A stretch of 64,000 nucleotides of DNA, taken from Arthrobacter sp. Lineage in GTDB: Bacteria > Actinomycetota > Actinomycetes > Actinomycetales > Micrococcaceae. Positions 1-64,000 of the stretch are shown in pieces. A program made the translations under genes and the position numbers. Each line of letters starts with the position of its first letter. The stretch's first letter is position 1. The DNA lies in NCBI GenBank assembly GCA_023264815.1, contig JAHFUZ010000018.1, positions 1-64,000 of the forward strand, given 5' to 3'. The notes under the pieces were generated by a model. It was not told the origin of the DNA and ran no database searches. It worked only from the letters and a program-made list of their open reading frames with translations.

Positions 1-1
1 C

Positions 2-121
2 AAGATCGCTGTCAACCCAGCTGACCCACCTCCCGAGTGGAACACACTGCCCTGTTCGTCCCACGACTGGGCCCAAATTGAGCTCTACTCGTCTCAATTC
101 AACACGTCGCCTTGCCAGTAA
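2..121 (+). CDS. 3' end of an unidentified gene (partial)
   Basis: An open frame enters from the left edge and stops at TAA 119-121, giving about 39 residues that end in SSQFNTSPCQ. It contains a proline-rich stretch (PADPPPEW) and the segment HDWAQIELY. The composition looks protein-like, but third-position GC is not strongly biased and no family is recognised. It may be the tail of a real upstream gene or a chance open frame; only sequence to the left would decide. Confidence 0.3.
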   Translation, partial: KIAVNPADPPPEWNTLPCSSHDWAQIELYSSQFNTSPCQ

Positions 122-561
122 AAGCACGGGAGTGGAAGTGGATGCGAGAACTCCCGCCTCATGACGAATCTGACGTTTCCGCAGGGTTCGACTGGAGGTT
201 GCTGCCACTGGATTTGCGTGCCGGTTTCGGGTTCATTTTCGGCTGCTGTACGACCCATGTGACGCCCCGCATTACTTTGTCGCGGCGGATTAAGTCTTCC
301 AAGGTCAGAAAGTTATGTCGCCGAAAATCGGAACGGACTGTCCGCCTGCGACTCGCCGAGGATTGGCCACTGTCACAAAGAGCAAGGTAACGTTTAGGTA
401 ACCGGTCGGCGCACACGCCCCGGAGTGTTGGTCCAAACGCTACCGCGTATGGTATCGCCTCAGGTGGCAGCGCCTTGCGTTCCGCAGACCGTGACCCTCC
501 GGGCAGGATACGTCCCGCAGGGACTGCCCGTTTCGCACCCCATGAAGAGGCTTAGTTTTCC
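122..561. other. Intergenic leader upstream of the lipoprotein gene
   Basis: No convincing gene is seen in these 440 bases; open frames on both strands lack a ribosome site and family resemblance. The stretch presumably carries the promoter and leader of the lipoprotein gene at 562. Close to that gene there is a small nested inverted repeat: CGGGCAG and CTGCCCG flank GTCCC-GCA-GGGAC, at about 498-531. It could fold in RNA, but no named riboswitch class was recognised. Confidence 0.4.
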
Positions 562-1461
562 ATGCGCAGAAAAAACCTGCTGGCCGCCGGCATGCTTTCG
601 GTACTGCTCGCCACCTCGGCGTGCGGCTCCGTAACCGGCGCTGCCAACTCATCCGCACCGTCTTCCACCCCGGCCAAGGCCGGAATTGAGGCCAGTGCCA
701 GCAACCACGATAAGTCGGCCGACGAGATTGGCGCCTCCCAGCGCGCTGCGGCTGAAAAGGCCGAGGCAGCTGCTGCGGCCGATAAGGCCAAGGAAGCTGA
801 AGCAGCCGCCGCAGCCGAAGCTGAGAAGAAGGCTGCCGAAGCAAAGGCAGCCAGCCCCGCACCGGTGGCCGCTCCGGCCCCTGCCACAGCTCCGGCCGTG
901 ACGGCGCCTGCCCCGAAGCCGGTGACGGCGCCGGTCCTCCCGGCGTCCTCCAACGAACGAATTGTCACCACCGCCTACACCACCGCGTACACCTGGCACG
1001 ACAACACGCCGGCAGGTTCCGCCACCATCAGCCACCCGATCCTGCACAAGACTGCCGGTGGCACGGGCACGTACGACGACCCCGTCACCATCGCAGTGGG
1101 CCACTCCCTCGCCACCGGCCAGGATGTCCTGGACTTCCCGGCCGGCACGCGGATCTACCTTCCGGACGTTCGCCGCTACTTCATTGTTGAGGACACCTGC
1201 GGCGACGGCAACGATCCCCAGGGCGGCCCCTGCCACCAGGGTGTCAACGCCAACGGCACCAACTCCACCATCTGGATCGACATGTGGATCGGCGGCCAGA
1301 GCATGAGCGCCGACGGCTCCAACAACTGCGCCAGCACAGTGACCGGTGTCAAGACCGCCGTCTTCAACCCCGCGAGCAACTATGCCGTTGCACCGGGCGC
1401 AGGCGTTATCCATGACGGCAAATGCGATGCCGGCTACGGCAACGCGCTCGTGAAGCAATAG
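562..1461 (+). CDS. Secreted lipoprotein with Ala/Lys/Glu-rich stalk and 3D-like C-terminal domain
   Basis: 299 residues. The first 21 residues form a lipoprotein signal peptide (basic MRRKN, hydrophobic core, lipobox LATSAC), so the mature protein is probably lipid-anchored outside the membrane. Residues of about 50-95 are a low-complexity A/E/K-rich helical stretch, followed by a Pro-Ala linker to about residue 125. The globular C-terminal part contains YFIVEDTCGDG and IWIDMWIGG, resembling the aspartate motifs of the 3D/double-psi beta-barrel fold found in cell-wall-active proteins, plus four cysteines that could pair. Function is not established; a wall-associated role is an inference from the stalk-plus-barrel layout. 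It ends at TAG before a strong terminator at 1500-1527. Confidence 0.75.
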   Translation: MRRKNLLAAGMLSVLLATSACGSVTGAANSSAPSSTPAKAGIEASASNHDKSADEIGASQRAAAEKAEAAAAADKAKEAEAAAAAEAEKKAAEAKAASPAPVAAPAPATAPAVTAPAPKPVTAPVLPASSNERIVTTAYTTAYTWHDNTPAGSATISHPILHKTAGGTGTYDDPVTIAVGHSLATGQDVLDFPAGTRIYLPDVRRYFIVEDTCGDGNDPQGGPCHQGVNANGTNSTIWIDMWIGGQSMSADGSNNCASTVTGVKTAVFNPASNYAVAPGAGVIHDGKCDAGYGNALVKQ

Positions 1462-1499
1462 CAGGATCCTGACTGCACCGGAGCATACCGGTGTCCTGC

Positions 1500-1527
1500 G
1501 GGGGCCGGCGGATATCCGCCGGCCCCC
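1500..1527 (+). terminator. Rho-independent terminator after the lipoprotein gene
   Basis: A perfect 28-bp palindrome (GGGGGCCGGCGGAT and its complement) is followed by GCTTTTGGTTTTG. It lies 38 bases after the lipoprotein stop and insulates the polyketide synthase cassette from upstream transcription. Confidence 0.85.
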
Positions 1528-1648
1528 GCTTTTGGTTTTGTTTGGTGCAACAAGCAGTAATCATTCTGATGACGTTGAGCCCCGCGTCGCACACATCGCA
1601 GCCGTCCAGGCCATTGTCTTATCCCCTGTGCTCGCCAAGAATGAACCA

Positions 1649-2869
1649 ATGACGGTCTACGTGCGTTCCCTGGAAACTGCTGTCCCGCCCACCGTGCTGG
1701 TCCAGGCCGAAGCGCGTGACGTCTTCGCAGCGCAGCCCGGGCTGACCCGGCTGGGCGCGCGTCTGGTGACGACGTGCTTTGATTCCGCCGCCATCGACAC
1801 CCGGCACACGGCTGTGGAAGAAATGACCATGGCATTCCGCTCGGACGAGCCGCAGTTCTTCGACCCTGCTACGCGCCTGCTGCTGAACCCCTCCACGAAG
1901 GTCCGCAACGAGATTTTCGCCGAACAGGCCACGAGTCTCTTCATTGACTCGGCGCAGGCGGCCGTGGACGCCTGCCCCGACCTGACGTTGCTTGACATAA
2001 CTCACGTCATCACAGTCTCCTGCACCGGGTTCTTCAATCCCGGCCCCGACTACAAGATTGTCCGCGCGCTCGGTCTGGACCCCGCGGTGCAGCGCTACCA
2101 CCTGGGCTTTATGGGCTGCTACGCGGCATTCCCGGCGCTCCGGGCCGCCAAATCGTTCTGCGAGGCTGATCCGGGCGCCGTGGTGCTGGTGGTCTGCGCC
2201 GAACTGTGCTCCCTGCACGTCCGGACCTCCAACGACCCGGACACCATCATGGGTTCGGCGCTGTTCGCCGACGGCGCCGCAGCGGCCATCGTGACAGCCA
2301 GGAATGACCCGTACTCACCGGCCCTGCTGCAGCTGGACCATTTCGAGACCGTACTCACGCCGGTGGGTGAGGAATCCATGGCCTGGAACATCGGTGACCA
2401 TGGCTTTGAAATGGTCTTGGGCAACTACGTGCCCCACATCATCGATGACCACATCATCAGCGCCCTCGAGCCGCTCCTGTCCCGTGATGCCTCACTTCAC
2501 GCACTCCCCTACCGCGAGATCAGCCACTGGGCCATTCATCCCGGCGGCCGAAGCATCCTGGACAAGGTGCAGGCACGCCTTGAACTCACTGACGAACAGC
2601 TGGTCCCCGCCCGCGAAACGCTTCGGAGGTTCGGCAACATGAGCAGCGCCACCGTCCTGTTTGTCCTCCGGCACATCTTGGAACAGCCGCCTCTGGCAGA
2701 AGGCGGCGAACGCATTTGCTCCATGGCCTTCGGTCCTGGACTGACAGTGGAAACCGGGCTCTTCACCAAGCTGCGCCAGGCCGGGGCGCCCGCTCCAGGC
2801 CTCGAACCCGGAAACGCCAGGTCTGAGAATCGGCTCCCGGACGGGGCGGCGGCACCGGCCCGGGCATGA
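1649..2869 (+). CDS. Type III polyketide synthase (chalcone/stilbene synthase-like)
   Basis: 406 residues from ATG 1649; GTG 1628 is an alternative in-frame start. Thiolase-fold homodimeric enzyme that condenses an acyl-CoA starter with malonyl-CoA units on a single cysteine. The family triad is visible: Cys157 in HLGFMGCYAAFPAL, His297 in WAIHPGG and Asn330 in GNMSSATV. The length fits the family, with about 25 extra Pro/Ala-rich residues at the C-terminus. It is followed after 4 bases by a methyltransferase and then a FAD monooxygenase that overlaps it, so the three form one operon. The layout recalls Streptomyces griseus srsABC (alkylresorcinol synthase plus tailoring enzymes), but the product cannot be read from sequence. 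Confidence 0.92.
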   Translation: MTVYVRSLETAVPPTVLVQAEARDVFAAQPGLTRLGARLVTTCFDSAAIDTRHTAVEEMTMAFRSDEPQFFDPATRLLLNPSTKVRNEIFAEQATSLFIDSAQAAVDACPDLTLLDITHVITVSCTGFFNPGPDYKIVRALGLDPAVQRYHLGFMGCYAAFPALRAAKSFCEADPGAVVLVVCAELCSLHVRTSNDPDTIMGSALFADGAAAAIVTARNDPYSPALLQLDHFETVLTPVGEESMAWNIGDHGFEMVLGNYVPHIIDDHIISALEPLLSRDASLHALPYREISHWAIHPGGRSILDKVQARLELTDEQLVPARETLRRFGNMSSATVLFVLRHILEQPPLAEGGERICSMAFGPGLTVETGLFTKLRQAGAPAPGLEPGNARSENRLPDGAAAPARA

Positions 2870-2873
2870 GCCG

Positions 2874-3575
2874 GTGGTGCTGATGAGGCAGCGGGCGTCC
2901 GGGGCAACGGAACTGATGGACGCCGCAGACTGTGATCCCGCAAAACTGGAACGGACCTACCGGCAGTTCGGACTGGTGAACCGGCTCTTCTCGGGCTGGC
3001 GGCGCCTGTATGTCCAGGAACTGCGCCCACTGCTGTCCGCCCGGACTGTCACCACCGTCCTCGATATTGGCAGCGGCGGAGGCGACCTGGCCCGGCAGCT
3101 GTCAACCTGGGCCCGCAGGGACAGGCTCCTGCTCGACGTCACCGGCATCGACCCGGACAGCAGGGCCTACAGCTTTGCGGCGGGCCGCCCGCATCACCCC
3201 AGTATCAGATTCGTGAGGGCTGACAGCGCCGACCTCGTCCGCGCAGGCCGCACGTTCGACGTCGTCATTTCCAACCATGTCATCCATCACCTGCAGCCGG
3301 CGGACCTCCCCCGGTTCCTGACGGACTCGCAGGCCCTGGCACGCCGGCTGTGCCTGCACAATGACCTGCGCAGGAGCGCGGCAGCCTACGGACTGTTCTC
3401 GCTGGCAGCCTTGCCCTTCCTGGGCTCGTTCATCCGCCCCGACGGCATGGTTTCCATCCGGCGCAGCTACACGACCGCCGAACTTGCCGCCGCCGCTCCC
3501 CCTGGCTGGCACGTGCTGCGCCACCCGCCGTTCCACCAGGTCCTCCTCCACCGCACGGATCCCACCAATGCTTGA
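2874..3575 (+). CDS. Class I SAM-dependent methyltransferase of the type III PKS cassette
   Basis: 233 residues from GTG 2874; ATG 2883 is equally possible. The SAM-binding motif I is VLDIGSGGGDL at about residues 62-72, an acidic residue follows beta-2 (GIDPDS), and the post-motif region includes DVVISNHVIHHL, typical of UbiE/small-molecule methyltransferases. It starts 4 bases after the polyketide synthase stop and overlaps the next gene by 8 bases, so the three are probably co-translated. Likely role: methylation of the polyketide or its oxidised product. SrsB of the S. griseus cluster is a membrane methyltransferase of a different fold, so this cassette is not a copy of srsABC. Confidence 0.88.
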   Translation: MVLMRQRASGATELMDAADCDPAKLERTYRQFGLVNRLFSGWRRLYVQELRPLLSARTVTTVLDIGSGGGDLARQLSTWARRDRLLLDVTGIDPDSRAYSFAAGRPHHPSIRFVRADSADLVRAGRTFDVVISNHVIHHLQPADLPRFLTDSQALARRLCLHNDLRRSAAAYGLFSLAALPFLGSFIRPDGMVSIRRSYTTAELAAAAPPGWHVLRHPPFHQVLLHRTDPTNA

Positions 3576-4710
3576 CGTGGTGATCGTGGGCGGCGGACCC
3601 GTCGGCCTATACCTCGCGGCCCTGCTCCTGCAGGAAGGGGTAAACGTCCAGGTCCTGGAACAACGGCTCCGCCGCGAACAGCATTCGCGGGCCATCGGCA
3701 TTCACCCGCCCGCCCTCCAGGTGCTTGACACAGTGGGTGCGGCCCGCGCGATGATAGACGCCGGTGTGCCCATCCGTACGGGTGTGGCGCTCAGCAGCGG
3801 CAGGCCGGTAGGTTCGATGCGGTTCGCATCGGTGTCGGACCGCTTTCCGTTCGTGCTCTCATTGCCCCAGTTCACCACCGAAGCACTGCTGGAGCGGCGC
3901 GTACTGGAGTTGGACGGGTCCGCCCTCCTCCGGGGTGCCAGGGTTAAGGGTGTAACGGACGACGGCGGCGCGGTCACGGTCGCTTACGGGCCGCCGGATG
4001 ACGGCGGTGCGGGCAGCCGGCTCACCTCACGCCTGCTGGTCGCCGCAGACGGGGCCCGGTCCCGGGTGCGGAGCCTCCTGAACATTCCCGTGTTGTCGAG
4101 GCGGTATCCGGACCACTATGTGATGGGTGATTTCGCGGCGGATGGTGACCACCACGAGGAGGCGGTGCTGTACCTTGCAGCGGACGGGATAGTGGAGTCT
4201 TTCCCCCTGCCGGGCGGCCTGCGCCGCTGGGTTGTGCGGGTCACCCGCCCCGCGGACGACGTGGACGCCGGCGGCTTCTCAGGGCTGGTGCATGACCGCA
4301 CCGGGGTTCGGCCGGACCCGGCCAGCAGCTCCATGCTGAGTTCCTTCAGCCCGCGGACGACGATGGCGCGCAGACTGGTGTGCGGACGGGCCGTCCTCAT
4401 CGGCGACGCAGCGCATGAGATCAGCCCCATTGGCGGCCAGGGCATGAACCTCGGCTGGCTCGACGCGGCGGAGCTGGCGCCGGTGATCGTCGCTGCCCTG
4501 TCCGGCAGGCCTGTTGGCCGGGACCTCCTGGGCTACGCCGCGCACCGGAGCCAGGCCGCCCGCCGGGCACGCTGGCAGGCCGGGGTGAACATGGCGCTGG
4601 GGCGGCCCTTGCCCCGGGCGCTGCTGACACCACGGAATCTTGCCCTTGGAACGCTGACGGGAGTGCCGGGCGTCAACAGGCTTGTTGCCCGCCGGTTCAC
4701 CATGCAGTAA
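3568..4710 (+). CDS. FAD-dependent monooxygenase (PHBH/UbiH type)
   Basis: 380 residues from ATG 3568, which overlaps the methyltransferase stop (AATGCTTGA). The N-terminal GGGPVG at residues 8-13 binds the FAD ADP moiety. GDAAHEISPIGGQGMNLG at about residue 278 is the second FAD-binding motif of the para-hydroxybenzoate hydroxylase family. Enzymes of this type hydroxylate aromatic rings using NAD(P)H and oxygen. In context it probably oxidises the aromatic ring made by the type III synthase, perhaps to a quinone, as proposed for tailoring oxygenases in related clusters; that is inference. Last gene of the operon, convergent with the NTF2-like gene. Confidence 0.9.
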   Translation: MLDVVIVGGGPVGLYLAALLLQEGVNVQVLEQRLRREQHSRAIGIHPPALQVLDTVGAARAMIDAGVPIRTGVALSSGRPVGSMRFASVSDRFPFVLSLPQFTTEALLERRVLELDGSALLRGARVKGVTDDGGAVTVAYGPPDDGGAGSRLTSRLLVAADGARSRVRSLLNIPVLSRRYPDHYVMGDFAADGDHHEEAVLYLAADGIVESFPLPGGLRRWVVRVTRPADDVDAGGFSGLVHDRTGVRPDPASSSMLSSFSPRTTMARRLVCGRAVLIGDAAHEISPIGGQGMNLGWLDAAELAPVIVAALSGRPVGRDLLGYAAHRSQAARRARWQAGVNMALGRPLPRALLTPRNLALGTLTGVPGVNRLVARRFTMQ

Positions 4711-4734
4711 CCGCCGCAGCCGGCCACGGCAGCC

Positions 4735-5154
4735 TCAGGAATTCAGGTAATAGCAGTCGTAGCTGTCCTGGCTGATAATCAGCCCATCCCGGACTTCAAA
4801 CACCGATGACGTGCGTGCCCGGATGGTGTCGCCAGCGTCCCAATGTCTTAGATCCATCAGAGTCGTGGCGGACCAGTCAGCTTCCAGAACCACGCGGCCA
4901 CCTTCGCAGGTGGTCCGACGGACGTCGAAACGCTGGCCGACCACCACCTTGCCGCTTTGATCGGCGCCCGCCAGCACCTGCTCAAGCGTGCGGGTGGAGC
5001 CTTCAGGGGCCAGCAGGTGCGGAGCCTCGTGCAGCTGGAAATCCGATGCAAGGAACGGCCGGATGGCCTCTCCGCCTCCTCCGGACTCAAGCGTCCTGAT
5101 AAAGTCCAGGACGCGCTCAACCGGTGTCGGTTCCGGCGAAATCAGTTCTGCCAT
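4735..5154 (-). CDS. NTF2-like (SnoaL-type) protein
   Basis: 139 residues, start ATG at 5154. A small alpha/beta protein with the pattern of the NTF2-like superfamily: an N-terminal helix (VERVLDFIRTLE), then beta-strands ending in SSVFEVRDGLIISQDSYD. Such proteins are cyclases, isomerases or ligand-binding folds, and the substrate is unknown. There is no ribosome site; instead TAGTGT sits exactly 7 bases before the ATG on the minus strand, so the mRNA is probably leaderless. It is divergent from def, with a 59-base shared promoter region. It is convergent with the PKS operon, so a link to that pathway is possible but not shown. Confidence 0.75.
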   Translation of the reverse strand: MAELISPEPTPVERVLDFIRTLESGGGGEAIRPFLASDFQLHEAPHLLAPEGSTRTLEQVLAGADQSGKVVVGQRFDVRRTTCEGGRVVLEADWSATTLMDLRHWDAGDTIRARTSSVFEVRDGLIISQDSYDCYYLNS

Positions 5155-5161
5155 GCCAACG

Positions 5162-5206
5162 ACACTAGCCGACCCGGGCATCGCCGCCGTCCGCCGCCGA
5201 TAGGCT
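5162..5206. promoter_or_regulatory. Divergent leaderless promoters for NTF2-like gene and def
   Basis: On the minus strand TAGTGT (5162-5167) lies 7 bases before the NTF2-like ATG. On the plus strand TAGGCT (5201-5206) lies 7 bases before the def ATG. Both match TANNNT -10 elements placed so that transcription would begin at or next to the start codon. No clear -35 is seen. Confidence 0.55.
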
Positions 5207-5213
5207 TTTCCAC

Positions 5214-5879
5214 ATGACCGCCGTATCGCCGCCCACACCGACCAGCTCAGCACAGCTGCGGGACCTGGTCCAGGAAATCCTCGCCGCTGATTCGTTGCCG
5301 CCGATCGTCCAGGCGGGGCATCCTGTGCTCCGCCAGCACGCTGCCGCATTCGAGGGCCAAATAACTGTGGGCGAACTCGCGCAGCTGACAGACCTGATGC
5401 GCCGGGTAATGCACGAGGCACCCGGCGTCGGCCTGGCGGCTCCCCAGATCGGGATTCCGCTCCAGCTGGCCGTCCTGGAGGACCAGTACGACGTCGACCC
5501 GGAGTCCGCTGCCGTGCGTCACCGCACACCGTTGGAGTTCATGGCAATTCTCAATCCGCGCTACACGCCTGTGGGTGACGGGACGGCTGCCTTCTTTGAA
5601 GGCTGTCTCTCGCTCCGCGGCCTCCAGGCTGTGGTGGTCCGCCACCAGCAGGTATCGCTGCAGTTCGAAGCACCCGATGGGCGGGCGCGAGTCGAGGAGT
5701 TCGAGGGCTGGCAGGCGCGGATTGTCCAGCACGAAACCGACCATCTGCACGGCACCCTCTATGTGGACAGAGCAGAGTTACGGTCCCTTAGCAGCAACGC
5801 CGAATATGCAGCCAACTGGGCAGAGCCTGGAATTGACAGGGCCCGCGCCGCGTTGGGGTTCCTGTCTGGGAATCCCTGA
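5214..5879 (+). CDS. def: Peptide deformylase
   Basis: 221 residues. Removes the N-formyl group from nascent proteins; cytoplasmic metalloenzyme. All three family motifs are present: GVGLAAPQIG at residues 71-80, EGCLS at 129-133 with metal ligand Cys131, and QHETDH at 172-177 with His173 and His177 as ligands and Glu174 as catalytic base. About 40 extra residues at the N-terminus and a C-terminal extension make it longer than the E. coli enzyme (about 168 residues), as is usual in actinobacteria. It starts at an ATG placed 7 bases after TAGGCT, so it is probably leaderless. The region just downstream has been rearranged. Confidence 0.95.
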   Translation: MTAVSPPTPTSSAQLRDLVQEILAADSLPPIVQAGHPVLRQHAAAFEGQITVGELAQLTDLMRRVMHEAPGVGLAAPQIGIPLQLAVLEDQYDVDPESAAVRHRTPLEFMAILNPRYTPVGDGTAAFFEGCLSLRGLQAVVVRHQQVSLQFEAPDGRARVEEFEGWQARIVQHETDHLHGTLYVDRAELRSLSSNAEYAANWAEPGIDRARAALGFLSGNP

Positions 5880-5890
5880 CGCGGCGGGGA

Positions 5891-5990
5891 TCAGCTGGCT
5901 GGACCTCCGGAAGGATTCGTCCGCGTGGGGAGGTAACGGGCCCACCAGCGCAGGATGTGCTCGAACGGCGAAGGCGACTGCAGGTCCGCC
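5891..5990 (-). pseudogene. 3' tail of a lost gene (possible membrane acyltransferase/DUF418 C-terminus)
   Basis: In the frame ending at TGA 5893-5891 the minus strand encodes a plausible protein tail, SPFEHILRWWARYLPTRT, followed by a few residues and a stop. G/S-P-F/L-E-x-x-x-R-W is reminiscent of the C-termini of DUF418-type or related acyltransferases, but the resemblance is weak. It directly abuts the point where the S1 protease remnant loses family resemblance, which fits one gene having been replaced by another at this junction. Confidence 0.3.
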
Positions 5991-6678
5991 GCTATCTCCG
6001 TTCCCTACGGAGGGAAGTCCACTGACTTGTTTTGTCGTTCCAAGCCAGTAGCACTGAAGAAACTCATAGCAGTTTTTGACGCCGGTACTTGTTAATTCAT
6101 TTCCGCAAACCATGCCCGAGTAAGCTCCGCTGTGGCACAGTTGGTCTCCGACTGCGGCGTTGTAGTACCCACGGATGGGCAGGACGTTGCTGGAGTCATT
6201 GTTGTTGCCTGTGTAAATGTAGGGGATGAACGATCCGCTCGCTGTGCCGAGGAAGATTTCTAAATCGGTGCTGCCAGGGTCAGCTTGTCCCGTTGAAATT
6301 CCCATAACTAGCGTGCCCCCTAGGCCCCACTTCCATGGATTGTTGGTACCATCGTCACAGTGGTCCCCCGAGATATTTCCGAAGACGCCATCATTTCTCA
6401 TCACCGGGAACCCCGTTGTGCACGCAGAGTCCTGACCCTCCATATAGCCGCCAGTAACTATCGGAGCAGATGTGCGAACACGGGTGACGGGTGTGGCGGG
6501 AGCAGTAAATTCAATATCCAACTTGATACCGGCATATGTTGTGGGCAACGCCCGCCGCTGAAGCAAATCGATAGTTTTCAATCCAATCTTCATTGATGAG
6601 GCGTCCGCAGCTGGTGCAACGTAAACAGAGCGTGACAAACGAAGCCGCAGTTAGGCGACGTCTTTCTAAACTTTTCAT
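5970..6678 (-). pseudogene. S1-family (trypsin-like) secreted serine protease, frameshifted and 3'-truncated
   Basis: The catalytic triad regions are all recognisable in one frame: His in SGDHCDD, Asp in STDLEIFLG and Ser in NGDSGGPA (5979-5999). Two lesions are visible. First, the likely start ATG 6678 (ribosome site GGGGGA 5 bases upstream) opens a basic signal-peptide start, MKSLERRRLTAAS, in a different frame from the protease body, so a frameshift lies near 6620-6640 before APAADA. Second, homology ends directly after GDSGGPA; the roughly 40 residues that S1 enzymes carry after the serine are missing, and the frame instead runs antisense into def. Codon use is poorer in GC than the neighbours, which suggests acquired DNA. 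Confidence 0.72.
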
Positions 6679-6891
6679 TTTTCCCCCGTTACTGCCGCCC
6701 CCAATGGCAGCTGCTTCCAGCCGATTTAGCAATGGCAAGGCCGTCAATGCGCTCATTTCGGTGCCCGTCCACGGAAACTTTTTGGCCTTCATCCAAGGGC
6801 TTGTGCGGATACCGAGACGTGTGAAAATTAAAATCGCATCGTTTCTCGGATACGGTGTGCGGGTGAGGCTTATAGGACGATCGAAAACGCA

Positions 6892-7221
6892 ATGAAGAAA
6901 ACTAAGAGTTGGACCTACATCCTTGTAGTGATGGGCGTCCTCTTGATGATTCTGCTTTGGGTTGCGACGAGACCGGCGACGATGAGCACTCTTCAACTTC
7001 CCTCGTCAGATTTCGGGTTGGACACAAATACCCGCGCACGCTTAGCCGTGATTGCGGCGCTTTTGATCGTGCTGGTTGGTGCTATTGCTGGAATTGGCTC
7101 AAACGTTTGGCCCAAGCATCGCGCGGCAGTAACAATCTCCGGTATAACTCTGATGATTCTTCTCGGACTTATTTTGGGTGGCATTGCCCTTTTCTCCGCA
7201 GGATTTGTAGTTGGTTTCTAG
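6892..7221 (+). CDS. Small hypothetical membrane protein
   Basis: 109 residues, not recognised as any family. A basic start (MKKTK) is followed by three hydrophobic segments at about residues 8-25, 50-68 and 80-106, with polar loops containing SSDFGLDTNTR and WPKHRAA. An N-in topology follows from the positive-inside rule. There is no convincing ribosome site before ATG 6892. It sits in the lower-GC scar between def and the rRNA methyltransferase, divergent from the broken protease, so it may be acquired. It could also be decaying, but the frame is intact. Confidence 0.55.
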   Translation: MKKTKSWTYILVVMGVLLMILLWVATRPATMSTLQLPSSDFGLDTNTRARLAVIAALLIVLVGAIAGIGSNVWPKHRAAVTISGITLMILLGLILGGIALFSAGFVVGF

Positions 7222-7425
7222 ACATGAGTTGGATTTCTGCGGCCTAAACATGGAACGTTTCGTTCTCACCGCATTTGGGGGAACCGCAGACGTCCATGCC
7301 ACCATCGTTGGCATGAATCCGTGCGGCGTCTTGCAAGCCACCGGATGCAAGACACGCCGACAAGACGCCCCGGGTGCTGCAGGCGCCTAGCAAATGCCTG
7401 GCCGGAAATATCTTGCTACCGTGTA
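7222..7425. other. Intergenic stretch without a recognised gene
   Basis: No gene is supported here. A 46-codon open frame at 7250-7390 lacks a ribosome site and family resemblance. An imperfect inverted repeat at about 7326-7360 (CGGCGTCTTGCA against TGCAAGACACGCCG, 10-base loop, 2-base bulge) could be a terminator-like stem or a scar of the rearrangement. Confidence 0.35.
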
Positions 7426-7780
7426 TCACAACTTCAAGTTGGAATGTCTGTATTCATCAGTGGAGATCAGCCGCGGCTTCTCGACATCGGCCGTCACGCC
7501 GTGCGCGGTCCACCCGAAGCTGGGCTTTCGAATCCGGAGCCGCGGTCCGCAGAAACGCCAGGACCGGCCCGTCGGGTGAAGATGCGGGGGCTGTGTCCCG
7601 GAAACCCCTGGTGATACGCCTCGACAGCTTTTCCTGGTCCAGCGGCACGTTCCATTACTGGCCCACGTAGGAATCCGCTGTGAAGTCCTGCCTGGTCACC
7701 GAGACAACGGCGCGGCTGCCGTCCGGATGGACAGCCGGCGGCGAAACGGAATTCAGCAGGGCAAGATGTTCTGGCTTCAC
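7426..7780 (-). pseudogene. S9-family peptidase (beta-propeller type), 5' remnant with in-frame stop
   Basis: From GTG 7780 the minus strand reads VKPEHLALLNSVSPPAVHPD and then SRAVVSVTRQDFTADSYVGQ, the start typical of actinobacterial S9 acylaminoacyl-peptidase-like proteins. A TAA at 7657-7655 interrupts the frame; immediately after it the same frame resumes with WNVPLD, ITRGFRDTAPASSPDG and LAFLRTAAPDSKAQL, again family-like. A frameshift later moves the resemblance to another frame (RLISTDEYRHSNLKL), which stops at 7426. The remaining several hundred residues, including the catalytic domain, are absent. This is a degraded gene, not an expressed protease. Confidence 0.75.
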
Positions 7781-7867
7781 CCACGTGAGCCTAGCCTTAG
7801 AAGAAGCGCCCGGCGACGAGGCACGGCGTAGGGTGGCCTTAGGGTGTGCCGCCCTAAGATAGAGGCT

Positions 7868-8752
7868 ATGCCTGCCGCCTCTCCCCCTCCGCTGCGCTGC
7901 CCACTCTGCGGGAACCGGCTCAGTGCCGCCGGCGCCTCCGGCACTGCCGCCCGCCCGGCCCTGGCGTGCAGTGCCGGGCACAGCTTTGATGCGGCCAAGC
8001 AGGGCTACTTCAACCTGTTGGTGGGCAAGGGGACAGTCTTCGAAGCGGACTCGGCGGACATGGTGGCGGCCCGGTTCAGCTTCCTCGACGCCGGACATTA
8101 CCGGCCGCTGGCCGATGCTGTTGCCGCTGCGGTCACGGAAAGGGTTCGCCCCGGGGAGCCGTTTACAGTCCTCGACTCGGGAACGGGGACGGGCCACTAC
8201 CTCAGGGCGGTGCTCGACGCCGTCAGCCGGGTCACCGGCGAGTACACCGCAGTGGCGCTGGACATCTCCAAATTCGCGTTGCGGCGGGCGGCCCGGCTCA
8301 ACCCGGAAGCCGTCAGCCTCGCCTTTGACGTCTGGCAGCCGCTGCCCTTAACGGACGGCTCTGTTGACCTGGTGACCGTCATCTTCGCACCCCGGAACGC
8401 CGCCGAATTTGCCAGGGTCCTGCGGCCCGACGGCCGGTTACTGGTGGTGACGCCCCGTGCCGGGCACCTGGCGTCGATGGCCGTCCGGTCCGGGATGCTG
8501 GCCATCGAGGAAGGGAAGGACACCAGGCTCACCGAGTCCCTGGCCGGCCACTTCGAGCCGGAATCAACCCAGGACATCGAGATCCGGCTGAGGCTCACTC
8601 CTGCGGAGATGGCGGATCTGGCCTTTATGGGCCCGGCGGGGCATCACCTGGACCGGGCCGCTCTCGCCACAGAGCTGGAAGCGCTCGGTACCACCCCAGC
8701 GGTGGAGGCCCATTTCCGGCTCACCGTCTTTCGGCCGATGCGACCAGCGTAA
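7868..8752 (+). CDS. RlmA-like 23S rRNA (guanine-N1)-methyltransferase
   Basis: 294 residues from ATG 7868. An N-terminal zinc finger (Cys11, Cys14, Cys34, His38) is followed by a class I SAM domain with VLDSGTGTGHY and IFAPRNAAEFARVLRPDG. This layout is that of RlmA(I)/RlmA(II)/TlrB enzymes, which methylate G745 or G748 of 23S rRNA near the peptide exit tunnel; the RlmA(II)/TlrB branch contributes to tylosin resistance. Which guanine is used here cannot be told. TAAGAT ends 7 bases before the ATG with no ribosome site, so the message is probably leaderless; an earlier in-frame ATG at 7844 lies upstream of that box and is not favoured. Confidence 0.85.
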   Translation: MPAASPPPLRCPLCGNRLSAAGASGTAARPALACSAGHSFDAAKQGYFNLLVGKGTVFEADSADMVAARFSFLDAGHYRPLADAVAAAVTERVRPGEPFTVLDSGTGTGHYLRAVLDAVSRVTGEYTAVALDISKFALRRAARLNPEAVSLAFDVWQPLPLTDGSVDLVTVIFAPRNAAEFARVLRPDGRLLVVTPRAGHLASMAVRSGMLAIEEGKDTRLTESLAGHFEPESTQDIEIRLRLTPAEMADLAFMGPAGHHLDRAALATELEALGTTPAVEAHFRLTVFRPMRPA

Positions 8753-8854
8753 CGACTTGGCCACGTTCACGGGCCCGACTCCCGGCGCCCTGCCGCCCGG
8801 CAATCCAGCGGATTAGGATAAGTAGACAGCTACTGAATGGTCAAGGGGGACGGA

Positions 8855-9319
8855 ATGTTTGAATGGCTCGGTGAAAACTGGTGGGCCCTGTGGCTCACGG
8901 CTTTCCTCGCGTTCGCGGTGGTCGAGATGATCACCCTTGACCTGTTCTTCATCATGCTCGGCGGCGGAACACTCGCCGCCATTGTTGCCGATTTCGCCGG
9001 AGCTGACCTGTGGCTGCAGATTGTGGTCTTCTGCGTGGTGTCCCTGCTGATGATCGCTTTCGTCCGCCCTGTTGCCCTCAGCCACCTGAAGAAGGGGCCG
9101 GCCGAGCAGCGCACCAACGTAGACCGCCTGATCGGCGAGCAGGCGCTCGTGATGGAAGCGGTCAGTTCCACTGGCGGGCTGGTCAAAATCGGCGGCGATG
9201 TGTGGAGCGCCCGGTCCGCCGGCGGTGTCCTGCCTGCAGGCCAGAAGGCCGTGGTGTCGTCCATCGAAGGTGCCACTGCCGTTGTCTCTGCACCGCAGGA
9301 GCAGCCGGGGAACCCGTAG
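8855..9319 (+). CDS. NfeD-family membrane protein
   Basis: 154 residues. The start is set at ATG 8855 because AAGGGGGA lies 5 bases upstream; an in-frame ATG at 8837 is less well placed. Two to three transmembrane segments in the first 75 residues (ALWLTAFLAFAVVEM and LWLQIVVFCVVSLLMIAF) are followed by a cytosolic OB-fold domain (VDRLIGEQALVMEAVSS, GGDVWSARSAG). NfeD proteins partner with SPFH/stomatin proteins in membrane microdomains, and the next gene is exactly that, 56 bases downstream. The pair probably forms one operon ending at the terminator at 10337-10377. Confidence 0.9.
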   Translation: MFEWLGENWWALWLTAFLAFAVVEMITLDLFFIMLGGGTLAAIVADFAGADLWLQIVVFCVVSLLMIAFVRPVALSHLKKGPAEQRTNVDRLIGEQALVMEAVSSTGGLVKIGGDVWSARSAGGVLPAGQKAVVSSIEGATAVVSAPQEQPGNP

Positions 9320-9375
9320 ATTCAGCGGCACCAACAGTGTTGGATACAGCCTATTAACTGGGGATAAGGAGATGT

Positions 9376-10317
9376 ATGGATAACGCAGGAGGAGTCGCCT
9401 TGGCCATTGTGCTGGTGGTCCTGATCGTATTCGTGATAATTGTTTTGGTCCGCTCGGTGCGGATCATCCCGCAGGCGAGGGCCGGCGTCGTCGAACGTCT
9501 GGGCAAGTACCAGCGCACCCTGAACCCGGGACTGACCATCCTCATCCCGTTCGTGGACCGGCTCCTGCCGCTCCTTGACCTCCGGGAACAGGTGGTTTCC
9601 TTCCCCCCGCAGCCAGTCATCACTGAAGACAACCTGGTGGTTTCCATCGACACGGTGGTCTACTTCCAGGTCACCGATCCCCGGGCAGCCACGTACGAGA
9701 TCGCCAACTACATCCAGGCCGTGGAACAGCTCACCACTACCACACTGCGTAACGTGGTGGGTGGCCTGAATCTCGAAGAGGCCCTGACCTCACGCGACCA
9801 GATCAACGGACAGCTGCGCGGCGTCCTGGACGAGGCAACCGGCCGCTGGGGAATCCGCGTGTCGCGCGTCGAGCTGAAGGCCATTGATCCGCCCCACTCC
9901 ATCCAGGATTCGATGGAAAAGCAGATGCGTGCCGAGCGCGACCGCCGCGCCGCGATCCTCACGGCCGAAGGCACCAAGCAGTCGGCCATCCTGACCGCTG
10001 AGGGCCAGCGGCAGGCATCGATCCTGGCTGCCGAAGGTGACGCGAAGGCGGCCATCCTCCGGGCTGACGGTGAGGCGCAGGCCATCCAGAAGGTCTTTGA
10101 CGCGATCCACAAGGGTAATCCCGACCAGAAGCTGCTGGCCTACCAATATCTGCAGACCCTTCCGAAGCTGGCCGAAGGGTCCTCCAACAAACTGTGGATC
10201 ATCCCCAGCGAAGTCGGGGAAGCGCTCAAGGGCATCGGAAATGCACTCGGTGGCACCAACCCGGACCCGCGTTCCGGTGGCGGCCACTTCGACGAGGAAT
10301 CTGCCAACCAGCCCTGA
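9376..10317 (+). CDS. SPFH/band 7 (stomatin-like) protein
   Basis: 313 residues, ATG preceded by AAGGAG at the ideal spacing. One N-terminal membrane segment (residues 7-26) is followed by the SPFH domain (RIIPQARAGVVERLGKY to about residue 185). A helical region follows with a repeated heptad-like unit AEGxxxxxILxAEG, then a flexible C-terminus (GGTNPDPRSGGG). Stomatin-like proteins oligomerise on the inner membrane face and organise microdomains; with NfeD they form a widespread conserved pair. No protease partner is encoded next to it. Confidence 0.93.
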   Translation: MDNAGGVALAIVLVVLIVFVIIVLVRSVRIIPQARAGVVERLGKYQRTLNPGLTILIPFVDRLLPLLDLREQVVSFPPQPVITEDNLVVSIDTVVYFQVTDPRAATYEIANYIQAVEQLTTTTLRNVVGGLNLEEALTSRDQINGQLRGVLDEATGRWGIRVSRVELKAIDPPHSIQDSMEKQMRAERDRRAAILTAEGTKQSAILTAEGQRQASILAAEGDAKAAILRADGEAQAIQKVFDAIHKGNPDQKLLAYQYLQTLPKLAEGSSNKLWIIPSEVGEALKGIGNALGGTNPDPRSGGGHFDEESANQP

Positions 10318-10336
10318 GACTCAGGGAAATGTGTCC

Positions 10337-10377
10337 GGCAGGGGCCGCGCCGCCAATCGGGCGGGGCGGCCCCTGCC
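10337..10377 (+). terminator. Terminator of the nfeD-stomatin operon
   Basis: GGCAGGGGCCGC (10337-10348) pairs with GCGGCCCCTGCC (10366-10377), and the loop can pair further (GCC/GGGC). It is followed by CTTCTTG. It begins 20 bases after the stomatin stop. Confidence 0.8.
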
Positions 10378-10399
10378 CTTCTTGATGCGTATGTGAAGT

Positions 10400-10428
10400 T
10401 TGGCCCCAGGGGCGCGTCCCGGTATAAT
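10400..10428 (+). promoter_or_regulatory. Housekeeping-type promoter upstream of rbpA
   Basis: TTGGCC (10400-10405), a 17-base spacer and a perfect TATAAT (10423-10428) form a sigma-70/SigA-type promoter. It lies about 160 bases upstream of the rbpA start. Confidence 0.7.
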
Positions 10429-10459
10429 TGAGTGTTTGTCCGGCCGGACCAGTTCAGCT

Positions 10460-10485
10460 GGAACAAGAATGCTTCGCAATGCGTT
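10460..10485 (+). promoter_or_regulatory. Candidate SigR/SigH-type thiol-stress promoter for rbpA
   Basis: GGAAC (10460-10464), 18 bases, then GTT (10483-10485) matches the GGAAT-N18-GTT consensus of actinobacterial SigR/SigH regulons. In Streptomyces coelicolor rbpA belongs to the SigR regulon, so the match fits known biology. The GTT also begins a stem, GTTGTATC-AAGT-GATGCAAC (10483-10502), with one G-U pair. Confidence 0.6.
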
Positions 10486-10586
10486 GTATCAAGTGATGCA
10501 ACACAGTGCACATAGTAGTCCAGTGCGGTCTTATCGCACTGGCTTGCGTGGGGTCCTGCTCCGCGAACCGACCAAAGGGAGAAAAC

Positions 10587-10934
10587 ATGAGCGATCGCAG
10601 CCTGCGGGGTATGCGCCTTGGTGCGCAGAGCATGGAGACCGAGTCCGGCGTTGAGCCGGCTCCGCGTCAGCGTGTGGAGTACCGGTGCGAGGACGGCGAG
10701 CAGGTTTTCGTCACGTTCTCGTCAGAGGCTGAAATTCCTCCTGTGTGGGTTTCCAAGACCGGCAAGGAAGCGCTCCTGGTGGATGGCGAACGTCCCGATA
10801 CCAGCAACGAAAAAGCTGTCCGTACGCACTGGGACATGCTGCTGGAACGCCGTTCCCTCCCCGAGCTTGAGCAGATCCTCGAGGACCGGCTGACTATCCT
10901 GCGCGAACGCCGCGGCGAACGGCGCAGCGCCTGA
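10587..10934 (+). CDS. rbpA: RNA polymerase-binding protein RbpA
   Basis: 115 residues from ATG 10587, preceded by AAGGGAG at 8 bases. Actinobacteria-specific transcription factor that contacts RNA polymerase and the housekeeping sigma factor and stabilises the open complex. The sequence shows the N-terminal tail (SLRGMRLGAQS), the beta-barrel core (VEYRCEDGEQVFVTFSSEAE, PPVWVSKTGKEA) and the C-terminal sigma-interacting helices (THWDMLLERRSLPELEQILE). The long leader carries two different promoter types, suggesting constitutive plus stress-induced expression. It is convergent with the polyprenol mannose synthase gene, as in mycobacteria. Confidence 0.96.
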   Translation: MSDRSLRGMRLGAQSMETESGVEPAPRQRVEYRCEDGEQVFVTFSSEAEIPPVWVSKTGKEALLVDGERPDTSNEKAVRTHWDMLLERRSLPELEQILEDRLTILRERRGERRSA

Positions 10935-10983
10935 CTCACCGGCGGTCACAGCCTCGCTGACTGAGGCAACTGAATGTTAAGCA

Positions 10984-11030
10984 AAAGGGCCGGCCCGGCA
11001 ACGTGATCAACGTTGCCGGGCCGGCCCTTT
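10984..11030. terminator. Bidirectional terminator between rbpA and the Ppm synthase gene
   Basis: A perfect 21-bp stem (10984-11004 with 11110-style complement at 11010-11030) encloses a 5-base loop GATCA. The outer ends are AAA and TTT, so the structure works for both converging genes. Confidence 0.9.
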
Positions 11031-11077
11031 GCTTTATCGCTGCTGGGTCAACAGGCAGCCCACCCTGAGGGTTGGCA

Positions 11078-11821
11078 CTAGCCCTGTGCCGGGGCTTTTT
11101 TGCCTGTGAGTTTGTTCCATCGTGCCTGCAGGCCCCAGCGGGTGACGTTGATCATGGCTTCCACCACAATGTTGCCGCTCATCTTTGACGCACCCAGCTC
11201 GCGTTCCACGAAGGTGATGGGGCGCTCCTCGATCCGGAGGCCCATCTTGGCCACCCGCCAGGCCAGATCCACCTGGAAGCCGTACCCCACCGAATCGACC
11301 TGGTCGAGGTTGAGGGCTTCAAGGGTGGACCTGCGGAAGGCACGGTATCCGCCGGTGACGTCCTTGATTTTCAGGCCGAGCATCAGCCGCGCGTAGGTGC
11401 TGCCAACGCGAGAGATGGCCTGCCGGTAGAGCGGCCAGTTGACCACGCTGCCTCCGGGAACCCAGCGGGAGCCCATGGCGAGGTCTGCGCCCTGTTCAAC
11501 GGCTTCAAGCAGCTGGAGCAGTTGCTCGGGCTGGTGGGAACCGTCTGCGTCCATCTCCACCAAGACGTCGTAGCCGGCGTCCAGGCCCCATTTGAACCCG
11601 GCGATATAGGCAGCGCCGAGGCCCTCCTTGCCCTTCCGGTGCAGGACGTGGACCTGAGCGTCGGCGGCAGCAATGGTGTCTGCCAGCTGGCCGGTGCCGT
11701 CAGGGCTGTTGTCGTCCACCACCAGAACGTCCGAGGCGGGTACGGCTGCCCGCAGGCGCTGGAGGGTCTTGGGCAGCGATTCCAGCTCGTTGTAGGTCGG
11801 AATAATGGTAAGGACGCGCAC
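11078..11821 (-). CDS. Polyprenol monophosphomannose synthase (GT2)
   Basis: 247 residues from GTG 11821, with AGGAAAGG at the right spacing. Transfers mannose from GDP-mannose to polyprenyl phosphate at the inner membrane face, making the donor for lipoglycan and protein mannosylation. GT2 features are clear: [11 protein letters not shown] near residue 35, the DAD metal motif in VEMDADGSH, and [12 protein letters not shown]. No C-terminal membrane domain is present, so this is the soluble Dpm1-like catalytic domain, the counterpart of the synthase domain of mycobacterial Ppm1. No acyltransferase domain is fused to it. It is separated from the amidohydrolase upstream by about 105 bases. Confidence 0.92.
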
Positions 11822-11926
11822 AAAGGGCCTTTCCTGGACGGGAGCGGTCGGAGCGACTGGTCATCAGCTGGGTCACTGGCTGGCAGGCGCAACTACCCAT
11901 TATAGGGCGCTGGCCTGCAGATCGAA

Positions 11927-13591
11927 TCAGGAACGCAGCGCCGGACTGGAAAACAGCTCCTGGCCGTCGCGCACGGTCTGCAGGCAGCGGGGATCGGACC
12001 CGGCATCCAGCGCCGGAAGCAGCGGGGTGCGTGCCCGCGGATCCGTGCTCCAGGACTGCACCCGGTCATCGGCCACCTGGACCATCAGTTCCTCGACCTC
12101 CCACACGGCGAAAGTGGCAGGCGCACCGGGAACCAGCTGCCCGGCCATCGGGTTGTGGTACTTGGCTGCGCGCCAACCGGCCCGGGTGTGGCCGAGGAAC
12201 GCTGCCCTGGCGGAGATCCGTTCGTCGGGGTTGTGGTGTTCCAGGCAGGCCCGCACACTGGACCAGGGCCGCAGCGGTGTCACCGGGCTGTCGCTGCCGA
12301 AGCAGATGGGAACACCGGCCGAGTAGAACGAGGCAAACGGGTTCATGGACCGGCTGCGGCTGCCCAGGCGCTGCTGGTACATGCCGCCCTCGCTCCCCCA
12401 CTCGGCGTCGAAGCGGGGCTGGGCACTGACGGTCACGGAGAACCGGGCCAGCTGCTGCACCGCGGCGGCGTCAGCCATCTCCACATGCTCAAAGCGGTGG
12501 CCTGCGGCGCGGACCCGCTGCTCACCCACTTCGGCGGCGGCCAGTTCCAGGGCCTCCAGCGCAGCGTCCAGCCCGGCGTCGCCGATGACATGGAAGCCAC
12601 CCTGGATCCCCAGTACCGAGCATGCCGCCAAGTGGGCCCCGGCCTGGGCTGCCGTGACGTAGAGGTTGCCGCGTTCACCCGCGGCGTCACTGTATCCGTC
12701 ACGCAGGGCTGCCGTCCGTGAGCCGAGGGAACCGTCGATGGTCAGGTCGCCGGCCAGTCCCCGCACGGCAATGCCAAGGCCGTCCAACAGTTGCCGGGCG
12801 TGGTCCTCCGAAATGGCCAGCTCGCCCCAGTACGGGAGAACCTCCGGTACAGCGGCGTCCCCGGGTGCGTTGTTCCATGCCGCGGCCACGCGCAGGTCGC
12901 CAGCACCTCCGATGTGGGGCGCAGCCATTTCCGCAACGGCCACATAGCCGTTTTCGGCAGCCTCGTGCAGGGCGCGCTGCTGGTAGGCCCGGATGGTTGC
13001 CTCCGGGAGCCGCCGGGCTTCCTGCCGGGCCGCGGTATGCGCGGCCCGGGAGACCTGTGCCCCGGATGTGTAGCCGTCCAGGCCGTCCAGGGCGGCTTCG
13101 GCAGCCAGGGAGGACGACACCAAGGCGGAATGCGCATCGATCCGTGACAGGAAGGCACCCCGCCCACCTGAGGCCCGCTCGAGCTCATCGGCGGAGGGCA
13201 GGGCAGTGTCGGTCCATGTTGACTCGTCCCAGCCATGCCCCAGGACCCTGCCGCTGCCTCCGGAAGCGGCAGCGGCCACGGCGTCCAGGAGTTCCCTGGC
13301 GGAGCGGACGCCGCCCAGCTGAACGGCGTCCAGCGCAATGCCGGTTTCTGTGAGATGGACATGTGAGTCGACAAAGCCCGGGGTGACCAGGGCACCCCGA
13401 AGGTCGATGACCTCCATTGAAGAATCGGTTATCGAGGACGCCGCCTGCTCGGAACCCACCCATGCCACGGTGTCCCCATCCACTACCATGGCGGTGGCCA
13501 GCGGATCCGCAGCCGAGTACACCGAGCCGTTGCGGTAGAGGACTACCCTGCGCCCGTTCGGGGCGGACGTGGCAGATCGTTCAGTGGTCAT
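11927..13591 (-). CDS. Amidohydrolase family protein (YtcJ-like)
   Basis: 554 residues; the start has AGGAG 9 bases upstream. A metal-dependent hydrolase of the amidohydrolase_3 type: the metal-binding HVH motif is at residues 77-79 in GFVDSHVHLTETG, later VIGDAGLDAALEAL and GHRFEHVEMAD supply further histidines, and FGSDSPVTPLRPW contains the conserved aspartate. Members act on varied C-N or ester bonds and the substrate cannot be predicted. It lies between helY and the mannose synthase on the same strand, without an obvious functional link. Confidence 0.85.
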   Translation of the reverse strand: MTTERSATSAPNGRRVVLYRNGSVYSAADPLATAMVVDGDTVAWVGSEQAASSITDSSMEVIDLRGALVTPGFVDSHVHLTETGIALDAVQLGGVRSARELLDAVAAAASGGSGRVLGHGWDESTWTDTALPSADELERASGGRGAFLSRIDAHSALVSSSLAAEAALDGLDGYTSGAQVSRAAHTAARQEARRLPEATIRAYQQRALHEAAENGYVAVAEMAAPHIGGAGDLRVAAAWNNAPGDAAVPEVLPYWGELAISEDHARQLLDGLGIAVRGLAGDLTIDGSLGSRTAALRDGYSDAAGERGNLYVTAAQAGAHLAACSVLGIQGGFHVIGDAGLDAALEALELAAAEVGEQRVRAAGHRFEHVEMADAAAVQQLARFSVTVSAQPRFDAEWGSEGGMYQQRLGSRSRSMNPFASFYSAGVPICFGSDSPVTPLRPWSSVRACLEHHNPDERISARAAFLGHTRAGWRAAKYHNPMAGQLVPGAPATFAVWEVEELMVQVADDRVQSWSTDPRARTPLLPALDAGSDPRCLQTVRDGQELFSSPALRS

Positions 13592-13672
13592 GGGCGAAAG
13601 CTCCTGGGCTTGGCGGGGCAGCCAAAGCTGCCGGAGGGAAGACTGCTGTTGAGGGGTATTCGGCTGGCTGGA

Positions 13673-16594
13673 TCACAGGACAGAGGAGTAAGCCACCACA
13701 CCCCGGCGGATCAGGGAAATGGCCTCCGCGCACAGGCGTGCGAGCCGGGGTTCCAAACCGGGAATTTTGGCCAGCTGGTCAAGCAGGTCGATGACCTGTT
13801 TGACCCAGCGCACAAAGTCGCCTGCTGCGAGGTCCGTGCCGTTCAGCACGTCCTGGAGGTGCCGCCCCTTGGCCCACTTGTACATAGGCCACACGAGGCC
13901 CAGTTCGGGTTCACCGGTCAGCGGCAGCTTGTTGGCCTCTTCAGTGTCCTCAAGGGCAGACCATTCACGGACCACCAGGTCCACCGACGTTTCCAGTGAA
14001 ATGCTCGGCATCCGGGGACGAAGGCCCCTGTCCTCCCGTTTGGCCTGGTACACGAGCACACTGGCCAGGGCAGCAACTTCGACGGCGTCGAGGTCGCTGA
14101 AGGCACCCAGCCGCAGGGCCTGGGAAATCAGCAGGTCCTTTTCGCCGTAAATCCGGCGGAGCCGCTGGCCGTCGGCGCTGATGGCCAGCCGGCCATCAGC
14201 GGTGGACTCCAGGTAGCCGTATGCCGACAGGACGTCGCAGACGCGGTCGAAGGTCTTGGCAATGGTGTTGGTGCGGCCCTGGATCTGGCGGACCAGTCCA
14301 TCTGTTTCACGGCGTAGCTTCCACCAGCGCTCGGACCACCGGGCGTGGTCTTCACGTTCGCTGCAGCCGTGGCAGGGGTGCGCGCGGAGAGCGCGCCGCA
14401 GCTCGGTGATGCGCTTTTCCTGGTTTGGCAGGACGCTGCCGAGACCAAAGTCGGTGTTGCGGCCCGGAGCCGGTGGACGGTTTTCCCGCACCGCATTCCG
14501 TGCCGAGGAGGCGAGGTCACGCCGGGACTTGGGGACTTTGGCGTTGAACGCCTTGGGGATCCGAATCCGCGTCACAGGTGCGATGGGACCCTCGAGATCT
14601 TCGGTGCCGATCCGCCGGAGCTGGTTATCGAGGGTCAGGACTGCAGGCCGGGGTTCCCGGCCGCTGTGGTCCGAGCTCAGGACCACGGCCAGTCCGGGTG
14701 CCCTTCCGCCCGGCACGTCAACCACGTCTCCTGGCATGAGCCGCGCCAGGGAGTCTTCGTTCAGGGATTTCCGTGCCCGGGACTTGGTACGGGAGGTGAC
14801 GTTCTCGGCGTCGGACAGTTCGCGGCGCAGCCGGGCGTATTCGGTGAAGTCGCCGAGATGGCAGGTCATGGATTTCGCGTACCCGGCCAGGGACTCCTCC
14901 CTGCTGCGCACCTGCTTGGCCAGTCCCACCACCGAGCGGTCTGCCTGGAACTGCGCGAACGAGGATTCCAGGATCTGCCGCGCACGGGCCCGGCCGAATT
15001 GCGCCAGCAGGTTGATGCTCATGTTGTACGTGGGCCGGAAACTCGAATTCAGCGGATACGTCCGCCGGGAGGCGAGGCCGGCCACCGCGGCCGGATCCGT
15101 GCCCGGTTGCCAGAGGACAACGGCGTGGCCTTCGACGTCGATGCCCCGCCGGCCGGCCCGGCCGGTCAGCTGCGTGTACTCCCCCGCCGTGATGTCCACG
15201 TGGGCTTCCCCATTGAACTTGTCGAGCTTTTCCAGGACCACGGACCTGGCGGGCATGTTGACGCCCAGGGCCAGGGTTTCCGTGGCGAAAACGGCCTTGA
15301 CCAGTCCTTCAACGAAGAGTTTTTCCACCACTTCCTTGAACGTGGGCAGCATGCCGGCATGGTGGGCGGCGAACCCTCGCAAGAGGCCGTCCCGCCAGGT
15401 CCAGAAGCCCAGCACATCGAGGTCTTCCGGCGGGATTTCCTGGCCTGCCTCGTCCACGCGCTGTGCGATGATGCGCTGCTCCTTTTCGGTGGTCAGCCAC
15501 AGCCCGGACGAGACACACTGGGCGACGGCGGCGTCGCAGCCGGCCCGGGAAAAGATGAAGGTGATGGCGGGCAGCAGGTCCTGCCGGTCCAGGCTGGCGA
15601 TGACCTGGGGACGGCTGGCCCGCCGGACGGCACCGGGCTGGGCCCCCTGTGGGGGCCGGGTGTCGGAGCGCTGCCGGTTCTGGCGGCGCTGGCTCCGCCC
15701 GCCGTGGCCGAAGCGGCCACGGAAACTTTCCTGGCTTTCGCTGCGGGCCATGGCAAGAAGGTCCGGGTTGACCTCAAACCCGCGTCCGGCATCCCCGCCG
15801 GACCCGCCGTCCAGGACGGGCTCCACGGTATCGCGGACCGACAGGGGTGCGCCGGTTTCGGCGTCGGCGGGCGGGGCGATTTCATCGAAGGTGGTTTCGC
15901 CGGCGAACAGGTCCACGATTTCCCGGCCCACCATGACGTGCTGCCACAGCGGTACTGGCCGGTGTTCGGAGACGATGATGTCCGTGTGGCCGCGTACGGT
16001 GTCCAGCCAGGCACCGAACTCTTCTGCGTTGGACACCGTGGCGCTGAGCGAGACTACCTGCACTTCACTGGGCAGATGGATGATCACTTCCTCCCAGACG
16101 GCGCCGCGGAAACGGTCGGCCAGGTAGTGGACCTCGTCCATGACCACATAGCCAAGGTCATCCAGTGTCGCGGAGTCTGCGTAGAGCATGTTCCGGAGGA
16201 CTTCTGTAGTCATCACCACCACCGGGGCGTCGCCGTTGATGCTGGTGTCACCTGTCAGGAGGCCTACGTTTTCTGCACCGTATTTTTCGGCGAGTTCCGT
16301 GAATTTCTGATTGCTCAGCGCTTTGATGGGTGTGGTGTAAAAGGCCTTGAGATGCCGCTCCAGCGCGAGGTAGATGGCGAATTCCCCCACGATGGTTTTA
16401 CCGGCCCCGGTAGGGGCTGCCACCAGCACTCCCTTGCCTTCCTGCAGTGAACGGCAGGCGAGCCGCTGGAATTCGTCGAGTTCAAAGTCGAGGGTGCGGA
16501 CAAACCCGCCAAGGTACGTTCGCGCCTCCGCTGTGCGTTCCGCGCTGGCCCGGTAGCTGTCAGAGGGCGAAAGCGGCCCGGAAATAGAGGACAT
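13673..16594 (-). CDS. helY: Ski2/HelY-type DEAD/DEAH-box RNA helicase
   Basis: 973 residues. Superfamily 2 helicase of the Ski2-like group. Walker A PTGAGKT is at 61-67, the DEVH box at 153-156, and SATVSNAEEF is motif III. A central insertion rich in R/G/Q (about residues 290-345, including HGGRSQRRQNRQRSDTRP) is unstructured. The C-terminal half has TGRAGRRGIDVEGHAVV (motif VI) and a DSHCT-like domain. Mycobacterial HelY occupies the same place beside tatCA. The substrate is likely RNA, with role in RNA quality control inferred from the family. TAGGCT ends 6 bases before ATG and there is no ribosome site, so it is probably leaderless despite following tatC by only 24 bases. Confidence 0.93.
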   Translation of the reverse strand: MSSISGPLSPSDSYRASAERTAEARTYLGGFVRTLDFELDEFQRLACRSLQEGKGVLVAAPTGAGKTIVGEFAIYLALERHLKAFYTTPIKALSNQKFTELAEKYGAENVGLLTGDTSINGDAPVVVMTTEVLRNMLYADSATLDDLGYVVMDEVHYLADRFRGAVWEEVIIHLPSEVQVVSLSATVSNAEEFGAWLDTVRGHTDIIVSEHRPVPLWQHVMVGREIVDLFAGETTFDEIAPPADAETGAPLSVRDTVEPVLDGGSGGDAGRGFEVNPDLLAMARSESQESFRGRFGHGGRSQRRQNRQRSDTRPPQGAQPGAVRRASRPQVIASLDRQDLLPAITFIFSRAGCDAAVAQCVSSGLWLTTEKEQRIIAQRVDEAGQEIPPEDLDVLGFWTWRDGLLRGFAAHHAGMLPTFKEVVEKLFVEGLVKAVFATETLALGVNMPARSVVLEKLDKFNGEAHVDITAGEYTQLTGRAGRRGIDVEGHAVVLWQPGTDPAAVAGLASRRTYPLNSSFRPTYNMSINLLAQFGRARARQILESSFAQFQADRSVVGLAKQVRSREESLAGYAKSMTCHLGDFTEYARLRRELSDAENVTSRTKSRARKSLNEDSLARLMPGDVVDVPGGRAPGLAVVLSSDHSGREPRPAVLTLDNQLRRIGTEDLEGPIAPVTRIRIPKAFNAKVPKSRRDLASSARNAVRENRPPAPGRNTDFGLGSVLPNQEKRITELRRALRAHPCHGCSEREDHARWSERWWKLRRETDGLVRQIQGRTNTIAKTFDRVCDVLSAYGYLESTADGRLAISADGQRLRRIYGEKDLLISQALRLGAFSDLDAVEVAALASVLVYQAKREDRGLRPRMPSISLETSVDLVVREWSALEDTEEANKLPLTGEPELGLVWPMYKWAKGRHLQDVLNGTDLAAGDFVRWVKQVIDLLDQLAKIPGLEPRLARLCAEAISLIRRGVVAYSSVL

Positions 16595-16618
16595 GCAACT
16601 AGCCTAGTGCGCCGGGAG

Positions 16619-17455
16619 CTACAGGTTCTTCAGTTCACTGCCGGGGGTGGCGATGTCTGCTGTTGCGTCGGTCTCGGCCGCGCGCTTCGCCAGCCGCTTG
16701 TCCCTGCGCTTGTCGTTGAAGATGCACAGCGCGATGGCGGCAAAGAACAGGATCAGCAGGGGTGCGGCCAGCAGGAACATGGACAGTGCGTCCGTGCCCG
16801 GGGCAGCCAGTGCAGCCAGGACGAACACCAGGAACACGATGATCCGCCAGGCTTTGAGGATGGTCTGGCCGCGCACCACGCCGGCCATGTTGATGCCGAC
16901 CAGAATCACGGGTACCAGGAAGGAAACGCCGAGGATCAGCAGCATCTGCGTGGCAAATGTGAGGTAGTCCGTTGCAGAGATGTTGTTGGCGCCGGTCTGG
17001 GGCGTGAACTGGAGCAGGGCCCGGACCACCGTGGGGAAAACCAGCCAGGCAACGTAGACGCCCGCCAGGAACAGCGGGACGGCAGCGGCCATAAAGCCGA
17101 GCGTGTAGCCGCGTTCCTTGCTGGTCAGGCCCGGGGTGATAAACGCCCAGACCTGGTAAATCCAGACAGGGCTGGAGATCACCAGACCGATCTGGATGGC
17201 GATCTGGATCTTGAAAGCGAAGGGATCAGCGATGGTCGCGAAGTTCAGGACAGCCGTGCGGCCGGTTTCCTCCGCGATGGAAATCAGCGGAGCCGAGAGG
17301 GCGCCGACAACGGGGTCGTAAAGGAACCAGCCGCCCACAGCAGCGAGCAGTACAGCAATTGCCGATTTGATCAGCCGGTTCTTGAGCTCTTTGAGGTGGT
17401 CCCAAAGAGCCATCCGCCCCTCAGGGTTGGATTTACGGCCCCGCGTCAGTGCCAC
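16619..17455 (-). CDS. tatC: Sec-independent protein translocase TatC
   Basis: 278 residues with six transmembrane helices. The conserved N-terminal cytoplasmic start MALWDHLKELKNRLI includes the DHLxELRxR-like motif that helps recognise the twin-arginine signal. TatC and TatA form the export channel for folded proteins. A charged C-terminal tail (RRDKRLAKRAAETDATA) is typical of actinobacterial TatC. It follows tatA with a 6-base gap, so the two are co-transcribed. No tatB is seen nearby, which is common because it can lie elsewhere. Confidence 0.96.
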   Translation of the reverse strand: MALTRGRKSNPEGRMALWDHLKELKNRLIKSAIAVLLAAVGGWFLYDPVVGALSAPLISIAEETGRTAVLNFATIADPFAFKIQIAIQIGLVISSPVWIYQVWAFITPGLTSKERGYTLGFMAAAVPLFLAGVYVAWLVFPTVVRALLQFTPQTGANNISATDYLTFATQMLLILGVSFLVPVILVGINMAGVVRGQTILKAWRIIVFLVFVLAALAAPGTDALSMFLLAAPLLILFFAAIALCIFNDKRRDKRLAKRAAETDATADIATPGSELKNL

Positions 17456-17461
17456 TGTGCG

Positions 17462-17752
17462 TTAAGCGCGGTTCGACGGCGGTACGTCAGTGCCGTCAGT
17501 CGGTTCACCGTGCTGCGTCGGCGCAGGCTTGGCCTGCGGGTGGTTAACGATCTTGCCTTCCACCGGTCCCGTCGAAGCGTCGGTGGATTCGGCTTTTCCG
17601 TCGTTCTTCATCTCCTTGACCTCGGACTTGATGATCCGCATGGACTGGCCCAGGCTGCGCGCCATGGCCGGGAGTTTGGGCGCAGCAAAGAGAAGCAGCG
17701 CAACAACGATGATAATGACAATCGGCCACGGGCCATCAAAGAGTCTTCCCAC
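17462..17752 (-). CDS. tatA: Sec-independent protein translocase TatA
   Basis: 96 residues. One N-terminal transmembrane helix (PWPIVIIIVVALLLFAAPKL), the hinge glycine/proline region and an amphipathic helix (ARSLGQSMRIIKSEVKEMK) are the TatA signature. The acidic, disordered tail (ESTDASTGPVEG) is not conserved. It multimerises around TatC to form the export pore. Ribosome site AGGAAAGGAATTCCC precedes the ATG. Confidence 0.95.
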   Translation of the reverse strand: MGRLFDGPWPIVIIIVVALLLFAAPKLPAMARSLGQSMRIIKSEVKEMKNDGKAESTDASTGPVEGKIVNHPQAKPAPTQHGEPTDGTDVPPSNRA

Positions 17753-17784
17753 GGGAATTCCTTTCCTCTTACAACATCCTACGT

Positions 17785-18129
17785 CTAACGGAGATCCAGA
17801 TCGCGAAGTGACTGGGGCTGGCCCCGTAGGTACTTTCGCTGTACCCGCCTCTGGCGGCGGTTTTCCTTGCGGGACGACTTGGATGCGTCGTAATCATGTC
17901 GCATCCGGGCTGGCGAGGCAAAAACAGCGGCGCCGGGTAGGGCATGGGTTGGCCGTTCAGCCTCGGCTGCGACGGCTGGTGCGAGGTGTCCAAGCTTCGC
18001 ACCGGCGGCGCCCAGGTCCTTGAGCACTGCCATGACCTGCCGGTACAGCCGGATGCCCAGAAGGACGTAAAAGAGCAGGGACAACGCAACGAGCGCTATC
18101 CAGATCAGGATCCAGGACCACCAAGGCAT
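17785..18129 (-). CDS. Small membrane protein with basic tail, between pafBC and tatA
   Basis: 114 residues from ATG 18129. One strong transmembrane helix at about residues 3-26 (WWSWILIWIALVALSLLFYV), then a short amphipathic region (YRQVMAVLKDLGAAGAKLG). It ends in a strongly basic C-terminus (SSRKENRRQRRVQRKYL). No named function; similarly placed small membrane proteins occur in related genomes. TAGACT sits 7 bases before the ATG, so it is probably leaderless with its own promoter inside the run of minus-strand genes. Confidence 0.7.
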   Translation of the reverse strand: MPWWSWILIWIALVALSLLFYVLLGIRLYRQVMAVLKDLGAAGAKLGHLAPAVAAEAERPTHALPGAAVFASPARMRHDYDASKSSRKENRRQRRVQRKYLRGQPQSLRDLDLR

Positions 18130-18139
18130 GCTGACGAGT

Positions 18140-20125
18140 CTAGCCGCCGTACCGGGCAAGGGCGGCTTCGATCCAGTCCCGCGCCGCCGCGGCAAGCCCT
18201 GCCGGCTCCAGGATCCGTGCGGCGCCGCCATGCTGTGCGACGAACATGGGCAGCCAGGCTGTGTTGGCGAATCGGATCTCCGCCACCAGCCCGCCGTCCG
18301 GCAGGGGCGCCACACGTTCTGCATAGTAGTCGTCGGCCAGGCCGGCGCCTTGCCGGGTGAACTGCACCAGGACGGTGGTGTCGTCATCGTTTGGTGTGAA
18401 CAGCTTGGCCGGGAACCCTTCGCCGGTCCGGACCGCGGTGGACGCGGGCTTTCCGTTGGGCCGAATCTCCTGCACCCGGTCAAGCCGGAAGTTGCGCAGG
18501 CCCCGGGCGGAATGGCAGTAGGCCTCGAAGTACCAGGTGTTGTCCAGTGAGTACAGGCGGAGCGGGTCCACCTCACGGTCGGAGACCTGGTCCCGTTGCG
18601 CGGAAAAGTAGGTCATTCGCAGCTGCAGGCTGCCCTGGATGGCTTCCCGGACAGTGTCCAGGACAGCCGAATCTTCCGGCCCCACCTCCGGGCCGGACAG
18701 TGACGCGGCCTGGAGCCCCTGCTCACCGGCCGCCGCCATCAGCTTGAGGGTCACGGACTCCAGCGCGCCGCCCTCTGCAAGGCCTGGGAGCCCGTTCAGC
18801 GTCTCGAGTCCGGTCAGGAGTGCACAGGCCTCGTCCACCGTGAACCGTACAGGCCTGGTCAGGTCCAGGTCCTGGGTGATATAGACATGGCCTTCCTCCC
18901 AGTGGATGTCCAGGAGATCGTCCGGGTACCCCTCCGGCAGCCCCGAGCAGATGAGGATTCTGAGGTCACTCTCCAGCTCGTCAGGCGTGATTCCGAACCG
19001 TGCAGCGACGTCCTTGATGTGAAGTCCCTGGTTGTGGACCAGGAAGGGCACCAGCTGCAGCATCCGCTTGAGCTGGTCCTCGGAGGTCCGTTTGCGCGCG
19101 GACCGGCCACGCGGTGAGTCGGCAAACCGGTATGCGGGCATCCGGGCCTCGTTAAAGCCCGCTGCGTTGCGCAGCCGGTGACGGACGGCCGTCACCAGTT
19201 CCTCGGGCCCGCGCGCCACGGCGTCGGGACCGTAGGAAGCGAGTTCTTCGGCAAGTACCTCCGCATCCCTGAACTCCACCAGCAGCCGTTCGTCGCCGCC
19301 GTCGGGCGTTACCGCAGCGTCACCCGCCGCAAGGGTGGCGCGCCTGCGCAGTCCCAGCAGGCGGCCCTTCCGGACGTCCACGACGGCGGTCCAGAGCGGG
19401 AGTTCGGGGAGCCTGTCCAGCTCTTCGCGGATGTTGAAGTCCGCCGGGGGAAGGTACGTTTCCTTTTCCAGCACGGTGACGGCTCCGGTAAACCGGGAGA
19501 GCCTGAAATGGCGGGGGGCCTGACGTGCACGGTCAAAGCCGGTGAGATACCACTGGCCGAACCGGCTGCCGAGGCCCCAGGGTTCCACCGTCCGCTGTTC
19601 TTCCCGTCCCGTGGTGCCGGCAAGATAAGGGAAGCTGACCGGGTGCCGGGCGTGCATGGCGGCCACCACATCGTCAAACGCCTGCCCGGCGGGCCGAATC
19701 CGCGGCAGGACACCTACGGGCAGTTCAACATCCGACAGGGTCCCGGAGGCCTGTAGCTTGCGGAGGGCGTGGGCGGCGGCGCTGCCCAGGGCGGCCCGCT
19801 CCCACAGTTGGGAGGCCAGATGGAGGACAGCCCACTCCCCCGGGCTGAGCTGCATGTCGGGCAGTCGGTTCGATTCCTTGCCGATGCGGTAGCGGGTGGT
19901 GGCCGGGTCATCCTCGCTCCAGCCGTGGTCGGTCAGGGTCTCCACGGTGAACCCAAACTGGCGAAGGTCGTTCTTGTCGCGTTCAAACATCCTGCCGAAC
20001 GCGACGTCGTTGCCGGAGGTGTCGTGGTAGACCTTCGCCCGCAGCTCTGCGCGGGGCAGGCCGTATTTGGTGTTCAGGAGGGCGATCAGCAGATTCAGCA
20101 GGCGTTCAGTACGGGAGACGGACAC
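18140..20125 (-). CDS. pafBC: PafBC: fused WYL-domain transcriptional regulator of the DNA-damage response
   Basis: About 661 residues from GTG 20125. Two complete HTH-WYL-WCX units lie in tandem: the first starts at SVSRTERLLNLLIALL with its WYL region near FPYLAGTTGREEQRTVEPWG, the second starts at DQLKRMLQLVPFLVHNQGLH with its WYL region near MTYFSAQRDQVSDREVDPL. In mycobacteria PafB and PafC are separate proteins that act together; in Arthrobacter they are one fused chain. PafBC activates many repair genes independently of LexA. Its link to the proteasome is that activators are cleared by pupylation after damage. TAACGT lies 7 bases before GTG, suggesting a leaderless mRNA; a TTG at 20176 is an alternative. 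Confidence 0.93.
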   Translation of the reverse strand: MSVSRTERLLNLLIALLNTKYGLPRAELRAKVYHDTSGNDVAFGRMFERDKNDLRQFGFTVETLTDHGWSEDDPATTRYRIGKESNRLPDMQLSPGEWAVLHLASQLWERAALGSAAAHALRKLQASGTLSDVELPVGVLPRIRPAGQAFDDVVAAMHARHPVSFPYLAGTTGREEQRTVEPWGLGSRFGQWYLTGFDRARQAPRHFRLSRFTGAVTVLEKETYLPPADFNIREELDRLPELPLWTAVVDVRKGRLLGLRRRATLAAGDAAVTPDGGDERLLVEFRDAEVLAEELASYGPDAVARGPEELVTAVRHRLRNAAGFNEARMPAYRFADSPRGRSARKRTSEDQLKRMLQLVPFLVHNQGLHIKDVAARFGITPDELESDLRILICSGLPEGYPDDLLDIHWEEGHVYITQDLDLTRPVRFTVDEACALLTGLETLNGLPGLAEGGALESVTLKLMAAAGEQGLQAASLSGPEVGPEDSAVLDTVREAIQGSLQLRMTYFSAQRDQVSDREVDPLRLYSLDNTWYFEAYCHSARGLRNFRLDRVQEIRPNGKPASTAVRTGEGFPAKLFTPNDDDTTVLVQFTRQGAGLADDYYAERVAPLPDGGLVAEIRFANTAWLPMFVAQHGGAARILEPAGLAAAARDWIEAALARYGG

Positions 20126-20229
20126 TCTGGCTACGTTACTAAACTCCTCTGCGGAAAGCAGAAAGCGCGGCAACAACAGGAAAACAGCTCCTGATTGTTA
20201 CCGCGCCTTCCGGCTGTGTGCGGGTCCGG

Positions 20230-20625
20230 TCAGCGGACGCCGACGAGGTCCACCACGAAGATCAGCGCTTCGTTGGGGCCGATTGCTCCGCCGGCACCGC
20301 GGGAGCCGTAGGCCAGTTCAGAGGGGATCTCAAGGCGGCGGCGGCCACCCACCTTCATGCCCAGCAAGCCCTGGTCCCAGCCCTGGATGACCTGGCCGAC
20401 GCCGACGCGGAAGTCCAGCGGTGCACCGCGGCCCCAGGAAGCATCGAATTCTTCGCCGGTGGACCAGGCCACGCCAACGTAGTGGGTGGAGACGGTGTCG
20501 CCCTTCTTGGCCTCGGCACCGTCACCTTCGATGAGGTCAGTGATGACCAGTTCGGTGGGCACGTCGCCTTCGGGGAATTCGATCTCCGGCTTCTGGCGGT
20601 CGAAATTGCGCTGACCAAATGACAT
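20230..20625 (-). CDS. FKBP-type peptidyl-prolyl isomerase (cytoplasmic)
   Basis: 131 residues, no signal peptide. One FKBP domain: GDTVSTHYVGVAWSTGEEFD, GVGQVIQGWDQGLLGMKVG and RRRLEIPSELAYGSRGAGG are the canonical strands and active-site loop. It catalyses cis-trans isomerisation of prolyl bonds. It lies 59 bases downstream of a second FKBP gene that encodes a lipoprotein, so this locus supplies one enzyme for each side of the membrane. Ribosome site AAAGGAGCAGCC is present. Confidence 0.93.
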   Translation of the reverse strand: MSFGQRNFDRQKPEIEFPEGDVPTELVITDLIEGDGAEAKKGDTVSTHYVGVAWSTGEEFDASWGRGAPLDFRVGVGQVIQGWDQGLLGMKVGGRRRLEIPSELAYGSRGAGGAIGPNEALIFVVDLVGVR

Positions 20626-20684
20626 GGCTGCTCCTTTGTTTGTTGAGTCGGGCTGTTTGGCACGGATGCCCAGGCGCTGCTTAC

Positions 20685-21599
20685 TTACCTGACACCGAGG
20701 ATATCAACGACGAACACCAGATCGCCCTTTTCGGCGCCGTAGGCCAGGTCCGCGGGAATGGACAGCAGGACCCTGGAGCCGACAGTCTTTCCGACGAGGC
20801 CGTCCTGCCAGCCCTTGATGAGCCCGCTCAGCGGGCTGGTCAGGGGTTCGCTGCCGAAGCTGGTTTCCAGCTGTTTGTTGTCCTTGAAGGAGTACAGCGT
20901 GTAGTTGACCACCACGGTGTCGGTGGCCTTCACCGCAGTGCCCTTGCCCTTGATAAGGTCCTGGGCCACGAGGCTGGTGGGTGCTGCAGCACCTTCGATG
21001 GAAATCTCGGGGAAGGCCTTGTCATTTTCCTTGACGGTGGGCAGGCCGGCAGGCGGGGTGACGGTCTCGCCCTCAGGTTTTTCCAGCGGCGGGGTGACGT
21101 CAGTTGCGGAAATGAGCTTGATCAGCAGGAGCTGGGTGGGCTGGGCTGCGCCGCCCTCGGCGGCAGCGGCCTGGCCGGGAACTGCGAGTGCCAGGGTGGA
21201 GCCGATCTTGGCTCCCACGAAGGAGTTGTAGATGAGCGCGTTTCCGGTCTTCATGTCATCGCTGAGCTCGATGGCTTCGGGCTCAGACGGGAAGGTGTCT
21301 TCCAATGTTGAACCGTCCGCGCCGTTCAGCGCCAGGTAGGAGATGTTGGCGACCTGGTTGGCCTTGACCGGCTCGCCGTCGCCTTCCGCAACCACCTTGA
21401 CGGTGGGCTCGGTAACCTCCAGGGGCTTGGTGAACTCAACGCCCGGCGCTTTTTTGTCCCCGTTGTCCGTCAGTTTCAGGGAGTCGAACTTGGCAGTGTC
21501 ACCGGCCGACTGGCTGGTGGGTTCCGGTGCCGCGGGCGAACCGCCACAAGCGGTAAGCAGCAGCAGACCAGGGAGAAGGATTGCTAGGAGTCGGCGCAC
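20685..21599 (-). CDS. FKBP-type peptidyl-prolyl isomerase lipoprotein
   Basis: 304 residues from GTG 21599, chosen because it places a classical lipoprotein signal (RRLLAILLPGLLLLTACGG) at the very N-terminus. Two FKBP-like halves are visible, one at about residues 85-180 (LEDTFPSEPEAIELSDD, FVGAKIGSTLALAVPG) and the second at 225-304 (VVVNYTLYSFKDNKQLETSF, LIKGWQDGLVGKTVGSRVLL, GDLVFVVDILGVR). Only the C-terminal half keeps the complete active-site pattern. Probably a surface-anchored folding factor. Confidence 0.9.
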   Translation of the reverse strand: MRRLLAILLPGLLLLTACGGSPAAPEPTSQSAGDTAKFDSLKLTDNGDKKAPGVEFTKPLEVTEPTVKVVAEGDGEPVKANQVANISYLALNGADGSTLEDTFPSEPEAIELSDDMKTGNALIYNSFVGAKIGSTLALAVPGQAAAAEGGAAQPTQLLLIKLISATDVTPPLEKPEGETVTPPAGLPTVKENDKAFPEISIEGAAAPTSLVAQDLIKGKGTAVKATDTVVVNYTLYSFKDNKQLETSFGSEPLTSPLSGLIKGWQDGLVGKTVGSRVLLSIPADLAYGAEKGDLVFVVDILGVR

Positions 21600-21704
21600 G
21601 TAAGAACTTTCGTCGGGGCAGGATGGACGCGATGCCGGAAAATGGACCCGCACCGCTGCAGGCCAACGAATGGCCCTGTCAAGGATAGCCCCTCAAGCTG
21701 AACG

Positions 21705-23069
21705 TCAGCCCATGGAGCCCAGAAGGGCATCCACCCGGTCGTCGATGCTGCGGAAGGGGTCCTTGCACAGGATGGTCTGGTGGGCGCGGTCATTAAGCTT
21801 CAGATGAACCCAGTCCACGGTGTAGTCCCGGCCCAGTTCCTGTGCCCGCCGGACGAAGTCCCCCCTGAGTTTGGCACGCGTGGTCTGGGGCGGCGCATCC
21901 ACGGCGTCTTTGATGATGGTGTCGTCCACGATGCGGCGCACCGCGCCCCTTGACTGCAGCAGGTAGTACAGGCCGCGCGACCGCGAAATGTCATGGTAGG
22001 TCAGGTCAAGCTGGGCGATGCGCGGCGCGTCCAGTCCCAGGCCGTGCCGTTCCCGGTAGTTGTCCATCAGCTTCTTCTTGATGGCCCAGTCGATTTCCGT
22101 ATCGATGGTGCTGGTGTTGCCGCTTTCGATGGCCTTCAGTGTCCGTCCCCAGAGGTCCAGGATCAGCGGCACGTGGGGATTGTGGGCGCCGTGCTCCTGG
22201 ACAAATGCCGTGACCTTCGTCAGGTATTCCTGCTGGATTTCCAGGGCCGTGAGCTGGCGTCCGTTGGCGAGCCGCACCAGCGCGCGGCCGCTGAGATCGT
22301 GGGATATTTCGCGGATGCTGCGGATGGGGTTTTCCATCCGCATGTCCCGCATGATCACGCCGGCCTCAATCATACGGAGGATGAGATCCACGGTGCCCAC
22401 CTTGAGCAGGGCCGTGGTTTCGGACATGTTGGAGTCCCCCACAATGACATGCAGCCGGCGGAAGAATTCGGCGTCGGCGTGCGGTTCGTCCCGTGTATTG
22501 ATGATGGGACGGGAGCGGGTGGTGGCGGACGAGACACCCTCCCAGATGTGGTCTGCGCGCTGCGAAAACGCGTACGTTGCCCCGTGCGGGGTCTTCAGGA
22601 TCTTTCCGGCGCCGGCAATCAGCTGGCGCGTGACCAGGAACGGGATAAGGATCTCCGCGAGCCGGGAAAATTCGCCGCGGCGCGGGATCAGGTAATTCTC
22701 GTGGCTGCCGTAGGAATTGCCGGCGGAGTCGGTGTTGTTCTTGAACAGGTAGACCGTTCCGTTGAACCCTTCTGCGGCCAGCCGGGCCTGCGCCTCATCC
22801 ACCAGGTCATCCAGGATGAGCTCCCCTGCGCGGTCGTGGGCAATAAGCTGGGCGAGATCATCGCATTCGGCAGTGGCGTACTCTGGGTGCGATCCGACGT
22901 CCAGGTACAAGCGTGAGCCATTGGTGAGGAACACGTTGGAGGAACGGCCCCAGCTGACCACCTTGCGGAACAGATAGCGTGCTACTTCCTCGGGCGCCAG
23001 CGGCCGCGAATCGGGGCTCGAGTACGAGATCCCGAATTCGGTTTCTATACCGAAGATCCTCTTATCCAT
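21705..23069 (-). CDS. pafA: Pup--protein ligase PafA
   Basis: 454 residues. Carboxylate-amine ligase related to glutamine synthetase; uses ATP to join the C-terminal glutamate of Pup to substrate lysines. The ATP/metal motif IETEFG is at residues 8-13; the catalytic aspartate lies in [13 protein letters not shown] (Asp57). [19 protein letters not shown] and [12 protein letters not shown] are further hallmark stretches. PafA lacks the long N-terminal loop present in its paralogue Dop in this window, as expected. It follows prcA by a single base. Confidence 0.97.
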
Positions 23070-23070
23070 C

Positions 23071-23790
23071 TCAGTCCTCCTCCGCCAGCAACGCCGTGAT
23101 GTCGGCGTCGTTCAGTCGCCGGAAAGCCCGGCGGAAACCCCGGACTGTCTCCGAGTGCCTGTCCAGGACGGCAACCTCCACCGCTTTGGCCGGCAGCGTC
23201 GCCCCCGCGTTTTCCTGGTCGGTGCCGCCGGACAGTCCGCTGATGGCGAGCCGGACGGCGTCAGCGAACCGCAGCGACGCCCGCCAGCCCCCGGCAATAA
23301 CGGCTGAGACGCGCTCCGCCTGGCCGCCCATCACGATGAATCCGTGTTCGTCGGCGATCGAGCCGTCGAATGTGAGCCGGTAGAGGTGGTCCTGTTCCGG
23401 CGTCGGCCCCACTTCGGCAACGGCGAGTTCCACCTCAAAAGGCTTCTGCTCGGCGGTGAAGACAGCTCCGAGGCTTTGGGCGTACACGCTGGCGAGGCCG
23501 CGGGCGGTGACGTCCTCCCGGTCATAGGAGTAGCCGCGGACATCGGCATACCGGACCCCGGCCTGGCGCAGGCTTTCGAATTCGTTGTATTTGCCCACCG
23601 CAGCGAAGGCGATCTTGTCGTAGATCTCGCCGACCTTGTGCAGTGACGGTGATGGATTCTCGGCCACCAGGGCGATGCCGTCCCGGCAGCTGATGACCAC
23701 CACTGACCTGCCCCGGGCGATGCCCTTCCGTGCGAAGTCCGCACGGTCCTTCATCAGTTGTTCAGGCGAAACATAGAACTGCTGCGTCAT
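23071..23790 (-). CDS. prcA: Proteasome subunit alpha
   Basis: 239 residues from ATG 23790. Forms the outer rings of the 20S core and gates the entrance. The N-terminal helix region ([20 protein letters not shown]) and the alpha signature ([20 protein letters not shown]) are clear; no propeptide or catalytic threonine is expected. It begins 2 bases after the prcB stop codon and is followed immediately by pafA, so expression is coupled. Confidence 0.97.
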
Positions 23791-23791
23791 C

Positions 23792-24613
23792 TCAGGCCTC
23801 CCGTCGTTCGGCGGTTCTGGCTTCGATGATATTGCCCGCCACGGCCGCGAGTTCGGGTTCCGGAATACGCCGGGCGCCGTCCCGGTTGACCGTGAATACC
23901 ACAGGCCACAGTTGCCGGACCGGGTCCGGGCCGCCGGTGGCGGAGTCGTCATCGGCGGCGTCGTAAAGGGACTCCACGGCAATCGATACCGCTTCTGTTT
24001 CCGTGAGCTGGGGCCGCCAGAGCTTCTTCAGCGCGCCGCGGGCGAACACCGAGCCGGAGCCCACCGTGTGATGCTCGCGTTCCTCGTAGCGGCCTCCGGT
24101 GACATCGTACGAGAAGAGGCGGCCCACCCCGGCCGTGGTGTCGAATCCGGCGAAAAGCGGAACCACGGCCAGCCCCTGCAAGGCCATCGGCAGATTCCCT
24201 CGGATCATCGCACCAAGCCGGTTGGCCTTGCCGTCGAGGCTCAGGAGGGTACCTTCTATTTTTTCGTAATGCTCCAGCTCCACTTGGAAAAGCCGGGTCA
24301 GGTCGATGGCAATGCCCGCCGTGCCGGCGATCCCCAGCACCGAGTACCTGTCCGCCGGGAAGACCTTTTCGATATGCCGGCTGGCAATGACGTTGCCCAT
24401 GGTGGCGCGCCGGTCCCCGGCCATCAGCACGCCGCCCGCGTAGCTCATGGCCACGATGGTGGTGGCGTGCGGCACCTGGATCGGCTGGGGCTGCGCTGTT
24501 CCTGACGGCAAGGGGCGGTTGTACGGAAGCAGGTCAGGCCGGTCCCGCTGCAGATGCTCGGTGAATGACGATGTCGCGTTGCCGGCTACCTGGTTAGCGG
24601 TTGATTCCTGCAC
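23792..24613 (-). CDS. prcB: Proteasome subunit beta
   Basis: 273 residues from GTG 24613, set by AAGGAG 7 bases upstream. The first 50 residues are a propeptide that is removed autocatalytically before Thr51 in [14 protein letters not shown], which becomes the nucleophile. [14 protein letters not shown] carries the catalytic lysine region, and [13 protein letters not shown] is typical. Seven subunits per ring make the two inner rings of the 20S core. Confidence 0.97.
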
Positions 24614-24692
24614 TGGTGCACTCCTTGAACGTGGTCCCTCTGCGTCGGTACAGCTTTCGGCCGGTGCGGCTGCCGCCACCCTCCGGGTCCGG

Positions 24693-24896
24693 TTACTGGC
24701 CGCCCTTTTGGACGAAGGCCCGGACGAATTCCTCGGCGTTGGATTCGAGGACGCCGTCAATTTCGTCCAGCAGGTCATCAACGCCCTGCGTGGCAGCGGA
24801 GGCCTGTCCTTCGGGGGCCGCCGGCGGTGCCTCGGGGATGTCGTCCTCGACCTGGCTGTCGCGCGACTGTGGCTGCTGCTGTTCCTGGCCTGCCAT
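24693..24896 (-). CDS. pup: Prokaryotic ubiquitin-like protein Pup
   Basis: 67 residues from ATG 24896. An intrinsically disordered, acidic tag. The C-terminal half ([20 protein letters not shown]) is the part that folds on the coiled coil of ARC/Mpa, and it ends in KGGQ. The terminal Gln must be deamidated by Dop to Glu before PafA can attach it. The gene lies between dop and prcB in the standard order, with a strong ribosome site (AGGAGAGATCACC). Confidence 0.97.
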
Positions 24897-24981
24897 GGTG
24901 ATCTCTCCTTCGACAATCATCGGATCCGGGCGGATCTGCTGATACGCCCATATTGCCACGCTGCGGGTCCGGTGGCGCGGT

Positions 24982-26658
24982 TTACGCCGGAGGCGGAGCG
25001 GTGTTGTGTCCCAGGAGTTCTGCCAGGAACGGTCCGGCGGTGCGGTGCCGGGCGAAAAGCCCTCCAGTCAGCGCTTTCGTCCCGCGCAGAGGCTCGCGGG
25101 TGGGCACCCGCTGCAGCCGCCCGTAGCCCGGGACGTCGAAAATGACAGAGTCCCAGCTGGCCCCCACCACATCTTTACCGAAGCTGCTGATGCAGCGTCC
25201 GCGGAAGAACGCACGCGTGTCCGACGGCGGTTCGGTCACGGCTGCGGCAATCTCGGCGTCGTCCACAATCCGCTGCATCCGGTTCCTGGCGAGGAACCGG
25301 TAGTAGAGCCCCTTCTCGGGCCTGATGTCGGCCCACTGGAGGTCCACCAGGCCCAGCCGGGCGTCATTCCAGGCGAGGTTGTCACGGTCCCGGTAGCCTT
25401 CCAGGAGGGAGAGCTTGGCGAGCCACTCAACGGAGGTGGCTGCCGCCCCACGGTCGGAATCGAGCTGCGTCAAGGTGGCTGCCCAGCGTTCCAGGACGTC
25501 GTGGGTGTGGCCGTCCCCGTCGACGGCGTCGGCAACGCCGGTGTCCTGTGCCAGCTTGGCCGCCGCCTCGTGGTACATCCACTGCAGGTCCAGGGCTGTC
25601 ACGCGGCGGCCGTCCAGGAGGCGGATTTTCGCCGTCAGCGACGTGTCGTGGCTGACCGTCTGCAGGGCGGACACCGGTTCGTAGACTTCCACCCTGGGGG
25701 CCAGGCCTGCCTCGATGAGGCTCAGGACCAGGGCGGTGGTGCCGAACTTGAGGTAGTTCGAGGACTGGCTGAGGTTCGCATCCCCGATGATGACATGCAG
25801 GCGGCGGTACTTGTCCGCCGTGGCATGGGGTTCATCCCGGGTGTTGATGATGGGCCGGCGGATGGTTGTCTCCAGGCCCACTTCAGCCTCGAAGAAGTCC
25901 GCACGCTGGCTGATCTGGTAGCCAGGGGTGGAGCTGTCCTGACCGAGGCCAACCCGGCCCGCCCCACAGATGACCTGGCGGGTGACGAAAAAGGGCGTCA
26001 GACCCCGGACAATGTCCCCGAACGGCACGGAACGCGGCATGAGGTAGTTCTCGTGCGAGCCATAAGAGACGGACTTATTGTCCGTGTTGTTCTTGTACAG
26101 GTTAACTGGCGGCAGTTCCGGGTCCGCGGCCAGGCGCCGCACTGCCGCCAGTGCCACCAGGTCGCCGGCGGCGTCCCAAATCAAGGCGTCGCGGGGGTTG
26201 GTCACTTCGGCGCTGGAGTACTCCGGGTGTGCATGGTCCACGTAGAGACGGGCGCCGTTCCCGAGCACCATGTTCATCAGGAGGCTGCCGGCCTCGTCTT
26301 CGCCATCGAGTTCCAGTTCCTCGCGGCCGTACGCCAAGGCCACGGCTTCCGCATCCAGGACCGGCGGCTGGTCCGTGAGCTGGCTCGGGTGGGCTGAGGC
26401 ACGTTCCAGGGTCCAGCCACGGGCGTCGTGCAGCGGCTCCTCGTCGGTGTAGTCCCACCGGGTCTCGGCCCCGCCGGCCGCACGCTGGCGCGTCACTTGG
26501 GCATAGGCCTGGACAACGCGGGCGGACATCATCGTGGCGTTCGCCCCAGGCGCCGACGGAGCGTGGATGCCATATTCGGTTTCTGCGCCCATCACACGCA
26601 TGGCCCCGCCGACGGGAAGCGACTCCCCCAAAGCGGGGCGTACCGGCGCTGCGGTCAT
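24982..26658 (-). CDS. dop: Pup deamidase/depupylase Dop
   Basis: 558 residues. Paralogue of PafA that deamidates Pup-Gln and removes Pup from substrates. GAETEYGIH at about residues 24-32 is the nucleotide/metal motif and [16 protein letters not shown] carries the catalytic aspartate. A long insertion after the first motif (about residues 58-105, including [16 protein letters not shown]) is the Dop-specific loop absent from PafA. The ATG at 26658 overlaps the arc stop codon (ATGA), so translation is coupled. ATG at about 26601 is an alternative nearer the first motif. Confidence 0.96.
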
Positions 26659-28406
26659 AGGTACTGTCCCGTGGTGGGCATCGTTTCGATGGACTTGCCG
26701 GGCTCCTGGCCGGCCTTGCCCTGGACAATGGTGCGGATGTACGTGATCCGCTCGCCCTTCTTGCCCGAGATCCTTGCCCAGTCGTCCGGGTTCGTGGTGT
26801 TCGGCATGTCCTCGTGCTCGCGGAACTCATCCACGACAGCCCGGAGGAGATGCTCGATCCGGAGACCCTTCTGGTGCAGGGTCAGAAGATCCTTGATGGC
26901 GTACTTTTTCGCCCGGTCCACAACGTTCTGCACCACGGCGCCGGAGTTGAAGTCCTTGAAATAGAGCATCTCCGTATCGCCGTTGGCGTAGGTGACTTCG
27001 AGGTACTCGTTGGACTTTTCGGTGGAGTACATCGCCTCGACAGTCCGCTGGACCATGGCATCCACAGTGGCCTGCACGTCGCCGTCGTGTTCTGCAAGGT
27101 CTGACTCGTGGAACGGCAGGTCGGTGGTGATGTATTTATTGAAGATGTCCGCTGCCGCCTCGGCGTCGGGGCGCTGGATCTTGACTTTGACGTCCAGCCG
27201 GCCGGGCCGCAGGATGGCGGGGTCAATCATGTCCTCACGGTTGGAGGCGCCAATGACTATGACGTTGTCCAGCCGTTCCACGCCGTCGATCTCGCTGAGC
27301 AACTGCGGCACGATGGTGGTCTCGACGTCGGACGAGATGCCGGTGCCACGCGTGCGGAACAGGGAATCCATCTCGTCAAAGAAGACCACTACGGGGCTGC
27401 CGTCCGAGGCTTTCTCCCGGGCCCGGGAGAAGATCAGGCGGATGTGCCGTTCTGTCTCCCCCACGTACTTGTCCAGAAGCTCGGGGCCCTTGATGTTCAG
27501 GAAGTAGCTCTTGAGGTCAACGTTGCCGGACCGTTCGGCCGCGCGCGCGGCAAGCGAATTGGCCACAGCCTTGGCGATCAGGGTTTTTCCGCAGCCCGGG
27601 GGGCCGTACAGCAGGATGCCCTTGGGCGCCTTGAGTCCATGTTCGCGGTACAGGTCCGGGTGTAGGAACGGAAGTTCCACGGCATCGCGGATCTGTTCGA
27701 TCTGCGGGCCCAGGCCGCCGATGTCCTCATAAGTGATGTCAGGGACTTCTTCGAGGACCAGGTTTTCCACTTCGGAGCGGGGCACCTTCTCAAGGGCGTA
27801 GCCGGTGCGGGAGTCAATGGACAGTGCGTCGCCCACCCGGAGCTTTTCGCTGAGCAGGGCGCCGGAGAGCCGGATGACACGCTCCTCATCGGCGCGGCCC
27901 ACCACCAATGCGCGGTCCGGACCCAGCAGTTCCTTGAGGGTGGCCAACTCACCGGTCCGCTCATAACCGAGGCCGGCCACAATCAGCAGGGCCTCGTTAA
28001 GGAGTACTTCCTGGCCGACCGCCAGTTGGCCGATGTTAACCAGCGGGCTGATGCCCACGCGCATCTTCCGGCCGGCGTTGAAGATGTCCGCGGATTCCTC
28101 GGTGACAGCCTGCCCGCTGCTGCCCGCCGACGGCATACGCCGCGGATTAAGCTGCAGGATGGTGCCGAAGCTGTATGGGGGCTGTCCCTCCTGGTCCAGG
28201 GCATTCTTCAGCCGCAGAATCTCGGCTTTGGCTGCCTCCAGCATCGTGACCAGCTTGGTGTTGTTCTGCGTTGCGGCGGCAAGTTGGCGGTCGATGTGCC
28301 TGAGTTTGTCCCGCAGAACGTTGACCTGCCGGTCCGCGACGGACAGTTCGTTGGCGGCAGACTGCTCCGCCGGTGTACGTCCGGAGTCCTGATTCGGCGT
28401 CTCCAT
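26655..28406 (-). CDS. arc: Proteasome-associated AAA ATPase ARC/Mpa
   Basis: 583 residues. Hexameric unfoldase that captures pupylated proteins and feeds them to the 20S core. The N-terminal coiled coil (about 22-75) is the Pup receptor, followed by tandem OB domains (about 95-210). The AAA module has Walker A GPPGCGKT at 268-275 and Walker [10 protein letters not shown]. The extreme C-terminus GQYL carries the penultimate tyrosine that docks into the alpha-ring pockets. It is called Mpa in mycobacteria and ARC in other actinobacteria. Confidence 0.97.
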
Positions 28407-28489
28407 GATGCATCAGCCCCTTCCTGCTCTTCTTCTTAAGACCTTAGCCCCAAGATGGCAGGTACTGCTGGAGACTCCCGAAATGTGGA

Positions 28490-29581
28490 CTAGTTCGTAA
28501 CCTCCGGCGCGTCCTTGACGTTGGTCCCGGCGATGGCATCGCGTGCTGCCCTGCGGAGTTTCTTGTCTGAGACAAGGCGTTCACCGACGGCCCCGGGTGT
28601 CCAGGCGTTCACGTCGTCCTCGTTGAAATCAGTCTTCGACGGGCGGCGCTTGACCGAAATTCCCGTGACGCCGTCGGCCAGCCGGCGGGTGACCAGGAGG
28701 AATCCGGTGTGTGCCACCATGCGGTGGTCCGGGCGGACCGCCAGGCCCTCCAGGTGCCAGCCGCGGACCATCGACTCCCAGGCATCGGGCTCGGTGAAGC
28801 GGCCGTCGGCACGGATGGCTTCCGCGGTCCGGGACAGCTGGGTGACGGTGGCCACGTAGTTGATCCACACTCCGCCGGGCGCCAGCACCGTTGCCACGGC
28901 GTCAAGGCACTCCCAGGGAGCCAGCATGTCCAGGACCACGCGGTCCACGGATCCGGGCGCCTCGCTGCTGACCACTTCTTCCTGGAAGTCTCCCAGGGAA
29001 ATTTTCCAGGCGGGGTGCGGGCCGCCAAAGATGGTTTCCACGTTCCCGCGGGCAATGTCGGCAAATTCTTCGCGGCGTTCGAACGAGTGCAGGTAACCGT
29101 TGTCGCCCACCGCGCGGAGCAGGGAGATGGAGAGCGCGCCGGAGCCAACGCCGGCCTCAACAACCCGGGCACCCGGGAAGATGTCAGCCATGGTGACAAT
29201 CTGGCCGGCGTCCTTCGGATAAACCACGGCGGCGCCCCGAGGCATGGAGAGGACGAAGTCCGAAAGGAGCGGGCGCAGGGTTTGGTACTGCTGTCCAACG
29301 TTGTTCACCACAACGGAACCGTCCGCCTGCCCGATGATCTCGTCATGGTTCAGGAAACCGCGGTGCGTGTGGAAGGCGCCGCCCCTTTCGAGGGTGACGG
29401 TGTTCATCCTGCCGCGTTCGTCCGTCAGCTGCACCCGCTCCCCTTCCCGGAAGGGGCCGCGGCGGCGGGCGGCCCCCACCGGCTGGAGAGCGTTGGCGGC
29501 ACCACCTGCGTCGGACGACGCCGGGATTGACTCCGCGGGGGTGGACGGCGCTGCGGTGTGGGCGGCAGATTCGCTGCTCAT
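28490..29581 (-). CDS. trmI: tRNA (adenine-58-N1)-methyltransferase TrmI
   Basis: 363 residues from ATG 29581 (AAGGAAA upstream), giving a Ser/Ala-rich N-terminal extension of about 40 residues. It makes m1A58 in the T-loop of tRNA. The N-terminal beta domain (GERVQLTDERGRMNTVTLER, FLNHDEIIG) and the SAM domain (ARVVEAGVGSGALSISLL, VLDMLAPWECLDAVA) match bacterial TrmI. Position upstream of arc is the same as for mycobacterial trmI. About 84 bases separate it from arc. Confidence 0.93.
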   Translation of the reverse strand: MSSESAAHTAAPSTPAESIPASSDAGGAANALQPVGAARRRGPFREGERVQLTDERGRMNTVTLERGGAFHTHRGFLNHDEIIGQADGSVVVNNVGQQYQTLRPLLSDFVLSMPRGAAVVYPKDAGQIVTMADIFPGARVVEAGVGSGALSISLLRAVGDNGYLHSFERREEFADIARGNVETIFGGPHPAWKISLGDFQEEVVSSEAPGSVDRVVLDMLAPWECLDAVATVLAPGGVWINYVATVTQLSRTAEAIRADGRFTEPDAWESMVRGWHLEGLAVRPDHRMVAHTGFLLVTRRLADGVTGISVKRRPSKTDFNEDDVNAWTPGAVGERLVSDKKLRRAARDAIAGTNVKDAPEVTN

Positions 29582-29690
29582 GAAAGTTTCCTTGCTCCTG
29601 TAAGACTGTGGGCCACGCATCGAAAAATCCGCCTGGTGCGTGCAGGCACGGGGTGGCAGTGCTGTGGAAGTGCCCAGCCGGCACGTAACT

Positions 29691-30857
29691 CTACCGGCTT
29701 TGGCCCTGGGGATGCCTATTCGGCCGGGCCGCTTTGCCGGTGATCGCGCCAACTACTGCGTTTTGCGACAGAAGGCCGGTCACCACGCCATGGTGGTCCA
29801 CCACGGCGTACTCGTGCCCCTCCAACTGGGAAAGGTACTGGATCAGCTCCTGCCCCTGTGACCATTCGGGCACATAGGCGCCGGCCGCCAGGGCGTAGGA
29901 CACCGCCGTCGCAGGGGTGTAAGTTGCGGCCTGCTCCGGTACTGCGGCCAGTGCGCGCCAGTCCACCACACCCTGCGGGCGGCCCTCTGGGCCACATACA
30001 ACAACCGCCGGTGTCCCGTCCTGGGACAGGCGGCGGATATCCGCCACGGTGGCGTTCGCCGGAATTCCGACGGCGGGAGCGGCCAGTGCGGTTGCGCTGA
30101 CCAGGTGCAGCCTGCCGCGCAGGGTGCCCTGCTGGATGGCGGCACTGGCACCCATCCACAGGAAACCGCCCACCAGAACGGTGACCATCAGGAGGCTAAA
30201 ATCCGGAGTCACCCCGGCAAGGAACGGCCGGGCGATGAACCAGTAGCCCAAGGCCACCACGATAATCCGGCCGGCCCAGCCCGCGGCCACAGTTCCCTTG
30301 GCCTGGCTTCCGGTGGCCTTCCAGACGGCCGACTCAACAATCCGGCCCCCGTCCAGCGGGAGTCCAGGCAGGACGTTGAAGATCCCAATCACGAAGTTGG
30401 CCCACATAAAGATGTTTGTCAGGGTGTCAGCCACGATTCCCAGGCTGGTGGCGGACAGGACCAGCCAGGCCCCGCCTGCGAGGACCAGGTTTGCTGCAGG
30501 GCCAGCCAGGGCCACGACGACTGATCGTGCGGGCGTAGCCGTGAAGTTTTCGAACTGGGTATGGCCGCCCCAAAGGTTCAGGACGATTTTTTGCGTGGGC
30601 CAGCCGTACACCTTGGCCGTGAGGGCGTGTGCCAACTCGTGGACCAGGACCGACATGAGAAGCAGCAGGGCGTAGGCGAACGCTACGTAGTAGGCGGTGA
30701 TGCCGAACTGGGGGTTCCGCTGCAACAGGACGGGGCCGTAAACGATGACCGTAAAGGCGGCGATCACAAACCAGGAGTAGGCCAGGATCACGGGGATTCC
30801 AGCGATCCTGCCGAGGCGGATCCCTTCGCGCCTGGACGGAGCGGGTGTGTCGCTCAA
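29691..30857 (-). CDS. Site-2 protease family (M50) membrane peptidase with CBS domains
   Basis: 388 residues. An intramembrane metalloprotease: zinc-binding HELAH at residues 73-77 inside a transmembrane helix, with NVLPGLPLDGGR at about 161-172 giving the third ligand. Six or so transmembrane segments occupy the first 235 residues. The C-terminal 150 residues contain a CBS-domain pair (ATVADIRRLSQDGTPAVVV, EYAVVDHHGVVTGLLSQ) that could bind an adenyl nucleotide and regulate cleavage. Its start overlaps the HAD hydrolase stop by 4 bases. The substrate is unknown. Confidence 0.88.
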   Translation of the reverse strand: MSDTPAPSRREGIRLGRIAGIPVILAYSWFVIAAFTVIVYGPVLLQRNPQFGITAYYVAFAYALLLLMSVLVHELAHALTAKVYGWPTQKIVLNLWGGHTQFENFTATPARSVVVALAGPAANLVLAGGAWLVLSATSLGIVADTLTNIFMWANFVIGIFNVLPGLPLDGGRIVESAVWKATGSQAKGTVAAGWAGRIIVVALGYWFIARPFLAGVTPDFSLLMVTVLVGGFLWMGASAAIQQGTLRGRLHLVSATALAAPAVGIPANATVADIRRLSQDGTPAVVVCGPEGRPQGVVDWRALAAVPEQAATYTPATAVSYALAAGAYVPEWSQGQELIQYLSQLEGHEYAVVDHHGVVTGLLSQNAVVGAITGKAARPNRHPQGQSR

Positions 30858-31588
30858 GACATGCTCCCGGGCGATAGAACCGCGGAACCCGTGGACGCAG
30901 CCAGGCTGCCTGCCGCTATGGCTTCGAGGTCGGTGACACTGCGGCCGGAAAGCGAATCCCAGGTTGTGTGCCGGGGGTTGTCCGGGAGCGGAACAATGTG
31001 CGGAATGGCCACCGTGGCAACGCCCGATGCCAGGGCCGCAGCCACGCCCGGCGCCGAATCTTCCAGTGCCACACAGTGGTCAATGGTCAGTCCGGGATCC
31101 GCTTCCTGAAGCATTTCCACTGCCTTGAGGTAGGCCTCCGGGTGGGGTTTGCCCCGTGTCACGGTGTCTCCGGTGACCAGGAACTCAAAGTATGGCCGCG
31201 GCAGGCTGGCCACGATCTCGCGGGCCAGGGGCCCCTCGGACATGGTGACCAGCGCGCACCGCACGCCGGCATGGTGCAGGTCATCAAGAAGTTCCCTGGC
31301 GCCGGGGCGCCAGGGAACCGAACGCTGTACGCTCCGGATGACCTCTGCGGTGAGGGAGTCGATAATTTCCCTGGTGCCAAGCCGGACGCCGGCATCCTGC
31401 AGTATTCCGGCAGAGAACGTCAATGCCTGTCCCACAAGCTGGGTGGCCTGCTCGTGTGACCAGGTGCCGCCATGGGCTTCCACCAGCGCTCGTTCCGCGG
31501 CAATCCAATAGGGCTCTGTGTCCACGATGGTGCCGTCCATATCCCAAAGAACGGCGCGGAGCGGGGAAACAGGGGGTGAGGATCGCAT
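30854..31588 (-). CDS. HAD-family hydrolase
   Basis: 244 residues. The nucleophile motif is WDMDGTIVDTEPYW (Asp16, Asp18), motif II is ALVTMSEG, motif III lies at TRGKPHPEAY and motif IV at VALEDSAPGVAAALA. This is the beta-phosphoglucomutase/phosphatase-like subgroup with a helical cap; the substrate is not predictable. TAGACT lies 6 bases upstream of the ATG, so it is probably leaderless. It is the first gene of the long minus-strand run, divergent from the PAC2 gene. Confidence 0.88.
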   Translation of the reverse strand: MRSSPPVSPLRAVLWDMDGTIVDTEPYWIAAERALVEAHGGTWSHEQATQLVGQALTFSAGILQDAGVRLGTREIIDSLTAEVIRSVQRSVPWRPGARELLDDLHHAGVRCALVTMSEGPLAREIVASLPRPYFEFLVTGDTVTRGKPHPEAYLKAVEMLQEADPGLTIDHCVALEDSAPGVAAALASGVATVAIPHIVPLPDNPRHTTWDSLSGRSVTDLEAIAAGSLAASTGSAVLSPGSMS

Positions 31589-31594
31589 GCGTTC

Positions 31595-31732
31595 AGTCTA
31601 CGGTGCCACCCTGAGCGCCGGCCGTGGGGTACGCCCTTGGCGAATATCGGGCGCGGGTGCAGGTGCAGATCACCTGCCGGCGGAGTTTTGGCCCGGCATT
31701 GACTGCATCGTCCCGGTCCTTGGACGTAGGGT
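31595..31732. promoter_or_regulatory. Divergent leaderless promoters for the HAD and PAC2 genes
   Basis: On the minus strand TAGACT (31595-31600) ends 6 bases before the HAD start. On the plus strand TAGGGT (31727-31732) ends 6 bases before the PAC2 start. The 150-base gap holds no other recognised feature. Confidence 0.5.
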
Positions 31733-31738
31733 GTTGAA

Positions 31739-32644
31739 ATGAATAGCTTCAACGGAGACACCACGGAACCGGGTGCACTGCCTGAACGGGAGCAGTTCCT
31801 GCTGCCCGTGGCTGATGGGGAGCGCATCACAGTGATGCTGGCGGCTTTTGAAGGCTGGAATGATGCCGGCGAAGCGGCCAGTGATTCGTTGCGCTATCTC
31901 AACAAGGTGTGGGGCGGCAAGAAGGTTGCGTCCATCGATGCGGACGAATACTACGACTTCCAGTTCACCCGCCCCACCGTCCGGCGCAACGCTTCGGGGG
32001 AACGAAAGATCAAATGGCCCTCCACCCGGATCTACAAGGCCAGTGCACCCAACTCGAACGTGGACGTCATCTTTGTCCAGGGCATTGAGCCGTCCTATAA
32101 ATGGCGGGCCTACACTGCTGAGCTGCTGGTCCATGCGGAAGCGCTGAAAGTGGATTATGTGGTCCTGGTGGGCGCGCTCCTGGCAGATGTCCCCCACAGC
32201 CGGCCCATTCCGGTCAGCACGTCCTCGGATGACGCCCCGTTGAGGGAACGCCTCAACCTGGAACCGTCCCAGTACGAGGGGCCTGTGGGCATCGTGGGCG
32301 TGCTGTCGGAAGTGGCCCTGCTGGCAGGTATTCCCACGGTCTCGCTGTGGGCTGCGGTCCCCCACTATGTGGCCCAGGCCCCGTCGCCCAAGGCGCAACT
32401 GGCGCTGCTGCACCGGGTGGAGGAGCTCCTGCAGGTTCCCCTGGACACCCATGAACTCGCCGAGGAGGCGGCCGCGTGGGAACGGGGTGTGGATGAGCTG
32501 GCCACCGAGGATCCGGAGATCGCCGCGTACGTCCGCCAGTTGGAAGAGGCCAAGGATACCGCCGACCTTCCTGAGGCCAGCGGCGAATCCATTGCGCGGG
32601 AGTTTGAGCGCTACCTTAAACGTCGGGGACGCGACAAGCCCTGA
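31739..32644 (+). CDS. PAC2-family protein
   Basis: 301 residues. PAC2 proteins share the fold of archaeal and eukaryotic proteasome-assembly chaperones. The segments AAFEGWNDAGEAASDSLRYL, DYVVLVGALLADVPHSRP and GVLSEVALLAGIPTVSLWAA are characteristic. A C-terminal helical region (about 225-300) is rich in Glu. It lies beside the Pup-proteasome locus, as does its mycobacterial counterpart, so a role in proteasome assembly has often been suspected but is unproven in bacteria. TAGGGT-N6-ATG suggests a leaderless transcript. Confidence 0.88.
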   Translation: MNSFNGDTTEPGALPEREQFLLPVADGERITVMLAAFEGWNDAGEAASDSLRYLNKVWGGKKVASIDADEYYDFQFTRPTVRRNASGERKIKWPSTRIYKASAPNSNVDVIFVQGIEPSYKWRAYTAELLVHAEALKVDYVVLVGALLADVPHSRPIPVSTSSDDAPLRERLNLEPSQYEGPVGIVGVLSEVALLAGIPTVSLWAAVPHYVAQAPSPKAQLALLHRVEELLQVPLDTHELAEEAAAWERGVDELATEDPEIAAYVRQLEEAKDTADLPEASGESIAREFERYLKRRGRDKP

Positions 32645-32653
32645 AGAAATGTG

Positions 32654-32679
32654 CGGCTGTCCCGCCTCCGGGACAGCCG
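32654..32679. terminator. Hairpin between PAC2 and mshC (convergent)
   Basis: CGGCTGTCCC (32654-32663) and GGGACAGCCG (32670-32679) form a 10-bp stem with a 6-base loop. There is no T-run, so it may be a weak terminator or only an end-stabilising structure. A second GC-rich repeat (GGCCCGG/GGGCCCGG) follows. Confidence 0.5.
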
Positions 32680-32730
32680 GCCCGGTTCCTGGGCCCGGAG
32701 GCACCGGAGGCGCCTCAAGCTCGGAGGTGC

Positions 32731-34008
32731 CTAAAGAACGACGCCGAGCAGCGCCTCCACGGCGTCACTCACCAGGGCCTGGTCCTGGGGGCTGCACTCC
32801 CCAGCAGTTGAGAGTGCCGTTGCGGCCCACCCGTCAACGGCCGCGAGGGCTGCCGGGGCGTCCAGGTCGGCGGCCAGCGCGGTCCTCATGCCTCCGATAA
32901 CCCCTGCCGCCGATCCGGCCGGCGTCACGGCGAGGGCCTGGCGCCAGGCGGCAAGCCTGTCTTTGGCCTCCGCGAAGCCCTCCTGCGTCCATGACCAGTC
33001 AGCGCGGTAATGGTGGGCCAGGATGGCAAGCCGGATGGCGGCCGGCTCTTCGCCGTCAGCCCGCAGCCTGGACACGAGGACCAGGTTGCCTTTGGACTTG
33101 CTCATTTTTTCACCGTCCAGGCCAACCATGCCGGCGTGGGCGTAGTGGCGGGCCAGCGGGACACCTGTGAGCGAATAGGCGTGTCCCGCCCCCATTTCAT
33201 GGTGGGGGAAAATCAGGTCCGATCCCCCTCCCTGCACGGTGAAGGGCACGGGAAGGTACCGTTGGGCGATGACTGTGCATTCGATGTGCCAGCCCGGCCT
33301 GCCCTGGCCCAGCTCGCCGCCGGGCCAGCTGGGCTCACCGTCACGTGCCACCCGCCACAGCAGGGGGTCAAGAGCCTGCCGTTTTCCGGCCCGGCCGGGG
33401 TCGCCACCGCGTTCGGCGAACAGCTCAAGCATTTCGGCTTCACCCAGGTGCGAGATCGAACCGAGGGTCCAGGCATCAGCATCCACCGATTGTTTGCCGG
33501 CGGCTTCGACGTCGTAGTACACGTCACCATCGGGCTCGCCGCCTGCCCCTGCCACGCGGTAGGCGAGGCCCTGGCGGACGAGGCGCTCAATGGCGGGCAC
33601 AATCAGCTCCACCGACTCGACAGCACCCACATAGTGGTCCGGCGCGATGACGTTCAGGGCAGTCATGTCCGTCTGGAAGAGTTCGATCTGGCTCGCTGCA
33701 AGCTCCCGCCAGTCGACGCCGGTGGCAGTGGCGCGTTCCAGGAGGGGGTCGTCCACATCGGTGACGTTCTGCACATACGCCACTTTGTGGCCGGCATCGC
33801 GCCAGGCCCTGTTCAGGAGGTCAAAGGCCACATAGCTGGCAGCGTGGCCCATGTGCGTGGCGTCATACGGGGTGATGCCGCAAACATACATGGATTGTTC
33901 ACCGGTGGCAGGCAGGCCGACTTCGCGCCCCTCGGCGGTGTCGAACAAACGGATGGCCGGCATGGAGCCGGGCAGCACGGGAACAGGGCGGGAAGTCCAG
34001 GATTTCAC
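32731..34008 (-). CDS. mshC: L-cysteine:1D-myo-inositol 2-amino-2-deoxy-alpha-D-glucopyranoside ligase MshC
   Basis: 425 residues from GTG 34008. ATP-dependent ligase that joins cysteine to GlcN-inositol in mycothiol synthesis, evolved from cysteinyl-tRNA synthetase. The class I signatures are THMGHA (HIGH-like) and KMSKSKGNL. Zinc and cysteine binding starts at the YVCGITPYD cysteine and continues with WHIECTVIA and [11 protein letters not shown]. It is shorter than CysRS because the anticodon-binding domain is missing. It sits 15 bases after uppP in the direction of transcription, but TAGGCT-N6-GTG suggests its own leaderless promoter. Its presence shows that the cell makes mycothiol. Confidence 0.95.
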
Positions 34009-34023
34009 AGCCCCAGCCTACTT

Positions 34024-34857
34024 CTAGGCGTCGATGACATTGAAACCGAGCAGTAGATACAGGGCCAGGCCCAGGAAGATCCGGTACCAGACAAAGAGCC
34101 GGTAGCTCCGGGTGGAGATGAATTTGAGGAACCAGCCAATAATCACGTATCCCACCACGAGGGCGATGATTGTGGCCAGCGCAGTCTCCGGGAGGCCATA
34201 CGGGCCGGTGATGCCGTCTTTGGAGACTACTTTGTAGAGCTGGTACAGGCCACTGCCAAATACGGCCGGAATGGCAAGGAGGAACGAATATCTGGCCGCT
34301 GCTTCGCGGGTGTAACCCATCAGGAGGCCCGCCGTAATGGTGCCACCGGACCGGGACACGCCGGGGATAAGCGCCATCGCCTGGGCGAAGCCGTACAGAA
34401 TGCCGTGCCTGTACGTGAGCTGGGAAAGGTCGCGGTCCTGCCGACCCACCGCGTCCGCCACGGCCAGGATCAAACCAAAAACGATCAGCATGGTGGCGAC
34501 GATCCACAGGCTTCGCAGCACGGATTCGATCTGGTCCTGGAAGAGCAGTCCCAGCACGATGATCGGCAGGCTGCCGAGGATCACGAGCCAGCCCATGCGG
34601 GCGTCAGGATCCTGCCGGGAGACCTTGCCGGTGATCGAGCCCCACCAGGCCCCGATGATCCGGACAATGTCCCGCCAGAAATAGATCAACACAGCCGTTT
34701 CAGTACCGAGCTGCGTAATGGCGGTAAATGCCGCACCCGGATCGGCCGCATTGGGCAGGAACTGACCCACAATCCGCAGGTGCGCGCTTGATGAAATCGG
34801 TAGAAATTCGGTCAGACCCTGTATAAGCCCCAGCAGGGCCGCCTCAATCCAGTTCAC
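34024..34857 (-). CDS. uppP: Undecaprenyl-diphosphatase UppP (BacA)
   Basis: 277 residues, polytopic membrane protein. Recycles undecaprenyl diphosphate to the monophosphate carrier for wall synthesis; extra copies give bacitracin resistance in other bacteria. The two conserved active-site regions are visible: [14 protein letters not shown] near the N-terminus and [13 protein letters not shown] in the middle. GTG 34857 is preceded by TAGTGT at 6 bases. Confidence 0.96.
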
Positions 34858-34863
34858 GCTAAG

Positions 34864-34900
34864 ACACTACGTCATGCACCCTCTTGATTCCCCGTAAGCT
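34864..34900. promoter_or_regulatory. Divergent leaderless promoters for uppP and the aldo/keto reductase
   Basis: Only 50 bases separate the two start codons. TAGTGT on the minus strand (34864-34869) lies 6 bases before the uppP GTG, and TAAGCT on the plus strand (34895-34900) lies 7 bases before the reductase ATG. The short gap means the -35 regions must overlap the opposite promoter. Confidence 0.55.
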
Positions 34901-34907
34901 TGCAGCT

Positions 34908-35843
34908 ATGCAGCAGCGTTACGTCGGCAACAGTGGGTTGCGAGTCTCCGCCCTCTCCCTCGGCACCATGTCCTGGGCCGCCGAAACCGACGAACAGGAT
35001 GCCTCGGAGATCTTACGCACATTTGTGGACGGGGGCGGAAAAATGATCGACACGGCCGCCTCCTACTCTGGCGGCCGCGCCGAGGCATTGATCGGCTCCA
35101 TGCTGGGCGACGTCGTCTCCCGCACGGAGGTGTGTATTTCCACCAAGGCGGGGACCTCGACGTCGGACGGCAGGCGGACTGTGGACACCTCCCGGGGTGC
35201 GATGCTGGGCACCCTTGACGCCAGCCTCGCGAGGCTGGGCACCGACCACGTGGATATTTGGTTTGCCCAGGCCTGGGACGGCAATGTCCCGCTGGATGAA
35301 ACGTTGTCTGCACTCGAATTCGCCGTCCGCAGCGGCCGGGCCCGTTATGTGGGCATCGCTAACTTCAACGGCTGGCAAAGTGCCAAAGCGGCGGCAGTGG
35401 CGGGTTTCCCGCTCGTGGCAGCACAGACTGAGTATTCGCTGCTCCGCCGGACACCGGAGGCCGAACTCGTTCCCGCCGTCGAAGATGCGGGGCTGGGCCT
35501 GATGGCCTGGGCGCCACTGGGGCGTGGCGTGCTGACGGGCAAGTACCGCGGGGGTATTCCCGGCGATTCCAGTGCGGCCCGGACCGATTCTGCCCCGTAC
35601 ATCGAACCGTATTTGGGGCAGCAGCCATCAAGCGTGGTTGAGGCCGTGGCCATGGCAGCGAAGGGCCTGGGCCGGACACCGCTGGATGTTGCGCTCAGCT
35701 GGCTACTGGCACAACACGGCGTTGCCACCGCGATCGTTGGACCCCGGACTCCCGTCCAGGCCAAAGAGATCCTTGCTGCCCAGCTGACCCGGCTTCCTCC
35801 GGAGATTGCGCAGGCGTTGGAGGACGTCTCCCAGCCTGCGTGA
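34908..35843 (+). CDS. Aldo/keto reductase
   Basis: 311 residues from ATG 34908. NADPH-dependent TIM-barrel oxidoreductase. The catalytic Asp-Tyr region is MIDTAASYSGGRAEALIGS and the catalytic lysine is in VCISTKAG; WFAQAWDGNVPLDETLSAL and YVGIANFNGWQ follow the KAB-like/YajO pattern. The expected active-site histidine position reads FAQAW, that is Gln instead of His, as in some AKR subgroups. The substrate is unknown. Confidence 0.9.
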   Translation: MQQRYVGNSGLRVSALSLGTMSWAAETDEQDASEILRTFVDGGGKMIDTAASYSGGRAEALIGSMLGDVVSRTEVCISTKAGTSTSDGRRTVDTSRGAMLGTLDASLARLGTDHVDIWFAQAWDGNVPLDETLSALEFAVRSGRARYVGIANFNGWQSAKAAAVAGFPLVAAQTEYSLLRRTPEAELVPAVEDAGLGLMAWAPLGRGVLTGKYRGGIPGDSSAARTDSAPYIEPYLGQQPSSVVEAVAMAAKGLGRTPLDVALSWLLAQHGVATAIVGPRTPVQAKEILAAQLTRLPPEIAQALEDVSQPA

Positions 35844-35872
35844 CCCCGGGGAAACCGCAGGCGGGGGGCCAG

Positions 35873-36139
35873 TCAGTCCTCGACGATTTCGAGGTCCTCG
35901 TCATCGTCGATGCCTGACTCTTCGTCCTCATCCTCATCGTCGTCAAAGACCTGAAGCGGTGTGACTTCGCTGTAGGCCTCGTAGAGCGCGTCGTCATACA
36001 CTTCGAACGCATCTGCGACCGCGAAAAATGCTGCTTCGACGGCGGGATCCCCATCGCCGCGCCGGTTGGATGCTGCTATAAGGTGTTCTTCCAAGGCGGT
36101 TGTCAAGGACTGAAGCGCGACACGCGGATCGATGCTCAT
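35873..36139 (-). CDS. Small acidic conserved protein
   Basis: 88 residues. An N-terminal helical part (RVALQSLTTALEEHLIAASN, EAAFFAVADAFEVYDDALYE) is followed by an extremely acidic tail of D and E (VFDDDEDEDEESGIDDDEDL). No known domain; similar small proteins are found beside mycothiol and wall genes in relatives, where they are left hypothetical. TAACGT-N6-ATG gives a likely leaderless start. The gene is divergent from the DUF5703 gene. Confidence 0.7.
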   Translation of the reverse strand: MSIDPRVALQSLTTALEEHLIAASNRRGDGDPAVEAAFFAVADAFEVYDDALYEAYSEVTPLQVFDDDEDEDEESGIDDDEDLEIVED

Positions 36140-36178
36140 GACTTCACGTTAGCCGGAAAAGGACGAAAATGGAGAGCA

Positions 36179-36412
36179 ATGAAGGAACATTTTCTCACCA
36201 GCTCGGTCCATCGTGAACGGGACTTTCTCAAGCAGTACGAGTACCTCGTACTGACGGTCAGCCCCGACGATTCACTGCCCGAGGCGAGGCGCCGGCTTGT
36301 GGAACACTCCGAGTACGGCAAATGGGAACTGGAGCGCAGCGTGCTGTACATGGGCGGTGGCAGGCGCTATTGGCTCCGCCGGCGCGTGATGCAGGTCCAG
36401 CGGACCGTCTAG
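36179..36412 (+). CDS. DUF5703 family protein
   Basis: 77 residues from ATG 36179 (GGAGA upstream). Compact, basic protein: YEYLVLTVSPDDSLPEARRR and GKWELERSVLYMGGGRRYWL are the conserved core. Function unknown; the name reflects my recognition of the core pattern in actinobacteria. Its stop codon lies within the first copy of a 27-bp tandem repeat. Confidence 0.75.
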   Translation: MKEHFLTSSVHRERDFLKQYEYLVLTVSPDDSLPEARRRLVEHSEYGKWELERSVLYMGGGRRYWLRRRVMQVQRTV

Positions 36413-36466
36413 GTGGGCGGAGGCCAGCGGACCGTCTAGGTGTGCGGAGGCCAGCAGACCGTCTAG
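36397..36466. repeat. 27-bp tandem repeat, 2.6 copies, at two convergent gene ends
   Basis: Unit CCAGCGGACCGTCTAGGTGG followed by GCGGAGG. Copy 1 is 36397-36423, copy 2 is 36424-36450 (one change) and copy 3 is 36451-36466 (16 bases, one change). The first copy contains the DUF5703 stop and the third contains the stop of the opposing acyl-CoA dehydrogenase. Duplicated stop codons therefore lie on both strands. Confidence 0.9.
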
Positions 36467-37623
36467 TCCGCCAGCGGCCCCAGCCAGGCGTTCGCCACCG
36501 TATTGTGCGCCGATTCGTCATCTGAGGGGTGGAACATGCCGGCCAGCACATCCCGGTACAGGCGCTCAAGTTCGGAACCGCTGAAATATGATGAACCGCC
36601 ACTGACCCTAATGGCCAGGTCCACCACGCGGCGTGCCGTTTCCGTCGCATGAACCTTCAGGCCAACCAGCCGGGGGAACCACAGGGGCCCGTGCTCAGCG
36701 AGGGCGTCGACGTCACGGGTGACCGCCAGCAGATGCGGATAGAGGCTGTCCATGGCCATTGCGGCCTCGGCCACCTTCCGGCGGATGTCCGGATCCTGTG
36801 CGTAGCTCCTGCCGGCGTTCTTGAACGACGTCCGCCTCTTGACGGCCTCCACGCCCAGGACCAGGGCACGCTCGCCGATTCCCGTGTACACGGCGGCGAG
36901 CAGTGACTCAAAACAGGCAAAGATGGCGAAAATCAGCGGGTCTGCGTTCGGACCCACCGGCAGTTTCCGGAAGATCCGGTCCGGCCCTACCTCGACGCCG
37001 TCCAGGACCGTTGTGTTGGACTGGCTCGCCCGCATGCCCAGGGTGTCCCAGTCGTCCAGGATGGCGTAGTCCGGCGTGTCCCGCCCGATGAATCCGTGGA
37101 CCAGCTCACCCTCCCCCGCCCTGGCGTGCGCGTCCTTGCCGAAAATGCCCAGCCTGGTCCATGCCGGTGACAGGCTGGTGAAGATCTTCGTGCCGGTGAA
37201 GCTGTACCCGCCGCCTGGCAGCGGAGTGGCTGCCGTTGTCGAGTCAAAGAGCACGGCATCGTTTCCGGCCTCGGAATTGCCGAAGGCAAAGATCTCGCCC
37301 CGGGCGGCTTCCTGGAGGACGAACTCAAGTGAGGCGTCGCCCCTGGCAGCCAGGACGTGTGCGACGCCGGTCCAGACCAGGTGCATGTTGATGGCCAGGG
37401 CTGTGGCCGGGGCCGCCGTTGCCAGCCGCCGTTGGCACTGCGCCGCCGTTTCAAGGCCCAGCCCCATGCCGCCGTCGGACGCCGGCACAAAGAGTTTGAG
37501 GTAGCCGGCGGCGGCCAGCTCCTCAAGGTCTTCAAAGAAGAACGTGTTGTCCCGGTCATATCCCGCGGCCCGGCCGCGGATGGACTCGAGCAGCGCCTCG
37601 GGGAGGATGTTCTCCGGAGTCAT
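36463..37623 (-). CDS. Acyl-CoA dehydrogenase family protein
   Basis: 386 residues, the normal length for this flavoenzyme family. An N-terminal helical domain, a central beta domain (AFGNSEAGNDAVLFDSTTAA, FTGTKIFTSLSPAWTRLG) and a C-terminal four-helix domain (ESLLAAVYTGIGERALVLG) are visible. The catalytic glutamate usual in the dehydrogenases cannot be placed with certainty; the sequence GNSEAGND and the overall pattern also occur in DszC/flavin-dependent monooxygenase relatives. It therefore may oxidise acyl-CoA or act as a flavin-dependent monooxygenase. It ends 12 bases upstream of the M20 peptidase stop side, same strand. Confidence 0.8.
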   Translation of the reverse strand: MTPENILPEALLESIRGRAAGYDRDNTFFFEDLEELAAAGYLKLFVPASDGGMGLGLETAAQCQRRLATAAPATALAINMHLVWTGVAHVLAARGDASLEFVLQEAARGEIFAFGNSEAGNDAVLFDSTTAATPLPGGGYSFTGTKIFTSLSPAWTRLGIFGKDAHARAGEGELVHGFIGRDTPDYAILDDWDTLGMRASQSNTTVLDGVEVGPDRIFRKLPVGPNADPLIFAIFACFESLLAAVYTGIGERALVLGVEAVKRRTSFKNAGRSYAQDPDIRRKVAEAAMAMDSLYPHLLAVTRDVDALAEHGPLWFPRLVGLKVHATETARRVVDLAIRVSGGSSYFSGSELERLYRDVLAGMFHPSDDESAHNTVANAWLGPLAD

Positions 37624-37635
37624 GGTCCGCGCGGC

Positions 37636-38940
37636 CTAATAGTTGGTGAGGAGGGTGTTGAGGACCCGGGCGCCGAACTTGAGGGAGTCCACGGGGACCC
37701 GCTCGTCCACGCCATGGAACATGCCGGTGAAATCAAGGTCGTCGGGCAGCATGAGGGGCGCGAAGCCATAGCCGGTGATGCCCAGCCTGCTCAGGGACTT
37801 GTTGTCCGTGCCGCCGGAGAGCGTGTACGGCAGGACCTTCGCCCCGGGATCCTCGGCGTGCAGCGCATCGATCATGGAGTCCACGAGGTTCCCTGCGAAA
37901 GGCACCTCCAGTGAGACATCGTTGTGCACGTAGCTCACCTCAACGCCGGTACCCGCAAGATCCCGCACAATTTCCAGTACCTGCTGCTCCTGGCCGGGAA
38001 GGGTGCGGCAGTCCACCAGGGCCTCAGCCGACTCAGGGATGACATTGTGCTTGTAACCACCCTTCAGGAGGGTGGGGTTGGTGGTGTTTTGGAGTGTGGC
38101 ACCGACAAAGCGGGCCACTGTACCCAACTGGTCCAGCAGGCGGTCCGGGTTGTCCGGATCGAATTCAACGCCCGTGAGCTCCGTCACGCCGTCCAGGAAC
38201 TGCCGAGTCGTGGGAGTCAGTTCGATAGGCCACTTGTATTCTCCGATCCGGGTTACCGCTCCAGCCAGCCGGGTGACCGCGTTGTCCGTGTTGATCTGAG
38301 AGCCGTGTCCGGCCCGTCCGTGGGCCACAAGGCGGAGCCACGAGATGCCCTTTTCCGCCGTCTGCAGGAGATAGGTGCGCTGGCCGCCGATGGTGGCTGA
38401 GAACCCGCCGACCTCCGAGATTGCTTCGGTTGCGCCTTCAAAGAGTTCCGGACGCTTGTCCACCGCGTAGCGGGCGCCATATTGACCGCCGGCCTCTTCG
38501 TCGGCGAAGAAGGCAAAAATGATGTCGCGTTGGGGCTTGCGTCCCGACCTCGCCAGATCCCGCATGACAGAAAGGATCATGGCGTCCATGTCCTTCATGT
38601 CCACCGCTCCACGGCCCCAGATGAGTCCGTCCTTCAGTTCCGCGCCAAATGGGTCTACAGACCACTGCTCGCGCAGGGCGGGAACAACGTCCAAGTGCCC
38701 GTGCACCACCAGCGCGCTGGCTGAGGGATCCCTGCCTGCCATCCGGGTCACCACGCTGGCCCTGCCTGGCGCTGACTCGAAAATCTCTGCCGCCAGACCC
38801 ACTTCCTCTATCAGCCCCGCCGTGTATTCGGCTGCGGCACGCTCGCCCGGTCCGGAACCGTCGCCGTAGTTGGAAGTGTCGATCCGGATGAGTTCCTGGC
38901 AGATCCGGACAACTTCATCTTCCGCACGGATTTCGGTCAT
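37636..38940 (-). CDS. M20-family metallopeptidase
   Basis: 434 residues from ATG 38940 (GAGGAGA upstream). Dinuclear zinc amidohydrolase/peptidase fold. VVHGHLDVVPA carries the first metal His and Asp, WGRGAVDMKDMDA the bridging Asp, FADEEAGGQYG the catalytic Glu pair, and HGRAGHGSQI is in the dimerisation domain; the last ligand His lies in MFHGVDERVP. Members remove amino acids or acyl groups from small peptides or conjugates. It matches the DapE2-like peptidase located in the same neighbourhood in mycobacteria; actual DapE activity is not implied. Confidence 0.9.
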   Translation of the reverse strand: MTEIRAEDEVVRICQELIRIDTSNYGDGSGPGERAAAEYTAGLIEEVGLAAEIFESAPGRASVVTRMAGRDPSASALVVHGHLDVVPALREQWSVDPFGAELKDGLIWGRGAVDMKDMDAMILSVMRDLARSGRKPQRDIIFAFFADEEAGGQYGARYAVDKRPELFEGATEAISEVGGFSATIGGQRTYLLQTAEKGISWLRLVAHGRAGHGSQINTDNAVTRLAGAVTRIGEYKWPIELTPTTRQFLDGVTELTGVEFDPDNPDRLLDQLGTVARFVGATLQNTTNPTLLKGGYKHNVIPESAEALVDCRTLPGQEQQVLEIVRDLAGTGVEVSYVHNDVSLEVPFAGNLVDSMIDALHAEDPGAKVLPYTLSGGTDNKSLSRLGITGYGFAPLMLPDDLDFTGMFHGVDERVPVDSLKFGARVLNTLLTNY

Positions 38941-39021
38941 TGGGCTCTCCTCATAATGGTGGGCGGCTGCTGGCAACCAAGGGCGGATTCGCGTGCCTTC
39001 AGCCTACCCATGGGACCCGAT

Positions 39022-39050
39022 TTCATGTTCCCGGAAAGTTCATGTAGAGT
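39022..39050 (+). promoter_or_regulatory. Candidate promoter of tRNA-Leu
   Basis: TTCATG (39022-39027), a 17-base spacer and TAGAGT (39045-39050) would start transcription about 60 bases before the tRNA. The -35 is weak. Confidence 0.35.
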
Positions 39051-39115
39051 CTTTCTCGCTGCTTCGGAGAAAAGCGAAACGCTGAAAGGCGGAAACGATC
39101 TCCGAATTACCACCT

Positions 39116-39198
39116 GCGCGGGTGGCGGAATGGCAGACGCGCTAGCTTGAGGTGCTAGTCCTCGAAAGGGGGTGGGGGTTCAAGTCCCCCTCCGCGCA
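39116..39198 (+). tRNA. tRNA-Leu(GAG)
   Basis: 83 bases. The acceptor stem GCGCGGG pairs with TCCGCGC (one G-U), discriminator A198. The D-arm region has GGCGGAATGGCAGACGCG. The anticodon stem CTAGC/GCTAG encloses loop TTGAGGT with anticodon GAG at 39149-39151. A long variable arm (CCTCGAAAGGGGG) marks a class II tRNA, and the T-arm GGGGGTTCAAGTCCCCC is intact. The following bases are CA, so CCA is not encoded. Reads CUC/CUU leucine codons. Confidence 0.95.
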
Positions 39199-39206
39199 CA
39201 GATGGG

Positions 39207-39243
39207 AAAGCCCCTGGAATCCAAGGATTCCAGGGGCTTTTTT
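39207..39243 (+). terminator. Terminator of tRNA-Leu
   Basis: AAAGCCCCTGGAATCC (39207-39222) and GGATTCCAGGGGCTTT (39225-39240) form a near-perfect stem, with a T-run to 39243. It begins 9 bases after the tRNA. Confidence 0.92.
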
Positions 39244-39451
39244 CATAACATATGTGCCCGCGGCAATGATGGGCGCAAAACAGCGCACCCACATCTGCCG
39301 CGCGCGAAGGGGAACTCCCCGAATGTGATATCCGTCTCGTGCCGGATTCGGCGCCACGGACAAATTTTTCCGCCAGCCTATTGGGGAATACCAGCTTGAT
39401 GCTGTACGTTGCATACGCGACAGACGAACCAAAGAAAAGAGATACACCTAA

Positions 39452-39754
39452 GTGGCAACCGATTACGATGAACTTCGCTCCGACGTCAAGGAGTCGCAGG
39501 ACAACTCGCTCGAGGCACTGCAGTCCGCTAACGCACCGGACGCCCGCAGCGTCGTCCTCGAGCTCGATGAGGCCGACGGACTGGATGGAGCCGGCGTCCC
39601 CGGAGGCGAATTCGTTGCCGAGGAACTCGTTGTGCAGGTTATCCCGCAGGCTGAAGACGAGTTCACTTGCTACTCCTGCTTCCTCGTCCGGCACCGCTCG
39701 CAGATTGCACGGCAGAAGGACGGCCACAGCTATTGCACGGACTGCGAAGGCTGA
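39452..39754 (+). CDS. DUF4193 domain-containing zinc-ribbon protein
   Basis: 100 residues from GTG 39452. The N-terminal half is acidic (ATDYDELRSDVKESQDNSLE and a long D/E-rich segment). The C-terminal half has two knuckles, Cys73-x2-Cys76 and Cys95-x2-Cys98, forming a zinc ribbon. This is a conserved actinobacterial family without a known function. The pattern is compatible with a transcription- or polymerase-associated protein, but that is only a guess. A hairpin at 39813-39843 separates it from the convergent YqeY gene. Confidence 0.88.
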   Translation: MATDYDELRSDVKESQDNSLEALQSANAPDARSVVLELDEADGLDGAGVPGGEFVAEELVVQVIPQAEDEFTCYSCFLVRHRSQIARQKDGHSYCTDCEG

Positions 39755-39812
39755 GCCAGAGCACCGGAGAATTACCTGTGCCGGCTGAGCCCTTCGCCGC
39801 CGGCAGGAACAC

Positions 39813-39843
39813 AAGGCACGCCCACGCACCGTAGGCGTGCCTT
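39813..39843. terminator. Terminator between DUF4193 gene and the YqeY gene
   Basis: AAGGCACGCC (39813-39822) and GGCGTGCCTT (39834-39843) make a 10-bp stem with an 11-base loop and short A/T runs on each side. It serves convergent genes. Confidence 0.75.
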
Positions 39844-39865
39844 TCCTGTGCCTTGGCGAATGGTT

Positions 39866-40330
39866 TCAGGCCAAACGGCTGCGGACCATCTCGCTGACAG
39901 TCTTGCCGTCAAACCGGCCGGCTATTTTCGCCGTGACAGCCTTCATCACGGTACCCAGCTGGCGTAGTCCCGGTTCCACGCCTTCGGAACGCAGGGCTGA
40001 AATTGCCTCATCCACGATCGCCCCGGCTTCCTCGGCCGTCAGTGGGCGGGGTAGGTATGCCTCGATGACTTCGGCCTCGGCGATCTCGGCAGCGGCCCGC
40101 ACAGCCTCGCCGGCTTCGGTGTAGATTTTTGCCGTGTCGCGCCGCTTGGCGGCCTCCTTCTGCAGCAGCGAGGTCACTTGGGAGTCATCCAGCTCAACGG
40201 GCGCCTTCCCCGACTTTTCCCGGGTTTCGATTTCGCCCAGGATATTGCGCACCGTGGTCAGGGCAATTTTGTTCCGCTCCTTCGTGTGCGCCACAACGTC
40301 TGCGTGCAGGCGTTCTTTCAAGCTGCTCAT
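39866..40330 (-). CDS. GatB/YqeY domain-containing protein
   Basis: 154 residues from ATG 40330 (GAGGAGCACC upstream). Stand-alone copy of the helical tail domain of the GatB amidotransferase subunit. The sequence shows the N-terminal helices (MSSLKERLHADVVAHTKERN) and the conserved EVIEAYLPRPLTAEEAGAIV and GLRQLGTVMKAVTAKIAGRF. The family binds tRNA in GatB, and the free-standing proteins have no settled function. Confidence 0.92.
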   Translation of the reverse strand: MSSLKERLHADVVAHTKERNKIALTTVRNILGEIETREKSGKAPVELDDSQVTSLLQKEAAKRRDTAKIYTEAGEAVRAAAEIAEAEVIEAYLPRPLTAEEAGAIVDEAISALRSEGVEPGLRQLGTVMKAVTAKIAGRFDGKTVSEMVRSRLA

Positions 40331-40405
40331 GGTGCTCCTCATTTCGTTCAGCGCCTGCGACAGGCAGGACAATGCTTGACCATTCCTCTAGTACCGTAGA
40401 GGCCT

Positions 40406-40444
40406 ATGGCTGACAATAACCACTCCCTTTCCCGCCGGGACTGA
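40406..40444 (+). other. Twelve-codon upstream ORF before the M50-type peptidase gene
   Basis: ATG 40406 opens MADNNHSLSRRD and stops at TGA 40442-40444, two bases before the GTG of the M50-type gene. TACCGT lies 8 bases before the ATG, so the transcript may begin here. It is in a different frame from the downstream gene. It could be a leader peptide that couples translation, or the true N-terminus separated by a frameshift. Confidence 0.35.
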
Positions 40445-40446
40445 TA

Positions 40447-41184
40447 GTGCCTCCCGAGCAACTGTGGCACCGCATCATGGAGGTGTTCAGCAGGGCGGCC
40501 GCCCCGCAGGTCACACTGATCGAACTGGTGACGGTCCTGATCCTCGCAACCGCCCTCTCCATCCCCCGGGCCACATGGAAGTATTTCGGACTCCTCGCCA
40601 CCGCCACCCACGAACTGGGGCACGCCTTTGCCGCTGTGAGCAGCGGGCAACGCCTGGGCGGAATCAAGCTGAGGCTGGACCATTCCGGCACCACAACCAG
40701 TTACAGCAGGGGACGGCTTGCGGCCGTGTGGTCCGGTTTCTGGGGATACCCGGTTCCGGCCATGACAGGCGCCGCCCTGGTCATCTCCGGCTTTGGCGGG
40801 TGGGGTCCGGCCGCCCTGGCCATCGGGACGCTCATCCTTGGGGCTTCGCTGCTCTTCATCAGGAACATCGCAGGGGTCCTCATCACCTTGGCCGCTGTGG
40901 CCGCCGGTGTGCTGTTGGTCATGTTCGTCCCGCAGGCCTTTACCGGCCACGTGGCCATCGGCCTGGGTATGGCTTTCCTGGTGGCAGCAGTCAGGGACCT
41001 CGCCAAACTGGCCAATGTCCACCTCCGGCGCCGGGACCGGCTCGCCAGTTCAGACGCCTACATCCTCTACCGTGCAACGTCCGTCCCGTCCGGCATTTGG
41101 ATCGCCCTCTTCGTCGCCGTCGTTGCCGGATGCTGGTTTGTGGCCTGGCAACCCATATCCACGATTCTGGCTGCAAGCGCCTAG
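40447..41184 (+). CDS. M50-type membrane metallopeptidase
   Basis: 245 residues from GTG 40447. Zinc motif THELGHAFAA with HELGH at residues 55-59, followed by six to seven hydrophobic segments (PAMTGAALVISGFGGWGPAA, AGVLITLAAVAAGVLLVMFV, GIWIALFVAVVAGCWFVAW). A basic cytoplasmic loop (LRRRDRLASSDAYILY) precedes the last helix. M50B-like families cleave or process membrane proteins; no PDZ or CBS domain is attached and the substrate is unknown. Confidence 0.8.
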   Translation: MPPEQLWHRIMEVFSRAAAPQVTLIELVTVLILATALSIPRATWKYFGLLATATHELGHAFAAVSSGQRLGGIKLRLDHSGTTTSYSRGRLAAVWSGFWGYPVPAMTGAALVISGFGGWGPAALAIGTLILGASLLFIRNIAGVLITLAAVAAGVLLVMFVPQAFTGHVAIGLGMAFLVAAVRDLAKLANVHLRRRDRLASSDAYILYRATSVPSGIWIALFVAVVAGCWFVAWQPISTILAASA

Positions 41185-41194
41185 GCTTGTCCGC

Positions 41195-42337
41195 ATGAGC
41201 CAGGAACCAGCCGGCAACCAGCCTGCCGCCACCGCACCGTCCGCCGACAATGCCGAACTAACTCCGGACCACCGCAATGCGCACAGTACCAGGGGCGCCT
41301 ACGTGACCGGTGGAGCGGAGTTCAACCGCGACACTAATTACATCGAGGACCGGATCACGCGTAACGGTCATCCCGGTGGGAACGGCGAGCCGGGCTGGCC
41401 TGTTGAGGCCGGCCGTTACCGGCTGATCGCGGCGCGGGCGTGCCCGTGGGCCAACCGGACGGTGATCGTGCGCCGGCTCCTGGGCCTTGAGGATGCCATC
41501 TCCCTCGGCCAGCCAGGACCTACCCACGATGCACGCTCCTGGACGTTTGATCTCGATCCTGGCGGGGTTGATCCGGTCCTTGGCATCGAGCGCATCCAGA
41601 GTGCATACTTCCGCCGCTTCCCTGACTACCCCCGCGGTATCACGGTGCCCGCCATTGTTGACGTCCCCAGCGGCGCGGTAGTCACCAACAACTTTCCGCA
41701 GATCACGTTGGATTTTGCCACCGAATGGACGGACTTCCACCGGCAGGGAGCCCCGGATCTGTATCCGGCACACCTTCGAACGGAGATTGACGCCGTCAAC
41801 AGGCGTGTGTTCACGGAGGTCAACAACGGTGTCTATCGCTGCGGGTTTGCAGGCTCCCAGGAGGCTTACAACTCGGCCTACTCCCGGCTGTGGACCGCGC
41901 TGGACTGGCTCGAGGAACGCCTTACGGGCCAGCGCTACCTCGTGGGTGACACCATTACCGAGGCCGACGTCCGGTTATTCACCACCCTTGCCCGGTTCGA
42001 CGCCGTCTACCACGGCCACTTCAAGTGCAACCGGCAGAAACTTAGCGAACTTCACGCCCTCTGGGGGTACGCGCGTGACCTGTTCCAGACCCCTGGCTTC
42101 GGTGACACGATCGATTTCGTGCAGATCAAGCAGCACTATTACATCGTGCACGAAGACATTAACCCTACCGGGATCGTCCCGCAGGGCCCGGAGCTGTCCG
42201 GCTGGCTGGAGCCCCATGGCCGGGAATCGTTGGGCGGAAGACCATTCGGCGACGGCACTCCCCCGGGTCCGGTGCGGCCAGGCGAGGAGGTCGCGCCGGG
42301 ACATGGCGCTGCCGTCTCCATGGAAAGCGCCTTCTGA
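41195..42337 (+). CDS. Xi-class glutathione S-transferase family (glutathionyl-hydroquinone reductase-like)
   Basis: 380 residues from ATG 41195. The active-site motif is RACPWANR with Cys83, then a thioredoxin-like domain and a C-terminal helical domain (YNSAYSRLWTALDWLEERLT, DVRLFTTLARFDAVYHGHFK). The ECM4/YqjG family uses glutathione to reduce glutathionyl-hydroquinones. Actinobacteria of this group make mycothiol instead, as shown by mshC in this window, so the thiol partner here is probably mycothiol; that is inference. TAGGCT-N7-ATG indicates a leaderless start. Confidence 0.9.
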   Translation: MSQEPAGNQPAATAPSADNAELTPDHRNAHSTRGAYVTGGAEFNRDTNYIEDRITRNGHPGGNGEPGWPVEAGRYRLIAARACPWANRTVIVRRLLGLEDAISLGQPGPTHDARSWTFDLDPGGVDPVLGIERIQSAYFRRFPDYPRGITVPAIVDVPSGAVVTNNFPQITLDFATEWTDFHRQGAPDLYPAHLRTEIDAVNRRVFTEVNNGVYRCGFAGSQEAYNSAYSRLWTALDWLEERLTGQRYLVGDTITEADVRLFTTLARFDAVYHGHFKCNRQKLSELHALWGYARDLFQTPGFGDTIDFVQIKQHYYIVHEDINPTGIVPQGPELSGWLEPHGRESLGGRPFGDGTPPGPVRPGEEVAPGHGAAVSMESAF

Positions 42338-42353
42338 CCGGCTGGGCTAGAAA

Positions 42354-42908
42354 CTATCGGCATCCTGATGGAGGAACTCTGCCGGCGGGCCACGGGGAGC
42401 AGCCTCCAGCACCTTTTCGACCGCCGTATCCGCACAACCTACGACGTCGATTTTTTTCCTCGGCCTTCCACCGGGGCAGGAGGCCCGGTACAGGGACGTG
42501 CTGTACGACGTTGACCCAGGCCAGCCTTGGCTGGATCCGCTCAGCATCGAGGGGCTCAATGGAAACGCTGCCGTGGGCTCCATCATGGAACTTCCCAACC
42601 AGCGGATCATCCGCGCCGCCGGCATGAGTGTCCGGCTGATGTCCGAGGAGCAGGTGTGGGGACTGGACCGCAGTTCCGGCCGTGATAACGCCTTCACGGT
42701 GGCGTTCATGAAGCCGCATCCGTCGCGGAATTTTGACAGCCACCAAACCTTCGGCCACGAGGGCGCAAACGCGGCACTGGGTTTCGCGGATCCCGCCTAC
42801 GGGCTCAGCTTCGGCTACATTCCGCAGCGGGCTGAAGACGGGCGGACGCCGGGCAGGGCGCATCGGCTTGCGGCGGAGATCCGGAGGGCGGCTGCCGCCT
42901 TGTCGTAG
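42354..42908 (+). pseudogene. C-terminal half of a beta-lactamase-fold serine hydrolase, frameshifted
   Basis: From ATG 42368 the frame reads EELCRRATGSSLQHLFDRRI, the helix that normally follows the serine-hydrolase Tyr motif, then breaks at a run of seven T (42451-42457). Reading it as six T gives VDFFLGLPPGQEARYRDVLY and continues, in the frame that stops at TAG 42906, with the family C-terminus FGHEGANAALGFADPAYGLS. The N-terminal half with the SxxK nucleophile is absent: only 16 bases separate the fragment from the previous gene's stop. Both the missing half and the frameshift argue for a dead gene. Confidence 0.8.
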
Positions 42909-42934
42909 CGCACGCGGGCACCTAACGTGAGCGG

Positions 42935-44053
42935 ATGGGTGATATTCACGTACTGCGGGCTGCCCGGCAGTCCAGGGGGTCCCGCCTCCTGAAGAATGCG
43001 GTGGCCGGCGTGGCCAGCGCCTTCACTCTCCAGCGCCTGGTTCTGGCAGCCAAGGCAGCCCTAGCGGCCGGCCTGGCCTTTGCCGTTGCTCCCCTCATGC
43101 CGGGGTCCGCGGCAGATTATCCCTACTACGCCCCCTTGGGCGCGCTGGTCTCCATGTACCACAACGTCGCCGGATCCGTCCGGCAGGGAATCCAGGCCCT
43201 GGCAGGCCTTGCCCTGGGCATCGGCCTTGCCTTCGCACTGGTCAGCATCAGTGATCCTTCACCGCTGGCCGTTGCCATGTTTATGGGGATCGGGATCCTG
43301 CTCGGCGGACTACCCAGGATTGGTTCGGGAAGTGACTGGATCCCGACGGCGGCGCTGCTCGTACTGCTGGTGGGCGGGAGCAACCCGGACGACTTTTCCT
43401 TCGGTTACCTGATTCAGATGGGAGCCGGCGTCGGGATCGGGATTGCCGTAAACTTCTTGGTCTTCCCGCCGCTGCACTTCAGTGCGGCGGCCAGCAGCCT
43501 GGCGGACCTCCGGCTGGCTTTGGGCGGGCAGCTGGCTGACATGGGTGCCGCCCTGACGGAAAAGTGGCCACCGGTGCATGAGGACTGGTCGCGCCGGTCT
43601 GAGGAATTGGCGGTCGCGGCCCGGACGGTCCGCCATCTTGTCGAGGAGGCGGACGCAAGCCGGCGGGCCAATCCCCGGAGCAAGCTGCATCCCCGGGATG
43701 TGGACCTTGACTACCGGAACCTTCGTGATCTTGAGCGGGTCACTTTCCACATCCAGGACATGACCGAAGTGCTTTCGGACGTCATCTGGGCGGAGGACGT
43801 CCCGTACATGGTGCCACTCCGGGACAGCGAACCGCTGGCAGCCGCCCTGAACGCCACGGGCGAGCTGGTGGCTTCATTCCATGACAGTGACGAACCAGCG
43901 CAGCGGCGGCTGGTAGCAGCGGCCAATTCGGCGGTGGAAGCCTGTATGGCCGCCGACTCCCGGTTGATCCGGGAGGACGCCGGCGTGGCCGCGTCCGAGT
44001 CCATCCTCCTGAGCCTGCACCGCATTCTCAGAGCTGTACGCCCGGCGTCCTAG
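42935..44053 (+). CDS. FUSC-family membrane protein (aromatic acid exporter-like)
   Basis: 372 residues. The N-terminal 165 residues form about six transmembrane segments (AAKAALAAGLAFAVAPLM, GIQALAGLALGIGLAFAL, MGAGVGIGIAVNFLVF) with the FUSC-type loop YPYYAPLGALVSMYHNVAG. The C-terminal 200 residues are a cytoplasmic helical domain (SSLADLRLALGGQLADMGAA, LRDLERVTFHIQDMTEVLSD). Family members export aromatic carboxylates or organise the envelope. TAACGT-N6-ATG suggests leaderless expression. It overlaps the MaoC gene stop by 4 bases. Confidence 0.85.
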   Translation: MGDIHVLRAARQSRGSRLLKNAVAGVASAFTLQRLVLAAKAALAAGLAFAVAPLMPGSAADYPYYAPLGALVSMYHNVAGSVRQGIQALAGLALGIGLAFALVSISDPSPLAVAMFMGIGILLGGLPRIGSGSDWIPTAALLVLLVGGSNPDDFSFGYLIQMGAGVGIGIAVNFLVFPPLHFSAAASSLADLRLALGGQLADMGAALTEKWPPVHEDWSRRSEELAVAARTVRHLVEEADASRRANPRSKLHPRDVDLDYRNLRDLERVTFHIQDMTEVLSDVIWAEDVPYMVPLRDSEPLAAALNATGELVASFHDSDEPAQRRLVAAANSAVEACMAADSRLIREDAGVAASESILLSLHRILRAVRPAS

Positions 44054-44964
44054 AACGGTGTCACAGAGCCGCTGAAATGCCTGCGGCCGGAACGCGGGTT
44101 CCACGCCACGTAGTTGGACCGCTGCCACCCCCCGCCAGGCCGCTCGTCAGTGGTGATCTCCAATGCCACCCGGCCCGGAAGAAATACGGGCGCCTCAAAG
44201 GTCACGTCCCAGCCAAACGTTTCGCCTTTCACCGGTCCTACGTCCGCGAGTGCCCTGGACGCCAGGTACATCCCGTGGGCGATGGATCGGCGCATCCCCA
44301 GCGCCTTGGCCGACAGGACGCTCAAGTGGATCGGGTTGAAGTCACCCGAGACGGCCGCGTACGCGCGCCCCGTGTCCACCCCCAGCTGCCAGACCGCCGT
44401 CGGGTCCGGGGGCCTGAAGTCGCCGTAACCGTGGCTGTTGGGTGAGGCCTTGTCAATGCCGGGCAGAAACACGCCCTTGGCAAGGTAGATGGAGCGGCCG
44501 GTCCACCGGATGTCCTGCGTCCCGGCGGCCCTGATCTCTGCGATGACGTCCAGCTGGGTTCCGGCCCGGTGTCCGCGAAGGTTCTCCACACGGGCCTCGA
44601 TGTCGAGCAGATCCGAGAACAGCACCGGCGCACGCTGCTCCACGTAGTTGCTCAAATGGACCATGCCCAGAACGGGCAACGGGAAGTCGTCCCGGTTCAT
44701 CACACTGATCGCAAGGGGGAAAGTGAGGGCGTGGAGGTAGCCGGCGGGCAGCGTGTCCCTGGCCGTCAGGCCGATGAGGTGCTGGTAGGCCGTGAGGTTC
44801 CCGACGTCGGCCCGCACTCCGCGGACTTCGTGGCCGATATCAGGCAGGGTTGAGCCACCGTGGGCCCCCAGCACGCGCCGGCGCGCGGCCTGGGCGGCAG
44901 CATTCATGTACAGCTTGGACAGTGAGGGCATCTCCCCCAGGATGAGCGGTTGCGCCGTAGTCAT
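44050..44964 (-). CDS. MaoC-family (R)-enoyl-CoA hydratase/dehydratase, HtdX-like
   Basis: 304 residues with two hot-dog halves. The C-terminal half has the hydratase motif AYAAVSGDFNPIHLSVLSAKAL (Asp and His active-site residues) followed by GMRRSIAHGMYLASRAL; the N-terminal half is degenerate. It dehydrates or hydrates 3-hydroxyacyl thioesters. The start overlaps the next upstream gene by four bases (ATGA). The order dehydratase-reductase-thiolase equals htdX-fabG4-fadA2 of mycobacteria, so the three form one operon for fatty-acyl turnover. Confidence 0.9.
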   Translation of the reverse strand: MTTAQPLILGEMPSLSKLYMNAAAQAARRRVLGAHGGSTLPDIGHEVRGVRADVGNLTAYQHLIGLTARDTLPAGYLHALTFPLAISVMNRDDFPLPVLGMVHLSNYVEQRAPVLFSDLLDIEARVENLRGHRAGTQLDVIAEIRAAGTQDIRWTGRSIYLAKGVFLPGIDKASPNSHGYGDFRPPDPTAVWQLGVDTGRAYAAVSGDFNPIHLSVLSAKALGMRRSIAHGMYLASRALADVGPVKGETFGWDVTFEAPVFLPGRVALEITTDERPGGGWQRSNYVAWNPRSGRRHFSGSVTPF

Positions 44965-46301
44965 GCCCCCACCAGGTTCTGTCCGCAGACACGCAGGATG
45001 TCGCCATTGATGCCACCCGCGGCGTCACTGGCGAGGAAGGCGATGGCCTCTGCCACGTCCGTTGGCAGGCCGCCCTGCTGGAGGGCGTTAAGCCTGCGGC
45101 CCACTTCCCGGACGGCAAAGGGGATCCGCGCTGTCATGTCGGTTTCGATGAAGCCCGGTGCCACGGCGTTGATGCTGCCACCGCGCGCGGCCAGCAATGG
45201 CGCTGACGCGCGGACCATGCCCATAACGCCGCCCTTGGAGGCGGCATAGTTGGTCTGGCCCCGGTTACCCGCGATGCCGCTGGTGGAGGCAACGGAAACA
45301 ATTCGGGGTGATGTGCTGAAGTGTTCCGAGGCCAGCAGTGCTTCGTTGATCCTGAGCTGGGCGGCAATGTTGATGTTCAGGACCGAATTCCAGCGGGCGT
45401 GGTCCATGTTGGCAAGCAGCTTGTCGCGGGTAATGCCGGCGTTGTGGACCATGATGTCCAGGCGTCCGTGCCGCTGCACAGCGTGCTCCAGGATGCGCTT
45501 CCCGGCGTCCTCGCGGCTGATGTCCAGTTGCAGGGCGGTTCCGTGAACTTCATTGGCGACGCTTGCAAGGTGGTCGCCCGCGGCGGGGATGTCCACGAGG
45601 ATCAGGGTGGCGCCGTCGCGGTGGAGGGTCCGCGCAATGGCGGCACCGATTCCCCGGGCTGCACCGGTGACTGCCGCCACTTTGCCGGCGAGGGGCTTCT
45701 CAGCGTCGCCGGGCAGCGTGCCTTCCCCTGTGCTGACCGTCAGGAACTGGCCGTCCACAAAAGCGGACCGGCCGGACAGGAAAAAGCGAAGGGCCGCCAG
45801 GGCACTGGGACTTGTGGTGGTGACGCCGTCGGCCAGGAGGATGCCGTTTGCCGTTGCGCCTGCCCGGAGTTCCTTGGCGAGGGAGCGCACCAGCCCGTCC
45901 ACCCCTTGCCGGGCCGCTGCCCCGGCTGGGTTGCCGGTTTCCCCTGCTGGCCTTGACAAGGTGACAAACCGGGCGCTGGGGCCCAGGTCCCGCAGCGAGA
46001 ATGCCACGGCGAGTACCGGTTTCTCCAGGTCTTCGGGCGCGGCCAGGGCGTCCAAAACCAGGATGATGGCACCGAGCTTCTCGCGTGGCACGGCGTGCCG
46101 GCGTACATCCAGGTTCCACGACAGCAGCGTGGCGGCCAGCTCATCCGCGCCTGCTGTACTTCCCTGTACCAGGACGGGCCCGTTGACCAGGGCCTGGCCG
46201 GGTTCATAGCGGCGGAGAACTGCCGGCTGAGGGAGGCCCAGCCGTTGGGCGACATCCTTGCCCAGCCCCTTGCTGACCAGTCGGGTGTATGTGTCTGTCA
46301 T
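44961..46301 (-). CDS. High-molecular-weight 3-oxoacyl reductase, FabG4-like
   Basis: 446 residues from ATG 46301 (AGGGAGAA upstream), about 200 longer than a plain FabG. The N-terminal part is a Rossmann-like flavodoxin-type domain without a glycine-rich motif. The C-terminal SDR domain has VTGAARGIGAAIARTL for cofactor binding, VHNAGI, the Ser at VASTSGIAG and the catalytic YAASK. Mycobacterial FabG4 has this architecture, prefers CoA substrates and NADH, and is encoded between htdX and fadA2 as here. Confidence 0.93.
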   Translation of the reverse strand: MTDTYTRLVSKGLGKDVAQRLGLPQPAVLRRYEPGQALVNGPVLVQGSTAGADELAATLLSWNLDVRRHAVPREKLGAIILVLDALAAPEDLEKPVLAVAFSLRDLGPSARFVTLSRPAGETGNPAGAAARQGVDGLVRSLAKELRAGATANGILLADGVTTTSPSALAALRFFLSGRSAFVDGQFLTVSTGEGTLPGDAEKPLAGKVAAVTGAARGIGAAIARTLHRDGATLILVDIPAAGDHLASVANEVHGTALQLDISREDAGKRILEHAVQRHGRLDIMVHNAGITRDKLLANMDHARWNSVLNINIAAQLRINEALLASEHFSTSPRIVSVASTSGIAGNRGQTNYAASKGGVMGMVRASAPLLAARGGSINAVAPGFIETDMTARIPFAVREVGRRLNALQQGGLPTDVAEAIAFLASDAAGGINGDILRVCGQNLVGA

Positions 46302-46311
46302 CCGGTTCTCC

Positions 46312-47679
46312 CTACGCTGCTTCGAGGATAGCGACGACGCCCTGGCCGCCGGCGGCACAGATGGAAATAAGCCCCCGTGCGGGCCTGCCGTCAACTGTGC
46401 CCTTGGCATGCAGCATCTTGGCAAGGGAGGCCACGATGCGCCCGCCAGTGGCGGCGAACGGGTGGCCAGCCGCCAGGGACGACCCGTTGACATTGAGCCT
46501 GCTGCGGTCGATGGTGCCGAAGGCGCTGTCCAGGCCCAGCCGGGTGCGGCCGAATTCTTCGTCTTCCCATGCGGCCAGCGTGCTGAGGACGGTTCCGGCA
46601 AAGGCTTCGTGGATCTCAAAGAAGTCGAAATCGTCCAGCGTCAGACCATTGCGTGCCAGCAGCCGTGGGACGGCAAACGCCGGCGCCATCAGCAGGCCGT
46701 CCTTGCCATGGACGAAGTCCACCGCGGCGGCTTCGCCGTCCCTCACAGTGGCGAGCATGGGCAGGTCACGTGACTGTGCCCACTCCTCGGAGGCCAGCAG
46801 GACCGTGGACGCCCCATCGGTGAGCGGGGTGGAGTTTCCGGCGGTCATGGTCGCTTCCGCGCCCAGGCTCTTGCCGAAAACCGGGTTGAGGCTTGCCAGC
46901 TTCTCCAGCGTAGTGTCCGGCCTCAGGTTCGAGTCCTTCGCAAGCCCCCGGTACGGGGTCAGCAGGTCATCGAAGAACCCGGAGTCGTAGGCCGCCGCCA
47001 GGTTTCGGTGGCTGTTGAACGCCAGCTCGTCCTGCGACTCGCGGGAGATGTTCCACTGTGCGGTGGTGAGGGCCTGGTGCTCACCCATGGACAATCCGGT
47101 CCGTGGCTCACCGGTGCCGGGGGCGTCAGGGGCGAGGTCCTTGGGCCGCAGACGGCTCAGGACCTGGAGCCGCTGGGTCAAGGTTTTGGCCCGGTTCAGG
47201 TCCAGGAGTACTTCGCGCAGGCCTTCACTGACTGCAATGGGCGCATCCGATGCCGAGTCAACGCCGGCCGCGATGGCAGATTCGATCTGGCCCAGTTTGA
47301 TCTTGTTGGCCAGGCCCAGGACTGTTTCGAGTCCGGTGGCACACGCCTGCTGGAGGTCGTAGGCAGGAGTCTCAGCGGACAGGGCAGAGCCCAGGACAGC
47401 CTCGCGGGTGAGGTTGAAGTCACGGGAATGCTTCAGGACAGCGCCCGCTGCCACCTCACCGATTCTTTCGTCCTGGAGTCCGAACCTGGCAATGAGGCCG
47501 TCCAGCGCGGCAGTCAGCATGTCCTGGTTGGAGGACTTGGTGTACGCCCCACCGGACCGGGCAAACGGGATCCGGTTGCCGCCGACGATCACTGCCCGGC
47601 GGAGTGGCTGCGGCTCGCCCATTGCCGCTGGGCCAGTGAATTCCTTGGGTCCGTTGTCGGGCTGTCCATTAGCGGACAT
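46312..47679 (-). CDS. Acetyl-CoA acetyltransferase (thiolase), FadA2-like
   Basis: 455 residues from ATG 47679 (GAGGAGA upstream). The nucleophile cysteine is in YDLQQACATGLETVLGL, the C-terminal catalytic motifs are NVNGSSLAAGHPFAATGGR and ISICAAGGQGV, and EIHEAFAG is the conserved His region. It cleaves or makes 3-ketoacyl-CoA. It is the first gene of the thiolase-reductase-dehydratase operon, whose promoter overlaps the TetR operator at 47710-47740. Confidence 0.94.
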   Translation of the reverse strand: MSANGQPDNGPKEFTGPAAMGEPQPLRRAVIVGGNRIPFARSGGAYTKSSNQDMLTAALDGLIARFGLQDERIGEVAAGAVLKHSRDFNLTREAVLGSALSAETPAYDLQQACATGLETVLGLANKIKLGQIESAIAAGVDSASDAPIAVSEGLREVLLDLNRAKTLTQRLQVLSRLRPKDLAPDAPGTGEPRTGLSMGEHQALTTAQWNISRESQDELAFNSHRNLAAAYDSGFFDDLLTPYRGLAKDSNLRPDTTLEKLASLNPVFGKSLGAEATMTAGNSTPLTDGASTVLLASEEWAQSRDLPMLATVRDGEAAAVDFVHGKDGLLMAPAFAVPRLLARNGLTLDDFDFFEIHEAFAGTVLSTLAAWEDEEFGRTRLGLDSAFGTIDRSRLNVNGSSLAAGHPFAATGGRIVASLAKMLHAKGTVDGRPARGLISICAAGGQGVVAILEAA

Positions 47680-47709
47680 GGGTGTCTCCTCTGATCTGCG
47701 ACGGTTACC

Positions 47710-47740
47710 GATACCCAGCGTACCTGATACGCTGGGTATC
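47710..47740. promoter_or_regulatory. Operator: perfect 11-bp inverted repeat at the divergent promoter
   Basis: GATACCCAGCG (47710-47720) and CGCTGGGTATC (47730-47740) flank TACCTGATA. The right arm ends at the base before the tetR GTG. A promoter TTACCG (47705-47710)-N17-TACGCT (47728-47733) would overlap it and start transcription at the GTG. A bound repressor would block tetR and probably the thiolase operon as well. Confidence 0.75.
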
Positions 47741-48442
47741 GTGAACCTCCCGCCAGAACCTCCGACGCCGGCTGCCGGCGGCAGTGCCGACGGCCGTTCC
47801 TCCCGCTGGCAAACCCACCGGGAGGAACGGCGCCGCGAGCTCATCAAATCCGCCCGACGCGCGGTCCATGCGCTTGGAAGCGAGGCCTCCATGGAGGACA
47901 TCGCGGCGGCTGCCGGCACGTCGAAATCGGTCTTCTACCGCTATTTCGGCGACAAAGCCGGCCTGCAGCAGGCTGTCGGAGAAGTGGTCCTGAGCCAGAT
48001 GCAGCGCAAGATCGGCGAAGCGGCGCAGGCTGCCCAAGCACCGCGAGAGGGCCTGCTGGCCATGATCTCGGCCTACCTCCAGATGGCGGAAACCAGCCCC
48101 AATGTCTATAGCTTCGTCACCCGCCACGCGCCGGTGGACGCGGACAGCCCCGGAGGGTCCGCGATTTCGGGGGCACTGGGTCACTTCTTTGACTCCATCG
48201 CCGAGATGATTGCCGCTCCCCTGCGGACGCATTGGGGCGACGGCCGGGAAACGGTAATTGGCTACTGGCCCACTGCCGCCATCGGCCTGGTCCGGAACGC
48301 CGGGGAACAGTGGCTCAGCACCCCTGGCTCCGCGTCGAAGCCGGACCAGGAGGCCATGGCCCAGCAGATCACCGCGTGGCTGTGCGTTGGGATCGCTCCT
48401 GAACTCTCAGAAACACCTGTCAGAACCAACGAAGGAAATTGA
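47741..48442 (+). CDS. TetR-family transcriptional regulator of lipid oxidation genes
   Basis: 233 residues from GTG 47741. The HTH is canonical: RRRELIKSARRAVHALGSEA, MEDIAAAAGTSKSVFYRYFG. The C-terminal ligand domain is helical. TetR members beside thiolase and acyl-CoA oxidation genes generally sense acyl-CoA thioesters; that is inferred here from the neighbours. The operator touches the start codon, which fits autorepression and a leaderless mRNA. The acyl-CoA oxidase gene starts one base after its stop codon, so it is probably in the same transcript. Confidence 0.88.
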   Translation: MNLPPEPPTPAAGGSADGRSSRWQTHREERRRELIKSARRAVHALGSEASMEDIAAAAGTSKSVFYRYFGDKAGLQQAVGEVVLSQMQRKIGEAAQAAQAPREGLLAMISAYLQMAETSPNVYSFVTRHAPVDADSPGGSAISGALGHFFDSIAEMIAAPLRTHWGDGRETVIGYWPTAAIGLVRNAGEQWLSTPGSASKPDQEAMAQQITAWLCVGIAPELSETPVRTNEGN

Positions 48443-48443
48443 C

Positions 48444-50594
48444 ATGACCGAAGTAGTGGACCGCCCCGGCGGCAGCGGCGCAGCCGCTAACAGGACAGTG
48501 CCGAACAACTCAGCCGCGGCCGGCAAAGCAGGGCCGGCGCGAGCAGTTAGCCGCCCGCAACTGCCTGCACAGCCCGCCGTCGACGTCGCCGCACTCGGAG
48601 AGCAGCTCCTGGGAAAGTGGGCGGACGCCCGCAAGCATGCCCGCGACCTGGCCCGCCACCCGGAACTGCACAAGACCGAAGGCCTGACCCACACCGAACA
48701 CCGCAGCAGGACATTCGGGCAGCTGCAGTACCTTGTGGACCACAACGCCGTCCACCGGGCCTTCCCCGCAGCACTCGGTGGTGCCGATGACCATGGCGGC
48801 AACGTGGCGGGGTTCGAGGAACTTGTCACCGCAGACCCGTCCCTCCAGATCAAGGCCGGGGTCCAGTGGGGACTCTTCGGCTCTGCGGTAATGCATCTTG
48901 GCACGGAAGAGCACCACGCCAAGTGGCTGCCGGGCATCATGAGCCTGGAAATTCCCGGCTGCTTCGCCATGACCGAGACCGGCCATGGTTCCGACGTTGC
49001 CAGCATCGCCACTACGGCCACCTACGACGCCGGCTCCCGGGAGTTCGTCATCCACACCCCCTTCCGGGCTGCGTGGAAGGACTACATCGGCAACGCAGCG
49101 ATCGACGGCCTGGGCGCCGTGGTTTTCGCCCAGCTCGTCACCCGGGGAGTGAACCACGGCGTGCATGCGTTCTACGTGGACCTCAGGGATCCCCAAACCA
49201 GGGAGTTCCTGCCCGGCATCGGCGGCGAGGACGACGGCGTCAAAGGCGGACTCAACGGAATTGACAATGGCAGGCTGCACTTCGACCACGTCCGCATCCC
49301 GCGAACCAACCTCCTTAACCGCTACGGTGACGTGGCGGTTGACGGCACTTACACCTCACCCATCCCCAGCCCGGGCCGACGCTTCTTCACCATGCTGGGC
49401 ACCCTGGTCCAGGGCCGTGTCTCGCTTGATGGCGCAGCCGTTGCAGCGTCAAAGATCGCACTGACGGCAGCCATCCGGTACGCCACGGAACGCCGCCAGT
49501 TCAACGCGTCCTCGCACACCGATGAGGAAGTCCTCCTGGACTACCAGCGGCACCAGCGCCGGCTCTTCACCCGGCTGGCCACCACCTACGCCGCCGGTTT
49601 CGCCCACGAGCAACTGCTGCAGAAGTTCGACGACGTGTTCTCCGGTGCACACGACACGGATGAGGACCGCCAGGACCTGGAGACGCTCGCGGCCGCTCTG
49701 AAGCCGCTCAGCACCTGGCACGCCCTGGATACCCTGCAGGAGTGCCGCGAAGCCTGTGGCGGCGCCGGCTTCCTCATCGAGAACCGTTTCGCCTCGCTCC
49801 GCGCCGACCTGGACGTGTACGTCACGTTCGAGGGCGACAACACCGTGCTGCTCCAGCTCGTGGCCAAACGGCTCCTTGCGGACTACGCCAAGGAGTTCAG
49901 GAACGTCGATTTCGGTGTGCTGACCCGGTACGTTGTGGCCCAGGCCACCGGGGCGGCCATCCACCGCACCGGACTGCGCCAGGTGGCACAGTTTGTGGCT
50001 GATAGCGGCTCAGTCCAGAAGGCCGCCATCGCACTCCGGGACGAGGAAGGCCAGCGTGCCCTCCTGACGGACCGCGTCCAGACCATGGTGGCAGACGTCG
50101 GATCCGCCCTCAAAGGCGCCAACAAGCTTCCGTTGGAAAAGGGCGCCGCGCTGTTCAACCAGCACCAGCACGAGCTGATCGACGCAGCCCAGGCCCACGC
50201 GGAACTCCTGCAGTGGGAGGCCTTCACGGAGGCCCTGGCCGAGGTCACGGACCCCGGCACCAGGAAGGTCCTGACGTGGCTTCGAGACCTGTTTGGCCTC
50301 TCGCTGATCGAGAAGAACCTGGCCTGGTACCTGATGAACGGCCGGCTCTCCATGCAGCGGGCGCGGACCGTGGGAGACTACATCAACCGCCTCCTGGTCA
50401 AGATCCGGCCGCACGCCCTGGACCTCGTGGATGCCTTCGGCTACGGAGACGGGCATGTCCGCGCCGCAATCGCCACCGGGGCAGAGAAGACACGGCAGGA
50501 CGAAGCCCGCGCCTATGTGAGGGGACAGCGGGCCAGCGGCAACGCGCCGGTGGACGAGAAGGTGCTGCTGGCACGCACCGCAACCTCCCGGTAG
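48444..50594 (+). CDS. Acyl-CoA oxidase-type flavoprotein
   Basis: 716 residues from ATG 48444 (GAAGGAAA upstream), far longer than a dehydrogenase (about 390). The ACOX layout is visible: GCFAMTETGHGSDVASIATT (flavin contact), LLNRYGDVAVDGTYTS and RFFTMLGTLVQGRVSL in the middle, then TFEGDNTVLLQLVAKRLL with the putative catalytic Glu, and an extra C-terminal helical domain. Such enzymes pass electrons to oxygen and make H2O2, while relatives act as dehydrogenases. With the divergent operon it completes a beta-oxidation set: oxidase, hydratase, reductase, thiolase. In mycobacteria the same slot holds fadE5. Confidence 0.88.
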   Translation: MTEVVDRPGGSGAAANRTVPNNSAAAGKAGPARAVSRPQLPAQPAVDVAALGEQLLGKWADARKHARDLARHPELHKTEGLTHTEHRSRTFGQLQYLVDHNAVHRAFPAALGGADDHGGNVAGFEELVTADPSLQIKAGVQWGLFGSAVMHLGTEEHHAKWLPGIMSLEIPGCFAMTETGHGSDVASIATTATYDAGSREFVIHTPFRAAWKDYIGNAAIDGLGAVVFAQLVTRGVNHGVHAFYVDLRDPQTREFLPGIGGEDDGVKGGLNGIDNGRLHFDHVRIPRTNLLNRYGDVAVDGTYTSPIPSPGRRFFTMLGTLVQGRVSLDGAAVAASKIALTAAIRYATERRQFNASSHTDEEVLLDYQRHQRRLFTRLATTYAAGFAHEQLLQKFDDVFSGAHDTDEDRQDLETLAAALKPLSTWHALDTLQECREACGGAGFLIENRFASLRADLDVYVTFEGDNTVLLQLVAKRLLADYAKEFRNVDFGVLTRYVVAQATGAAIHRTGLRQVAQFVADSGSVQKAAIALRDEEGQRALLTDRVQTMVADVGSALKGANKLPLEKGAALFNQHQHELIDAAQAHAELLQWEAFTEALAEVTDPGTRKVLTWLRDLFGLSLIEKNLAWYLMNGRLSMQRARTVGDYINRLLVKIRPHALDLVDAFGYGDGHVRAAIATGAEKTRQDEARAYVRGQRASGNAPVDEKVLLARTATSR

Positions 50595-50607
50595 GGCATC
50601 CTAAGTG

Positions 50608-50654
50608 CGTACGACGGCGCCGCTCCCTTGGGTGGGGAGCGGCGCCGTCGTACG
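50608..50654. terminator. Bidirectional terminator between the acyl-CoA oxidase and glgA
   Basis: A perfect 20-bp stem (CGTACGACGGCGCCGCTCCC and its complement at 50635-50654) with a 7-base loop TTGGGTG, between two convergent genes. Confidence 0.88.
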
Positions 50655-50678
50655 TCTTGTGTCGGTTACCGAAACGCC

Positions 50679-51881
50679 TCAGAGTACCGAGCGGTAGACC
50701 TCAAGGGTGGTTTCGGTGATGGACTCCCAGGAGAAGTGCTCCTCGGCGCGGCGGCGGCCGGCCTGTCCCATGGCGCGCGCCCGCTCAGGATCGGACACCA
50801 CTTCAGTCAGTGCTGCAGCGAACTCGGTGACGAACTTCTCCGGGTCCAGCGGTGTTCCGGTGCCGTCGGTGACCTGCTCCAGGTCCACCAGGAGACCGGT
50901 TTCGCCATGCTGGACAACCTCGGGGATACCACCGGTGGCGCTGGCCACCACGGCCGCGCCGCACGCCATGGCTTCGAGGTTCACAATGCCCAGCGGCTCA
51001 TAGATTGACGGGCATGCGAACGCTGTAGCGTGGCTCAGGACCTGGATGAGTTCGTGCCGCGGAAGCATCCGTTCGATGAGGATGACGCCGGTCCGCTGCT
51101 GCTGCAGCTCCTCGATGAGACGTGCAGTCTCGGCGGCGAGCTCCGGGGTGTCCGCGGCACCCAGGCAGAGCACCAGCTGGACATCGGCGGGCAGCTTCGC
51201 AGCGGCCCGCAGGAGATAGGGAACACCCTTCTGACGCGTGTTGCGGCCGACGAAGACCACACTGGGTTTCTGCGGATCGATGCCGAGCGCCCGTACTGCG
51301 TCTTCGCCTTCGTCGCGCTGCCACAGCTCCACGTCGATGCCGTTGTGCACCACCCTGACCTTGGCGGGATCAACGTCGGGGTAGCTGCGCAGAATGTCCT
51401 GGCGCATGCCCTCCGAGACGGCAATAATTGCGGCTGCGGCCTCGTAGGCGGTCTTTTCCACCCAGGACGAGAGCGCATAACCGCCCCCCAGCTGTTCTGC
51501 CTTCCAGGGCCGGAGCGGCTCAAGGCTGTGTGCGCTGAGCACGTGCGGGATGCCGTGCAGCAGGGACGCGAGGTGACCGGCCATGTTCGCGTACCAGGTA
51601 TGCGAGTGGACAAGGTCTGCCCCTTCGATGTCCGGCACAATGCGCAGATCGACGCCCAGGGTCTGGACGGCGGCGTTGGCTGAACCCAGGTCCTCAGGCA
51701 CGGCATAGGAAGTCACCCCGGCGCCGTGGTAGTCAGCATCGCGGGGCGCCCCGAACGCACGAACCTGCAGGTCAACATGCTTACTAAGCACCCTGCTCAA
51801 CTCGGCCACGTGGACTCCGGCGCCACCGTAAATCTCCGGCGGGAATTCTTTAGTCACAATGTCTATTCGCACGTTACCCAA
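50679..51881 (-). CDS. glgA: Glycogen synthase (GT4 type)
   Basis: 400 residues from TTG 51881, chosen because AAGGA lies 6 bases upstream; GTG 51872 is an alternative. Retaining glycosyltransferase family 4 with two Rossmann domains: [15 protein letters not shown] binds the donor and [19 protein letters not shown] holds the E-x7-E motif. In actinobacteria this enzyme uses ADP-glucose to make glycogen or maltose-1-phosphate (GlgM activity); sequence alone does not separate the two. It is divergent from glgC, which makes ADP-glucose, with a 93-base shared regulatory gap. Confidence 0.93.
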
Positions 51882-51974
51882 GGTAGTCCTTCCGCAGTAT
51901 CTGTTCTAGTGTGAAGGAGTCCGGGCATGCCGGACTGTTTTGGGGAGTTACGAAGGCGTACAGGAGCGACCACT

Positions 51975-53390
51975 ATGCCGTTAAACAAAAAAGTCCTGGC
52001 CATTGTCCTTGCAGGTGGCGAGGGAAACCGGCTCATGCCACTGACGGCAGACCGGGCCAAACCGGCTGTGCCTTTCGCCGGCAGCTACCGCCTCATCGAC
52101 TTTGCGCTGTCCAACCTGGTGAACTCACGCTATTTGCAGATCGTGGTGCTCACGCAATACAAATCCCACAGCCTTGACCGACACATCTCCGAGACATGGC
52201 GGATGTCCACGCAGCTGGGCAACTACATAGCTTCCGTCCCGGCGCAGCAGCGCGTGGGCAAGAGCTGGTTCCTGGGCAGCGCCAACGCCATCTACCAGTC
52301 CCTGAACCTGATCCATGACGCTAACCCCGACATCGTCGTTGTGGTGGGCGCGGACCACGTTTACCGCATGGACTTCGCCCAGATGGTGGCCCAGCACGTG
52401 CAGAGCGGCGCCAAAGCCACTGTGGCCGCCGTCCGCCAGCCGTTGAACATGGCCAATCAGTTCGGCGTGATCGAGGTGGACCAGACCAATCCGCAGAAGA
52501 TTGCCGCGTTTGTGGAGAAGCCCGCCACCACGCCCGGGCTCGCCGCGGATCCCTCCCAGTTCCTTGCCTCCATGGGCAACTACGTGTTTGACGCCGACGC
52601 CCTGGTGGAGGCCCTGCACGTCGACGCCGAACGGCTGGACACCAAGCATGACATGGGCGGGGACATCATCCCCTACTTCGTCAACCAGGGTGAAGCCGGC
52701 GTCTACGATTTCACCCTCAACGACATTCCCGGCTCGACCGAACGCGACCGCACCTACTGGCGCGACGTGGGCACCATCGACTCGTTCTACGAGGCGCACA
52801 TGGACCTGATCTCTCCCGTGCCGATCTTCAATCTGTACAACTCCGAATGGCCCATCTACACGCGGCAGAGCATTTCGCCGCCGGCCAAGTTCGTCCGCGG
52901 CGACGGCAACACGGTGGGCTCGGCCCTGGACTCCATCGTGGCGAGCGGTACCGTCATCTCCGGCGGCATCGTGGAAGGCTCCGTACTCTCCAACGACGTC
53001 TTCGTGGGCAGGTCCAGCCGGGTGCTCGACTCCGTCCTGATGGATAAGGTCAACATCGGCGAGGGTGCCGTGGTCAGGCGCGCCATCATCGACAAGTTCG
53101 TCAACGTTCCGGCAGGCGCCGCGATCGGCCTGGACCCGGAGCTCGACCGTGCCCGCGGCTTCAAGGTCACCGAATCGGGCATCACTGTACTGTCCAAGGG
53201 GCAGGTTGTCCCCGAACCCGACGAAGCCGAGCGCAAGCTTTCGGCCGCCAACCTCAGCGTTGTGCCGGCGGGCGTGAAGGCCGCCACCGAAAAGTGGTCC
53301 GAACTCCGGGAAACAGTAGATAGGGTCGCCGAAGTGCACTCCGCCGTCGTCGGCGCCTCGGGCGCAGGCTCACAGCCCGGCGAAGCCTAG
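51975..53390 (+). CDS. glgC: Glucose-1-phosphate adenylyltransferase
   Basis: 471 residues from ATG 51975 (AGGAG upstream). Makes ADP-glucose, the committed step of bacterial glycogen synthesis. The N-terminal pyrophosphorylase motif is [20 protein letters not shown], followed by [11 protein letters not shown] and [10 protein letters not shown]; the C-terminal third is a left-handed beta helix ([20 protein letters not shown]). An extra tail (about 420-471) is low complexity. Usual length in actinobacteria is about 410, so the tail is an extension. Confidence 0.95.
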
Positions 53391-53399
53391 GGCCCTGCG

Positions 53400-53434
53400 G
53401 GAGCCCGGTACCGCCGACGGTCGGTCCGGGCTCC
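53400..53434 (+). terminator. Hairpin after glgC
   Basis: GGAGCCCGG (53400-53408) and CCGGGCTCC (53426-53434) with an inner ACCG/CGGT pairing. It begins 10 bases after the glgC stop and has no T-run. Confidence 0.55.
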
Positions 53435-53444
53435 GCGAAGCCTG

Positions 53445-53450
53445 TAAAAT
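53445..53450 (+). promoter_or_regulatory. Extended -10 of a leaderless promoter for the zinc-ribbon SDR gene
   Basis: TGTAAAAT contains the hexamer TAAAAT at 53445-53450, ending 7 bases before ATG 53458. It is preceded by TG, the extended -10 form, and no ribosome site exists. Confidence 0.6.
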
Positions 53451-53457
53451 TGGGGCA

Positions 53458-54921
53458 ATGAGCTCCCCCGATCTGTCAGCCGACCTGACGCCTGAGGACA
53501 TCCAGGCCTGCCTCAAGGTCCTGAACTCCATCCACGTCTACGACGAGGATCACCCGGACTATGTTTCGGTGCGCCGAGCCACGGGAAAAATGTTCAAGGC
53601 AGTCAAGCGCCACCGCCGCGTGACCAAGCGCGACCAGATTTCGGAAGCCGACCGCGCGGTCATCGCCCAGACCGCCACCGCGGCGCCGGACCGCATTGAC
53701 GACGAAACGCGCGGCAACAAGCTGGCCACGTCGGCCACGGGCAAAATTGCCGGGCATCTCATCCGGTCCCGCCCCTGCTACATCTGCAAGCAGCACTATA
53801 CGCAGGTGGACGCCTTCTACCACCAGCTCTGCCCGGAGTGCGCTGCCTTCAACCACGGCAAACGTGATGCCCGGACGGACCTCACCGGCCGGCGTGCGCT
53901 GCTCACGGGCGGCCGCGCCAAGATCGGCATGTACATCGCCCTGCGCCTTCTCCGGGACGGCGCCCACACCACCATCACCACCAGGTTCCCCAAGGACGCG
54001 GCCCGCCGTTTCGCGGCCATGGAAGACAGCAGCGAGTGGCTGCACCGGCTCCGGATTGTGGGCATCGACCTGCGTGACCCGTCCCAGGTGATGGCTCTGA
54101 CTGATTCGTTGAACGCCGCGGGTCCGCTGGACATCATCATCAACAACGCGGCCCAGACCGTCCGGCGGTCCGGCAACGCGTACAAACCGCTCGTTGACGC
54201 AGAAGATGAGCCGCTGCCGGCAGAACTGGAGCCGGCCAACGGCGGACCGGAGCTGCTGACGTTCGGCCATGCCCACGACAAGCACCCGCTCGCCCTCGCC
54301 GGCAGCGTCACCGACCATCCCGTGCTGGCAGGTGACGCGATCACCTCGCTGGCCCTGTCCACCGGCTCGGCGTCCCTTGAGCGTATCGCCTCCGGCACCG
54401 CGATTGACGCCGGCGGGCTCGTACCGGACCTGGCCACCATCAACAGCTGGACCCAGGTGGTGGACCAAGTGGATCCGCTGGAGATGCTCGAGGTCCAGCT
54501 CTGCAACGTCACGGCACCGTTCCTGCTGGTCAGCAGGCTCCGTGAGGCGATGAAGCGTTCCACCGCACGCCGGAAGTACATCGTGAATGTCTCTGCCATG
54601 GAAGGCCAGTTTTCCCGCGCCTATAAAGGTCCCGGTCACCCGCACACCAACATGGCCAAGGCCGCGCTGAACATGATGACCCGCACCAGTGCCCAGGAAA
54701 TGCTCGACGCTGACGGCATCCTGATGACCGCAGTGGACACCGGCTGGATCACCGACGAGCGCCCGCACTACACCAAGGTCCGCCTCATGGAGGAGGGATT
54801 CCACGCCCCGCTGGACCTGGTGGACGGCGCGGCCAGGGTTTATGACCCCATCGTGATGGGCGAAGACGGCGAAGACCAGTACGGCGTTTTCCTGAAGGAT
54901 TACAAGCCCAGCCCCTGGTAG
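53458..54921 (+). CDS. Zinc-ribbon SDR-fold protein with non-canonical active site
   Basis: 487 residues. The first 100 residues are mainly helical, basic and unlike known domains. A zinc ribbon follows: Cys107-x2-Cys110 and Cys125-x2-Cys128. The rest is an SDR fold: LLTGGRAKIGMYIALRLL for nucleotide binding and IIINNAAQ as the NNAG-like motif. An unusual insertion of about 110 residues follows before VNVSAMEGQF (Ser present). The position of the catalytic Tyr in YxxxK is Thr (PHTNMAKAALN), so the normal SDR proton donor is missing. It is probably not a typical oxidoreductase. Leaderless start at ATG 53458. Confidence 0.85.
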   Translation: MSSPDLSADLTPEDIQACLKVLNSIHVYDEDHPDYVSVRRATGKMFKAVKRHRRVTKRDQISEADRAVIAQTATAAPDRIDDETRGNKLATSATGKIAGHLIRSRPCYICKQHYTQVDAFYHQLCPECAAFNHGKRDARTDLTGRRALLTGGRAKIGMYIALRLLRDGAHTTITTRFPKDAARRFAAMEDSSEWLHRLRIVGIDLRDPSQVMALTDSLNAAGPLDIIINNAAQTVRRSGNAYKPLVDAEDEPLPAELEPANGGPELLTFGHAHDKHPLALAGSVTDHPVLAGDAITSLALSTGSASLERIASGTAIDAGGLVPDLATINSWTQVVDQVDPLEMLEVQLCNVTAPFLLVSRLREAMKRSTARRKYIVNVSAMEGQFSRAYKGPGHPHTNMAKAALNMMTRTSAQEMLDADGILMTAVDTGWITDERPHYTKVRLMEEGFHAPLDLVDGAARVYDPIVMGEDGEDQYGVFLKDYKPSPW

Positions 54922-54970
54922 GCAGAAGGACACTGTGCCGATCCGGGCCCTACAGCGTAGGCTCGGCGTC

Positions 54971-55438
54971 ATGAGCAGCGAATCAACTACCGAAGTACAC
55001 AACCTGGAGCACCACGAGTGCTGGGAACTCCTGCGGACGGTGTCTGTGGGCCGGCTTGCCGTCCTGGTGGACGGGCATCCGGACATCTTTCCCATCAATT
55101 ACACCGTGGATGGGGGAACGATCGTCTTCCGCACTGGCCAGGGAACCAAGCTGGCCGGTGCCACCGGGGATTCCCAGGTGGCAGTGGAAGCCGACGGTGT
55201 GGACCCGGTCACGGGGCTTGCCTGGAGCGTGGTGCTGAAGGGTCCCGCGAAAGCCATTACAAGCACCGAGGGTGTCCTGGACACAGCAGCCCTGTACCTG
55301 TTCCCCTGGCAGGCAGGCAGGAAGGACACGTTCGTCCGGGTCAGTCCGGAAACCGTCACCGGGCGCCGCTTCAAGGTCACCGCCCCGATGACGTGGTGGA
55401 CCCAGCTCAGCGGCGCAGCCAAGGCCTCGCCTGAGTGA
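54971..55438 (+). CDS. Pyridoxamine 5'-phosphate oxidase-like flavin-binding protein
   Basis: 155 residues from ATG 54971; TAGGCT lies 7 bases upstream with no ribosome site, so it is probably leaderless. Split-barrel fold of the PNPOx-like family: LLRTVSVGRLAVLVDGHPD, FPINYTVDGGTIVFRTGQGT and VVLKGPAKAI are the conserved strands. Such proteins in actinobacteria bind FMN or F420 and reduce small molecules; which cofactor is used cannot be told. It is convergent with the transglutaminase gene, with a hairpin between them. Confidence 0.82.
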   Translation: MSSESTTEVHNLEHHECWELLRTVSVGRLAVLVDGHPDIFPINYTVDGGTIVFRTGQGTKLAGATGDSQVAVEADGVDPVTGLAWSVVLKGPAKAITSTEGVLDTAALYLFPWQAGRKDTFVRVSPETVTGRRFKVTAPMTWWTQLSGAAKASPE

Positions 55439-55448
55439 CGCACGAGCC

Positions 55449-55481
55449 CGCCTGGCCCAGGCACCCCGCCTAGGCCAGGCG
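55449..55481. terminator. Hairpin between the PPOX-like and transglutaminase genes
   Basis: CGCCTGGCC (55449-55457) and GGCCAGGCG (55473-55481) with a 15-base loop; the right arm overlaps the last codons of the transglutaminase gene. No T-run. Confidence 0.45.
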
Positions 55482-56321
55482 CGTGATTTCCACGCTCACG
55501 GTCAGCGCCGAACCGCCACCACCGGACAGGATGCCCTTCAGCGGCGGCACATCACGGTAGTCCCGGCCCCTGGCCACGGTGACGTGGAAGTCGCCGGCCG
55601 GTTTGTGGTTGGTGGGGTCCCAGCTGCGCCATTCCCCGTCCCAGAACTCCAGCCACGCATGCGACTGGCCGGCCACCGTCTCGCCGATGGCCGCCGTCGA
55701 ACGCGGGTGAAGGTAACCGGAGACGTAACGGGCGGGGATGCCGCAGCTGCGCAGCGCGCCGATGGCCAGGTGCGCGAGGTCCTGGCAGACGCCCTGCCGC
55801 TGGCCCCAGGCTTCCTCCGCATTGGTGGTGACCGCTGTGGAGCCGGACATGTACGTCATCTCGCCGCGCATCCACTCGAAGATGGCCATGGCGGCCTCGT
55901 ACGGGTTTTTACCCTCCACAACGCCCGGAATAATGCCCAGGACTTCGGCCCCCGGACCGCTGAGCTGGGACTGCGGCAGCCAGTCGCTGTGGGCGTTCAG
56001 GACTTCATCTGAAGCCAGCACGTCCCAGCCGACGATGTCGGACTCGGCCGGGACTTTCTCGACGCGGTGCACTTCAACAGTGATGTTGGAGACCACCTCG
56101 AGGTGCTCGTGCGGCATCTGCATGTCGAATGCGGTCACCCGGGTCCCCCAATAATCGCGGTAGGTGCTCACGGCAGCCTGCGACGGCGAGACCTTCAGGA
56201 CCGATTCCAGGACCACCTGCTGGGGATCCGTCAGGGGCGTCATGCGGGCCTCGTTGTAGGACAGCGTGACTCGCTTGTTGTACTTGTAGCCCGTGGTGTG
56301 GATGATACTCAGCCGGGTCAT
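55470..56321 (-). CDS. Transglutaminase-like cysteine protein
   Basis: 283 residues. A bacterial transglutaminase-fold domain with an N-terminal beta domain (RLSIIHTTGYKYNKRVTLSY). The catalytic triad is Cys179 in GVCQDLAHL, His221 in SHAWLEFW and Asp235 in WDPTN. It overlaps the alpha-E gene by 4 bases (ATGA), and both follow the ATP-grasp gene on the same strand. This trio occurs in many bacteria; a role in peptide ligation or modification has been proposed from gene context only. Confidence 0.92.
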   Translation of the reverse strand: MTRLSIIHTTGYKYNKRVTLSYNEARMTPLTDPQQVVLESVLKVSPSQAAVSTYRDYWGTRVTAFDMQMPHEHLEVVSNITVEVHRVEKVPAESDIVGWDVLASDEVLNAHSDWLPQSQLSGPGAEVLGIIPGVVEGKNPYEAAMAIFEWMRGEMTYMSGSTAVTTNAEEAWGQRQGVCQDLAHLAIGALRSCGIPARYVSGYLHPRSTAAIGETVAGQSHAWLEFWDGEWRSWDPTNHKPAGDFHVTVARGRDYRDVPPLKGILSGGGGSALTVSVEITRLA

Positions 56322-57244
56322 GAAACTTCTCCCACCCAGGCCAGCTCGTCCGCCTGATTGAAGTACTTACGGGAAATGGCGTCTGACGCCTGGGCTACGG
56401 CCTTCTGCACGCGCTCCATGTGTTCGGGCAGCTCGGACATCAGATCGTCCGTCCGGTGGAACTCGAGGAAGGTCCGGGCCTGGCCCACAATCCGGCGGGC
56501 ATCGTTGATGAAGCCCACGCGCTGCGCGGAAGGATCCAGTTTGGCGAGGCACTCGTCGGCGTCACGCAGGGCGTAGACGATGGACCGCGGAAACAGCCGG
56601 TCCAGCAGCAGGAATTCGGCGGCGTGCTGGTCCCCGAACGCTGCGCGCCGGGTCCGCAGGAACGACTCGTAGGCGCCAGCACACCGCAGCATGTTCACCC
56701 AGGACATGCCTGCGGACAGGACATCCCGGGTGGAGAGCATCCGTGCGGTCATGTCCGCGCGTTCCAGGGAGCGGCCCAGTACCAGGAACAGCCAGCTTTC
56801 GTCGTGGCTCACCGTGGTGTCAGCCAGGCCGCTGACCATGGCGGTCCGTTCCAGGGTCCAGTTGCAGAAGCGGTAAGTGCCCACCACGTCCTTGCGGTGC
56901 TGGCTCAACCCGTAATACGTGGTGTTGAGGCTCTCCCACAGACCCGAGGACACCGTCTCGCGGGCACGCCGTGCGTTCTCACGGGCAGCACCCAGGGACC
57001 CGGCAATGGAGGTGGCGCTGGTTTTGTCGTACGCCAGGGCGTGCAGGAGCTCAGGCAGCCCGAAGTCCTCGCTCTGCGGACGCGCGCCCATCACGGCGAG
57101 CAGTTCCTGGGCAACGCGGCGGCGTTCGTCCATGGGCAGGTGGTTCAGGCGCTCCAGGTGGACGTCCAGGATGCGTGCGGTGCCGTCGGCCCGCTCCACA
57201 TAGCGTCCGATCCAAAATAGGGACTCAGCAATACGGCTAAGCAT
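56318..57244 (-). CDS. Alpha-E domain-containing protein
   Basis: 308 residues, almost wholly alpha-helical, with the N-terminal signature MLSRIAESLFWIGRYVERAD. GLSQHRKDVVGTYRFCNW and FLRTRRAAFGDQHAAEFLLL are typical of the family. AGGAGG precedes the start at 9 bases. The family has no assigned catalytic activity and always occurs with transglutaminase and circularly permuted ATP-grasp genes, suggesting a complex. Confidence 0.92.
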   Translation of the reverse strand: MLSRIAESLFWIGRYVERADGTARILDVHLERLNHLPMDERRRVAQELLAVMGARPQSEDFGLPELLHALAYDKTSATSIAGSLGAARENARRARETVSSGLWESLNTTYYGLSQHRKDVVGTYRFCNWTLERTAMVSGLADTTVSHDESWLFLVLGRSLERADMTARMLSTRDVLSAGMSWVNMLRCAGAYESFLRTRRAAFGDQHAAEFLLLDRLFPRSIVYALRDADECLAKLDPSAQRVGFINDARRIVGQARTFLEFHRTDDLMSELPEHMERVQKAVAQASDAISRKYFNQADELAWVGEVS

Positions 57245-57319
57245 TCGCGGCGACCTCCTGCGCGTCCAAGATCTGTGGGGTTGCCCCCGTGGTTGATGCT
57301 GCCTGGTCCTGGACCCGGC

Positions 57320-58876
57320 TCACTGCTGCTGCTCCGACTGGCGGTCACGCCAGTTGCTCTCGACCGGCCAGACGGACACCCGCTCGCGGATGTTAATGGT
57401 GGGCCTGGGCAGTGTCTCCACCGGCACCTGTGGCGAACCGGCCAGCACCCAGGTGTCCTTGGAGCCGCCGCCCTGGCTGGAGTTCACAATCAGGGAACCC
57501 TCCTTCAGCGCCACCCGGGTGAGCCCGCCGGGCAGAACCCAGACGTCGTCGCCGTCGTTCACAGCGAAGGGCCGCAGGTCCACGTGCCGGGGGCCGAACT
57601 TGTCCCCGCCCAGGGTGGGCACGGTGGAAAGCTGCAGGACCGGCTGCGCGATCCAGCCCCGGGGGTCGGCGATGACCCGTTGGCGCAGAGCGTCCAGTTC
57701 GTCATGGGACGCGTCAGGGCCGATCACCAGGCCCTTGCCGCCTGAGCCGTCAACAGGTTTCACCACCAGCTCGGACAGGTTGTCCAGGACGTACTCCCGG
57801 GCTTCCTTTTCCTCAAGCCGGTAGGTGTCCACGTTGGCGATGACTGGTTCCTCGCTGAGGTAGTAACGGATGAGGTCCGGAACGTAACTGTAGACGAGTT
57901 TGTCGTCGGCCACACCGTTGCCGACGGCGTTGGCGATGGTGACCCCGCCGGCGCGGGCAGCATTGACCAGGCCAGGGCAGCCCAGCATGGAATCCGAACG
58001 GAACTGGAGCGGGTCCAGGAACTCGTCATCGATGCGTTTGTAGATCACGTCTACGCGCTGCTCACCGGCGGTGGTGCGCATGTACACACGGTTGCCGCGG
58101 CAGATGAGGTCGCGGCCTTCTACGAGCTCCACCCCCATCAGGCCGGCCAGCAGGGTGTGCTCGAAGTAGGCGCTGTTGAAGACGCCCGGGGTCAGGACCA
58201 CTACCGTGGGGTCGTCGACGCCGGCGGGTGCCGTTTTGCGCAGCGCCGAGAGGAGCCGGCGGGGGTATTCCTCCACCGGCCGGATGAGCTGCTGGCCGAA
58301 CGCCTCGGGCAGGCCCTTGGCCATGGCACGGCGGTTCTCCAGGACATAGCTCACGCCGGAAGGAACGCGCACGTTGTCCTCCAGCACGCGGAACGTCCCG
58401 GCAGCGTCGCGGACCACATCGATGCCGGATATGTGCACCCGGACCCCGCCGGCCGGCTCGAAGCCGTGGACCTGGCGGTGGAAGTGTGCGCTGGTGGTGA
58501 CCAGCTGGCGGGGAATCACGCCGTCGGCCACGACGTTCATTTTGTCGTAGACGTCGTTGAGGAAGGCTTCCAGCGCACGGACCCGCTGGGCCACGCCTTT
58601 TTCGAGTACGGTCCACTCGTCGGCGGGAATAACACGCGGCACGATGTCGAGCGGGAAGGGCCGCTCCTCCCCCGCGAAATCAAAGGTCACACCGCGGTCC
58701 AGGAAGGTGCGCGCCATCGAGTCCGCCCGGGCACTGACGTCCGCGAGGGAAAGCTTGCGGAGCGCGTCCGCAACCTCAGAGTACGACTCGCGTGCTTCCT
58801 GGCCGGGGGCGAACATCTCGTCGTAAGCGCCGGTCCGCCCGGCGGCCACGGAGTAATCCTGGAATAGGTCTGACAT
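57320..58876 (-). CDS. Circularly permuted type 2 ATP-grasp protein
   Basis: 518 residues if translation starts at ATG 58876 (MSDLFQDYS), which fits the family; in-frame ATGs at 58921 and 58912 would add up to 15 residues, and the ribosome site is not decisive. ATP-grasp ligase in which the usual domain order is permuted: PFPLDIVPRVIPADEW, RVPSGVSYVLENRRAM and LVVKPVDGSGGKGLVIGPD (nucleotide binding), then QPVLQLSTVPTLG. Such enzymes join a carboxylate to an amine using ATP. It is the first gene of the trio with alpha-E and transglutaminase and is divergent from the yeiH-like gene. Confidence 0.9.
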   Translation of the reverse strand: MSDLFQDYSVAAGRTGAYDEMFAPGQEARESYSEVADALRKLSLADVSARADSMARTFLDRGVTFDFAGEERPFPLDIVPRVIPADEWTVLEKGVAQRVRALEAFLNDVYDKMNVVADGVIPRQLVTTSAHFHRQVHGFEPAGGVRVHISGIDVVRDAAGTFRVLEDNVRVPSGVSYVLENRRAMAKGLPEAFGQQLIRPVEEYPRRLLSALRKTAPAGVDDPTVVVLTPGVFNSAYFEHTLLAGLMGVELVEGRDLICRGNRVYMRTTAGEQRVDVIYKRIDDEFLDPLQFRSDSMLGCPGLVNAARAGGVTIANAVGNGVADDKLVYSYVPDLIRYYLSEEPVIANVDTYRLEEKEAREYVLDNLSELVVKPVDGSGGKGLVIGPDASHDELDALRQRVIADPRGWIAQPVLQLSTVPTLGGDKFGPRHVDLRPFAVNDGDDVWVLPGGLTRVALKEGSLIVNSSQGGGSKDTWVLAGSPQVPVETLPRPTINIRERVSVWPVESNWRDRQSEQQQ

Positions 58877-58989
58877 GTCCTTTAGCCAACCATCTTTTTG
58901 TTTCGAATTCATTACTGCCATCCATTGTGGCGTGTTGCCGGGCCGCCGCCGGTTCGTTGAATCCGCGCGGCATCCGGCAAGGTAGGTGA

Positions 58990-60051
58990 GTGCCAGAGAA
59001 GACTAACGCAGGGAGCGCCGGAAACGGACCGCACGGGCCCGGCCGCCGCTGGTTGCCGCGGGGTGCCGACAGGCTGGTGCCGGGGCTCGTGACCGCGGCC
59101 CTTGCGCTGGCCGCTGCCTTCGCCGTTCACGCCGTGGCGCCTGCCCTGCCCGCCATGACCGTTGCTGTGACACTGGGCCTGCTCGCGGCGAACCTGCCAG
59201 GCACGGCAGTATGGACCGCGGGCCGGGCACGGCCGGGGCTCGATTTTGCAGGCAAGCATCTTATGCGCGGCGGCATCGTCCTGCTTGGCCTGAAGGTCAG
59301 CATCATGGACATCCTGGGCCTGGGCTGGCTGGCCCTGGTCCTGATCGCTGGTGTGGTGCTGCTGAGTTTCGGCGGCACGTACCTGCTGGTACGCCTGTTC
59401 CGGCTCCCTCGGGAAACCGCCCTGCTGGTGGCCACCGGGTTCGCGATCTGCGGCGCGTCCGCCATCGGCGCAATGGCGGCGGTGCGCCGAATCCGGCACG
59501 TGGACACCGTCCTGCCGGTGGCGTTGGTGACGCTGTGCGGCACGTTGGCAATCGGGGTGCTCCCCCTGCTGATGCATCCCCTGAACCTGAGTACGGCTGC
59601 ATTCGGCGCCTGGACCGGCGCATCAGTGCACGACGTCGGCCAGGTGGTGGCCACGGCGCAAACCGCCGGCACAGCGGCACTGGGGATCGCCGTCGTCGTC
59701 AAGCTAACGCGCGTGCTGCTGCTGGCACCGGTGGTGGCGCTGGCGGGCCTGCACCACCGTGCCACGGCGGTACCCGGGCACCAGCAGCTGCCGCCGGTGA
59801 TTCCGCTGTTTGTGGCGGGGTTCGTGGCCATGGTGGCGCTGCGGTCCACCGGCTGGCTCTCCGCCGGGTGGCTCGACGCAGGCGCCGGGCTCCAGGATGT
59901 CCTGCTCGGCGCAGCGCTCTTCGGGCTTGGCTCGGCCGTACGGATCCGCACCCTCCTGCACACCGGGGCCCGGGCACTGCTCGCGGCGCTGGCAGCGTGG
60001 CTTCTGATCGCGCTCCTGGGCCTGGCAGCGGCCCTGCTGATCACGGCCTAG
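58990..60051 (+). CDS. YeiH-family putative sulfate exporter
   Basis: 353 residues from GTG 58990 (AGGTAGGTG upstream). Polytopic with about ten transmembrane helices; conserved family segments are GGIVLLGLKVSIMDILGLG, GFAICGASAIGAMAAV and WTGASVHDVGQVVATAQTAG. YeiH/UPF0324 proteins are annotated as sulfate exporters on limited evidence; the true substrate here is unproven. It is transcribed toward pepN with a 52-base gap. Confidence 0.9.
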   Translation: MPEKTNAGSAGNGPHGPGRRWLPRGADRLVPGLVTAALALAAAFAVHAVAPALPAMTVAVTLGLLAANLPGTAVWTAGRARPGLDFAGKHLMRGGIVLLGLKVSIMDILGLGWLALVLIAGVVLLSFGGTYLLVRLFRLPRETALLVATGFAICGASAIGAMAAVRRIRHVDTVLPVALVTLCGTLAIGVLPLLMHPLNLSTAAFGAWTGASVHDVGQVVATAQTAGTAALGIAVVVKLTRVLLLAPVVALAGLHHRATAVPGHQQLPPVIPLFVAGFVAMVALRSTGWLSAGWLDAGAGLQDVLLGAALFGLGSAVRIRTLLHTGARALLAALAAWLLIALLGLAAALLITA

Positions 60052-60103
60052 CGGCCCGGCCGGACGCGGGCGGGCATGTGCGGACCCGTGATTAGATAGC
60101 TGA

Positions 60104-62710
60104 GTGTCACATGAGAATCTGCAGCGCAACGAAGCCGCACAACGGTCAGCCCTGATCACCACGCACAGCTACGACGTCTCCCTCGACGTACGGCAGGCGG
60201 CGGATCCGGAGGTGACCGGGTACACCAGCCGCAGCGTCATCAACTTTTCCGCCGCGGAGCCGGGCCAGTCCACGTTCCTGGACTTCATTGCCAGTGACGT
60301 CCACAGCGTGTTCCTCAACGGCAAGGGCCTGCCGGTGGCGGACGTGGTGGACGGCTCGCGGATACGCCTGGACAACCTGCAGGCCGAAAACCAGGTCACC
60401 GTGACTGGCACAGCCCTGTACAGCCGGTCAGGCGAGGGCATGCACCGGTTCGTGGATCCTGCCGACGGCCAGTGCTACCTGTACACGCAGTACGAGCCCG
60501 CCGACGCCCGCCGGGTGTTCGCAAACTTCGAGCAGCCTGACCTCAAGGCTGAATTCACTTTCCACATCATGGCGCCGTCCGGTTGGTCAGTAGCCTCCAA
60601 CGGGGTTGAAGCCGCCCGCACGCAGCTGACGAGCGATCCGGATACCAGCCGCTGGGACTTCGCCACCACCCGGCCGATGTCTACCTACATCACCACAGTG
60701 CTGGCCGGCCCCTACTTCAAAGCCGAGGATCGCTGGGAGGCAACGCTCGACGACGGTACCCGGCTGGACGTCCCGCTGGCACTTTACTGCCGGGCGTCCA
60801 TGGCCGCATCATTCGATACCGACGAACTGTTCCGCCTGACGAGGAACGGCCTGGACTTTTTCAACCGGCTGTTCGGCTACCCCTATCCGTGGGGCAAATA
60901 CGATCAGGCGTTTGTGCCCGAATACAACCTCGGCGCCATGGAGAACCCTGGCCTGGTGACCTTCACCGAAAGCTACGTCTTCACGTCGCGGGCCGCCGAC
61001 TCGCAGTACCAGGCGCGGGCCAACACCCTCCTGCACGAAATGGCGCACATGTGGTTCGGTGATCTGGTCACCATGCGATGGTGGGACGACCTGTGGCTCA
61101 AGGAATCCTTCGCGGACTACATGGGAACCCTTGGCGTGGACAGGGCCACCGCCTGGCAGACCGCCTGGGTGAACTTCGCCAACAAGCGCAAGGCCTGGGC
61201 CACTGTCCAGGACCAGTTGCCCACCACGCATCCGATCGTTGCAGACATCCCGGACCTGGAGGCCGCCAAGCAGAACTTCGACGGCATCACCTATGCTAAA
61301 GGTGCGTCCGTACTGAAGCAGCTGGTGGCGTATGTGGGCTTTGAGGCCTTCATCGCGGGTTCGCGGCAGTACTTCCGCGACCACGCTTACGGGAACACGA
61401 CGCTGACGGACCTCCTGGCAGCGTTGAGCGCTGCCTCCGGAAGGGACCTCACCGGGTGGGCGGCGCAGTGGCTGCAGACCTCGGGGATCCCCACCCTGGC
61501 TCTCGAGGTGACTGACGACGGCGGCATTCTTGGTCCGGTGTCCATCCTCCAGGATGCGACCGATCCCGTCACCGGACGGGAGGAACTGCGTCCGCACACG
61601 CTCCGCGTGGGCCTGTACAACGCGGACGCCGCAGGGGCCCTGGTGCGGACCGCCAGCATCGAAACAGACGTGGTGGGCCGCAGGACTGAGGTTCCGGAGC
61701 TTGCAGGCAAGCCCCGGCCGGCGCTGCTGCTGCTCAACGACGATGACCTGACCTACGCCAAGGTGCGGCTGGACCCAGTGTCCGAAGCCACGGTGCGCTC
61801 GTCCCTGGACCGGATCACTGATCCCATGGCACGGGCCCTCTGCTGGACAGCGCTGTGGAACTCGGCCCGCGACGCCGAAAGCCCGGCAACCCGCTACGTG
61901 GATGCCGTCACAGCGTTCGGCCCGGCGGAAACCGGGATCGGCGTGCTGCTGAACATCCTCGAGAACGCCGGTACCGCCGTCGAACACTACACTCCCCCGG
62001 CCCGGCGCGGTGAGGTACGTGGCGCCTACCTTTCCGCCGCCTATGCCCAGCTGGACAGGGCGGATCCGGGCTCCGACCAGCAGCTCGCCTGGGCACGGAC
62101 GGTGGCTGCCGTCAGTCGGCACGATGCTTCACTCCTGCCACGGCTCAGGGGCCTGCTGGACGGGACGGAAGAGGTCACCGGCCTGGCGGTGGACGCCGAA
62201 CTGCGCTGGAACATCTGGTGGGCGCTGGCGGCCAATGGTCAGGCAACCATTGCCGAGCTGGACGCCGAGCTGGCACGGGACACCACCGCCTCAGGCCGCG
62301 CGGGCCACGCCACCGCCCTCGCCGCCCGGCCGGATCCGGAGGTCAAGGCAGGCGCCTGGAAGGCAGCGGTGCACGGCACCGAACTGTCCAACCAGCTCCT
62401 CAGCGCCACCATCGCCGGGTTTTCCACCGCGGCCGCGGAGCTGCTGAACCCCTACGTGGAGCCTTACTTCGAGTGCCTCCGCGGCGTGTGGGAGAACCGC
62501 AGCATCGAAATTGCCAGCCGGATTGTGCGGGGGTTGTATCCGTCGGCGCAGGACCTGCCGGCCGGTACACTGCCGGACCAGCACCCGGTCCTGCTCCGCA
62601 CCGATCAGTGGCTGCTGTCCAACGCAGGGGCACCGCATGCGCTGCGCAGGATCATCGTGGAACAGCGCAGCCACCTGCTCCGGGCCCTGACGGCCCAGGC
62701 CGCAATTTAA
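60104..62710 (+). CDS. pepN: Aminopeptidase N (M1 family)
   Basis: 868 residues from GTG 60104. Zinc aminopeptidase with the exopeptidase motif GAMEN at residues 277-281 and the zinc site HEMAH at 311-315 plus Glu334 (LWLKESFADY). The C-terminal half is the helical ERAP1-like domain. TTAGAT lies 6 bases before the GTG, so a leaderless start is possible but less clear than for other genes here. Cytoplasmic; removes N-terminal residues from peptides, a natural partner for proteasome products. Confidence 0.96.
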   Translation: MSHENLQRNEAAQRSALITTHSYDVSLDVRQAADPEVTGYTSRSVINFSAAEPGQSTFLDFIASDVHSVFLNGKGLPVADVVDGSRIRLDNLQAENQVTVTGTALYSRSGEGMHRFVDPADGQCYLYTQYEPADARRVFANFEQPDLKAEFTFHIMAPSGWSVASNGVEAARTQLTSDPDTSRWDFATTRPMSTYITTVLAGPYFKAEDRWEATLDDGTRLDVPLALYCRASMAASFDTDELFRLTRNGLDFFNRLFGYPYPWGKYDQAFVPEYNLGAMENPGLVTFTESYVFTSRAADSQYQARANTLLHEMAHMWFGDLVTMRWWDDLWLKESFADYMGTLGVDRATAWQTAWVNFANKRKAWATVQDQLPTTHPIVADIPDLEAAKQNFDGITYAKGASVLKQLVAYVGFEAFIAGSRQYFRDHAYGNTTLTDLLAALSAASGRDLTGWAAQWLQTSGIPTLALEVTDDGGILGPVSILQDATDPVTGREELRPHTLRVGLYNADAAGALVRTASIETDVVGRRTEVPELAGKPRPALLLLNDDDLTYAKVRLDPVSEATVRSSLDRITDPMARALCWTALWNSARDAESPATRYVDAVTAFGPAETGIGVLLNILENAGTAVEHYTPPARRGEVRGAYLSAAYAQLDRADPGSDQQLAWARTVAAVSRHDASLLPRLRGLLDGTEEVTGLAVDAELRWNIWWALAANGQATIAELDAELARDTTASGRAGHATALAARPDPEVKAGAWKAAVHGTELSNQLLSATIAGFSTAAAELLNPYVEPYFECLRGVWENRSIEIASRIVRGLYPSAQDLPAGTLPDQHPVLLRTDQWLLSNAGAPHALRRIIVEQRSHLLRALTAQAAI

Positions 62711-62714
62711 CCCT

Positions 62715-62776
62715 CATCGATTGCTCCGTAAAGGTCGTTTAGAGGCCTGAAAACGGCAGTTACGGAGCAACCGATG
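62715..62776. repeat. Large imperfect palindrome between pepN and the lipoate-ligase gene
   Basis: CATCGATTGCTCCGTAA (62715-62731) faces TTACGGAGCAACCGATG (62760-62776), 16 of 17 pairs. The inner 28 bases continue the symmetry imperfectly (GGTCGTTT against AAACGGC). It lies 5 bases after pepN's stop and just before the end of the convergent gene. It may act as a terminator or be one copy of a dispersed palindromic element. Confidence 0.7.
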
Positions 62777-62777
62777 G

Positions 62778-63869
62778 TTAGGGGACGCGGTGCAGCCACT
62801 CGTGCGTGCCGAACTTGCTGGCCACGCGCTCACGGGCGGCAGCGAGTTCGGCACCGGTCAGTTCGGACGCGGTGGCCGCGTAGCGTTCGGCGAAGACCTC
62901 CATCATGGCGGCGATGATCTCGGTGCGCGCCAATCCGGTCTGCCGCCGGAGCGGGTCCACGCGCTTCTTCGCGCTGCGGGTGCCCTTGTCCGAGAGCTTC
63001 TCCTTGCCGATGCGCAGGACCTCCACCATTTTGTCGGCGTCGATGTCATAGCTCATGGTGACGTGGTGCAGCATGCCGCCGTTGGCGAGGCGTTTCTGCG
63101 CTGCCCCGCCGATCTTGCCCTGGTCCGTGGCGATGTCATTCAGGGGCACGTAGAAGGCTGAAATGCCGAGCTTCTCCAGGGCGGCCATCACCCAGGCGTC
63201 CAGGAACGCGTACGAGTCCGTGAAGCTGATCCCGTCCACCAGGGTCTGTGGCAGGTAGAGGGAGTACGTGATGCAGTTGCCGGCTTCCATGAACATGGCT
63301 CCCCCGCCGCTGATCCGGCGGACCACGCTGATGCCGTGGCGGGCCACCCCCTCCGGTTCCAGTTCGTTGCGGACGGACTGGAAGCTGCCGATCACCACGG
63401 AGGGCTCCTCCCAGTCCCAGAATCGGAGGGTGGGGTTGCGGCGGCCGGCACCAACTTCCTCCGTCAGGACCTCATCCAGGGCCACGTTGAGGTGGGTGGG
63501 CAGCACCGTGGGGGCGATGATGTTCCAGTGGTGGTCGGACCAGGTCGTGGCATGCGCCAGGGCGCGCCGGACGGCGATGGCCACGGCATCAGCCGAAAAG
63601 CCGAACAGGACGGCCCCGGGCGGCAGGGAGGCGGTGATCGCCGCAGCCAGGTCCGCCGGCGTCGTACTTTCCGGCATCCCGGCGAGGGCCCCGTTGATCT
63701 CAGGCAGCGCCTCGTCGGGCTCCAGGAAGAAGTCGCCGCTCACCGACACGCCGGCCAGGAGGCCATCCTCGACGTCCAGGTCCACGACCACCAGTTTGCC
63801 GCCGGGAACCTTGTACTCGCCATGGAAGCGGCTGGGGCGGACTTCTGCGGGGCGTGGAGTGGGCGTCAT
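62778..63869 (-). CDS. Lipoate--protein ligase family protein with N-terminal accessory domain
   Basis: 363 residues from ATG 63869 (AGGA 8 bases upstream). The catalytic BPL/LplA fold occupies about residues 100-320: LRFWDWEEPSVVIGSFQSVR, VVRRISGGGAMFMEAGNCI (lipoyl-AMP binding) and KIGGAAQKR. The first 85 residues (FHGEYKVPGGKLVVVDLDVE, GDFFLEPDEALPEINGALAG) resemble the small accessory domain that LplA carries at its C-terminus, so the domain order looks swapped. It could be a lipoate or octanoate ligase, or a biotin/lipoate-family amidotransferase; the substrate is not shown. Confidence 0.85.
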   Translation of the reverse strand: MTPTPRPAEVRPSRFHGEYKVPGGKLVVVDLDVEDGLLAGVSVSGDFFLEPDEALPEINGALAGMPESTTPADLAAAITASLPPGAVLFGFSADAVAIAVRRALAHATTWSDHHWNIIAPTVLPTHLNVALDEVLTEEVGAGRRNPTLRFWDWEEPSVVIGSFQSVRNELEPEGVARHGISVVRRISGGGAMFMEAGNCITYSLYLPQTLVDGISFTDSYAFLDAWVMAALEKLGISAFYVPLNDIATDQGKIGGAAQKRLANGGMLHHVTMSYDIDADKMVEVLRIGKEKLSDKGTRSAKKRVDPLRRQTGLARTEIIAAMMEVFAERYAATASELTGAELAAARERVASKFGTHEWLHRVP

Positions 63870-63922
63870 GCTTTCCATCCTGCCGCACACCGGGCGCGTT
63901 TACTCAACTGCCAACAACGCGA

Positions 63923-63952
63923 AAAGCCCGCACCGTTTCCGGTGCGGGCTTT
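63923..63952. terminator. Terminator upstream of the right-edge gene
   Basis: AAAGCCCGCACCG (63923-63935) and CGGTGCGGGCTTT (63940-63952) with loop TTTC. It lies 23 bases beyond the stop of the minus-strand gene entering from the right. Confidence 0.88.
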
Positions 63953-63974
63953 CCAAAGAACCTTGCGGGGTGAA

Positions 63975-64000
63975 TTACTTCTTGCCGCCGAAGCCCTTGA
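63975..64000 (-). CDS. 3' end of an unidentified gene (partial)
   Basis: The minus strand ends a coding frame with TAA at 63977-63975, preceded by codons for KGFGGKK. The terminator at 63923-63952 lies just beyond it, which supports a real gene end. Too short to identify. Confidence 0.5.

Follow-up and report, generated by a model that had tools for sequence, protein, structure and literature searches.

SDRs form a very large enzyme family whose mechanism is taught as Ser-Tyr-Lys, and one gene in the window (the whole 64,000-nucleotide stretch of Arthrobacter DNA that was analysed) raises the question of what a protein with this fold does when residues of that triad have been replaced. An earlier note had read the gene as an SDR with Thr at the catalytic Tyr position and additional N-terminal parts. 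Its open reading frame (53458-54921, plus strand, 487 amino acids) is real, and the parts of the gene that concern the SDR core are as follows.

53458..54921, plus strand: whole gene, 487 amino acids, SDR fold with N-terminal helices and a Cys4 domain (open reading frame list, Pfam, AlphaFold2)
53905..53928, plus strand: TGGRAKIG, dinucleotide-binding turn with Lys replacing the middle Gly (alignment with SDRs of the same genome)
54169..54468, plus strand: insertion after NNAA, residues 238-337, variable apart from a few residues (family alignment)
54505..54507, plus strand: Asn350, the SDR tetrad Asn, kept (31 of 31 family rows; 15 of 20 paralogs)
54595..54597, plus strand: Ala380 at the catalytic Ser position (all 31 family rows have Ala, 19 of the 20 paralogs Ser)
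54637..54660, plus strand: HPHTNMAK, start of the active-site helix, with Thr397 at the catalytic Tyr position and Lys401 kept (alignment and motif search)

The fold itself is that of a classical SDR. In the 487-residue protein Pfam recognises adh_short (57.7 bits against a cut-off of 26.6, best over 147-235) and adh_short_C2 (46 bits against 27, best over 337-432). The match is split in two halves because about 100 residues are inserted between them, and the large insertion that had been described is indeed present, at about residues 238-337, where it interrupts the Pfam match. A full-length AlphaFold2 model built from a 29-row alignment (pLDDT 80.8, pTM 0.81) matches solved classical SDRs over residues 139-483, with tropinone reductase-I at Z 24.9 and an rmsd of 2.7 over 236 aligned residues. 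The SDR fold proposed earlier is therefore borne out in prediction, both by this structural match and by adh_short above its cut-off, and fold and motifs together make binding of NAD(P) likely. The modelled helix 395-419 bears Thr397 and Lys401 one turn apart, and in classical SDRs Tyr and Lys are likewise one helix turn apart. The gene is present as a single copy in the source genome, the next three matches reaching 29-32% identity over about 90-120 residues.

A search of the same genome found 25 SDR places, and 20 of these were aligned with 31 family members to set the active-site register. These 20 paralogs have the catalytic Ser in 19 cases (Pro in one) and Tyr and Lys in all 20; the Gly of TGxxxGxG and the Pro of the Pro-Gly turn are likewise found in 20 of 20, and the tetrad Asn in 15. 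The family rows carry Ala380, Thr397, Lys401 and Asn350 without exception (31/31 each). The reading of YxxxK as TNMAK, with Thr for Tyr and Lys kept, is thus upheld, as is the retention of NNAA (N229, N230 and A231, each 31/31). Two other readings have to be corrected. The Ser of NVSAMEG, which had been taken for the catalytic one, is Ser379, the residue preceding the catalytic column, and that column holds Ala380 in 31 of 31 rows. The Rossmann motif, reported as kept, is altered, for TGGRAKIG carries Lys155 in all 31 rows where the paralogs have Gly (20/20). In addition, Thr428 stands in 31 of 31 family rows where all 20 paralogs have Pro, in the turn after beta-6. As aligned, then, two of the three triad residues are replaced in the family, not one as the earlier note held.

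These substitutions extend to every relative examined. A motif search of 157 family loci, which comprise 128 distinct 250-residue stretches around the active site and leave out 20 paralog loci, returned HPHTNMAK in 143, HPNTNAAK in 10, HPHTNMSK in three and HAHTNMAK in one. Ala at 380 and Thr at 397 occur together in 157 of 157, none of the 157 has Tyr at the latter position, and residue 379 is Ser, or Thr once. This recurrence in 128 distinct sequences is neither chance nor sequencing error, and a lone oddity is ruled out with it. In the protein and its close relatives (81 in all), C107, C110, C125, C128, S379, H394, H396, T397 and K401 are each found 81 times, so that Thr397 and the four cysteines are invariant in the homologue alignment that had been proposed as a check. 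Three weak loci outside the family (L082-L084) lack the active-site motif in the same search. In HMMER alignments to 8hjw and 1sny a gap sets Tyr against His396 and not Thr397, whereas in the other four of the five alignments listed with 1sny, and with 4lvu, Tyr is aligned to Thr397; the two exceptions are read as gap artefacts since Thr397 and Lys401 share one modelled helix. With both Ser and Tyr substituted in all 157 loci, the suggestion that the protein does not carry out ordinary dehydrogenase chemistry is strengthened, and a different mechanism is probable.

How far does the family depart from known SDRs? It shares with the classical types (PF00106/PF13561) the Rossmann core, NNAA, the tetrad Asn, the active-site Lys and the fold, and differs from them in having Ala for Ser, Thr for Tyr, Lys for the middle Gly of TGxxxGxG and TG for PG; it also adds the 100-residue insertion and an N-terminal Cys4 and helical domain. 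The pteridine-reductase model PRK09135, whose members we take to be YxxxK enzymes, reaches E <= 0.001 with 9 of 14 C-terminal halves, and the C-terminal half of the present protein scores 22.5 bits against it, far below the cut-off of 288. Divergent SDRs are described with the motif YxxMxxxK (PMC3144213), and the family resembles them in an invariant residue seven positions before Lys (H394-x6-K401), although it has His for Tyr at that position and Thr for Met four positions before Lys. According to the account of SimC7, this SDR ketoreductase is active without the catalytic Tyr and Lys, keeps Ser (Ser-Ile-His), and has been proposed to use substrate-assisted catalysis (PMC5039031). SimC7, TMR and QOR2 are alike in being SDRs without the canonical triad (PMC5039031), and such proteins can therefore be active enzymes. 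The resemblance is partial: SimC7 retains Ser but has other residues for Tyr and Lys, whereas the present family retains Lys and loses Ser, and proteins of the SimC7/TMR/QOR2 type, as described there, have I/LxxxH for YxxxK where the family has TxxxK. VEP1 proteins are also reported as SDRs with a non-canonical active site, their motif being other than that of the family (PMC3144213). New here is thus an SDR variant with Ala for Ser and Thr for Tyr throughout, SDRs without the canonical triad being already known from these accounts (PMC5039031, PMC3144213).

The family is strongly conserved, uncharacterised and seen mainly in Actinomycetota. A scan of one genome per species gave at least 593 stretches encoding relatives, the best 80 of them at 67-95% identity. 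Profile matches at E <= 1e-60 occur in 26 of 296 sampled Actinomycetota genomes, and a protein search of the organism's own family, the Micrococcaceae, found matches in 79 of 149 sampled genomes; among the genomes listed, which leave out 50 without a match, eight are of the same genus, all with the gene. More distant members (37-49% identity) are L097-L101 from other actinobacterial families, L095, carried by a Deinococcus plasmid, and L125, situated at a viral contig's edge. Plasmid records gave a match in four of 72,556 (the same four with a distant query), phage records in none of 50,697 at E <= 1e-5, and defence-system models returned nothing at E <= 0.01 for three proteins. Two annotated records name a family member merely 'SDR family NAD(P)-dependent oxidoreductase', and a literature search covering few subscription journals gave, among the titles and abstract openings listed, none on this family.

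Several individual copies were also observed. One genome (G023) of family f5, a group of genomes of 7.8-9.9 Mb that cluster in the tree with two named Streptomyces records, has a second, much diverged copy (L101, 5950-7323; 47-50% identity) with NVTAVEG for NVSAMEG. At the viral contig edge (L125, 1303-3067), a leucine-rich-repeat protein and an NADPH-dependent FMN reductase are encoded after the relative; the host may, at a guess, be a cyanobacterium. The copy in genome G584 (C1:1726870-1728310) lies in two frames (residues 8-396 and 379-487) and is frame-broken or misassembled. Copies of 86-87% identity occur in genomes titled Sporosarcina (L017) and Acidobacteria (L016), titles that look wrong because the phylum searches hit the same contig positions as the Actinomycetota search. 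Searches centred on Sporosarcina and Acidobacteria (12 of 149 and 18 of 198 genomes matching) returned largely the same actinobacterial genomes and added nothing independent.

Conservation within the core is uneven. Among 11 core regions of our choosing (31 rows), helix 394-412 has the highest mean identity, 0.956, followed by values of 0.931 for the NNA segment (225-237), 0.909 for the cofactor turn (146-166) and 0.907 for beta-6 (421-436); the insertion, at 238-320, is the least conserved with 0.560. Tyr242, Glu382, His394, Thr397, Asp427 and Trp430 are among the residues invariant in all 31 rows, and even the insertion keeps Tyr242, Asp317, Asp324 and Trp331 (31/31 each) and Glu249 (30/31). 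Tyr389 is Tyr in 24 of the 31 rows and another residue in seven, and because of this variability it is excluded as a family-wide catalyst. Decay of a pseudo-active site would not be expected to give such conservation, which therefore favours an enzyme, or a very specific pocket, over a scaffold.

Two features precede the SDR core.

53491..53664, plus strand: pair of N-terminal helices spanning residues 12-69, of which the second is basic (AlphaFold2 models)
53776..53841, plus strand: CYIC...CPEC with C107, C110, C125 and C128, probable zinc site (alignments)

Both AlphaFold2 models contain the basic helical N-terminus that had been described, as helices 12-27 and 33-69/70, and the CxxC...CxxC motif recurs as CxxC-x14-CxxC in 81 of 81 close, 21 of 21 diverse and 30 of 30 N-terminal-alignment rows. 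Modelled alone, the N-terminal 142 residues (pLDDT 85.7) form the two helices, a hairpin at 97-118 and a helix at 126-140, the first strand being followed by one CxxC and the last helix opening with the other; in this predicted arrangement the Cys4 site would be closer to a treble-clef finger than to a ribbon. The N-terminal alignment (30 rows) has eight invariant columns, four of which are the cysteines, and the helix region ranks with the more weakly conserved stretches. No PDB fold matched this model at E <= 0.001, the top and non-significant match being a nuclear-receptor DNA-binding domain (E 3.3); the sequences of solved structures gave a single match at E 0.83, and no Pfam family exceeded its cut-off over this part. 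The binding of nucleic acid or a partner that the earlier note raised here thus gains no positive support.

The genes around the locus give a hint of a different kind. The features upstream of the gene are listed below.

50679..51881, minus strand: glgA (Coryne type), divergent from glgC (TIGR02149, 568.1 bits, cut-off 302.4)
51927..53390, plus strand: glgC, glucose-1-phosphate adenylyltransferase, conserved upstream neighbour (TIGR02091, 446.0 bits, cut-off 424.9)
53400..53434, plus strand: G+C-rich hairpin with 9-bp arms, lacking a T run, that separates the glgC stop codon from the SDR gene (read and folded)
53445..53450, plus strand: TAAAAT, a -10-like box 7 nt upstream of ATG, leaderless-type promoter (read in the sequence)

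A -10 box just upstream of the start codon is the signature of leaderless transcripts in actinobacterial promoters. Of 81 loci, 58 carry a TANNNT box 5-7 nt ahead of an in-frame start codon, whereas 28 slid controls averaged 2.0 and never exceeded 5; outside the Micrococcaceae group the box is found at 38 of 57 loci versus 0-4 in 12 slides. A sigma-70 consensus scan upstream of the gene gave no site with both hexamers. The SDR gene is probably expressed from its own leaderless promoter. The hairpin is a possible terminator, and it is not among the calls of a terminator scan.

Linkage to glgC is frequent in two actinobacterial families. Among the best 80 of at least 593 loci, 21 have glgC on the same strand ending 46-175 bp before the matched start, and 59 have no glgC in flanks of up to 5 kb (blastp E <= 1e-15). 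In 20 further Micrococcaceae genomes, which we chose from the 79 matching to span 60-89% identity, glgC/glgA adjoin the gene in 16 and the link is missing in four. In f5, six of the seven genomes bearing the gene have glgA-glgC at 1.6-7 kb upstream and in the same orientation, the seventh having no link, and a WS/DGAT acyltransferase gene stands between glgC and the family gene in four of the six linked genomes by crude gene calls (gene calls in the other loci being the longest frame with G+C-rich third positions); the WS/DGAT assignment was confirmed for one locus (L103) by PF03007 and TIGR02946. Since the f5 proteins do not group with the Micrococcaceae members in the protein tree, which has long branches and open forks, one recent co-transfer is an unlikely source of the link. 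Elsewhere glgC was not found: at six of six loci of families f4, f6, f7 and f8, within up to 8 kb; in f3 and f21 (three loci), at the four distant actinobacterial L097-L100 as well as L101, and on both the Deinococcus plasmid and the viral contig, at E <= 1e-20; and at three plasmid loci of Streptomyces (two) and Tsukamurella. A simple glgC operon is weakened by the gene's own -10 box, the intervening hairpin and the four unlinked Micrococcaceae genomes. The adjoining glycogen-synthesis genes hint at a role in storage-carbon metabolism, a hint that is weak because the linkage is not seen in the other families examined and the gene seems to have its own promoter.

The remaining neighbours are diverse. 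Among 148 proteins of 37 loci no neighbour family is common, the commonest of the first 25 of 129 families being DUF2784 with four members, which probably lie downstream at L036, L054, L061 and L074 (Nocardia/Rhodococcus/Prescottella), judging by position and gene calls. Directly downstream in the window is a pyridoxamine-phosphate-oxidase-like gene (PF12900; 54935-55438, plus strand), a relative of which is found at seven other loci of the best-80 set, adjacent in four, and in none of the 20 further Micrococcaceae genomes at E <= 1e-20. Beyond it, transglutaminase-like, Alpha-E and circularly permuted ATP-grasp genes stand in a row (window 55470-58921, minus strand); the transglutaminase gene is kept on that side in seven of the 20 further Micrococcaceae genomes.

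What, then, might the protein do? The best-supported statement is a structural one, namely that this is an SDR-fold protein, probably binding NADP(H), with a Cys4 domain and with Ser and Tyr replaced in every member seen. As to function, we put at about an even chance that it is an enzyme, soluble and NADP(H)-dependent, that has the SDR fold around a rebuilt active site and delivers protons in a non-canonical way. This reading is drawn from sequence and model, by which the classical core is intact and the residues on the cofactor side, Asn350 and Lys401, are retained. In such an enzyme NADPH would bind via Lys155 and Arg176, and Lys401 would hold the nicotinamide ribose. Hydride would pass to an activated substrate, such as a conjugated C=C, an imine or a quinone-like compound, with the insertion closing over it as a lid, and another invariant residue (candidates are His394, Glu382, Asp427 and Tyr242) or the substrate would supply the proton. 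The Cys4 finger and the basic helices are probably structural, making oligomer or partner contacts.

Such extreme conservation might also mark the ligand site of a sensor, and this speaks against the enzyme reading. The protein would then be a non-catalytic NADP(H) sensor or regulator whose zinc finger and basic helices inform a partner, perhaps a glycogen- or lipid-storage enzyme, of the redox state. The loss of both proton-relay residues, the added Cys4 and basic domain, the glgC/glgA linkage in two families and the WS/DGAT gene in four of six linked f5 genomes are all consistent with such a role. However, the segments on the substrate side show more conservation than a plain scaffold would call for, neither fold nor family searches gave the finger a significant match, and no neighbour family has more than four members among the 148 proteins of the 37 loci (first 25 of 129 families). 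This possibility is accordingly a tentative one, distinctly less probable than catalysis. Its most specific form, a redox-gated regulator of carbon storage in which NADP(H) in a silenced SDR pocket would switch the zinc-finger domain and tune GlgC/GlgA glycogen synthesis and, in the second family, WS/DGAT neutral-lipid synthesis to the NADPH level, is doubtful enough to be regarded as a long shot.

Classical chemistry might also survive if a Tyr from elsewhere occupied the classical position in an ordinary oxidoreductase. Tyr242 is the best candidate, being invariant in 31 of 31 rows and placed just after NNAA at the start of the insertion; the stretch just after NNAA borders the substrate in SDRs, and 2,4-dienoyl-CoA reductase uses a displaced Tyr. 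Yet the catalytic Ser is lost as well, and we consider this unlikely. Least probable is a nucleic-acid-binding protein, suggested earlier, in which the SDR part would be an NADP(H) switch: the basic helix 33-69, the four invariant cysteines and the nuclear-receptor DNA-binding domain as best fold match (non-significant, E 3.3) speak for it, but no PDB match reaches E <= 0.001, no Pfam family exceeds its cut-off and conservation in the helix region is comparatively low.

Ultimately, the family is strongly conserved and lacks both proton-relay residues while their surroundings are frozen, so that its members would have either another proton route or a role as a reader of NADP(H). The glgC neighbourhood offers a first place to seek a phenotype.
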